Below, one piece after another: positions 1 to 36,901 of a DNA stretch of 36,901 nucleotides (the first letter of the stretch is position 1; the number at the start of each line of letters is the position of its first letter). A program made the position numbers and the translations under genes. The notes beneath the pieces are model-generated. The model did no database searches. It saw nothing but the letters and a program-made list of their open reading frames with translations, and was not told where the DNA came from. The DNA is from an uncultured beta proteobacterium (GTDB taxonomy: Bacteria > Pseudomonadota > Gammaproteobacteria > Burkholderiales > Rhodocyclaceae): positions 1 through 36,901 of the forward strand of contig CAIZKA010000147.1 of the NCBI GenBank assembly GCA_903933395.1. The letters run 5' to 3'.

Positions 1-83
1 CAGGCCGCCGTTCGCTTTCCGGTCGCGCCTGCCTTCAAGCCTGAAGGGAACCGGAACCGGCGGCCAGACTCCGGTTGCGCCGT

Positions 84-284
84 TCAGCCGAAAACATCAA
101 TAAGCGTACCAAGGTGCGGTGGGTTGCCGGCGCCCTGCATGGACTGCGCCGCCGCCTGCACCAGTTGTACCGCGCCCTGTGCCTCAAGATTCAGGGCCTT
201 CTTCAACACCGCCAGGGACACGGCGTCCGCGGTGCGCGCCTGAGCCATTTCGGTGGCAACTGAAGCGATGGCGGTGACATCCAT
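84..284 (-). CDS. YjfB-like putative motility protein
   Basis: 66-aa ORF MDVTAIASVATEMAQARTADAVSLAVLKKALNLEAQGAVQLVQAA..., characteristic of the YjfB family of small proteins. Confidence 0.75.
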   Translation of the reverse strand: MDVTAIASVATEMAQARTADAVSLAVLKKALNLEAQGAVQLVQAAAQSMQGAGNPPHLGTLIDVFG

Positions 285-524
285 GTCGAAACTCCTGAAG
301 GAATGATCCGGCTTGCCGGAAGGTTTACGACAGGCGCGGGCAGAACCTTAGCCTCGGCGCCATGGGAGAGGCTGCGAATGCGCGGGGCAGGTAGCGATGC
401 CGGCGGCGATTTTCGCAACCTGCAATTGCAGGCCCGGACATTTGCTGTGTGTTGCGGTGTTGCATCGGCGGCCGAAACTGCTACATTCCCTGACCATGAT
501 CCCGTCAGACTTGCAAGCAATGCC

Positions 525-1409
525 ATGATTGAATCGCCGCTTCCCGACACCGATGCCTGGATCGCCTTTTTTGCCCAGGCCGATTTGCCGGTGCTGCGCA
601 ATTCGGTTGAGGAACTGGAACGCTTGCATGAAAATGCGGAGACAGCCAACGGCCGCCTGCTGGCAAGGGTGATTCTGCACGATCCGCTGCTGACCTTGCG
701 CGTAATGGCCTACATCGAGGCACATCGCCGCGCGCGGCAGACCACCGATATCACCACAATCGACCGGGCGATCATGATGATCGGCATCGCGCCTTTTTTC
801 CGCGATTTCCAGAACCTGCGAACGGTCGAGGATCAGTTGAAGACCTACCCGACGGCCCAGATCGGGTTGTTCAGGGCCATCGCGCGCGCGCGTCGGGCAT
901 CGCACTGGGCGCGCGACTGGGCGATTCTGCGGCGCGACGTGGATGTCGATGAGATCACGCTGGCAACGCTGCTGCATGATGTCGCCGAACTCCTGATGTG
1001 GCTTTTCGCGCCCAAACTGGCGCTGCAGGTTCGCGACGCCCAGCGGACGCAGCCGCACCAGCGCTCGGCAACGCTCCAGGAGGAGATTTACGGTGTGCCG
1101 CTTTACCGGCTCAAACTGGCGCTGACCGAGGCCTGGCGGCTTCCCGATCTGCTGGCCCAGTTGCTGGATGACCGCCGCGCCGAAAATCCGCGCGTACGAA
1201 ACGTCAAACTTGCCGTCGATCTTGCCCGTCATACCGCCAATGGCTGGAACGACCCGGCCCTGCCCGACGACTTCAGGGGCATCCGCAATCTGCTCCATGT
1301 CGATCAGGAAGCTCTGGTGCGACGCCTGGATGTGGATGAGGCCACTGCCCGGAACCTTTTGGCGCTGGCCGGCCCTGACGAGCGCCCTCCAAATAACGAA
1401 CCCCTGTGA
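525..1409 (+). CDS. HDOD-domain protein
   Basis: ORF 303..1409; internal ATG at 525 (MIESPLPDTDAWIAFFAQADLPVL...) gives HDOD-like pattern (LLARVILHDPLLTLRVMAYIEAHRR, IDRAIMMIGIAPFF, LATLLHDVAELLMW). Confidence 0.75.
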   Translation: MIESPLPDTDAWIAFFAQADLPVLRNSVEELERLHENAETANGRLLARVILHDPLLTLRVMAYIEAHRRARQTTDITTIDRAIMMIGIAPFFRDFQNLRTVEDQLKTYPTAQIGLFRAIARARRASHWARDWAILRRDVDVDEITLATLLHDVAELLMWLFAPKLALQVRDAQRTQPHQRSATLQEEIYGVPLYRLKLALTEAWRLPDLLAQLLDDRRAENPRVRNVKLAVDLARHTANGWNDPALPDDFRGIRNLLHVDQEALVRRLDVDEATARNLLALAGPDERPPNNEPL

Positions 1410-1514
1410 CACCGGCTTTGGCTGGCCAGCGCAGACAGGGCTCTGCCCCGCAATGACACTGCCGGTTCATTCCCGCGCGGTGATACTGGCGGCACTGCGG
1501 CGAACAAGCCCGGT

Positions 1515-2330
1515 TTATGGCCCAGCCCGGGGTTTCATCGAAATCAGCACGCTGTCGGTGATCCCGAGTTCTTTCAGCTTGACGCGAGCGGCGTCGGCTT
1601 CGGCGCGCGTAGCAAACGGACCGGCGTGCACCCTCGCCTCGATGGTGGCGGGGATGCCACCTTGTACCATCCTGGCACGCAACTCTTCGGCATTGGCGAG
1701 ATTGCTGAACACACCCAGTTGAAGACCGAAATTGCGTTCGGTCGCCTGGGTAATCGGACGCGAGGCGGGTTGATGCTCGGGCACGCGCGGAGCGGGGGCC
1801 GCGGCCGTTGGCGACGGCTTGGATCGGGCCAACTCCTGCGCAGGCTCCGGGCGAGATGCGGCAGGAGGATTCGGCCCGGCCGGATGCAGCACGGCGAGCC
1901 GGCCGGTGGCCGGTTTGGTCAGGGGTTTCTCGCCAGCCCGGGCGCGCGGCGCGACGGTTTGGGGCGCGCCGGTGCCTTCCGGTACGCCTTCTTCCTCTTT
2001 TGCCGTCGGCGGCGGCGACTTGATTGCGTCTTCTGATGGCTCTTTGGCCACATCCTTGGCCGCCGGCTCGGCGATCGCAGGCTCCTTGGCTGTCGCCAAC
2101 GGCCCGGGCGCGGGTGGCGCTACCTCCACGCTGGCGGGTGCGGGCGGTGATGGCGCGTTGATGCCGTCATATATCAGCAAACTGCTCATCAAACCGGCAA
2201 GGACGACAGCGGCAATCGCCAGCTGCTTGAGCAAGCGTTTTTTCAAGGCCTCGTCGTCTATCGGATCAGTTTCCATGGTGGCGCTCACGCGAGTTTCCTC
2301 CGGGGTCGGTGTATCGGTCATCGGGATCAT
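1515..2330 (-). CDS. SPOR-domain membrane protein
   Basis: N-terminal TM helix (LAIAAVVLAGLMSSLLIYDGI), Pro/Ala-rich linker, C-terminal SPOR-like domain (FGLQLGVFSNLANAEELRARMVQGGIPATIEARVHAGPFATRAEADAARVKLKELG). Start chosen at MIPMTDTP; could be 2321. Confidence 0.75.
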   Translation of the reverse strand: MIPMTDTPTPEETRVSATMETDPIDDEALKKRLLKQLAIAAVVLAGLMSSLLIYDGINAPSPPAPASVEVAPPAPGPLATAKEPAIAEPAAKDVAKEPSEDAIKSPPPTAKEEEGVPEGTGAPQTVAPRARAGEKPLTKPATGRLAVLHPAGPNPPAASRPEPAQELARSKPSPTAAAPAPRVPEHQPASRPITQATERNFGLQLGVFSNLANAEELRARMVQGGIPATIEARVHAGPFATRAEADAARVKLKELGITDSVLISMKPRAGP

Positions 2331-2883
2331 TTTCTTTTTCGTGAAGGTCAAATCCGGGTTCGCTGCGCGCCAGCGCGGCGACCAGTTCCGCCTCGCCGAC
2401 CGAGATGCCGCATTGGGCGGCAATGCCGGCTGGCAGCTCGCCTTGCTGCGCCAGAGTCATGGCTTCGCCGTAGACCGGTGAAACGTTCCGCGACGCCTTC
2501 ATATGCCGCACTTCCTCGGCCAGGCAGGTCATCTCCGCGCGCAGTCTTTCGACTTCGCGCCGCAAGTGCTGGACTTCAAGCCCCAGACTGGACTGCGCCA
2601 GTTCGCGGGAAAAATCAGGGGGCGAAGGGCTTTCCGCGGCGGCGACCTGCGCCGGCGATGGCTCGGCGTGTGCCACCCACTGCGTCTCGCGATAGGTCCC
2701 GGCCCCGGCGACTGAAGCCGGATCGCGATCGCGAGGCTCGTCCGAGCGCACCAATGCCTCGGACTTGCGCCGGTTCATGCCCAGTTGCAGCAGTCGCAAC
2801 AGCGAGAAGACCACATAAACCGCTACCAGCACAGCGCCCAGAAAGGCGTAATCGCGCACGTCCAGCATTGAAAAATCAATCAT
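2266..2883 (-). CDS. DUF2802-type membrane protein
   Basis: Internal start MIDFSMLDVRDYAFLGAVLVAVYVVFSLLRLLQLG; coiled coil followed by YGEAMTLAQQGELPAGIAAQCGISVGEAELVAAL, typical of DUF2802; overlaps the start of the SPOR gene. Confidence 0.65.
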   Translation of the reverse strand: MIDFSMLDVRDYAFLGAVLVAVYVVFSLLRLLQLGMNRRKSEALVRSDEPRDRDPASVAGAGTYRETQWVAHAEPSPAQVAAAESPSPPDFSRELAQSSLGLEVQHLRREVERLRAEMTCLAEEVRHMKASRNVSPVYGEAMTLAQQGELPAGIAAQCGISVGEAELVAALARSEPGFDLHEKENDPDDRYTDPGGNSRERHHGN

Positions 2884-3150
2884 GCGCAGGCTCCGTGTCC
2901 GCACCTGTCCCCACGGGCAGCGCGGCGCAACGACATGAAGAACAGGGTAGGAGCAGGCATGAACTGTGGCGTGATTCGCCGGCGGAACAAATTGGCGGGA
3001 TGATACCCCGCGAACCACCATTGCAGGGTTATCCGCACTCGAATGGACTCCGGAGATTCGCCCTCTGCTCGCGGTCCGCGATGCCGGTCTTCAGGAATGC
3101 GCGGCGCTCTGGCTGCCGCAAATTTCCAAAACCGTAGCTGAGCAGAAACG

Positions 3151-3183
3151 AAAAACCCGCAAAGCCTGTGGCCGTGCGGGTTT
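3151..3183 (-). terminator. Intrinsic terminator downstream of tRNA-Asp
   Basis: On the minus strand: AAACCCGCA...TGCGGGTTTTT; stem followed by a T run directly 3' of the tRNA. Confidence 0.6.
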
Positions 3184-3195
3184 CCGATAATACAT

Positions 3196-3272
3196 TGGCG
3201 GAGTGGACGGGACTCGAACCCGCGACCCCCGGCGTGACAGGCCGGTATTCTAACCAACTGAACTACCACTCC
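3196..3272 (-). tRNA. tRNA-Asp(GTC)
   Basis: Reverse complement GGAGTGGTAGTTCAGTTGGTTAGAATACCGGCCTGTCACGCCGGGGGTCGCGGGTTCGAGTCCCGTCCACTCCGCCA; GTC anticodon, T-loop GTTCGAGTC, encoded CCA. Confidence 0.97.
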
Positions 3273-3440
3273 GCGTTGGAAGGCGCGCATTGTGCCACAG
3301 GCGCGGTGGCGGCGCAATGAATTGGGGTAAAAGTTCTCTGCTGCCGCGAAATCAGTGATTCCCATGATCCCTGGTATAGGATGCTTGACTTCGAGCCGCG
3401 CTCACGCTGCAATGCCGGCCCCCCCTGTCTGGAGGCAGTC

Positions 3441-4958
<1,518 letters not shown>

Positions 4959-4988
4959 TGCAGAGCTGATCCGCGCCGCACGGAAGGC

Positions 4989-5042
4989 GTAGAAGCCAGC
5001 TTGCTGGCGAATCGACCCGATCGCGAGCAAGCTCGCGCCTAC
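4989..5042. repeat. REP-like paired hairpin
   Basis: GTAGAAGCCAGCTTGCTGGCGAATCGACCCGATCGCGAGCAAGCTCGCGCCTAC; two short inverted repeats (GCCAGCTTGCTGGC and GCGAGCAAGCTCGC) in an intergenic gap. Confidence 0.55.
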
Positions 5043-5056
5043 CGGAAAATTTCACC

Positions 5057-6007
5057 ATGCCCGCACCGCTGATCGACTGCCGCAACGGCATCTACGCCTT
5101 TGATGCCGGTTACGTGCGGCCGTTCCTGGTGGCGATCCACATGATCGAAAGCGATGGTCGCATCGCCTTCGTGGACACGGCCAACTTCGAAGTCATGCCG
5201 CGGGCGCTGGCGGCATTGGCGGCGCGCGGCCTGGGCCCGGAAAACGTCGACTACGTGATCCTGACCCACATCCACCTCGACCATGCCGGCGGCGCCGGGG
5301 TCATGATGGCAGCCTTCCCCAACGCCAGGCTGGTGGTGCATCCGCGCGGCACACGGCACATGAGCGAACCGACCAAACTGATGGCCGGCGTCGAGGGTGT
5401 CTACGGCAGGGAACGGGCGCGAAAATTGTATGGCGAACTGGCCCCGATTGCCTCCGATCGCATCATCGAAACCCACGACAACATGGTGCTGAAACTCGGC
5501 TCGCGCGAACTGCTCTGCATCGACTCGCCGGGCCATGCGAAGCACCACATCGCCATCGTCGACCGGCGGTCGACGGGCATTTTCACCGGCGACACCTTCG
5601 GCGTTTCCTATCGTGAAATGGATGTCGACGGCCGGCCGCTGGTCTTCCCATCATCCAGTCCGATACAGTTCGACCCGGACGAAATGCGTTCTTCCATCGA
5701 ACGGATACTGTCGTTCAAGCCGGATGCCGTGTATGTCACCCATTTCAGCCGCCTGGCGCCGCCCGCGGAACTTGGCCCCGAAATGCTGCGCCTGCTCGAC
5801 CGCTACGTCGCCATCGCACTCGCGGCCAGCGACGAGGAAGACAAGACCGCGGCGATCCGCGACGGCCTGACCGCGCTGCTGCTCGACGAGGCGCACGCCC
5901 ACGGCTGCCGCCCGGGCGACGCTGAAATCCTCGACCTCTGGCACCTCGACCTGGAACTCAATGCCCAGGGCCTGGCCTACTGGCTGGAAGCGCAAGGCCC
6001 GGCCTGA
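5057..6007 (+). CDS. MBL-fold metallo-hydrolase
   Basis: HIHLDHAGG zinc-binding motif, further metallo-beta-lactamase-fold segments (IDSPGHAKHHIAIVD, TGDTFG). Confidence 0.85.
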   Translation: MPAPLIDCRNGIYAFDAGYVRPFLVAIHMIESDGRIAFVDTANFEVMPRALAALAARGLGPENVDYVILTHIHLDHAGGAGVMMAAFPNARLVVHPRGTRHMSEPTKLMAGVEGVYGRERARKLYGELAPIASDRIIETHDNMVLKLGSRELLCIDSPGHAKHHIAIVDRRSTGIFTGDTFGVSYREMDVDGRPLVFPSSSPIQFDPDEMRSSIERILSFKPDAVYVTHFSRLAPPAELGPEMLRLLDRYVAIALAASDEEDKTAAIRDGLTALLLDEAHAHGCRPGDAEILDLWHLDLELNAQGLAYWLEAQGPA

Positions 6008-6131
6008 CCGCCCGCCCGGGCCCCACCCCGCTCCTCTGCCGCACACTGATTCCGCCCGACTGACCGGCACGGGATTTCTGCGGCCATTTGTCGCGGCGCA
6101 GCATGAAATGGCGCACCGATGCGTCCGATTC

Positions 6132-6145
6132 TTGTTCTGGATCAA
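6132..6145. promoter_or_regulatory. FNR/DNR-like box upstream of sNOR-like operon
   Basis: TTGTTCTGGATCAA, 9/10 match to TTGAT-N4-ATCAA; about 100 nt upstream of the 6245 start. Confidence 0.5.
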
Positions 6146-6244
6146 ATACCGCACCTCCTTGCTCGGGATATCCTCGCCCCACAGTTTTTGGCAAGTTCGT
6201 TTCAACCGCGCGCTGCAGCGCGCCAACCGTTAGAGGGCAGAAAC

Positions 6245-6394
6245 ATGGCGAATAACAACGACGACGATGTTCCATTCATGCAGAAGCTGCTGGACAACCA
6301 CTTCCTGCTCCTGTTCCTCGGGGTCGCGTCTCCCGGAGTCATCTACATCCTGTGGGGAATCATCGACATCATGAGTGTCCCCCTCGCCAAGTAA
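6245..6394 (+). CDS. Small single-TM subunit of heme-copper oxidase-like complex (subunit IIa-like)
   Basis: 49 aa MANNNDDDVPFMQKLLDNHFLLLFLGVASPGVIYILWGIIDIMSVPLAK; one TM helix, immediately upstream of subunit II and I genes. Confidence 0.6.
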   Translation: MANNNDDDVPFMQKLLDNHFLLLFLGVASPGVIYILWGIIDIMSVPLAK

Positions 6395-6421
6395 GCATTT
6401 CAGTCAATCAGGGAGAAATCT

Positions 6422-6961
6422 ATGAGTGCAATCCTGCCGCCGTCAGAGCGGTTGTGGTGGAAACAGCCGATCGCCGGTCAAGAATGGGCCTGGATCGGTA
6501 TCGCCTTCGTCTGGGCCATGATCATGTTCATCATGATGGTGTATTGGCACATCAACGGTAAGCAGAACCTTTCCAACGAGGTCTACAAGACCACGACGGA
6601 GATGTTCCAGGCCAAGACGGATGCCTTCGTCAAGGAAAACACCATCCGCACCGAGACCGAACAGAACATCCCGGTGGTCAAGCCCAACGCCAAGGGCGAG
6701 GCCTTCCTGCTGGCGCGGCTGTGGTCCTGGTATCCGATCCTCGAGCTCGAGGCCGGCAAGACCTACAAGATCCACCTCTCGGCGGTCGATTACAACCACG
6801 GTTTCTCGCTGCAGCCGACCAACATCAACATCCAGGTCATCCCCGGCTACGAGCACGTGGTCAAGATGACGCCGACCAAGGCGGGCACCTACGCCATCGT
6901 CTGCAACGAATACTGCGGCATCGGGCACCACACGATGCTTGGCCGTATTTACGTGAAATAA
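6422..6961 (+). CDS. Cytochrome c oxidase subunit II-like protein with CuA site
   Basis: N-terminal TM; CuA ligands in DYNHGFSLQP and CNEYCGIGHHTM (CxxxCxxxHxxM). Confidence 0.9.
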   Translation: MSAILPPSERLWWKQPIAGQEWAWIGIAFVWAMIMFIMMVYWHINGKQNLSNEVYKTTTEMFQAKTDAFVKENTIRTETEQNIPVVKPNAKGEAFLLARLWSWYPILELEAGKTYKIHLSAVDYNHGFSLQPTNINIQVIPGYEHVVKMTPTKAGTYAIVCNEYCGIGHHTMLGRIYVK

Positions 6962-6973
6962 GGGGAACCACAG

Positions 6974-8671
6974 ATGGCAACTACCTACCGTACCTGTCCG
7001 CGCACCGGGCTGCAGTTCGACCTCGACGCCGACAAACTGATGCGCTGGAACGCCGTAGCCGGCGTGCTCTGGCTGCTGGTGGGCGGCATCACCGCCCTCC
7101 TGGTGATCCTGACCCGCTGGCCGGCGATCAAGCTGCTGCCGGCCGACCAGTTCTACCTGATTCTGACTGCCCACGGCATCGACATGCTGATCCTGTGGAT
7201 CATCTTCTTCGAGATGGCGGTGCTCTACTTCGCCTCATCGACCCTGCTGCGCTGCCGGATTGCCACGCCATGGCTGGGATGGGTCCAGTTCTGGCTGATG
7301 GTCGTCGGCGGCATCATGACCAACGTCGCCATCTTCCAGGGCGGCTCGAGCGTGATGTTCACCTCCTACGTGCCGATGCAGGCCGCGCCGCACTTCTACC
7401 TCGGCATCATCCTCTTTGCCGTCGGTGCGCTGATCGGCACCGGCGTGTTCTTCGGCACCCTGGTGGTTGCCAAGCGCGAGAAGACCTATGTCGGCTCGAT
7501 CCCGCTGGTTACTTTCGGCGCCCTGACGGCAGCGATCATCGCGGTGTTTACCATCGCCTCCGGCGCCGCGATCCTGATCCCGACCTTCTTCTGGTCGATG
7601 GGCTGGATCAAGGAAATCGACGCCCAGCTGTATCGCATGGTCTGGTGGGCGCTGGGTCACTCCTCGCAGCAGATCAACGTCGCCGCTCACGTCTCGATCT
7701 GGTATCTGGTCGCCGCCGTGGCCTTCGGCGCCAAGCCGCTGTCCGAGAAAGTCTCGCGCTTCGCCTTCCTGCTCTACATCCTCTTCCTGCAACTGGCCAG
7801 TGCGCACCACCTGCTGTCCGACCCGGGCATGAGCGCGGAGTGGAAGGTGCTGAACACCTCCTACTTCATGTACTTCGCGGTACTGGCCTCGATGATCCAC
7901 GGCTTCACGGTTCCCGGTGCGATCGAAGCGGCACAGCGCAAGAAGGGCTTCAACAACGGCCTGTTCGAGTGGCTGCGCAAGGCACCCTGGGGCAACCCGG
8001 TGTTCTCCGGCATGTTCATCTCGCTGGTCGGCTTCGGCTTCATCGGCGGCATCTCGGGCGTCGTGCTCGGCACCGAGCAGATCAACATGCTGATGCACAA
8101 CACCTTCTACGTCCCGGGCCACTTCCACGCCACGGTCGTCGTCGGCACCACGCTGGCCTTCATGTCGATCACCTACCTGCTGGTGCCGACGCTGTTCCGC
8201 CGCGAAATGCTGTTCCCGAAACTGTGCCAGATCCAGCCCTACCTCTACGGCATCAGCATGATCGTGCTGTCGCTGGTGATGATGGGCGCGGGCACCCTCG
8301 GTGTTTCACGCCGTCACTGGGACATGGCCTTCTCGGGCGCGCCCTTCCAGTACGAGTGGCCGGGTTCCGCCTACCTGATGATGGGTCTCACCGGCATCTT
8401 CGGCGTGATCGCGGTCATCGGCGGCGGCCTCTGGATCGGCCTCGTGGTGCTGTCGCTGCTGTTCGGCAAGAAGCTCGACGGCGGCGCGACCTCCGACAAG
8501 CCGACACCGATCCCCGACCAGACCGTGGCAGCCTCCGCGTCCCATTCCGGCAGCGAAGAGCACGTCGGCGTACCGGGCACGGTGGTGCTGGCCATTACCC
8601 TGCTGGTCTGTTTCGTCCTCTACTACTTCGTGAACTGGAAGTACCTGTCCGAGGTATGGGGTCTCAGCTAA
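6974..8671 (+). CDS. Heme-copper oxidase superfamily subunit I, sNOR-like (probable NO reductase)
   Basis: Polytopic; His ligands LTAHGID, WALGHSSQQINV, ASAHHLLSDPG, HNTFYVPGHFHATV; B-type HxxxY tyrosine replaced by Gln (HSSQQ). Confidence 0.8.
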   Translation: MATTYRTCPRTGLQFDLDADKLMRWNAVAGVLWLLVGGITALLVILTRWPAIKLLPADQFYLILTAHGIDMLILWIIFFEMAVLYFASSTLLRCRIATPWLGWVQFWLMVVGGIMTNVAIFQGGSSVMFTSYVPMQAAPHFYLGIILFAVGALIGTGVFFGTLVVAKREKTYVGSIPLVTFGALTAAIIAVFTIASGAAILIPTFFWSMGWIKEIDAQLYRMVWWALGHSSQQINVAAHVSIWYLVAAVAFGAKPLSEKVSRFAFLLYILFLQLASAHHLLSDPGMSAEWKVLNTSYFMYFAVLASMIHGFTVPGAIEAAQRKKGFNNGLFEWLRKAPWGNPVFSGMFISLVGFGFIGGISGVVLGTEQINMLMHNTFYVPGHFHATVVVGTTLAFMSITYLLVPTLFRREMLFPKLCQIQPYLYGISMIVLSLVMMGAGTLGVSRRHWDMAFSGAPFQYEWPGSAYLMMGLTGIFGVIAVIGGGLWIGLVVLSLLFGKKLDGGATSDKPTPIPDQTVAASASHSGSEEHVGVPGTVVLAITLLVCFVLYYFVNWKYLSEVWGLS

Positions 8672-8685
8672 GCAAAGGATGAACA

Positions 8686-8754
8686 GGTTCCCCGCACTCC
8701 GGTGCGGGGACCTGCCTGAATCGGCCCTGGAACCGAGGACCGATTCAAGCAGGT
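8686..8754 (+). promoter_or_regulatory. Tandem, slightly overlapping hairpins between subunit I and heme O synthase genes
   Basis: GGTTCCCCGCACTCCGGTGCGGGGACC (8686-8712) and ACCTGCCTGAATCGG...CCGATTCAAGCAGGT (8710-8754). Confidence 0.5.
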
Positions 8755-8793
8755 TTCGACAGAAAACAACCACGACGGCGCCCCGAACAAACC

Positions 8794-9684
8794 ATGGAAT
8801 CGACGCTAGCCACCAAAAGAACTTCCGGCCTCAGCCTGCGCACCATCGCCGGCGTGTTCAAGCTGCGCATCGGCATCGTCATCACCTTCACCGCCCTGGC
8901 CGGCCTGGCGGTCAGTTCCGGTCCCGGCCTGAGCATCGCGCAACTCGTCACCCTGACCCTGGCCGTGCTGATCTCCTCGGCCAGCGCCGGCGCCTTCAAC
9001 CAGTATTACGAACACGACACCGACCCGCTGATGTCGCGCACGAAGAACCGGCCCTTCGCCACCGGCGAGGTTCAGCACGGCCCGGTCTGGCTGGTGGTCA
9101 TCTTCGGCCTCATGACGGTGTCGGTCATCGCCGCCTGGATGGCGCTGAATGCCTGGTCGGCGCTGTTCACCTTCCTCGGCGCCTTCTTCTACGCCATCGT
9201 CTATACGGTCTGGCTCAAGCGCCGCACCTGGCTCAACATCGTCTTCGGCGGCCTGGCCGGCAGCTGGGCCGTGCTGGCCGGCGCCACTGCCGCCGACCCG
9301 CAGGTCGGCGCCGTACCCCTGGCGCTGGCCTTCGTCCTCTTCCTGTGGACGCCGCCGCACTTCTGGAGCCTGGCCATCGCCTACCGCGACGACTACGCGG
9401 CGGCAGGCGTGCCCATGCTGCCCGTCGTGGTCGGCGACCGGCGTGCCGCCAAGGTGATTTTCGGCAGCACCCTGGCGCTGGTGGCGGCCTCGATGCTGCC
9501 GCTGGCCTTCGGCCTCGGCGCCATCTACTTCGCCGGCGCCGCGACCGGCGGCTTCCTGTTCATCCAGAAGGCATGGCGCCTGGTGCAGAACACCAACCGC
9601 CAGACTGCCATGATCTGCTTCCACGCTTCGCTGGCCCAGTTGACTCTGGTCCTCACGGCAGCCATCATCGACGCCCGCTTCTAG
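8794..9684 (+). CDS. ctaB: Protoheme IX farnesyltransferase (heme O synthase)
   Basis: UbiA-type prenyltransferase; FNQYYEHDTDPLMSRTKNRPFATG and later YRDDYAAAGVPMLPVV motifs. Confidence 0.9.
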   Translation: MESTLATKRTSGLSLRTIAGVFKLRIGIVITFTALAGLAVSSGPGLSIAQLVTLTLAVLISSASAGAFNQYYEHDTDPLMSRTKNRPFATGEVQHGPVWLVVIFGLMTVSVIAAWMALNAWSALFTFLGAFFYAIVYTVWLKRRTWLNIVFGGLAGSWAVLAGATAADPQVGAVPLALAFVLFLWTPPHFWSLAIAYRDDYAAAGVPMLPVVVGDRRAAKVIFGSTLALVAASMLPLAFGLGAIYFAGAATGGFLFIQKAWRLVQNTNRQTAMICFHASLAQLTLVLTAAIIDARF

Positions 9685-9699
9685 CCTGGGCTTCACCCC

Positions 9700-10596
9700 G
9701 TGATTCGTTCCATGTTCCGTGCCGCGCTCGCGGCACTCATGCTTGCCGCTGCGCCGGGAGTCGGCGCCGGCGACACGCCGAAGCCTGCATCCGCGGCGCC
9801 CGCGCCCGGCCTCGTCGCCGTGCCGCAGGGCGACCGCAGCGGCCTGACGCTCCTCACCCTCGACAGCGAGGCCGCCTACAAACGCTCGCAGGATGCAGTC
9901 GGCAAGCCGGTGGGCGACCATGTGCTGCTCGACCGCCAGGGCCGACCCGTGCGCCTGGCCGATTACAAGGGCAAGCCGCTGCTGGTGAATTTCATCTACA
10001 CCGCCTGCTTCCAGGTCTGCCCCACTACCACCAGGAATTTGCAGAAGGCCGTCGAGAATACCGTCGGCATGCTCGGGGCGGATCGTTTCAACGTCGTCAG
10101 CATCGGCTTCAACCAGCCCTTCGATTCTCCGCAGGCGATGAAGGCCTTCGCGACCCAGCACGGCATCCACCTGCCCAACTGGGAATTCCTCAGTCCGGCA
10201 GCCGCCATCGTCGATGAACTGACGCAGAATTTCGGCTTCAGCTATGCCGCCACCACCGCCGGCTTCGACCACGTGAACCAGGTCACCCTGGTCGATGCCG
10301 ACGGCAGGATCGTCCGCCAGATCTATGGCGAGCGCTTCACCGCCCAGGATCTCGCCGAGCCGCTCAAGGCCATGATCACCGGCGCGCCGATTCCGCCGCA
10401 GACCGGCACGCTGGCGGAACTGGTCGATCGCGTAAGGATCATCTGCTCGGTGTATGACCCGGTCACCGGGCGCTACCGCACCAACTACGCGCTCTACTTC
10501 GAAATCGCCGGCTTCATCAGCTTCATGGCCTTCATGGGCTGGGTGGCCTGGAGCTTCATGCGCAAGCGCGGCGGCGAGAAGATTCAACGCGGTTGA
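9700..10596 (+). CDS. SCO1/SenC-family copper chaperone with C-terminal TM helix
   Basis: GTG start; signal peptide; YTACFQVCPTTT (CxxxCP); C-terminal YFEIAGFISFMAFMGWVAWSFM. Confidence 0.85.
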   Translation: MIRSMFRAALAALMLAAAPGVGAGDTPKPASAAPAPGLVAVPQGDRSGLTLLTLDSEAAYKRSQDAVGKPVGDHVLLDRQGRPVRLADYKGKPLLVNFIYTACFQVCPTTTRNLQKAVENTVGMLGADRFNVVSIGFNQPFDSPQAMKAFATQHGIHLPNWEFLSPAAAIVDELTQNFGFSYAATTAGFDHVNQVTLVDADGRIVRQIYGERFTAQDLAEPLKAMITGAPIPPQTGTLAELVDRVRIICSVYDPVTGRYRTNYALYFEIAGFISFMAFMGWVAWSFMRKRGGEKIQRG

Positions 10597-10606
10597 TTCG
10601 AGTCAA
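10593..10606. promoter_or_regulatory. FNR/DNR-like box upstream of cyt b-ferredoxin-MvhD fusion
   Basis: TTGATTCGAGTCAA, 9/10 match to TTGAT-N4-ATCAA; overlaps the SCO stop codon; 76 nt gap to the GTG at 10682. Confidence 0.5.
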
Positions 10607-10681
10607 GTCGGAAAACCTCCGGCTCGAATATCATCAAGCGCTAATGGTCGGCACCCGCACCGGCGCCAGGAAAGTCCCCAC

Positions 10682-12232
10682 GTGAGCTTGCAAGCTGTAG
10701 CCCAGACCGGCTTCGAACGCATCGAGAACGCCTTCGACGCGTCCTTCGGCGGTGCCGACAATCCGTTGCGCCATCTCGGCGCATTCGGACTGTTCTTCCT
10801 CTGGATCCTGGTTGCCAGCGGCCTGTACCTCTACACCGTGCTCGACACCAGCATCGAAGGCGTCTACAGCTCGATCGGCTGGCTCACGCGCGAACAGTGG
10901 TATCTCGGCGGCGTGCTGCGCAGCCTGCACCGCTACGCCTCCGACGCCTTTGTCATCGTCATGTTCCTGCACCTGCTGCGCGAATGGGCCTGCGGCCGCT
11001 ACCACGGCTTCCGCTTCTACTCCTGGATCACCGGCGTGCCGCTGATCTGGCTGGTCTATGTTTCGGGCATCGGCGGCTACTGGATCGTCTGGGATCGCGT
11101 GGCGCAGTTCTCGGCCGTTGCGACGATGGAACTGCTCGACTGGCTGCCGATTTTCAGCGAGCCGGCGGCGCGCAATTTCCTCGCTCCCTACTCGATCAGC
11201 GACCGCTTCTTCACCGTGCTCGTCTTCATCCACATCGGCGTGCCGCTGATGCTGATCCTCGGCCTCTGGGCCCATGTCAATCGCATCAGCCGGGTCGACT
11301 ACCTGCCGACGCGGCGCGCGATGCTGGCGACCCTGACTGCCTTCCTGCTGCTGGCCGCGATCAAACCGGCAGTAAGCGAACTTCCCGCCGACCTGACCCT
11401 GACACCGGTCGACGTCAGGCTGGACTGGTTCTTCCTTTTCCTCCATCCGCTGACCGACCTCACTTCGCCGGCCGCGATTTGGACGTTGATCTTCGGCGCC
11501 ACGATACTGCTTTTCGCCCTGCCCTTTCTGCCGCATCCGCAGGCACAGCCGATCGCCGTGGTCGATGCCGCCAACTGCAACGGCTGCAGCCGCTGCCACG
11601 TCGACTGCCCCTACGAGGCGATCACCATGGCGCCGCATCCCGACAAGGCGGACCACAGGATCGCCGTCGTCGATGCCGACAACTGCGCCGGCTGCGGCAT
11701 CTGCGCAGGTTCATGCCCGTCGTCGACGCCCTTCCGCAGCCAGGAAAGACTGGTGACCGGCATCGACATGCCGCAGCAGCCGGTCGACCTCCAGCGCCAG
11801 GAACTCGAAGCAAAGCTTGCGCAACTGAAGGGCAGGACCCGGCTCGTCGTCTTCGGTTGCGACCAGGGCGCGAATGTCAGCGCGCTGGCCACGGCGGATA
11901 CCGCCACCCTGAGCCTGATCTGCACCGGCATGCTGCCGCCGTCCTTCGTCGAATACGCACTGCGCAGCGGCGCCGACGGCGTCGTAGTCGCCGGCTGTCG
12001 CGAGGGCGGCTGCGATTTCCGCCTCGGCATGGAATGGACGCGGGAGCGCCTCTCCCGCCAACGCGAACCGCATCTGCGCAACCTCGTCCCCCTCGACCGC
12101 CTGCAACTGGTGCATGCTTCGCGCAGCGAAGGCAGGCAACTCGCCGCGGCGGTCAATGAATTCAGAACCCGACTCGAAACTGATATGACAGCAAGCACCA
12201 GGCCACCCGCCTACTCCCGGAGAAACAGATGA
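10682..12232 (+). CDS. Fusion protein: diheme cytochrome b + 2x[4Fe-4S] ferredoxin + MvhD/hydrogenase iron-sulfur subunit-like domain
   Basis: Cyt b with two Hx13H pairs (LHRYASDAFVIVMFLH; FIHIGVPLMLILGLWAH), LDWFFLFLHP; CNGCSRCHVDCP and CAGCGICAGSCP clusters; MvhD-like FGCDQGAN...ICTGMLPPSFVEYALRSGADGVVVAGCREGGCDFRLG. GTG start inferred. Confidence 0.85.
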   Translation: MSLQAVAQTGFERIENAFDASFGGADNPLRHLGAFGLFFLWILVASGLYLYTVLDTSIEGVYSSIGWLTREQWYLGGVLRSLHRYASDAFVIVMFLHLLREWACGRYHGFRFYSWITGVPLIWLVYVSGIGGYWIVWDRVAQFSAVATMELLDWLPIFSEPAARNFLAPYSISDRFFTVLVFIHIGVPLMLILGLWAHVNRISRVDYLPTRRAMLATLTAFLLLAAIKPAVSELPADLTLTPVDVRLDWFFLFLHPLTDLTSPAAIWTLIFGATILLFALPFLPHPQAQPIAVVDAANCNGCSRCHVDCPYEAITMAPHPDKADHRIAVVDADNCAGCGICAGSCPSSTPFRSQERLVTGIDMPQQPVDLQRQELEAKLAQLKGRTRLVVFGCDQGANVSALATADTATLSLICTGMLPPSFVEYALRSGADGVVVAGCREGGCDFRLGMEWTRERLSRQREPHLRNLVPLDRLQLVHASRSEGRQLAAAVNEFRTRLETDMTASTRPPAYSRRNR

Positions 12233-12346
12233 CCGCATTCCCCCCGGCCCCCGTGCCAAGCAAGGGGGTGACGATTGTTCGCGAGCAATGCCCGCTCCAT
12301 GTACTTGGCTGTTCCTCCTTGGGACGGCCCTGCGAAGGAACTCATC

Positions 12347-12847
12347 ATGCCTAAGCCCGCCGCCATCGTCGGTCAGATCATCCTCTACGGCGCCTTTGCC
12401 GCCTTCATCGGCTATTTCTCGACCGCGCCGACCTACAAGCAGATCGGCGACGACGTCGCGCTGATCAAGCTGTCGATGAGCCACCTCGGCGGCCGCGAGT
12501 GCCGCAAGCGCACACCCGAGGAACTGGCGAAAATGCCGCCCAACATGCGCGCGCCGCTGGATTGCCCGCGGGGCCGCTCCGACATCAAGCTGGTGCTGGA
12601 ACTCGACGGCAAGCCGATGTTCGAGACCGTGATGCATCCCACGGGACTGTCCGGCGACGGCGTCTCCACGGTCTACAAGCGCTTTGAGGTGAAGGCCGGC
12701 ACCTACAAGCTGGCGGTGAAGATGAACGACAACCTGATCCTCAACACCGACTTCAATTTCGTCAAGGAAGCGCAGATCACGCTGAAACCGGCACAGGTGC
12801 TGGTGATCGATTTCAACCCGGACAAGGGCGGGCTGTTCTTCCAGTAG
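12347..12847 (+). CDS. Unknown membrane-anchored periplasmic protein
   Basis: MPKPAAIVGQIILYGAFAAFIGYFSTAPTYKQIGDDVALIKLSMSH...; one N-terminal TM; lies between the two cyt b fusions on the same strand. Confidence 0.7.
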   Translation: MPKPAAIVGQIILYGAFAAFIGYFSTAPTYKQIGDDVALIKLSMSHLGGRECRKRTPEELAKMPPNMRAPLDCPRGRSDIKLVLELDGKPMFETVMHPTGLSGDGVSTVYKRFEVKAGTYKLAVKMNDNLILNTDFNFVKEAQITLKPAQVLVIDFNPDKGGLFFQ

Positions 12848-12887
12848 ATGCAAAAACAAATGCGAATTGAACTCCCCCACCCCCCAA

Positions 12888-12963
12888 CCCCCGCCCAGGC
12901 GGGGGTGACTGTCAGCTCGGCAAGCTCGACAGTGACGGGGTACTTCGTTCATCGCAACGAAGT
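12888..12963 (+). promoter_or_regulatory. Cluster of three consecutive hairpins in intergenic region
   Basis: CCCCCGCCCAGGCGGGGG; ACTGTC...GACAGT; ACTTCGTT-CATCGC-AACGAAGT. Confidence 0.5.
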
Positions 12964-13005
12964 GTATTCCACATCAATCCCCATCCCCCTGCGCGGACAC
13001 AGACC

Positions 13006-14916
13006 ATGCTGACCCTCCTGCAAAAAATCGTGCGCTGGTTCTTCATGCGCGCCGAAAACCTGTTCAACGTCGCCTTCGGCGAGAAGCTGAACCCTTTCTA
13101 CCATCTCGGCACCATCAGCTTCTGGCAGTTCTGGCTCTTGATCGGCACCGGCATCTACCTCTACATCTTCGCCGATACCGCCGTGCATGACGCCTACGAA
13201 TCGGTGGAGCGCATCACCCACGACCAGTGGTGGGCCGGCGGCATCATGCGCAGCATCCACCGCTACGCCACCGACGGCATGATCCTGACCATGCTGCTGC
13301 ACATGCTGCGGCACTTCGCCTACGACCGTTACCGCGGCTTCCGCTGGTTCTCCTGGGCCACCGGCATCGCCCTGATCTGGCTGGTGTATATCTCGGGCCT
13401 GAACGGCTTCATGCTGGTGTGGGACAAGCTGGCGCAGTTCGTCGTGGTCGCCACCGCCGAATGGTTCGATGCGCTGCCGATGTTCAACGGCACCCTGATC
13501 CGCAACTTCATCTACCAGGAAAACGTCACCAGCCGGCTGTTCACCCTGCTCGCCTTCATCCACCTCGGCGCACCGCTGATCGCCGGCGTCATCGCCTGGA
13601 TACATGTGCAGCGCGTGCCGCGCGCCCACGTCAATCCGCCGCGGTCGATCGCGATCGCCTTCACATTGATGTTCGTCGTGCTCGCCCTGGTCAAGCCGGT
13701 GGTGAGTCAGGGCGGCGAAGCCGACATGCTGGTGGTGCCGACCAATATCGCCTTTGACTGGTTCCAGATGCCGGTGCTGGCGCTGGTCTATGTCGTCAAT
13801 CCGCTCTACCTCTGGTTCGGCATCGTCGGCCTGTCGCTGCTGCTGTTCCTTGCTCCCTGGCTGCCGCCCAAGCGCATGGGTGCCGGCAAGGCCGAAGCCC
13901 TGGTGACCTTCCACCCCGACCACCGGGCCGTCGCCATCCGCTTCGACGAAACCCTGCTCGATGCCGGCCTGCGCCAGGACATCAACCTGCCCTACGAGTG
14001 CCGCAACGGCGGCTGCGGCAATTGCAAATGCACGGTGCTCTCCGGCAATGTGGACCCCGGCCTTTATCAACCGAGCGCGCTGTCGGCAGAGGAACTCGCC
14101 GCCGGCAAGGTGCTGCTGTGCTGCGCTACGGCGCTGGGCGATGTCGAGATCGAATATGAATCATCCGCGGCGCCCGCCGCGATCCGGCAATACACCGCGC
14201 GCGTGCTTCGTATGGAAAAGCTGACCCACGACGTGATGCGCGTCATGCTCAAGCTACCCGAAGGACAGCAGATTCCGTTCAAGGCCGGGCAGTACATCAA
14301 CATCGTGCTCGATGACGGTCAGCACCGCGCCTTCTCCTTCGCCAATCCGCCGCACCAGCCGGACCTGATCGAACTGCAGATCCGCCTGATGCCGAATGGC
14401 CGCTTCACCACGCACGTCTTCGAGCAGATGAAGGTCGGCGATACCGTCAGGTTCGAAGGCCCGCTGGGCGATTTCTCCCTGCGCGAATCCGAGCGCCCCA
14501 TCGTCTTCGTCGCCGGCGCCACGGGCTTCGCCCCGGTCAAGAGCATGGTCGAGGACGCCTTCCATCGCGGCCTCAAGCGGCCCATCTACCTCTACTGGGG
14601 CGTGCGCCGGCTGGCCGACCTCTACCTGCCCGACCTGCCGCAAAGCTGGGCGAAGGAGCACGAGAACTTCCATTTCGTCCCGGTCCTTTCGGATGCCGCA
14701 CCCGAGGACAACTGGCAGGGCCGCACCGGCCTGGTGCACGAAGCCATCCTCGAGGATTTCCCCGACCTCAGGGGCAAGGAGATTTACGCCTGCGGCTCGG
14801 TGAAGATGGTCGAGGCGATCTTCCCCTCGCTGAAGAACCAGGGCGCCGAGGAAGGCATGTGCTTCTCCGATGCCTTCACCGTCTCGGCGCGCTCGATGGC
14901 CTTCCAGCCGAAGTAG
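13006..14916 (+). CDS. Fusion protein: diheme cytochrome b + plant-type [2Fe-2S] ferredoxin + FAD/NAD(P)H reductase
   Basis: Cyt b Hx13H pairs (IHRYATDGMILTMLLH; FIHLGAPLIAGVIAWIH), FDWF; CRNGGCGNCKC...LLCCA 2Fe-2S motif; RAFSFANPP (FAD), GATGFAPVKSM and ACGSVKMVEA (NAD(P)H). Confidence 0.88.
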   Translation: MLTLLQKIVRWFFMRAENLFNVAFGEKLNPFYHLGTISFWQFWLLIGTGIYLYIFADTAVHDAYESVERITHDQWWAGGIMRSIHRYATDGMILTMLLHMLRHFAYDRYRGFRWFSWATGIALIWLVYISGLNGFMLVWDKLAQFVVVATAEWFDALPMFNGTLIRNFIYQENVTSRLFTLLAFIHLGAPLIAGVIAWIHVQRVPRAHVNPPRSIAIAFTLMFVVLALVKPVVSQGGEADMLVVPTNIAFDWFQMPVLALVYVVNPLYLWFGIVGLSLLLFLAPWLPPKRMGAGKAEALVTFHPDHRAVAIRFDETLLDAGLRQDINLPYECRNGGCGNCKCTVLSGNVDPGLYQPSALSAEELAAGKVLLCCATALGDVEIEYESSAAPAAIRQYTARVLRMEKLTHDVMRVMLKLPEGQQIPFKAGQYINIVLDDGQHRAFSFANPPHQPDLIELQIRLMPNGRFTTHVFEQMKVGDTVRFEGPLGDFSLRESERPIVFVAGATGFAPVKSMVEDAFHRGLKRPIYLYWGVRRLADLYLPDLPQSWAKEHENFHFVPVLSDAAPEDNWQGRTGLVHEAILEDFPDLRGKEIYACGSVKMVEAIFPSLKNQGAEEGMCFSDAFTVSARSMAFQPK

Positions 14917-15045
14917 CCGGCGGGGATTCCGGAAAATCCGACGCCACGCGGCGACATGATTTATGTCGCCGGGCGATAGCGTCTGGTTGGTGATCTATCT
15001 TGCTTCGCAAAATGCCGCAAGTTTTAGGATCTGGGCGCAACTGGA

Positions 15046-15124
15046 AGGACTCACCTTTCTGCCGGCGCTCCCACATCTGCGCCTTCTGGCTTTCCGGGTA
15101 ATTGATCCTCGGCCTTCGTTTCAT
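15046..15124 (-). pseudogene. N-terminal remnant of IS30-family transposase
   Basis: MKRRPRINYPESQKAQMWERRQKGES matches the typical N terminus of IS30-type transposases; homology then breaks off. Confidence 0.5.
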
Positions 15125-15256
15125 TTGCAACACTCCATCTGCATATGCAGTTTCTAGTGGGTTGGGCCGCCACGAATTCTATGCAGCAACCTTGCCTGCC
15201 GGTGAAGCTGAATCCCATTGGCACAGCTTGCCGGCGGTCGGCGTGCTTCACTTCAA

Positions 15257-15291
15257 CCCCCAAGATTGGGTATATAACCCAATCTTGGGGG
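15257..15291. repeat. Perfect 15-bp inverted repeat with ATATA loop
   Basis: CCCCCAAGATTGGGT-ATATA-ACCCAATCTTGGGGG. Confidence 0.85.
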
Positions 15292-15489
15292 AAAGAACTC
15301 ATGACCACGGCCATGGCCATGGCCATGGCCAACTCGAGAAGAATCTAATTTCACATATTAATCAACGAACTGTGAGTTCTTTTCAAGCTGGCATCCTTTC
15401 TGCGTACATGTGGGGCATCACCGGCTCGCGACGAGTTTGGTGTTATCGGGTTTCAAGCCCGACCAACCTCACACTTATGGAGAACAATC

Positions 15490-15678
15490 ATGAAATATGC
15501 CATCGCTCGCATCGTTTCTGGCCTGATCGCCTCGTCGGTACTGGCATTCGCGCTGGTGGGCCCGGCAGCGGCGGCAAACAGCACCAGCCTGGGCCACGGC
15601 GTCAAGTGCACCTGGGTACTGGTTTCATCGATCAACGGCACCAACACCTATAAGCAGGTTTGCCGCAAGGGCGTCTGA
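15490..15678 (+). CDS. Small secreted protein of unknown function
   Basis: 62 aa with signal peptide (ending PAAAA) and two-Cys mature part NSTSLGHGVKCTWVLVSSINGTNTYKQVCRKGV; GGAG upstream. Confidence 0.6.
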   Translation: MKYAIARIVSGLIASSVLAFALVGPAAAANSTSLGHGVKCTWVLVSSINGTNTYKQVCRKGV

Positions 15679-16637
15679 TCGCAATCGCGCCTGCCGGGCG
15701 CGGCTTGCGTCGCCTGGCAGCGCTGGCCGCCGCGCTCGCGCTGCCGGCGCTGGCCGAGGTCTCGACCCCGCCGGCAACGTCAGGCGTCGCCGTCGAAGTC
15801 GGTTTCGGCCACGAGTCGCAGACGTCTCCGCTATTTCGGGTCTCTCCCGAAGGCACGTTGATACGCATGGAAGGCGTCGACCGCCTGGCCGGAGCGCACT
15901 ACCAGGGCAGTTTGAGCGGCTTCGCGGATTTCCCGGTGGGCCCCGACTGGCGCCTGGCCCTCGGTGGCGACATCCGTTACAAGCGGGCGCCGGGGGTGCA
16001 GGCGCTGGATTTCGCCATGGCCTCGGTGAATCCGATGCTGCGCACCGCGCTTGCCGGCGGCTTCTTCGGCATCGGTCCCAACCTGCAACGAACCGATGTC
16101 GCCGGCGAACGCTTCCGCTCGGTTCGCGGCTGGCATGCCGACTGGGCAGCCGCGGACCTGGCTGGCAACAACTGGCAGCTGTTTCTCGATCGCGGCACCA
16201 ATCGCCACTGGGGTGACCTGATCGACCTGGATTCGACCGCCACCCTGTTCATGGTCAGGCGGCGACAGGTGGAGCCCCTGCCAGGGATAGACGCGATCGA
16301 CGTCGAAGCGGCCGTCGGGCGCGAGCGCAACGACCGCGGCTTCGCCGAACTGTCCAATCGATACGCATTCCTTCGGGTGTCGCTGGATCGCCGCCAGTGG
16401 GGCGTCGGCTGGAGCCTCGGCATGTCATGGCAAACCGACGCGTTTGACGACACGGCACTGCCCGGCCTGCCGGCACGTCGGGACCGCTCGACGACGCTGG
16501 AGTTCGCCGCCGCTTACGAGATCGCCCCTGGACACACCCTCAAGTTTGAAGCTACGGGCGCCACCAATCGCGCGAACCTGGAACTGTACGAAAATCGCTA
16601 TCGCCAGTTTTCGCTGGCGTATGGCACAAGTTGGTAG
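15660..16637 (+). CDS. Putative outer-membrane beta-barrel protein
   Basis: Signal-like N terminus (RRLAALAAALALPALAEV), alternating amphipathic strands, C-terminal aromatic residue (AYGTSW). Start uncertain (TTG 15660 or 15705). Confidence 0.5.
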   Translation: MPQGRLIAIAPAGRGLRRLAALAAALALPALAEVSTPPATSGVAVEVGFGHESQTSPLFRVSPEGTLIRMEGVDRLAGAHYQGSLSGFADFPVGPDWRLALGGDIRYKRAPGVQALDFAMASVNPMLRTALAGGFFGIGPNLQRTDVAGERFRSVRGWHADWAAADLAGNNWQLFLDRGTNRHWGDLIDLDSTATLFMVRRRQVEPLPGIDAIDVEAAVGRERNDRGFAELSNRYAFLRVSLDRRQWGVGWSLGMSWQTDAFDDTALPGLPARRDRSTTLEFAAAYEIAPGHTLKFEATGATNRANLELYENRYRQFSLAYGTSW

Positions 16638-16697
16638 CTGTCGGCCGGGACATGTGTCGCGGCGTGATAAAGTTTCGGCACTTCAAGGAGCAGCACG

Positions 16698-18053
16698 ATG
16701 GCAGCAGGGGATCACAGCAAACCGTTCAACCTGCTGCGCTGGTTCGCCTGGCTGAGTCCGATCGTCATTGCCGCCACTGCGCTCGCCAATGCGTGGCTGA
16801 TTTCGAACTTCCTGAACAACCACCTGTTCCAGCGCGAAGCGTCGATCAGCCGCGAATTCGTGCAGAACATCCTGGTCGCCGACGGTTCCCTGGAATTTCT
16901 CACGAGGCCGAACGACGCCGTGCTCGCCGAGCGATTCCGCAACACCGTCGAGCACCTGTCGAGCATGCGCGACGTGCTGCGGGCTAACGTCTTCGGCCAG
17001 GACAGGACCATCCTCTGGTCGAGCGATCCGCAATTGATCGGGCGCCGTTTTGCCGACAATGACGAACTCGACGACGCCATGAAGGGCGAACTCGTCGTCC
17101 ATGCCGGGCGCATTACGGCGTCGACGCAGCAGAAGCGCGAGCACGAAGGCCTCAATCCGTCGATCGAATTCTTCGTTGAAAGCTATATCCCGGTGAAGCG
17201 TCCCGATGGCGGCCAGATCGTCGGCGTCGTAGAGCTTTACAAGGCGCCGCTGGCGCTGTCCGAGGCGATCAACGAGGGCCGGGTACAGGTCGGCCTGACG
17301 GCGCTGGGCAGCGCCCTGCTGCTCTACCTCACGCTGTTCTGGATGATCCGCCGTGCCGACAGCACGATACAGCGGCAGCATTCGCGCCTGATCGAGGCCG
17401 AGACCCTGGCCGTGGTCGGCGAACTGACCTCGTCGGTGGCGCACAACATCCGCAATCCCCTGTCGTCGATCCGCTCGGCGGCCGAGCTTGCCCTCGAAGC
17501 GCCAACCGACGACTGTTCGGAACAGGCCAACGACATCATCCGCGAAGTTGATCGGATCTCGGCGCGAATCACCGAACTGCTGAGTTTTTCGGGCAAGGCG
17601 ATGGAGCCCGGCGCACCGGTCGATCTGCAGGCGCTGCTGGACCGGTGCGTGGCCGACCATGCGGCGGCCTTCGAGCGCCAGGGGCAGACCCTTGCGTGCG
17701 ACTGCGCGGTGGCCAGGCCGGTTGTCGCCGCCGACATAGCGCTGCTGCGGCAGGTGTTCGACAGCTTGCTGAGCAATGCCGCCGAAGCCATGCAGGCCGG
17801 CGGCCACTGCCAGGTCAGCCTCGTCGCGGACGGCGCGCAGCGGCTGCGGGTCGATATCGCCGACCACGGCGGCGGCGTCGCCCGGGACTTGCGCGAGCAG
17901 GTCTTCCGTCCCTTCTTCACGACCAAGCCGAAAGGCCTCGGCCTTGGCCTGCCGCTGGCGCGGCGGGTCGTCGAGCGCTATGGCGGCAAGCTCTCGCTTG
18001 ATGCCGCTGCAGCCGGCGGTACCATCGTCAGCGTAATCCTGCCGAGGGCCTGA
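16698..18053 (+). CDS. Membrane sensor histidine kinase (NtrB/DctB-like)
   Basis: N-terminal TM, periplasmic sensor region, second TM, H-box VAHNIRNPLSSIRSAAELAL, N box LLSNAAEAM, G boxes DHGGGVA / KGLGLGLPLARRVVERYGG. Confidence 0.9.
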   Translation: MAAGDHSKPFNLLRWFAWLSPIVIAATALANAWLISNFLNNHLFQREASISREFVQNILVADGSLEFLTRPNDAVLAERFRNTVEHLSSMRDVLRANVFGQDRTILWSSDPQLIGRRFADNDELDDAMKGELVVHAGRITASTQQKREHEGLNPSIEFFVESYIPVKRPDGGQIVGVVELYKAPLALSEAINEGRVQVGLTALGSALLLYLTLFWMIRRADSTIQRQHSRLIEAETLAVVGELTSSVAHNIRNPLSSIRSAAELALEAPTDDCSEQANDIIREVDRISARITELLSFSGKAMEPGAPVDLQALLDRCVADHAAAFERQGQTLACDCAVARPVVAADIALLRQVFDSLLSNAAEAMQAGGHCQVSLVADGAQRLRVDIADHGGGVARDLREQVFRPFFTTKPKGLGLGLPLARRVVERYGGKLSLDAAAAGGTIVSVILPRA

Positions 18054-18056
18054 GCG

Positions 18057-19463
18057 ATGGCGACTTTCCTGATCGTCGATGATGAAGAAACGTTTTCCAA
18101 GAACGCCGCGAGGTTTCTCGAAAAGGGCGGCCACACGGTCCGCACGGCCGCCACCGGCGGCGCAGGCCTCAGCGCCTTTGCCGAATGCTCGCCGGACGCG
18201 GTGGTGCTCGATTACCGCCTGCCCGATATCGACGGCATTGCCGTGATTGCCCGCATCCGGGCGCAGGACGCGACGGTACCGATCCTGATGATCACGGGTC
18301 ACGGCAGCATCGAGTTGGCCGTTGAGGCGATGAAGGCGGGCGCCAACGACCTGTTGACCAAACCGGTCGCCCTCGCCGATCTGCGCCAGCGCCTGGTGCA
18401 GTTGGCGCAGCGCCAGCTGGATGCCAGCCGGCTGCAGTATTACGAGGCGCGCGACCGCACGGCGGGCGGCCTCGACGCGATCGTCGGCGAAAGTGCCGTG
18501 ATGCGCGACCTCCGCGACCGCATCGGGCGGGTCGCCGATGTCGTCGTCGATGGCGCCATTCCGCCGGTGCTGATCATCGGCGAAACCGGCACCGGCAAGG
18601 AACTGGTGGCGCGCGCCTGCCACTTCGGCAGCGCCCGGCGCGACAAGCCCTTCATCGAACTCAATTGCGCGGCGATTCCGGCGAACCTGCTCGAGTCCGA
18701 ACTGTTCGGCCATGAGCGCGGCGCCTTCACCGACGCCAAGGAACGCAAGCATGGCCTGATCGAGGCGGCCGATGGCGGTACGCTCTTCCTCGACGAGATC
18801 GGCGAAATGGACATCGGCATGCAGGCCAAACTGCTCAAGGTGATCGAGGACGGCAAGCTGCGTCGCGTCGGCTCGGTGCAGGAACGCAAGGTGGATGTCT
18901 GTGTGCTAGCCGCGACCAACCAGGACCTTGAGGAACGGATACGATTGGGTGCGTTCCGCGCCGATCTCTATTTTCGCCTTGCGGTGCTGAAGGTTCGCGT
19001 ACCAGCCTTGCGTGAGCGCGCCGGCGATGCGCCCTTGCTGGCGCGGCATTTCTTGGTCGAGTTTGCACGCCGCTACCGCAAGCCGGGAATCCGCTTCGCG
19101 CCCGGAGTCGAGGCTGCAATCGAAGCCCACGCCTGGCCCGGCAACGTACGCGAACTGCGCAATGTGGTCGAGCAAGCGGTGTTGCTGGCCGGCGGCGAGA
19201 CAATCGACGCCGGCGAACTGATGTTGCCGCAGGCGTCTGCCGCCGTCATGGCTTCAGCAGCGAACCGGCCACCGCCGCCGTTGTCAGCAGATGCCGCCGA
19301 CAGCGGTTCGACGCTCGAACGGGTCGAACGGGAAATGCTTTTGCAGGCGCTCACCGAGGCGGGCGGCAATGTTTCCAAGGCCGCGCGTGAACTCGGTGTC
19401 AGCCGTGATACTTTGCGCTACCGGATGGAGAAGCACGGGCTTGCCGGCGGCCGCGTCGTGTAA
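18057..19463 (+). CDS. Sigma-54-dependent NtrC-family response regulator
   Basis: Receiver (FLIVDDEET, VVLDYRLPDIDG, KPVALADL), AAA+ (GETGTGKELVARACH, GAFTDAKERKHGLIEAADGGTLFLDEIGEM), Fis-type HTH (VSKAARELGVSRDTLRYRMEKHGL). Confidence 0.95.
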   Translation: MATFLIVDDEETFSKNAARFLEKGGHTVRTAATGGAGLSAFAECSPDAVVLDYRLPDIDGIAVIARIRAQDATVPILMITGHGSIELAVEAMKAGANDLLTKPVALADLRQRLVQLAQRQLDASRLQYYEARDRTAGGLDAIVGESAVMRDLRDRIGRVADVVVDGAIPPVLIIGETGTGKELVARACHFGSARRDKPFIELNCAAIPANLLESELFGHERGAFTDAKERKHGLIEAADGGTLFLDEIGEMDIGMQAKLLKVIEDGKLRRVGSVQERKVDVCVLAATNQDLEERIRLGAFRADLYFRLAVLKVRVPALRERAGDAPLLARHFLVEFARRYRKPGIRFAPGVEAAIEAHAWPGNVRELRNVVEQAVLLAGGETIDAGELMLPQASAAVMASAANRPPPPLSADAADSGSTLERVEREMLLQALTEAGGNVSKAARELGVSRDTLRYRMEKHGLAGGRVV

Positions 19464-19592
19464 CTTCATTGCGCAAAATTGGTTTTGGCCGAATGGCCAT
19501 TTCCTCCAGAACCGCGACGCCGGCCGCAGCCTTCTCGCCGGCACCCGTCGCCGTCCCGCCAGCGCCGACTCTTTGGGCGACCCGTGTTTCGG

Positions 19593-20357
19593 CTAGCGGC
19601 CGCCGGCAACGTCTATCGTCGCCCCGGTCGTATACGAGGACTCGTCCGAGAGCAGCCACAGCACTGCCTTGGCGACTTCTTCGGCAGTGCCGCCGCGCTT
19701 CATCGGGATGCCTTCCTTCATGCGATCCACGCGATCGGGATCGCCGCCGCTGGCGTGAATGCTTGTGTAAATGATTCCCGGACTGACGGCGTTGACGCGG
19801 ATCCCCTCGGCTGCCACTTCCTTTGCCAGGCCGACGGTGAAGGTGTCGATCGCTCCCTTTGACGCCGCATAGTCGACGTACTCGCCGGGCGAGCCGAGGC
19901 GGGCTGCGCGCGAGGAGAGATTGACTATCGCGCCGCCGGCTCCGCCGTGCCTTGTCGACATCCTGCGCACGGCTTCGCGGGCACAGATGAAGCTGCCGAT
20001 CACATTGGTTGTGAGCACCCGGCCGATCCGCGCGGCGTCCATGTCGTCGACGCGGGCCTGGCGTTCGAGGATGCCGGCGTTATTGACCAGCGCCGTGACG
20101 CGCCCCAGCGACGCATCGACCTCGGCGAACAGCCTGACGACGTCGGCCTCGATCGCGACATTCGCCTGAACGGCCAGCGCCGTTCCGCCCTGCCCGGTGA
20201 TCGCGGCGACGACCTCGTCCGCGGCCTGGCGGTTGCCGAGATAACTCAGGCAAACGGCATAGCCGTCCTGCGCCGCGAGGCGGGCGATGGCGGCGCCGAT
20301 GCCCCGCGAGCCGCCGGTAACGATCAACACTTTGCTTGCGCTTGAAGGGAGTGTCAT
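19593..20357 (-). CDS. SDR-family oxidoreductase
   Basis: VTGGSRGIGAAIA, NNAGI, YAASKGAIDTF motifs. Confidence 0.9.
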   Translation of the reverse strand: MTLPSSASKVLIVTGGSRGIGAAIARLAAQDGYAVCLSYLGNRQAADEVVAAITGQGGTALAVQANVAIEADVVRLFAEVDASLGRVTALVNNAGILERQARVDDMDAARIGRVLTTNVIGSFICAREAVRRMSTRHGGAGGAIVNLSSRAARLGSPGEYVDYAASKGAIDTFTVGLAKEVAAEGIRVNAVSPGIIYTSIHASGGDPDRVDRMKEGIPMKRGGTAEEVAKAVLWLLSDESSYTTGATIDVAGGR

Positions 20358-20436
20358 GATCTACTTTCCGCTGAATATCGAACTCCGCCACCGCCGGCAG
20401 GCGGCGACTTCCTGAAAGGGTGATTTGCCCGTGTCC

Positions 20437-20994
20437 ATGTTCCGCTGTTTGTTCGCCCTGGGCCTGCTGCTGCAGGCAGGGACAATACTAGCCGACACCA
20501 TCGCCGGGCGGGTGAGCGACGTCAGCGACGGGGCAACCCTGACCGTGACGGACAAGGCCGGTGCGCGGCACAAGATCCACCTGGCCGCCATCGACGCGCC
20601 CGAAACCCGGCAGCCCTACGCCAAAGAATCGAAGCAACATCTGTCCACTCTGCTGTCGGGCAAGGAGGTCACGGTCGAATGGCGCAGGCAGGATCGCTAC
20701 GGACGCATCGTCGGCAAGGTGACCCTGCAAACCCCTCCCTGCGCGACGTGCCCGAAGACACTCGATGCCGGGCTGGCGCAGCTCGAGGCCGGTCTGGCGT
20801 GGTGGGACCGGGAAACCCGGCGCGAGCAGTCACTCCCGGACCAGGGCTATTACGAATACGCCGAGTTCGACGCAAGGAACAGGCGGCTCGGCCTGTGGCA
20901 GGAACCCACGCCGACACCGCCGTGGGAGTGGCGCAAGAAGAACCAGGTCGTGGCGCGACTGCTTCCTGCAGCGGAATTTGACGCAAGCCGGTAA
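20437..20994 (+). CDS. Thermonuclease-family (SNase-like) secreted protein
   Basis: Signal peptide; IAGRVSDVSDGATLTV, LAAIDAPETRQPYAKESKQHL, DRYGRIVGKV motifs. Confidence 0.85.
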   Translation: MFRCLFALGLLLQAGTILADTIAGRVSDVSDGATLTVTDKAGARHKIHLAAIDAPETRQPYAKESKQHLSTLLSGKEVTVEWRRQDRYGRIVGKVTLQTPPCATCPKTLDAGLAQLEAGLAWWDRETRREQSLPDQGYYEYAEFDARNRRLGLWQEPTPTPPWEWRKKNQVVARLLPAAEFDASR

Positions 20995-21003
20995 GGACAC
21001 GCT

Positions 21004-21081
21004 GAATAAGCCGTCACACCGGCGAATGCCGGTGTCCAGTGCCTTGATTCACCTGGATTCCGGCGTTCGCCGGAATGACAA
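21004..21081. repeat. REP-like repeat copy A
   Basis: GAATAAGCCGTCACACCGGCGAATGCCGGTGTCCAGTGCC...CTGGATTCCGGCGTTCGCCGGAATGACAA; inverted copy of 24511..24588. Confidence 0.8.
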
Positions 21082-21135
21082 TTTGGTACTTCAGCGGTGC
21101 TTCCTTCAGGCACCGCATCAGGTGACAACTCGTGA

Positions 21136-21807
21136 TCAAGTCATCCTGTCCCTGAGCCAGCGCCCGATTTCCCGTACCTCCTCAATGCAGACGGAATGCG
21201 CCATCGGGTACTCGTGCCACTCGAGGCCATAACCGAGCCGGGACAGGAAATCCCTCGCGCGGATACCCAGTTCCGGCGCCACCACATCGTCGTAGCTGCC
21301 ATGCGCGGCGAAAATCGGCACGGCCCGGTTGGCCGCCGTGGCTTCGGTTTCCACCAGCAACGGCGTCGGGATGTAGGTCGATAAGGCGATGACGCCGGCC
21401 AAGGATTCGGCGTGGGTCAGGGCCGTGGTGTAGGCCACGGCCCCGCCCTGCGAAAAGCCGGCCACGAATATCCGCGCGCAGGGCACGCCACGCTGATTCT
21501 CGCGTTCGATGAGGCGCCGGATCGCCTGGCGCGACGCGATGACTCCGGCTTCGTCCACCTCACGGGTATTGGCGTCCAGGGTGACGATGTCGTACCAGGC
21601 CGGCATGACATAGCCGCCATTGCAGGTCACCGGAATCTGCGGCGCATGCGGGAAAATGAAGCGCACGCCGGGACCGCCTTCCAAGCCCAACTCGGGCACC
21701 ACAGGCTCGAAATCCGAACCGTCGGCGCCCAGGCCGTGCATCCAGATGACGGAATACCGCGGCATGGCGGCGGTCTCGATTTCGATGGCGGGCAGCAGGT
21801 CGTTCAT
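21136..21807 (-). CDS. Carboxylesterase/phospholipase family alpha/beta hydrolase
   Basis: WMHGLGADGSDF, FVAGFSQGGAVAYTTAL (GFSQGG nucleophile elbow), AHGSYDDVV, PMAHSVC. Confidence 0.9.
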   Translation of the reverse strand: MNDLLPAIEIETAAMPRYSVIWMHGLGADGSDFEPVVPELGLEGGPGVRFIFPHAPQIPVTCNGGYVMPAWYDIVTLDANTREVDEAGVIASRQAIRRLIERENQRGVPCARIFVAGFSQGGAVAYTTALTHAESLAGVIALSTYIPTPLLVETEATAANRAVPIFAAHGSYDDVVAPELGIRARDFLSRLGYGLEWHEYPMAHSVCIEEVREIGRWLRDRMT

Positions 21808-21892
21808 GAGCAGTCCTCGGGATGTTTTCAACAATCGCCATTGTGGCCGGTTAACCGGGTCCGGTGGCGCAATGCGCGCCGCTTCACCGCAC

Positions 21893-22789
21893 TCAGCCCG
21901 GCGCCGCGCAGACCTGCCTGACGTGGGCGCGCAGCCAGCGGTGCGCGGGATCTGCATCCAGCCGAGGGTGCCAGAGCAATGAAACCGTGATCTTCGGAGA
22001 GGACACCGGAAGGGGAAAACTGTGCATTCCGGCGCGCAGGTTTCCGCTATGCGTTTCAGGAACGGTGGCGATCAGGTCGGAGGCCCGGGCCAGGGCCAGC
22101 GCGGTCGAAAAGCCGCCGACGATCGTGACGATCTTCCGTTCCAGCCCGAGTCGCTTCAGGGCTGCATCAATCGGGCCCTTGTCCAGACCCTGCCGCGAAA
22201 CATAAATGTGCCGGCCGGCCGCATATCGCGAAGGCGTGATTTCCCCCCGGCACAGCGGGTGCCCCAGGCGCACGACGCCGACGAAACGGTCGCGAAACAG
22301 GGCCTGCACGCGCAGCTCCGGCGCCGCCGTCTTGCCCACGACACCGGTTTCCAGATCGACGAGCCCGTCACGAAGCGGCGCGCTGTCCTTGTCGGGTTTC
22401 TGCACAAAGCACAGCCGCACGCCGGGCGCTTCCTTGCCGACGCGGGCGATGAGGGCCGGCCCGAAGTTTTCCGCGAAGCCTTCGCTGGTGCGCAGCGTGA
22501 AGGTCCTGACCAGCTGTTCGAGCTTGAGCTTTTCTGCGGGACGCAAGACGGCGTTTCCGTCCTCGACTAGCCGGCTGACCCGCTCGCGCAGTTCGAGCGC
22601 CCGCGGCGTCGGCACCAGACCGCGTCCGGCCCGGACCAGCAGGGGATCACCCGTCGTCTCGCGCAATCGTGCCAGCGCCCGGCTCATCGCCGACGGGCTG
22701 AGCCGCAAGCGTCGTGCGGCGCGCGCGACGCTGCCCTCGGCAAGCAGCACATCAAGGGTGACAAGCAGGTTCAGGTCGGGTGTAGGCAT
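21893..22789 (-). CDS. LysR-family transcriptional regulator
   Basis: N-terminal LysR HTH (LNLLVTLDVLLAEGSVARAARRLRLSPSAMSRALARLRETTGDPLLVR), divergent from an MFS gene. Confidence 0.92.
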   Translation of the reverse strand: MPTPDLNLLVTLDVLLAEGSVARAARRLRLSPSAMSRALARLRETTGDPLLVRAGRGLVPTPRALELRERVSRLVEDGNAVLRPAEKLKLEQLVRTFTLRTSEGFAENFGPALIARVGKEAPGVRLCFVQKPDKDSAPLRDGLVDLETGVVGKTAAPELRVQALFRDRFVGVVRLGHPLCRGEITPSRYAAGRHIYVSRQGLDKGPIDAALKRLGLERKIVTIVGGFSTALALARASDLIATVPETHSGNLRAGMHSFPLPVSSPKITVSLLWHPRLDADPAHRWLRAHVRQVCAAPG

Positions 22790-22932
22790 TGCTCGACCAT
22801 AGCAGGGTTTGACCGATACATGGCGTTGAACGCACTAATAAAGTGAAAATGCTGCGTCTTCCGCCATATCAGTCAAAGGACTACGCTTCTGACAGACCCG
22901 CTTCGGGAGCCCCAAGAGAAAAGGAGTTCACT

Positions 22933-24420
22933 TTGAAATCGATCACTGCACAACGAGATGAGGCAGTCGCCGGACCCGCAGGACAGACAACTTCGATGCG
23001 CTGGGCGCTGGCCGGCCTTTCGCTGTCCATGCTCCTGTCCTCGCTCGGCACCAGCATCGCCAATGTCGCCTTGCCGACGCTGGCACGAACGTTCGCGGCG
23101 TCCTTCCAGGAAGTCCAGTGGGTCGTCCTCGCCTATCTCCTCGCCATCACCATCCTGATCGTCAGCGTCGGACGGCTCGGCGACATCACCGGCCGCCGCC
23201 GGCTGCTGCTGGCCGGGATCCTTCTGTTCACCGTGGCCTCGATCCTGTGCGGCGTCGCCCCCACGCTGCCGCAGCTGATTGCCGCCCGGGCGGCGCAGGG
23301 GCTGGGCGCGGCCATCATGATGGCCCTGACCATGGCCTTCGTCGGCGAGACGGTTCCAAAAGAAAAGACCGGCAGTGCCATGGGCCTGCTCGGAGCCATG
23401 TCGGCGATCGGTACCGCGCTCGGCCCGTCGCTCGGCGGCATTCTGATTGCCGGCTTCGGCTGGCCCGCCATCTTCTTCATCAATGTTCCGTTGGGAGTCC
23501 TGACACTGTTTCTCGCCTATCGCTACCTGCCGGCTGATCAACGGGAGACGAAGGCGAATCGGACGGGTTTCGATCATGCGGGTACCCTGCTGCTTGCCCT
23601 GACGCTTGCCGCTTATGCTCTTGCCATGACCGCTTCCCAGCACAACGGGCACAGCAGTTTCGGCCTGCTCAACGTCGGCCTTCTGCTGGCTGCCGCCGTC
23701 GGCGCCTGCCTCTTCGTGCTCGCCGAGTCGAGAGCAGCATCGCCCTTGATCCGCCTGGCGATGTTCCGCAATCCGGTACTAGGCGCGGGCTTCGCCATGA
23801 GCACGCTGGTCACGACCGTGGTGATGGCGACGCTGGTGGTGGGTCCCTTCTATCTCTCCGGCGCGCTTCTACTCGACGCCGCCCGTGTCGGACTCGTCAT
23901 GTCGTCCGGTCCGATTGTCGCCGCACTGACGGGCGTGCCGGCCGGCCGCTTTGTGGACCGGTTTGGCGCACAGCGCATGAGCATCGTCGGGCTGCTCGGT
24001 ATGGCGACCGGATCTTCCATTCTGCCCTTGCTGCCGACGAGCTTCGGCGTACCGGGCTACGTCACCCCGCTCGTCCTCATCACCGCCGGCTACGCACTGT
24101 TCCAGGCCGCCAACAACACCGCCGTAATGACGAATAGCCGGCCGGAACAGCGCGGCGTCATATCCGGCATTCTCAGCCTGTCGCGCAACCTCGGGCTCAT
24201 CACCGGTGCATCCCTCATGGGCACCGTGTTTGCCCTCGGGTCGGCGACAACCGGCATCCTGGCAGCATCTCCCGGGGCCGTTGCGGCCGGCATGCGGATC
24301 ACCTTCGCCGTCGCCGCCGCGCTGATCGTCGTCGCCCTCGCCATTGCCGTCGCCGTCGCGGCTGACGCATACCGCCGCACCTTGCGCAACCGGGAGCTTG
24401 ATCCGCAAACGGTGAATTGA
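22933..24420 (+). CDS. MFS transporter, DHA2 (EmrB/QacA-like) family
   Basis: Multiple TM helices; LSMLLSSLGTSIANVALPTLARTF, GRLGDITGRRRLLLAG. Start at TTG 22933 after AAGGAG, alternatively 22843. Confidence 0.88.
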   Translation: MKSITAQRDEAVAGPAGQTTSMRWALAGLSLSMLLSSLGTSIANVALPTLARTFAASFQEVQWVVLAYLLAITILIVSVGRLGDITGRRRLLLAGILLFTVASILCGVAPTLPQLIAARAAQGLGAAIMMALTMAFVGETVPKEKTGSAMGLLGAMSAIGTALGPSLGGILIAGFGWPAIFFINVPLGVLTLFLAYRYLPADQRETKANRTGFDHAGTLLLALTLAAYALAMTASQHNGHSSFGLLNVGLLLAAAVGACLFVLAESRAASPLIRLAMFRNPVLGAGFAMSTLVTTVVMATLVVGPFYLSGALLLDAARVGLVMSSGPIVAALTGVPAGRFVDRFGAQRMSIVGLLGMATGSSILPLLPTSFGVPGYVTPLVLITAGYALFQAANNTAVMTNSRPEQRGVISGILSLSRNLGLITGASLMGTVFALGSATTGILAASPGAVAAGMRITFAVAAALIVVALAIAVAVAADAYRRTLRNRELDPQTVN

Positions 24421-24510
24421 GGGATACTCCTCAACAGTTTGTGCGGGGGCCGGCGCATACTCGCACTAGAATGAGCGAGAGTGTTGGGGAGCCACTGATC
24501 GAGTCACGTT

Positions 24511-24588
24511 TTGTCATTCCGGCGAAAGCCGGAATCCAGAAGAATCATGGCACTGGACACCGGCTTTCGCCGGTGTGACGGCTTATTC
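24511..24588. repeat. REP-like repeat copy B
   Basis: TTGTCATTCCGGCGAAAGCCGGAATCCAG...GCACTGGACACCGGCTTTCGCCGGTGTGACGGCTTATTC. Confidence 0.8.
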
Positions 24589-24651
24589 CGCGCTTCCTTG
24601 GAAGAATTTTTCGCCGCCCGGCGCAACAGGACACAGGATCAGGAGATCACG

Positions 24652-25308
24652 ATGAGCGAGCTTTTTGGAGCCCAGCACCGGGCCCTGCAGACGGAATTCG
24701 ACACCGGCAACATGGCCGACATGGTGAAGACGATCATCGTGCAGCAGGAAATTCCCGATGAGCACAAGGCCTTCATCGATACGCGCGACATGTTCTTCCT
24801 CACCACCATCGACCATCGCGGCTATCCCACGTGCTCCTACAAGGGCGGTGCACCGGGCTTTGTCAGGGTGGTGGACAGCAAAACCATCGCTTTTCCCAGC
24901 TATGACGGCAACGGCATGTTCCTTTCCATGGGCAACATAAACGCCAATGACAAGGTCGGCCTGCTGTTCATCGATTTCGAGACGCCCCATCGGGTACGCG
25001 TGCACGGCACCGCCAGCATCGACCGCGCCGACCCCCTGCTCGCGGAGTTCGTCGGCGCCGAACTGGTGGTGCGTGTCGCCATCACGGAAATCTTCATCAA
25101 CTGCCCGCGCTACATCCACCGCTACCGGCGCGTGATGACGTCCAAGTATGCGCCGCAGGCCGGCTGCGAAGTGCCGCCGCCACAGTGGAAGCGCATCGAC
25201 GCGCTGCAGGACGCGCTGCCGGATCGCGACAAGGACATCGCCGAAAGCCTGGGCGGCACCATCACGCCGGACGAATACGGGGCCCTGGTGATGAAGGGCG
25301 AGGGTTGA
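24652..25308 (+). CDS. Pyridoxamine 5'-phosphate oxidase family (FMN-binding split barrel) protein
   Basis: DTRDMFFLTTIDHRGYPTCSYKGGAPGFVRVVD, GNINANDKVGLLFIDF, RVRVHGTASI; start at MSELFGAQ rather than the upstream in-frame repeat-encoded Met. Confidence 0.8.
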   Translation: MSELFGAQHRALQTEFDTGNMADMVKTIIVQQEIPDEHKAFIDTRDMFFLTTIDHRGYPTCSYKGGAPGFVRVVDSKTIAFPSYDGNGMFLSMGNINANDKVGLLFIDFETPHRVRVHGTASIDRADPLLAEFVGAELVVRVAITEIFINCPRYIHRYRRVMTSKYAPQAGCEVPPPQWKRIDALQDALPDRDKDIAESLGGTITPDEYGALVMKGEG

Positions 25309-25648
25309 TCTGCAAGCATCGCACCCGGCGCAGCGTTTCGGGCCGAAAGTACAACAAGGCGGCGCTTATTGGCCAGGGTACAACCCCGAGTGTGGAAAAA
25401 ATCCCGACGAGTCGAATCAAGCTCAGGCAGGCATCTACCCTGAGTTGTCCGGCCGGCAGACTCACGCACCGGGTATCCGGTCTGGCGCGTGGCGGGGAAG
25501 AAGCCGGCAGAAGCCACAGGATGGCTCGCATGAATCTACCCGAGGGGATCGACACGACTATTCAACGATGGTGGCAAACGCCTGCGCCTGCGCTCCGGAT
25601 CGTCCCGGTCCCGCAACTCCTGTGCGAACTAGGCAAATGGAACGGTTC

Positions 25649-26269
25649 CTATTTTCTTAACCCGCGAGTGTTGTCCCCGGCGGCTTCGCCCGGCCCCTGC
25701 TTCCAGTCGAAAGCCAGGCTGCGCCACAGGTCGCGATAGTCGTAGTCGGTCTGCAAGGCCAGGTTTAGCCGGTTGTAGGAGGCAAAATCGCTCACCAGAT
25801 GCACGAGCTGGACAACGCCCTTGTCGCTCAGGCCGATGGCCCGCAAGCCGTCGACGTCCGCGTCCGTGACGGCCTTCGCATCGGCGTTCACCCTGAGTGC
25901 GAAATCGAGCAGGGTCTTCAGGCGCCTGTCCGTCGTCGTCGCGCTGCCCTGCGCGACCAGCGTCCTGACGTACTCCTCGCCGGTCTCCAGCCCGTAGTTG
26001 AGGATGGTGCAGAAAGCCGCCGTGCAGTAGGGACAGCCATTGGCCCTTGATACCAGGATGCCGACATGCTGGATTTCCGGCAGGGTCAATTCGCCCATCT
26101 GCCACAGCACTTTGGTGGCCCCGAGCTTGGCCTTGAAGAATTCCGGGAAATTCATCTCGATGAAAAAGTGGTTGGGCACTGCGCCTTCCATGGCCGTGAC
26201 CCACTCGAAGATTTCCCGGATGACGGGATCATCGATCGTATCGGGCTTCACCGTCTTGACTCGTGCCAT
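25649..26269 (-). CDS. AhpD/carboxymuconolactone decarboxylase-like protein
   Basis: RANGCPYCTAAFCTILNYGL (CxxC...) and overall AhpD-like layout. Confidence 0.75.
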   Translation of the reverse strand: MARVKTVKPDTIDDPVIREIFEWVTAMEGAVPNHFFIEMNFPEFFKAKLGATKVLWQMGELTLPEIQHVGILVSRANGCPYCTAAFCTILNYGLETGEEYVRTLVAQGSATTTDRRLKTLLDFALRVNADAKAVTDADVDGLRAIGLSDKGVVQLVHLVSDFASYNRLNLALQTDYDYRDLWRSLAFDWKQGPGEAAGDNTRGLRK

Positions 26270-26373
26270 GGCTGTTTTCCTCCGCCTGTTGAACTATGTG
26301 GCCGCGCTCCGCCGCATATCGGCCCGAGCCATTGAAAGCGTGCGATGCGACCCTGCCCGCCAGGACAGCCCGC

Positions 26374-27165
26374 CTATCTGGCTTCGGCGAGCTGCTTGAG
26401 CGTGAAGGTGTAGCTGGTGGTATCGAGCGGCTTGTGGCAGGCGAGGCACTCGGCCTGGTTGGCGCCGGGCCGGTGCTGCTTGTCCGTGGTGAATACCGCG
26501 TAGTTCCAGTCGCCGTTGCGCAGCATTTCAGGAATATCCTTGCCCCACCCTGCATCGCGCGCCATCGCCGTGAAGAACAGCAGCTTGTCGGCGACAAAGA
26601 AACCGTCGCCGCCCGTGACCGGCTTGCTGTCGGCGTCGAGTTTTGCGGCATGGACCTCGGCGAACAGCACCGATCCGTCGGGCAGGGACTTGCCGGCCTT
26701 CGCCGCATCGACCGCAAGCTTGTTGGCGTAGTAGTAGCGGACCTGCTTGGTTACCGGGAAATTGATGGTGTGGTACTTGATGAAGCTGTCCTTGTAGCCT
26801 TCGGGAAAACTCACGGCGGTCTTCGCCACGTTGGACAGAAACGCGGACTTGCTTCCTGTCGCAGCACCCGGCTGCGCGGCAAACCACGCAGCGACGTTGG
26901 CGATGTCGTCGGCACTCAACTGCGCGGCGATGGCGTTCATGATCGCGTTCTTGCGCGAGCCGTCCTTGAGCGCCTTCAACTGCGATTCGAGATAGCCCGT
27001 TCTTTGCGCAGCAAGGTTGGGGATGGTATCGCTCACGCTGACGCCGTTTGCACCGTGGCAGGCCGCGCACACCGTGGCGACCTTGGCCTTGCCGGCTTCC
27101 GGGTCGGCAGCATGTGCGGCCGTCGCAAAAGCCAGCACGAGTACAACTCCGGACAGTTTCTTCAT
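26374..27165 (-). CDS. Fusion: class I cytochrome c + cytochrome P460/c'-beta-like domain
   Basis: Signal peptide; CAACHGANG N-terminal heme site; FPEGYKDSFIKYHTINFP...LPDGSVLFAEVHAAKLDADSKPV...NQAECLACHKPLDTTSYTFTL. Confidence 0.8.
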   Translation of the reverse strand: MKKLSGVVLVLAFATAAHAADPEAGKAKVATVCAACHGANGVSVSDTIPNLAAQRTGYLESQLKALKDGSRKNAIMNAIAAQLSADDIANVAAWFAAQPGAATGSKSAFLSNVAKTAVSFPEGYKDSFIKYHTINFPVTKQVRYYYANKLAVDAAKAGKSLPDGSVLFAEVHAAKLDADSKPVTGGDGFFVADKLLFFTAMARDAGWGKDIPEMLRNGDWNYAVFTTDKQHRPGANQAECLACHKPLDTTSYTFTLKQLAEAR

Positions 27166-27322
27166 GGCTTGCTCCCGGTTCGAGGATGGAATGAAAGCGC
27201 AACGACCGGGTGGAAGTATCCGCGCCCGGACGGCCACGGTCAATGCCGATCGAGGCCAAAAATCCCCTACTTCCGGTGCGCCCTTTACGCGGCTACGACA
27301 GGCCGCAGGAGCCGTTCACACG

Positions 27323-28657
27323 TTATCGCCGCTGCCAGCGCGCCATCGCCTTGAGGCAGACCAGCACGAACATGATGCCGCCGATGACGGCGATCAGGCC
27401 GCCGAGGCCCATCATGCCCATGCCGATCTTCTGCGGCAGCGTGGTCAGCGCCTGCTCGGCACCGGCCACCTTGCGCTGCACGCCGTAGCCGCCCGACCAG
27501 GCCAGGCCGAGGATATGAATCAACTGACCGCCGCCATACACATAGGGCTGCCAGCGCGCCATGCGGCCCTCGACCGCGCCGAAGCCGAGCTGCGGCAGCA
27601 GCACGTAGGCGAGGCCCATGAAAGCCAGCGTCACACCGACCGTGGAGCCGTGATAGTGCGCCGGGATCACCACGTTCACGCCCTGGATCATGTAGGCCAG
27701 CACGCCGCCGACGGCGAACAGGGAGAAGGAGGCGATGAAGGCCGACTTGGCCGCGTCGGGTGCCGCCTTGCGCGTCGCCCACAGGCTGAGGAAGCCGACC
27801 AGGATCAGCGGCGCCATGTAGGGATGGCCCCAGATCATCAGCTTGGCGAAGAGCTCCATGTGTGGCAGTTCGCCGGCGGGAATCGTGAAGTAGATCGCCG
27901 GCACCACCAGGAGAGGCAGCGCAGCGATCCAGAACATCGCCGACAGCGCGCGCGGGGATGCCACGACGGGCTGCCCAAGATGGGCAGCAATCCAAAGCCA
28001 GGCCACGACCATCAGGATCGCATGCTGGAACTGCAGGGTATGCCCGCCGCCCCAGAACAGGACTTCGAAATAAATCTTCTCCTCGATCTTCGGCACCACG
28101 ATCCAGGACCAGACAAAGGCCGCCAGCGCGAGAAAGCCCGCCACCGCGCCGAGAAAGGCACCGAGCTGTAGCGGCGCACCGAAAAAGGGCCGCGGCCAGG
28201 TGGTGAGCAGCGCACGCAACACCGCAAGACCGAAACCCGCGCCGCAAAGCCACAGCGAGGCGTAGAACACCGGCTGCTGCAGCACCGGAATGTAGTTGTT
28301 GAGCACCGGATCGGCGCCCGGCAGGAAGGGCGAAACCGTCATCACCGCGGTGCCCGTCGCCGCCAGCGCGAAGCCGCCCCAGCCCACCCAGGCGAAGCCA
28401 TCGCGCCCCAGCGCACTCCAGATCACCGCGGCGAAGGCCATGAACCATACCGCCACCGAAAGATCGACATGCACCACCAGCGCGGCGCGGAACATGTCCT
28501 TCAGCGGGAATATGTCCTGGATGCCCGGAGTGCGTGACAGCACCAGCAGAACGGCCAGCAGGCCGGAACCGATCAGCGCCAGCAGCCCCAACCACAGCCA
28601 TGCTTTGGCAAGGGTGTTTGCCGCTCCACCGGAAAGCCTTACGCTATGCGAATTCAC
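27323..28657 (-). CDS. Single-subunit heme-copper oxidase/NO reductase-like membrane protein (NorB/CcoN-like)
   Basis: About 12 TM helices; VHVDLSVAVWF, LFWGGGHTLQFQHA, PAHYHGSTVGVTLAFMG heme/metal-ligand segments; GTG start preceded by GGAG. Confidence 0.75.
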   Translation of the reverse strand: MNSHSVRLSGGAANTLAKAWLWLGLLALIGSGLLAVLLVLSRTPGIQDIFPLKDMFRAALVVHVDLSVAVWFMAFAAVIWSALGRDGFAWVGWGGFALAATGTAVMTVSPFLPGADPVLNNYIPVLQQPVFYASLWLCGAGFGLAVLRALLTTWPRPFFGAPLQLGAFLGAVAGFLALAAFVWSWIVVPKIEEKIYFEVLFWGGGHTLQFQHAILMVVAWLWIAAHLGQPVVASPRALSAMFWIAALPLLVVPAIYFTIPAGELPHMELFAKLMIWGHPYMAPLILVGFLSLWATRKAAPDAAKSAFIASFSLFAVGGVLAYMIQGVNVVIPAHYHGSTVGVTLAFMGLAYVLLPQLGFGAVEGRMARWQPYVYGGGQLIHILGLAWSGGYGVQRKVAGAEQALTTLPQKIGMGMMGLGGLIAVIGGIMFVLVCLKAMARWQRR

Positions 28658-28764
28658 TATATCTCCGTGAAAAATACTGAAGTATACGGCAATGGCCGGC
28701 GGCAAACGCTGTACACTGGCAGCCGCATAAACTCCCTCGCGAACTCCCTCCCGTTTTGAATCCC

Positions 28765-29346
28765 ATGAAGCTGTTGTCGACCCTGTTTTTCAGCCTCGCG
28801 CTGCTGCTCGCCGGATGCTCCGAGCCGAAGCAATTTGTCTCCACCGATATCTCGATGGTGGAATGGGGCAAGGACTTCAGCCTCACCGACCACAACGGCC
28901 AGCCGCGCCGCCTGGGAGATTTCAAGGGTAAGGTGGTGATCCTGTTCTTCGGCTACACCCAGTGTCCCGACGTCTGCCCCACCACGCTGTCGACCCTGCG
29001 CGAAACCATGACGCTGCTCGGCGACGATGCCAAACGGGTACAGGTGCTGTTCGCCACGGTGGACCCGGCGCGCGACACTCCGCAACTGCTGGCCCAGTAT
29101 GTGCCGGCCTTCCACCCGAGCTTCCTCGGCCTGTACGGAGACGAAAAGGCCATCGCCGCGGTGGCCAAAGACTTCAAGGTGTTCTACGCCAAGCAGCCGG
29201 GCTCGACGCCGGGCAGCTACAGCGTCGACCACTCCACCGGCAGCTTTGCCTTCGACGCGCAGGGAAAGCTGAGGCTGCTGCTGCGCCACGGCGAAACGCC
29301 CGCCAACGTCGCTGCCGACCTCAAGCTGCTGCTGGCCGGGAAATAA
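28765..29346 (+). CDS. SCO1/SenC-family protein (lipoprotein)
   Basis: LLLAGCSEP lipobox; GYTQCPDVCPTTLS (CxxxCP). Confidence 0.9.
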   Translation: MKLLSTLFFSLALLLAGCSEPKQFVSTDISMVEWGKDFSLTDHNGQPRRLGDFKGKVVILFFGYTQCPDVCPTTLSTLRETMTLLGDDAKRVQVLFATVDPARDTPQLLAQYVPAFHPSFLGLYGDEKAIAAVAKDFKVFYAKQPGSTPGSYSVDHSTGSFAFDAQGKLRLLLRHGETPANVAADLKLLLAGK

Positions 29347-29362
29347 ACCCCAAGGATCCCCG

Positions 29363-29803
29363 ATGAAACAATGCGCACTTCTTCTGCTTGCCTGCCTAGC
29401 GCTCCCGGTCTCCGCCGCGGAGCCCGCAAAGGACGCCGCCAAGCCGCCCATCAACCTCGACATCGGCACGCCGCCGGTCATTGTCGTCAAGCATGCCCTG
29501 GCGCAGCGCACTTCGCGCCTGGTGCGCTTTTACGAAGCCGGCGAGATCGGCCTGGGCCAGGATGGCTTCATCTACCTGCGCGACAGCGCAAAAATGTCGC
29601 TGGCAAAACGTCAGATCGCGGAAAAACTGATTGATGCGGAAAACGAAGAACGCAAGGCACTGATCCAGGCTCTGGCCGACAGTAATGGCCGGCGCAACGA
29701 CGAGGCCGAAGTTTGGGTACTGATGCGCGAACGCTGGCAAAAGCAGTGGAAGTCCGGCTGGTGGCTGCGCGACGCCGAGGGCAATTGGAGCAAGAAACCC
29801 TGA
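29363..29803 (+). CDS. YdbL-like (DUF1318) periplasmic protein
   Basis: Signal peptide; RLVRFYEAGEIGLGQDGFIYLRDSAKMSLAKRQIAEKLIDAENEERKALIQALAD. Confidence 0.65.
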   Translation: MKQCALLLLACLALPVSAAEPAKDAAKPPINLDIGTPPVIVVKHALAQRTSRLVRFYEAGEIGLGQDGFIYLRDSAKMSLAKRQIAEKLIDAENEERKALIQALADSNGRRNDEAEVWVLMRERWQKQWKSGWWLRDAEGNWSKKP

Positions 29804-29809
29804 CTCCTT
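29745..29809 (+). repeat. Direct repeat copy 1 (3' end of ydbL-like gene)
   Basis: AGTGGAAGTCCGGCTGGTGGCTGCGCGACGCCGAGGGCAATTGGAGCAAGAAACCCTGACTCCTT; 58/65 identical to 31149..31213. Confidence 0.9.
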
Positions 29810-30110
29810 CGTGAGGAGCGCTTATCGGCGATTGACGGATCGCGGCGCATCGGGGTACGGCCGCCTCTCTCGGCATCGGTCGCAAGAACCCGCTCGCAAT
29901 CCAACTGGCGGGGTAACAAGCAAGCCGCCGTGGTCTCAGCGCCGACTTTTCAGGGGGTCACGGACCCAAGGGTCCGTGCTGCGGGGATTGAGCAAACAGG
30001 ACCGACAAAAACTAAAGACTATTTTCTGACAAGAGCATGATGACCGGCCAAGTGGTGCAATTTTTCGCTATCCTAGGCTTGTCAAGATTTCCACTCTAAG
30101 GGGGTATGAG

Positions 30111-31010
30111 ATGAAAACGAAAATTGGCTGTTTCGCCGCATTCGGAGTCCTGCTTGGCTTTGGCTCTCAGCTTGCGCATGCTGCACCCGACTGGAGCCAG
30201 GTTGAAAAGCGCGATATTCCGGTCTTCCACCCCGGTGTCGTATCGCACGAGTGGATCATGAAAAAGTCTAGCCATAGCGGACGGACCGGTCTCACCAAGG
30301 GCGAAAGCTGCATCGCCTGCCACGAAGGCAAAAACGGTTTCGATATCGATTTGAAGAAGTTGGCCAGCAAGGAGTTGGAGCCGGTGGGCGCCCCGAAGAC
30401 CATGATCTTCCCGGTTACCGTGCAGTCCGTCTTCGACGATGCCAATCTGTATATCCGCCTGACCTTCAAGGCGCCGGCCGATGCGGCTGCCGAGGCATCC
30501 CGGGAAGATACATCGCCCAAGCACGAAGTGAAGGCGGCCATCATGCTGGGCAGCCCGCAGATCGAACACGTCACACAACACGGCTGCTGGCTGTCTTGCC
30601 ATAGTGATGTCCGCTCGATGCCGGGCGCCGATCCGAAGAAAAAGAAATACGTAGAACACGGCGACTTGGCTGGCGGTGCCTTCTACGACTACATCCAGTG
30701 GAAAAGCGGCGAAGCCGGCAAGGGTGCAACGCAGGTCGACGGCCATGTCACCAACGAGCGGGTAAACAAGGGCGGCAAGTCTCTGGTCAAGGCCGAGGGC
30801 GACGTCAAAGACGGCGTCTATACCGTCACATTCACGCGCAAGCTCAGCGGCAACAATGCCGATGGCGACCTAGCGCTCGCTGCAGGCCAGACCATCGCGT
30901 TCGGTATCGCGATTCACACCGACAAGACAGTGTGGCGTTTCCACCATGTCTCCATGGGTTATACCTTGGGGCTGCGCGCACCAGGCGACATCAAGGCGAT
31001 CAAGCAGTAA
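30111..31010 (+). CDS. Ethylbenzene dehydrogenase-related c-type cytochrome (cytochrome c-552/DMSO reductase-like heme-binding domain)
   Basis: Signal peptide; CIACHEGK and CWLSCHSD heme sites; VTVQSVFDDANLYIRLTFKA and AFGIAIHTDKTVWRFHHVSMGYTLGL. Confidence 0.75.
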   Translation: MKTKIGCFAAFGVLLGFGSQLAHAAPDWSQVEKRDIPVFHPGVVSHEWIMKKSSHSGRTGLTKGESCIACHEGKNGFDIDLKKLASKELEPVGAPKTMIFPVTVQSVFDDANLYIRLTFKAPADAAAEASREDTSPKHEVKAAIMLGSPQIEHVTQHGCWLSCHSDVRSMPGADPKKKKYVEHGDLAGGAFYDYIQWKSGEAGKGATQVDGHVTNERVNKGGKSLVKAEGDVKDGVYTVTFTRKLSGNNADGDLALAAGQTIAFGIAIHTDKTVWRFHHVSMGYTLGLRAPGDIKAIKQ

Positions 31011-31148
31011 GAGCCGGCCCCGTTTGATTGGACAGAATTTTCACGGAGATAAGTGGAGCCCTGCGGGATAGCGTTATCTACGGCGCGGCCTGCCGAAAGG
31101 TCCCCTAGACCGTAGGTGGGCTGCGCGGTGGGTAACGCGGTCATCTGT

Positions 31149-31213
31149 AGTGGAAGTCCGGTTGGTGGCTGCGCGACGCCGAGGGCCAGTGGAGCAGGAA
31201 GCCCTGATCCCTT
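31149..31213 (+). repeat. Direct repeat copy 2 (orphan ydbL 3' end)
   Basis: AGTGGAAGTCCGGTTGGTGGCTGCGCGACGCCGAGGGCCAGTGGAGCAGGAAGCCCTGATCCCTT. Confidence 0.9.
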
Positions 31214-31294
31214 TCCGCGATCTTCATAGGTGATGCCGGCGGCCTGTCGTTCCGATTCGGCGCGAAGTCGTTCAGGGTGCTTCTGGCCGGGGAC

Positions 31295-31591
31295 TCATGC
31301 ATTGCTGTCCGCCGGCTTGCTCTGCTCGTCGTAGCGCGACAGCGTCGCGCCGGCCGCGGCGAGGTGTTCGCGCAAATACTTGATTTCGGTTTTCCCCAGT
31401 TCGTTGCCGTGATGGGGGTGGTGCACCGTGAACTCGTGCCGGTTGAGGACCACGCGAAAGCGCGCGCCATGGCCCGGTTCGATGCTGGCGCCGAGGTGAC
31501 GCAGCAGTGACTCGATTTCGCGCCATTGCACGTTGCTGCTGATCGGGTCGTGGAATATTGCCTGCAGGACGTTGCGGTGCTTGTTGCTCAT
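31295..31591 (-). CDS. HicA-family toxin-like protein
   Basis: KHRNVLQAIFHDPISSNVQWREIESLLRHLGASIEPGHGARFRVVLNRHEFTVHHPHHGNELGKTEIKYLREHLAAAG; HicA dsRBD-like fold with HxPH. Confidence 0.7.
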   Translation of the reverse strand: MSNKHRNVLQAIFHDPISSNVQWREIESLLRHLGASIEPGHGARFRVVLNRHEFTVHHPHHGNELGKTEIKYLREHLAAAGATLSRYDEQSKPADSNA

Positions 31592-31763
31592 GGCCGGCCT
31601 CCCGGTCGATCGCGATCCTGTAACGATACATCAGCGCAGCGCCAATCGGCCAGCGACCCGATACGCATCAGGGATGGCAGAAGGACCTGATGTATTCCAG
31701 CCCCACTACAAAACAGGGTCGCCCCACAACTATAATTTGCAGCTTTCAAGGCAGGCCCGCATC

Positions 31764-32273
31764 ATGAAGCGTCATCCGTTTTTTCTTTCGCTGCTGGGAC
31801 TTGCCGGCTGCATGCAGCAGGCAAGCGATCAGGAATCCTACCTTCCGCGCTACACGGGCAGCGCGCCGTGGACCATCAACGGGGCGCGACCGGGCATGAC
31901 GCTGGACGAAGTGCGGCAAAAACACGGGGAGCCGACTCGGTCCATTGGCACACCGCCGACGAGCTACATTTGGGAATCAACATCCTGGCGAACGCTTTTC
32001 GTGACCGTGGATGCGAACGGCCGCATTGTGCAGGTATCGGGCAATGCCCTGATGGCGGGCGACCAGACCATACTCAGCGGGAGCGTCAGCGATGCCGATG
32101 TCAAAGCCGTGCTCGGCGCCGGCGACGTCTCCAAGTCCACAGAATCCGGGTCATTCGTCATCCCGACACCGGGAAAGGTGGTCGGCACCCATCACCGCTA
32201 TCGCAACGGCAACGTGACCTTCGGTTTTTCCCTGACGAAAGAACAGGGTCTGCGCGACATCACGGCCGAGTAG
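31764..32273 (+). CDS. Putative lipoprotein of unknown function
   Basis: MKRHPFFLSLLGLAGCMQQ lipobox; RPGMTLDEVRQKHGEPT resembles SmpA/BamE-type small lipoprotein segments. Confidence 0.6.
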   Translation: MKRHPFFLSLLGLAGCMQQASDQESYLPRYTGSAPWTINGARPGMTLDEVRQKHGEPTRSIGTPPTSYIWESTSWRTLFVTVDANGRIVQVSGNALMAGDQTILSGSVSDADVKAVLGAGDVSKSTESGSFVIPTPGKVVGTHHRYRNGNVTFGFSLTKEQGLRDITAE

Positions 32274-32435
32274 CCGGCACGCAAGTCCTCAGAGCTTGCG
32301 AAGAAATCGTAGCGAGCGGGCTGCAGCGGGGTGCGGCCGGAGCGCAGCTGCCGGAACGTATGTTGTTATACGTGAGGATAGCGAGCACCGCCCAAGCCCC
32401 GATCCAGCACGCGCAGTAGATTTATTCACAAGCTC

Positions 32436-34013
32436 TCAGTGGCTGGTGCCTTCCGAGCGCGTGATCTTGTTGTAGAGGTTGTACTTGCCCACCGGCTTGT
32501 CCATCGGGATGCGCTTGAGCTCCTTGAAGGTCGCGGCATCGAACACGATCAGCGCGCCGCCGTCGGCCTTGCGTTCCCACAGGCTGGCCAGGACGTACTT
32601 GCCGTCGCGGGTGAACTCGACGTGCGCCAGGGTCTTGCCCGGATCGGTCCTGATCTCGGCGACTTTTTCCAGCGTGCGCTTGTCGATCACCTGCAGCGTG
32701 TCCTTGCCTTTCGACATCATCGAATCGGTCCAGGCATAGGGCGTGTTTTCGTGGCTGCGCATGAAGAAGCCGGGGCCCAGCGTCGGGATGGTCTTGATCG
32801 TGCTCCAGTCCTTCATGTCGATCACCGTGATCAGGCCTTCCTTGAGGTTGGGCGTGGCCATCACCATGCGGTCCTGCGCGCCCTGCGGCGGGCGGTAGTT
32901 CCAGGTGATGCCGGAGCCGAGGTGCGGCATGCCCGGCAGCGTCAGGTCGGCGATCTTTTTCCTCACGTCGAGATGCACCACCTGGCCCTTGCCCGCCTCG
33001 CGGCTCGAACCCATCAGTTCCGAATAGTCCTGGGTGAAGAAGAAGTCGTCGAGCGGTTCGCTGAGGAAGGTGCGGCGCGCGTTGAGGAAGCCGGGAATGA
33101 AGCTGCCTTCCTTGTACTTGAAGTCGTGGACCATTCCGATGGGAATGTCGTCGGCCTTGGGGTTGTAGCTGATCTCCCAGACCTCGGGCACGTCTTTCAG
33201 AGCGGCGACGAAGCTCTGCCGCGGCGCGGCGTCATATACGGCAGACACGCGCGAGCTTTCCTTGCGATCCTTGTCCCGGACCTCATGCACCTTGAGCAGG
33301 TTGAGATCGGCGTCGAGCAGCACCAGCGTGTGCGGCAGGTAGTTGGCCACGGCGAGGTACTTGCCGTCGCCGGAGACGGCGACATTGCGCGTGTTGATGC
33401 CGGCGCGGATCTCGGCCACCACCTTGAGGTTCCAGATGTCGAACTTGGTGATCCAGCCATCGCGCGAGGCGAAGAAAACATAGCGCCCGTCCGGCGTGAA
33501 TTTCGGCCCGCCGTGCAGGGCGTAGCGGCTGGGGAAGCGGTGGATGGGCTCCAGCTTGTCGCCGTCGAGCACCGTGACATGGTGGTCGCCGGTCTCGACC
33601 ACGATGAACAGATTCATCATGTCCACGCCTTTGAAGATCCCGTCGGGTTGGGCCGGCAGGCTCCCCGGCGCGAAGTTGACGATGCGCGAGGCCTTGATGT
33701 CGGCTTCCGTGAGAGTCGGCGCCGGCGACACGGCGGTGTAGATGTAGTCCGCGAGCGCCGCAATCTCTTCCTTGTTCATGCGGTCGGCAAAGCCCAGCAT
33801 CTGCGTCGCAGCGCGCCCTTCGGCTATGGTCTTGACTGCTTCCGGCTTCCTCAGCCGCGCGAGGCTCTCCGGCAGCAGCGCGGGTCCGGTGATACCCAGC
33901 CGGCCGGGGCCATGGCAGACGACGCAATGCTGCTGGTAGAGGGCAGGAGCGTCGGCCGCCAGCAGCGGCATCGTGTTGGCCAACAAGCATGCCAGCGCAA
34001 GAATCTTCTTCAT
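32436..34013 (-). CDS. nirN: Cytochrome cd1-family protein, NirN-like (dihydro-heme d1 dehydrogenase)
   Basis: Signal peptide, CVVCH class I cytochrome c domain, eight-bladed d1-type propeller (TPDGRYVFFASRDGWITKFDIWNLKVVAEIRAGINTRNVAVSGDGKYLAVANY), C terminus KPVGKYNLYNKITRSEGTSH; ATGA overlap with nirJ. Confidence 0.75.
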   Translation of the reverse strand: MKKILALACLLANTMPLLAADAPALYQQHCVVCHGPGRLGITGPALLPESLARLRKPEAVKTIAEGRAATQMLGFADRMNKEEIAALADYIYTAVSPAPTLTEADIKASRIVNFAPGSLPAQPDGIFKGVDMMNLFIVVETGDHHVTVLDGDKLEPIHRFPSRYALHGGPKFTPDGRYVFFASRDGWITKFDIWNLKVVAEIRAGINTRNVAVSGDGKYLAVANYLPHTLVLLDADLNLLKVHEVRDKDRKESSRVSAVYDAAPRQSFVAALKDVPEVWEISYNPKADDIPIGMVHDFKYKEGSFIPGFLNARRTFLSEPLDDFFFTQDYSELMGSSREAGKGQVVHLDVRKKIADLTLPGMPHLGSGITWNYRPPQGAQDRMVMATPNLKEGLITVIDMKDWSTIKTIPTLGPGFFMRSHENTPYAWTDSMMSKGKDTLQVIDKRTLEKVAEIRTDPGKTLAHVEFTRDGKYVLASLWERKADGGALIVFDAATFKELKRIPMDKPVGKYNLYNKITRSEGTSH

Positions 34014-35152
34014 GCGATTCCTATCTCTTCGTCGCTCAGATAACAGCCCGGATCTTCCGACCAGGGATCGCCGCTCGTCTGCTGGGCGCGCACGCGCGTG
34101 TTGCCGCCGCAGATGTCGAAATGGATGCAGGCGCCGCAGCGCCCGCCGACCTTGCGCGGCTGCGCCTTGAGGCCGGCCATCAGCGGGTCGGACGTATCCA
34201 TCCAGATGTCGCCGAAGCTGCGCTCGCGCACATTGCCCAGATTGTGATGCCACCACATGGTGTCGGGATGGACGTTGCCGAGGTTGTCGATGTTGGCGAC
34301 ATTGACGCCGCTGGAATTGCCGCCCCACTGCGCGAGCTTCCTGCGGATGTGCTCGACTTTCTCCGGAAAACGCCGCTGCAGCCACATGAGCAGATAGACG
34401 CCGTCGGCATCGTTGTTGCCGGTGGTGAATTCCTTGACCAGCCCGCGCTCCTGATAGTCCCAGCAGGTGTCGAACAGCAGGTCCATGGCGCTCCTGGTCA
34501 TCTGGTGCAGGGCGTCGTCCTTGCGATTCTTGTTGCCGCGCCCGGCATAGTTCAGGTGCGAGAAATAGAAGCGGTCGATGCCCTCGTCCTCGACCAGCCT
34601 GAGCAGGCCGGGTAAATCCTGAAAGTTGTCCTGCGTCATCGTGTAACGCACGCCGACTTTCAGGCCCGCCTCGCGGCAAAGGCGGATGCCGGCCAGCGAA
34701 AGATCGAAGGCGCCCGCCATGCGGCGGAACTTGTCGTGAGTCGCACCGAGGCCGTCGAGGCTGACGCCGACGTAGTCGTAGCCTATCTCCCTGATGCGCT
34801 CGAACATCGGCTCGTCGATCAGCGTGCCGTTGGAGGACAGCGCGGTAAAAAACCCCATCTGCTTCGAACGCGCCGAGATCTCGAATATGTCCGGCCGCAG
34901 CAAGGGCTCGCCGCCGGAGAGGATCAACGCCGGCACGCGGAAAGCCTTGAGTTCGTCCATGACGCGGAATATTTCGCTCGTGCTCAACTCGCCGGCAAAG
35001 TCCTTGTCGGCGGAGATGGAGTAGCAGTGCTTGCAGGTCAGGTTGCAGCGCCGGATCAGGTTCCAGATGACAACCGGGCCCGGCGGCTTGCGCGTCGGTC
35101 CGACGGGCGAAGGCTGAGCGATTTCCTGCATGAACTGGGAGATTCTGAACAT
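34010..35152 (-). CDS. nirJ: Heme d1 biosynthesis radical SAM protein NirJ
   Basis: WNLIRRCNLTCKHCYSISADKDF radical SAM CxxxCxxC; C-terminal CGACIHFDICGGNTRVRA auxiliary cluster motif. Confidence 0.9.
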   Translation of the reverse strand: MFRISQFMQEIAQPSPVGPTRKPPGPVVIWNLIRRCNLTCKHCYSISADKDFAGELSTSEIFRVMDELKAFRVPALILSGGEPLLRPDIFEISARSKQMGFFTALSSNGTLIDEPMFERIREIGYDYVGVSLDGLGATHDKFRRMAGAFDLSLAGIRLCREAGLKVGVRYTMTQDNFQDLPGLLRLVEDEGIDRFYFSHLNYAGRGNKNRKDDALHQMTRSAMDLLFDTCWDYQERGLVKEFTTGNNDADGVYLLMWLQRRFPEKVEHIRRKLAQWGGNSSGVNVANIDNLGNVHPDTMWWHHNLGNVRERSFGDIWMDTSDPLMAGLKAQPRKVGGRCGACIHFDICGGNTRVRAQQTSGDPWSEDPGCYLSDEEIGIA

Positions 35153-35186
35153 GGCGACATTAGGCGCACAGGTAGTGCCGGGCGCT

Positions 35187-35200
35187 TTGATACCCGTCAA
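35187..35200. promoter_or_regulatory. FNR/DNR-like box upstream of nirJ
   Basis: TTGATACCCGTCAA, 9/10 match to TTGAT-N4-ATCAA; 35 nt upstream of nirJ start, in divergent intergenic region. Confidence 0.5.
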
Positions 35201-35288
35201 GCCGCGGGCAGGAAATTCTATGCCCGATCAGGGAATATTTCCCGCGCTCAAGGTACTATTTCCTTCCGCCAAACCCGAGCCGGAAGCA

Positions 35289-35792
35289 ATGAATTCCATA
35301 GCCAACACTCTCTTGCGCGTCACTGTGCTGCTCGCTTTTGCTCTCCTGTCGTGTTTGGCTCCTGCCGCAGAACCGACGCTGGGCATGAACGAGCAGGCTA
35401 TCCACGACGCGGCGCGCATGGGCAAGCGGCAGGATGTCGAAATCATTCTCAAGAGTTCGCCGCAGGCGCGCGATGCGCGCACCCCGCTGGGCATGACGCC
35501 GCTGCACTACGCGGCGATGAACGAGGACAGCGGCCCGCTTCAGGCACTGCTGGCCGCCGGCGCCGCGGTCAATGCCCGCGACGGCGAAGGTCGCACGCCG
35601 CTGCACATGGCGGCATTTTCGACGCGCACCGCGAACGGCAAGTTGCTGCTGCAGGCCGGCGCCGACCCGACACTGAAGACCGATGCCGGCCGCGACGTGC
35701 TGAGCATGGCGCGCAAGGTCCGCGCCGACGAACTGGCCGGCATCATCTCGCTGTGGATCCTCAAGGACTGCAAGCCGGGCAAGCCGTGCTGA
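35289..35792 (+). CDS. Ankyrin-repeat periplasmic protein
   Basis: Signal peptide; ankyrin repeats GMTPLHYAAMNEDSGPLQALLAAGAAVNARDGEGRTPLHMAAF... Confidence 0.85.
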   Translation: MNSIANTLLRVTVLLAFALLSCLAPAAEPTLGMNEQAIHDAARMGKRQDVEIILKSSPQARDARTPLGMTPLHYAAMNEDSGPLQALLAAGAAVNARDGEGRTPLHMAAFSTRTANGKLLLQAGADPTLKTDAGRDVLSMARKVRADELAGIISLWILKDCKPGKPC

Positions 35793-36292
35793 GGGCTCTG
35801 CGGGCATCGCTGCTGATCGCCGCCGCACTTGCCGGCGTCTGCGCCGCAGAAGAAAACCTGCCCCCCGTTGTGGTCTATGCACCCAGCCCGTGCCTGGCCT
35901 GCATCGACTGGGCCGATCACCTGCGCAAGCACGGCTTCGAGGTCAGCATCGAGGAAACCGCCGAAGCCAGCATGCCGCGCCTGAAGCGCTGGCTCAATGT
36001 GCCGTCCGGCCTCGAATCGGTGCACACGGCGAAGGTCGCCGGCTATTTCATCGAGGGCCACGTCCCGGCCGAAGACATCAAGCTGCTGCTCAAGGAAAAG
36101 CCGCGCGCCCGCGGCCTGGCCGTACCGGGCCTCCCGCGCGGCGCGCCCGGACGGGAAGTCTCCAACCCCTTCTGTGAAACCGCCTGCACCATCCTCGACA
36201 ACGCCAGCCAGGAACGCGAAGTCCGGCGCGAGGCATACAACACGCTGCTGGTCGGGCCTGACGGCAAGACGTCCGTCTTTGCCCGTCACTGA
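35786..36292 (+). CDS. DUF411-family periplasmic metal-binding-like protein
   Basis: GTG start overlapping previous stop; signal peptide; VVVYAPSPCLACIDWADHLRKHGFEVSI...VPSGLESVHTAKVAGYFIEGHVPAEDIKLLLKEKPRARGLAVPGLP. Confidence 0.85.
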   Translation: MLRALRASLLIAAALAGVCAAEENLPPVVVYAPSPCLACIDWADHLRKHGFEVSIEETAEASMPRLKRWLNVPSGLESVHTAKVAGYFIEGHVPAEDIKLLLKEKPRARGLAVPGLPRGAPGREVSNPFCETACTILDNASQEREVRREAYNTLLVGPDGKTSVFARH

Positions 36293-36901
36293 GCCAGCAT
36301 TTCGGCGTAAAGCCCCTGCGCCCACTGCCGGTCCTCGCCGCGCGGCTGCGGGTCTTCGTGCTGGCGCACGGCCTGCGTGATCAGGCCGTCGCCGCGCAGG
36401 CGGTACTGGGCGTCGATGCGCATCATCTCCAGCGGATCGACATCCGTGTAGACATGGCAGACGCTGTCCGGCAACGCCGGTGGCGGCAGCTGTCCGCGCG
36501 AGCGCGCGGCAATTTCCCCGGCGGCGATGCGGCCGAGCCGGCTGGCCATGTGCGCGCTTTTCGGGTAGTGCCCGAACAGGGGCGAAGCCCGACCTAGCAG
36601 GTCGCCAATGAGAAACACCCGTTCGTCGCCGATGGCATGCAGGCGCAACGGATCGAAGGCGGCCCAGGCGCTCGGCCTGCCCGCGGCATCCATCTCGATC
36701 AACCCCGCCTGCCAGACCAGGTCCGCCGCCTGTTGCGGCGGGATTATGATTGCATCGTCAAACTTCAATTCGTCGAACTCGGTGCTCAAGGTCTTTTTGT
36801 AGGGATCGATGGCTTTCACCGTGGTGTGGGTCAGATGCAGGATCCGGTCCTTGTAGCGCTCGGCAAACATTCGATTGAAGCGCTGCATGCCGCCACCGGC
36901 A
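36286..36901 (-). CDS. FAD-dependent oxidoreductase, FccB/sulfide dehydrogenase flavoprotein-like (partial, runs off window)
   Basis: AIIIPPQQAADLVWQAGLIEMDAAGRPSA...RLHAIGDERVFLIGDLLGRASPLFGHYPKSAHMASRLGRIAAGEIAARSRG; C-terminal part only. Confidence 0.7.
   Translation of the reverse strand, partial: AGGGMQRFNRMFAERYKDRILHLTHTTVKAIDPYKKTLSTEFDELKFDDAIIIPPQQAADLVWQAGLIEMDAAGRPSAWAAFDPLRLHAIGDERVFLIGDLLGRASPLFGHYPKSAHMASRLGRIAAGEIAARSRGQLPPPALPDSVCHVYTDVDPLEMMRIDAQYRLRGDGLITQAVRQHEDPQPRGEDRQWAQGLYAEMLAQ

Follow-up and report, generated by a model that had tools for sequence, protein, structure and literature searches.

The closest described counterparts of the protein analysed here are the cytochrome b of complex III and the cytochrome b6f complex on the one hand and the iron-sulfur subunits of heterodisulfide reductase-hydrogenase complexes on the other. 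In Hdr complexes, a ferredoxin-MvhD module forms the electron path that connects the core with a docking enzyme. Modules of both kinds are joined in one polypeptide of 516 aa, encoded by an open frame without stop at positions 10682-12232 (+) of contig CAIZKA010000147.1 from an uncultured member of the Rhodocyclaceae, of which a stretch of 36,901 nucleotides was analysed (the window). With the cytochrome b of complex III and b6f, this protein (the fusion) has in common the six-helix fold, two His pairs and the position of the Qo motif, whereas it lacks helices G and H, shows [LFI]DWF in place of PEWY, carries C-terminal Fe-S modules and is encoded in a cluster without Rieske protein or cytochrome c1. 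With the C-terminus of HdrA2 it shares the order of dicluster ferredoxin followed by FlpD, and with MvhD (5odc) the fold; unlike the heterodisulfide reductase-hydrogenase proteins, it is built on a membrane cytochrome b and comes without flavin domain, hydrogenase or HdrBC. The Accumulibacter 'novel quinol reductase' (cited in PMC4930944) probably corresponds to a paralogue encoded downstream, from which the fusion differs in carrying ferredoxin and FlpD rather than FAD and NAD domains. The domain combination itself has already been listed once: RME88945.1 appears in a table of PMC8756737 without comment as a single protein in which a cytochrome b6, a DMSOR_beta-like and an FlpD domain are combined; it is placed there with cytochrome-domain homologues and may hold a further cytochrome domain. 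The link of the fusion to an NO reductase, described below, appears undescribed, as no account of it was found in a targeted literature search whose coverage did not extend to the main eNOR paper (Murali 2024).

An AGGAAA-like ribosome site stands ahead of the GTG start codon of the fusion gene, at which tblastn alignments with relatives begin as well; a longer frame from ATG 10454 would run into the SCO1 gene. The cytochrome b module (residues about 1-284; 10682..11533, +) was assigned by Pfam (Cytochrome_B at residues 32-199, E 2.9e-13), conservation, fold match and charge pattern, and comprises six TM helices, His83/97/184/198 and the sequence LDWF at 247-250. It is followed by a pair of [4Fe-4S] motifs, CNGCSRCHVDCP and CAGCGICAGSCP (11552..11728, +; residues about 291-349), with eight conserved Cys and matches to Pfam Fer4 families (Fer4-type dicluster at residues 291-347, E 3e-10 to 8e-10), and by an FlpD/MvhD-like domain (residues about 387-501; 11840..12184, +), which was recognized by Pfam FlpD (residues 407-499, E 5.3e-16, cut-off passed) and by phmmer and Foldseek matches to MvhD chains. 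Among 71 aligned fusion sequences, His83-x13-His97 and His184-x13-His198 are invariant, and the eight ferredoxin Cys as well as Cys393, 414, 439 and 444 of the FlpD region are kept in 69-71. At the position of the Qo motif, Trp249 is found in 71/71 and Asp248 in 68/71 sequences, and the resulting family pattern [LFI]DWF is degenerate with respect to the PEWY motif of cytochrome bc-type complexes. These domains, ligands and fold matches bear out the first-pass annotation, made from the letters alone, in its proposal of a quinone-type cytochrome b, a dicluster ferredoxin and an MvhD-like domain within one polypeptide, and also in its reading of four heme ligands, two Hx13H pairs and LDWF; its description of the cytochrome b part as an N-terminal half does not hold, since six helices, E and F included, are present. 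The MvhD-like domain, which had been called cysteine-rich, stands as a domain (Pfam FlpD), with its Cys content now corrected to four conserved Cys, three of them aligning with MvhD Cys.

The HdrA2 model matches fusion residues 292-499 at model positions 572-769 of 777, that is, at its C-terminus only, and no flavin or FAD domain was detected in the fusion by either Pfam or the HdrA2 model comparison. A flavin-based bifurcating device in the Hdr sense, as the earlier suggestion of bifurcation might be taken, would fit the likeness of the Fe-S half to the HdrA2 C-terminus, yet it is highly improbable given the missing FAD domain, the absence of HdrB/C, any other Hdr gene or a flavoprotein of the Hdr kind among the cluster genes, and the finding that G013, a genome lacking the fusion, has the HdrA2-like gene of this genus as well.

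When the AlphaFold model of the fusion (pLDDT 80.3, pTM 0.76) was compared with the PDB, about 285 columns aligned with the cytochrome b of complex III, and MvhD (5odc_D) was matched with a TM score of 0.72 in Foldseek. The BC and DE loops of the cytochrome b part contain 2 and 4 Lys/Arg, respectively, while loops AB, CD and EF are acidic. Model and charge pattern together indicate six helices with the N- and C-termini inside, so that the Fe-S modules most likely lie in the cytoplasm.

The fusion gene is part of a conserved cluster (all genes on the + strand), which opens with a 49-aa single-TM peptide regarded as a small subunit (MANNNDDDVPFMQKLLDNHF...; 6245..6394), recognized by translation and conservation in relatives; a similar small TM peptide belongs to the ba3-type NOR clusters of Bacillus (PMC3475470). 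Next come heme-copper subunit II with CuA ligands read from the sequence (H...CNEYCGIGHHTM; Pfam COX2, NCBIfam CoxB; 6422..6961), heme-copper subunit I of the B-family and eNOR type with GHSSQQ (Pfam COX1, E 1.5e-65; 6974..8671), heme O synthase (CtaB/CyoE; TIGR01473, 263 bits at a cut-off of 210; 8794..9684) and a SCO1/SenC copper-delivery protein (Pfam SCO1-SenC, E 1.9e-15; 9700..10596). The fusion gene is then followed by dufS, encoding 166 aa (12347..12847), and by the paralogue, in which [2Fe-2S], FAD and NAD(P) domains are joined to a cytochrome b part that shares about 42% identity with the fusion across residues 3-286 (Pfam; BenC-like; 13006..14916). This order is kept in most of the related loci fetched, gammaproteobacterial loci lacking the last gene, and no Rieske or c-type cytochrome gene was found among the cluster genes.

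The product of dufS, whose gene lies next to the fusion in nearly all loci, consists of one TM helix and a beta-sandwich with two invariant Cys (AlphaFold pLDDT 88.5); it belongs to no Pfam family, and a PDB fold search returned no convincing match. In genome G210 (L114:2887-4935), dufS is joined in frame to the C-terminus of the fusion to give a protein of 682 aa, which is the best evidence for DufS as a physical partner. On the Defluviimonas plasmid, a hemerythrin-family gene lies immediately downstream of dufS (L106:15517-15921). In many relatives, dufS is also adjoined or closely neighboured by a gene for another protein of the heme-copper subunit I kind, 450-480 aa long and divergent in sequence (about 25% identity; L110:11490-12869, L114:6100-7458, L117:3124-4557), which is absent from the window and in two of the loci is accompanied by heme A synthase (CtaA).

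The closest PDB relatives of subunit I are ba3 oxidases (E 1e-40), which places it in the B-family, and the position of the cross-linked Tyr is taken by Gln (GHSSQQ) in every relative in which the region is intact. PMC8756737 names Gln at this position as the hallmark of eNOR, and a further feature shared with the eNOR-type B-family NO reductases is the cupredoxin (CuA) subunit II encoded beside subunit I. From these residues and the gene context, we infer that the adjacent enzyme is an NO reductase of the eNOR type. An identity as sNOR or bNOR was ruled out, as these have Asn at the Tyr position. Alternatively, the heme-copper enzyme might be an oxygen reductase working at low O2, with the fusion serving oxygen respiration. 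The B-family fold of subunit I is compatible with such a role, and a case has been made for the sNOR of Nitrosomonas as a high-affinity oxidase (PMC6967387), but the replacement of the cross-linking Tyr and the strong association with cytochrome cd1 genes make it improbable. The same Gln is present in a Thermus thermophilus plasmid cluster and in subunit I of Thermomicrobium roseum, and neither eNOR-like locus has the fusion nearby, so that the enzyme class in itself does not depend on this partner. On the Thermus plasmid (L108, NZ_LR027520.1), the eNOR-like subunits are annotated as cytochrome c oxidase and lie within a nitrite reductase/Rrf2/DUF542 cluster.

In 41 genomes (that of the window and 40 around it), the fusion was full-length or nearly so in 24 and in two pieces in 1 more, and a scan of species genomes yielded 74 fusion loci, with hosts including Sulfuritalea-like Rhodocyclales, Accumulibacter, 'Ca. 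Nitricoxidireducens', gammaproteobacterial MAGs and a complete Dechloromonas chromosome. It also occurs on a complete plasmid of Defluviimonas (Alphaproteobacteria), where it is annotated as 'cytochrome b N-terminal domain-containing protein'. A frameshift or assembly error joining separate genes, the caveat attached to the original proposal, is thereby ruled out, the fusion being intact in more than 70 loci from many independent genomes, complete replicons among them. Tandem pairs of fusion genes are found in one family (G540, G603, G628, G679), and every His and Cys ligand is retained in both copies in the two genomes examined (L110:7581-10997 and L111). Such paired cytochrome b genes, with the NAD(P)-linked paralogue as the second member elsewhere, suggest heterodimers. 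The tree computed here is usable unrooted only, as the two rows intended as a complex III outgroup are wrong-frame ORFs.

The distribution of the fusion follows that of the eNOR-type gene. In the first set of 41 genomes, both were present in 24, the fusion alone in 1, the eNOR-type gene alone in 0 and neither in 16 (Fisher p 1.6e-10); a class sample of 369 genomes gave 33 with both, 1 with eNOR only and 2 with the fusion only (p 1.5e-43), and a phylum sample of 399 genomes gave 30, 1 and 4, respectively (p 1.1e-39), with counts and p values that ignore phylogeny. All 13 genomes that lack a subunit I gene at the fusion locus carry an eNOR-type gene elsewhere, and in both eNOR-only genomes the contig breaks off close to the gene, on the side where the fusion would come next. 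In several genomes, the two genes are located on separate contigs or at a distance of 15-20 kb, and their association therefore goes beyond physical neighbourhood. The fusion is thus a near-obligate genetic partner of the eNOR-type NO reductase.

The denitrification context proposed by the first-pass annotation is upheld by the presence of PF02239, a cytochrome cd1 domain that takes in NirS and its relatives, in 36/40 fusion carriers as opposed to 2/40 non-carriers; the conserved gene cluster and the eNOR partner had been missed. An FNR/DNR-like box, TTGTTCTGGATCAA (6132..6145, +), with one mismatch to TTGATN4ATCAA, lies 113 bp upstream of the first cluster gene, and a second, TTGATTCGAGTCAA (10593..10606, +), was found by motif search upstream of the fusion gene. 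Upstream of the small ORF, such boxes occur in 30 of 53 loci where shuffled sequences would give 0.23, and upstream of the fusion in 49 of 83 (0.35 expected), the loci in both counts being related and hence not independent. Fusion-dufS pairs unlinked to the cluster adjoin a cd1 nitrite reductase gene in L124 and nap-type genes in L126, and the neighbours of these two loci name no partner for the FlpD domain. Elsewhere in the window, the 747-aa product of 32436-34679 (-) combines a c-type cytochrome with a cd1 heme domain; it is longer than the majority of open frames among the best cd1 matches and has no NCBIfam match at E 1e-10. The window further contains genes for an ethylbenzene dehydrogenase-type heme domain protein (30111-31010, +) and for a 518-aa frame with a C-terminal DUF411 domain (34736-36292, +).

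Taken together, the fusion is probably a dedicated membrane electron-transfer partner of the eNOR-type (B-family, CuA-containing) NO reductase. Given the role of its Fe-S module in Hdr complexes, the simplest transfer of function would make the fusion an electron relay that connects the b hemes with a cytoplasmic partner and ends at quinone or at the NO reductase. Judged by fold and charge pattern, the cofactor chain would run from the [2Fe-2S] cluster of FlpD via the two [4Fe-4S] clusters to heme bH and heme bL, leading from the cytoplasm to the periplasmic side, where a Qo-like pocket is predicted. With less certainty, a cytoplasmic donor that docks at FlpD may supply the electrons, which would pass through the hemes and then reduce either quinone or the NO reductase directly, giving NO reduction a path besides complex III. 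Where the NAD(P)-linked paralogue is present, as in the Rhodocyclales and some other carriers, it might deliver electrons to the same point, perhaps by forming a heterodimer with the fusion. Cytochrome c1 was detected in 40/43 fusion carriers tested; hence the normal route to the CuA site exists in most of them, and the fusion would provide an additional route rather than a replacement, a role as complex III substitute being disfavoured. If a low-potential donor passed its electrons on to quinone without coupling, energy would be wasted.

The strong conservation of the Qo-like motif (W249 71/71, D248 68/71) can also be read in the opposite direction, with quinol oxidized on the periplasmic side and electrons passing inward through the b hemes, as in NarI, to the Fe-S/FlpD part and a cytoplasmic acceptor, and likewise through the paralogue to NAD(P)+. 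The Accumulibacter quinol reductase has been proposed to re-oxidise quinones in anaerobic operation of the TCA cycle (PMC4930944), in keeping with such an inward quinol dehydrogenase. We regard it as unlikely, as electron transfer from quinol to NAD+ or ferredoxin is uphill, a periplasmic quinol site must in addition build membrane potential, and the tie to the NO reductase and cd1 genes would be left unexplained. The same motif would be needed if quinol oxidation were bifurcated, one electron going to the CuA of the NO reductase in Rieske's place and the other through the b hemes to the cytoplasmic Fe-S clusters of the fusion or to NAD(P)+ in the paralogue. A cluster without Rieske or c-type cytochrome gene, the CuA subunit encoded alongside, the near-obligate pairing of fusion and eNOR, and the ample driving force of the NO/N2O couple all accord with this scheme, which is nonetheless quite unlikely, since the Glu of PEWY is replaced by Asp and the first residue of the motif varies. 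In its full form, a Rieske-free quinone-bifurcating complex in which NO reduction at the eNOR-type CuA drives the formation of low-potential reductant via both fusion and paralogue must be considered a long shot.

The preferred reading, a membrane electron-transfer partner dedicated to the eNOR-type enzyme, bears on a little-known step, namely how eNOR-type NO reductases, from which the greenhouse gas N2O arises, are supplied with electrons. The fusion, which nearly always occurs together with eNOR and does so in many pseudomonadotal families, among them that of Accumulibacter from wastewater plants, offers a direct experimental handle on this step. The fusion also represents an Fe-S module of the heterodisulfide reductase type re-employed on a respiratory cytochrome b outside the methanogens.

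Follow-up and report, generated by a model that had tools for sequence, protein, structure and literature searches.

A cytochrome b fused to a ferredoxin-flavin reductase and its co-inheritance with a putative eNOR-type nitric oxide reductase in Betaproteobacteria

The locus and the domains of the fusion protein

The stretch of DNA analyzed here, called the window, comprises 36,901 nucleotides of contig CAIZKA010000147.1 (assembly GCA_903933395.1) from an uncultured beta proteobacterium of the Rhodocyclaceae, whose source MAG is 83% complete. Its genes and regulatory features are given in Table 1. A heme-copper oxidase (HCO) operon lies upstream of a trio of genes encoding cyt b-FlpD, the predicted periplasmic protein h12347 and cyt b-Fdr, the last of which is the subject of this report.

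Table 1. Features of the window (positions from its first nucleotide)
Feature	Position	Strand	Description
FNR/NNR-like box	6132..6145	.	TTGTTCTGGATCAA; ~290-330 bp upstream of coxII, conserved position
TM protein, ~50 aa	6239..6394	+	Conserved upstream of coxII
Subunit II (coxII)	6422..6961	+	CuA motif; C161, C165 and H169 conserved
Subunit I (coxI)	6974..8671	+	B-family heme-copper oxidase; Gln at catalytic Tyr position (H229-x-x-Q-Q233)
Heme o synthase CtaB/CyoE	8794..9684	+	Profile match
SCO1/SenC copper chaperone	9700..10596	+	Profile match
FNR/NNR-like box, perfect	10593..10606	.	TTGATTCGAGTCAA; 89 bp before cyt b-FlpD
cyt b-FlpD	10682..12232	+	Cytochrome b, two [4Fe-4S], FlpD/MvhD domain
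h12347	12347..12847	+	166 aa; one N-terminal TM helix, predicted periplasmic beta-sandwich; invariant Cys C52 and C73
cyt b-Fdr	13006..14916	+	ATG start, 636 aa; 6-TM cytochrome b (1-290), [2Fe-2S] (307-384), FAD/NAD(P) reductase (396-628)
hco2	27323..28705	-	Degenerate COX1-fold protein without CuB His-His pair

An earlier, sequence-only reading of this DNA had proposed that a cytochrome b, a [2Fe-2S] ferredoxin and an FAD/NAD(P)H reductase share one open reading frame and so form a complete cofactor chain on one polypeptide. The motifs on which it relied are all present in the sequence, and the proposal is supported by Pfam matches to Cytochrome_B (residues 25-201, 5.7e-16), Fer2 (311-376, 2.8e-15), FAD_binding_6 (399-490, 1.1e-15) and NAD_binding_1 (501-605, 2.1e-21), all four of which exceed the curated cut-off, as well as by the ligands. 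Heme ligands H85, H99, H186 and H200, which form two H-x13-H pairs on helices B and D, and the [2Fe-2S] cysteines 332, 337, 340 and 372 are present in all 81 cyt b-Fdr homologs, as are R441 and S444 of the FAD motif and G504, T506 and G507 of the NAD loop, with F443 retained in 80 homologs. A search for the same fusion elsewhere, which that reading had suggested, recovered it in 80 loci; together with the invariant ligands, these loci rule out a chance open reading frame or an assembly artefact. The fusion is widespread in wastewater and sediment Betaproteobacteria.

The four histidines in two H-x13-H pairs by which the cytochrome b/b6 superfamily is recognized are found in cyt b-Fdr, which could be aligned to the cytochrome b of the bc1 complex. 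Residues D251 and W252 of its DWF motif are invariant among the homologs and fall at the position of the PEWY-type Qo motif. In the alignment, DWF lies opposite PVWY, the Qo motif of this genome's own bc1 cytochrome b, so the membrane part is judged to be a cytochrome b comprising helices A-F, with an outer site that resembles Qo. The protein shares the four heme histidines, helices A-F and the Qo motif position with b6 and bc1 cytochromes b, but it has DWF in place of PEWY/PVWY, lacks helices G-H and a neighboring Rieske protein, and carries a soluble redox tail, as does its paralog. Loop charges follow the positive-inside rule (K+R of 4, 3, 3 and 3 inside versus 1, 3 and 0 outside) and indicate that the membrane part has its two ends on the cytoplasmic side, so the tail is predicted to be cytoplasmic. 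The AlphaFold model (pLDDT 75.7, pTM 0.50), like the tree described below, is uninformative on dimerization.

The tail has the motifs of plant-type [2Fe-2S] reductases of the BenC/NqrF class, namely C-x4-C-x2-C-xn-C, R-x-F/Y-S and a GATG-type loop. It resembles BenC, GcoB, T4moF and NqrF in sequence and fold as a [2Fe-2S]-FAD-NAD module, with 28-36% identity to the top three reductases and 23-24% to NqrF, and the BenC profile matches it at 2.8e-62, yet below all NCBIfam equivalog cut-offs. In contrast to the Fdr tail, the module in these four proteins is not fused to a membrane cytochrome b.

Partner proteins and the Gln-type heme-copper oxidase

The paralogy of cyt b-Fdr with the cytochrome b encoded at 10682, also put forward from the sequence, holds: cyt b-FlpD has the same cytochrome b followed by a tail of two [4Fe-4S] modules and FlpD, and all 12 Fe-S cysteines and the 4 histidines are invariant in 84 homologs. 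The suggestion that the swapped soluble modules mark a modular system stands in part: two tails and variant operons do exist, and the modules are not repeatedly reshuffled. A phylogeny of the cytochrome b halves, which the earlier reading had called for, separates the Fdr and FlpD types cleanly. Because the two types fall on either side of a single branch with 100/100 support, the tree fits one old duplication or module exchange, followed by parallel inheritance where both are carried, and gives no support to repeated shuffling of modules between paralogs. Two loci (L103 and L106) have long branches for the cyt b-FlpD copy although Fdr is present there as well, and function may be relaxed or changed in these copies.

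Operons with only the FlpD type (L098-L102, L107 and L108, the last on an alphaproteobacterial plasmid), with a tandem FlpD pair (L096, L097) and with only the Fdr type (L104) were also found, in other lineages. Given these variants, the cytoplasmic tail appears to be an exchangeable entry or exit point for electrons, attached to a single conserved membrane core. Each variant operon has an h12347 homolog, except that L108 has a hypothetical protein in its place. The fold of h12347 is predicted with confidence (pLDDT 91). Comparisons with Pfam, NCBIfam and the PDB gave no confident match, so identification as a cupredoxin, or as any redox protein already known, is rejected, and a search for a cofactor motif found none. 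The protein is a candidate for a new subunit type.

The coxI product matches ba3 in the PDB, and the ~50-residue TM protein encoded at 6239 is presumably subunit IIa-like, by analogy with ba3 subunit IIa. All 58 coxI sequences compared have Gln for the catalytic Tyr; the CuB and heme ligands are kept apart from one Thermus copy with Lys at one heme position. That copy, on a Thermus thermophilus plasmid (L110, 7983-9668), is an eNOR-like subunit I with GHFKG, in which Lys replaces the expected heme His, and its gene adjoins nitrite reductase, Rrf2 and DUF542 genes. Replacement of the catalytic Tyr by Gln is the signature of eNOR (PMC8756737, Table A4), which is listed as biochemically characterized (PMC11388526). 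The signature residue suggests that coxI is an eNOR-type, putative NO reductase, and the Tyr-to-Gln change disfavors an ordinary O2 reductase. Like coxI, eNOR is a ba3 relative with H-x-x-Q-Q, the CuB and heme histidines and a CuA subunit II. The 'degenerate' ba3-a1 oxidase of magnetospirilla is, by its description, another B-family HCO that lacks the catalytic Tyr and has SCO in its operon; the passage on it in PMC6431628 mentions no cytochrome b fusion. A hemerythrin gene lies within the Defluviimonas operon, an NO context.

Farther downstream, hco2 retains both heme ligand sets, with the CuB His-His pair changed to I/A-Tyr and the Gln to Phe; the Tyr and the Phe are invariant in 39 homologs. 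It accompanies the trio in 35 of the 46 loci with enough flank and lies within the operon in some lineages. A second hco2-like copy is present in the source genome (L126).

Co-inheritance and regulation

Among loci with enough flanking sequence, the neighborhood of cyt b-Fdr includes the FlpD paralog in 70 of 70, h12347 in 76 of 77 and Q-type coxI in 50 of 58. Loci without coxI are those of Accumulibacter whose trio stands apart or those on contigs that stop short, and in 13 of 14 of these cases coxI lies at another site in the genome. In 300 genomes of the order, a Q-type HCO is present in 20 of the 21 with cyt b-Fdr versus 3 of the 279 others (Fisher p=4.9e-27), and in 399 genomes across the phylum it is present in 29 of the 34 with any cyt b type versus 1 of the 365 others (p=7.7e-38); these p-values overstate independence because the homolog sets overlap taxonomically and many of the genomes are related, and some contingency entries come from incomplete MAGs. 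All three HCO-only genomes of the order sample have cyt b-FlpD. A few genomes, namely G153, G680 and five MAGs, the majority incomplete, have the cyt b and no HCO, which counts against the reading favored below. The eNOR homologs of Thermus and Thermomicrobium differ from the present operon in that no cyt b complex adjoins them, so HCOs of this kind can in general function without such a complex.

In 64 of 91 loci a perfect TTGAY-N4-RTCAA box precedes cyt b-FlpD by ~80-120 bp, versus 2.1% of random control stretches. Most loci also have a perfect or one-mismatch box ~290-330 bp before coxII (64/72 in the scanned stretch, two of the 64 being spurious through coordinate wrap; control 9%). FNR-type and NNR/DNR-type regulators share one motif. 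As predicted binding sites, the boxes indicate low-oxygen or NO control, and they do not separate the two because the motif is common to both regulator types. A scan of 12700-15200 for promoters and terminators found nothing.

A third box, also perfect, lies at 35187 and precedes a NirJ-like gene. That radical SAM gene and one for a cytochrome d1 domain protein (NirN/NirF-like) occupy 32436-35200 on the reverse strand, and an ethylbenzene-dehydrogenase-type heme-binding protein is encoded near the nir genes on the forward strand (30111-31010). The source genome encodes two full-length cytochrome d1 (NirS-like) proteins together with nir-type genes. These genes, like the hemerythrin gene and the neighbors of the Thermus homolog, are an NO context that favors the role in NO reduction discussed below. 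The genome also has a canonical bc1 cytochrome b followed by cytochrome c1, which rules out the trio as a replacement for bc1 in this genome.

Possible roles and the Accumulibacter cytochrome

Accumulibacter loci have the same gene trio, with a full-length fusion 76-79% identical to cyt b-Fdr. Four 'Ca. Accumulibacter' genomes have exactly three cytochromes b, namely that of bc1, a ~645-residue fusion and a ~535-residue paralog. We take the 'unusual cytochrome b/b6' of Accumulibacter to be a cytochrome b/b6 joined to NAD(P) and flavin domains, a description that cyt b-Fdr matches. Since the ~645-residue protein is the only flavin-fused cytochrome b in those four genomes, cyt b-Fdr is very probably that protein. 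PMC9041414 (citing Garcia Martin 2006 and Skennerton 2015) reports the proposal that the unusual cytochrome reoxidizes quinol in an anaerobic TCA cycle, letting succinate dehydrogenase operate in the forward direction without oxygen; the fusion has thus already been noticed in Accumulibacter, with an electron direction opposite to the one favored here (PMC9041414, citing Garcia Martin 2006). The present analysis adds to that published reading the tie to an eNOR-type HCO and the FlpD paralog.

What does the fusion do for the cell? Its near-constant co-inheritance with an HCO that bears the NOR signature suggests a part in carrying the cell's electrons into nitric oxide respiration or out of it. 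We see about an even chance that a cytochrome b complex without a Rieske protein operates together with an eNOR-type nitric oxide reductase, and that cyt b-Fdr connects this complex to NAD(P)H. For this reading we infer complex formation, the direction of electron flow, the use of quinone and NO as the substrate; domain order, invariant ligands, positive-inside topology, co-inheritance, neighborhood and the conserved boxes are the observations on which it builds. Electrons from cytoplasmic NAD(P)H would pass through FAD and [2Fe-2S] to the inner-side heme b and on to the outer-side heme b, from which they may reach a quinone near the DWF motif or go directly to the CuA subunit, and they would then be used to reduce NO, with FNR/NNR regulators in control when oxygen is low. 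The Fdr- and FlpD-tailed cytochromes b would probably pair like the two cytochromes b of bc1 or b6f, with h12347 as a putative periplasmic-side subunit, and the FlpD tail would couple another carrier to the complex. Neither a Rieske protein nor a cytochrome c (c1/f) was found among the conserved neighbors of the trio; given this and the lack of a cofactor motif in h12347, the step from cytochrome b to CuA would have no apparent carrier. It is possible, if rather doubtful, that the trio is an undescribed membrane complex that carries electrons from cytoplasmic NADH, and those linked to FlpD, across the membrane directly to the eNOR-type NO reductase, with bc1 and cytochrome c left out of the path. 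Our literature search found no description of the operon, and one may exist in papers beyond those covered.

The earlier suggestion of an NAD(P)H:quinone oxidoreductase fares less well than the cofactor chain from which it was drawn, as a stand-alone enzyme looks unlikely for a protein co-inherited with a Tyr-to-Gln HCO, cyt b-FlpD and a periplasmic partner. Such an enzyme would be a type-II-like dehydrogenase that feeds the quinone pool, with the HCO tied to it by regulation alone. Having the full chain on one polypeptide and NqrF among the structural relatives of the tail would suit this role, but the conserved outer-side heme ligands and Qo-like DWF would be superfluous for an inner-side reductase, and this, along with the tight co-inheritance with one HCO type, makes the account improbable in our judgment. 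The same outer-side features would be at home in a bifurcating quinol oxidase, in which one electron leaves the outer site for CuA and NO and the other travels through bL and bH to FAD/NAD+ or FlpD. Both hemes and the Qo-type motif are retained, and the tails of both paralogs are of types known for low-potential electrons; nevertheless, the conserved neighborhood offers neither a Rieske protein nor any other one-electron high-potential carrier, and we consider this mechanism very unlikely.

The direction proposed for Accumulibacter raises a different difficulty. Quinol would be oxidized and electrons would run from heme b through [2Fe-2S] and FAD to NAD(P)+, allowing succinate dehydrogenase to work forward anaerobically. 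FNR-type boxes fit anaerobic expression of this kind, and the presence of only three cytochromes b in the four Accumulibacter genomes agrees with the published assignment. However, taking electrons from ubiquinol to NAD(P)+ costs ~0.4 V on textbook potentials, so a driving force is required; no bifurcation site of the Rieske type is seen, and the co-inheritance with a NOR-like HCO is left unaccounted for. Reverse flow is therefore, in our estimate, quite unlikely.

Accumulibacter is central to wastewater phosphorus removal, and two of its puzzles, the anaerobic TCA cytochrome and the missing NO reductase, share one operon. If the trio does pass electrons straight into an eNOR-type NO reductase, the two could supply the NO reductase system that several Accumulibacter seem to lack, and this would be the true role of the 'anaerobic TCA' cytochrome. 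Should the favored reading hold, the capacity of sludge to form N2O is underestimated, as HCOs of this kind can carry the annotation of ordinary oxidases, and a respiratory connection between NAD(P)H and NO becomes open to direct test. Few Accumulibacter genomes have Nor, with UBA5574 listed as lacking one, and a 'ba3 oxidase' with little transcript change is mentioned in the same study (PMC6446978). A Gln-type HCO is present in UBA5574, and no long qNOR-type frame was found among its COX1 matches. The 'ba3 oxidase' of the transcript study may, we presume, be the Gln-type HCO.
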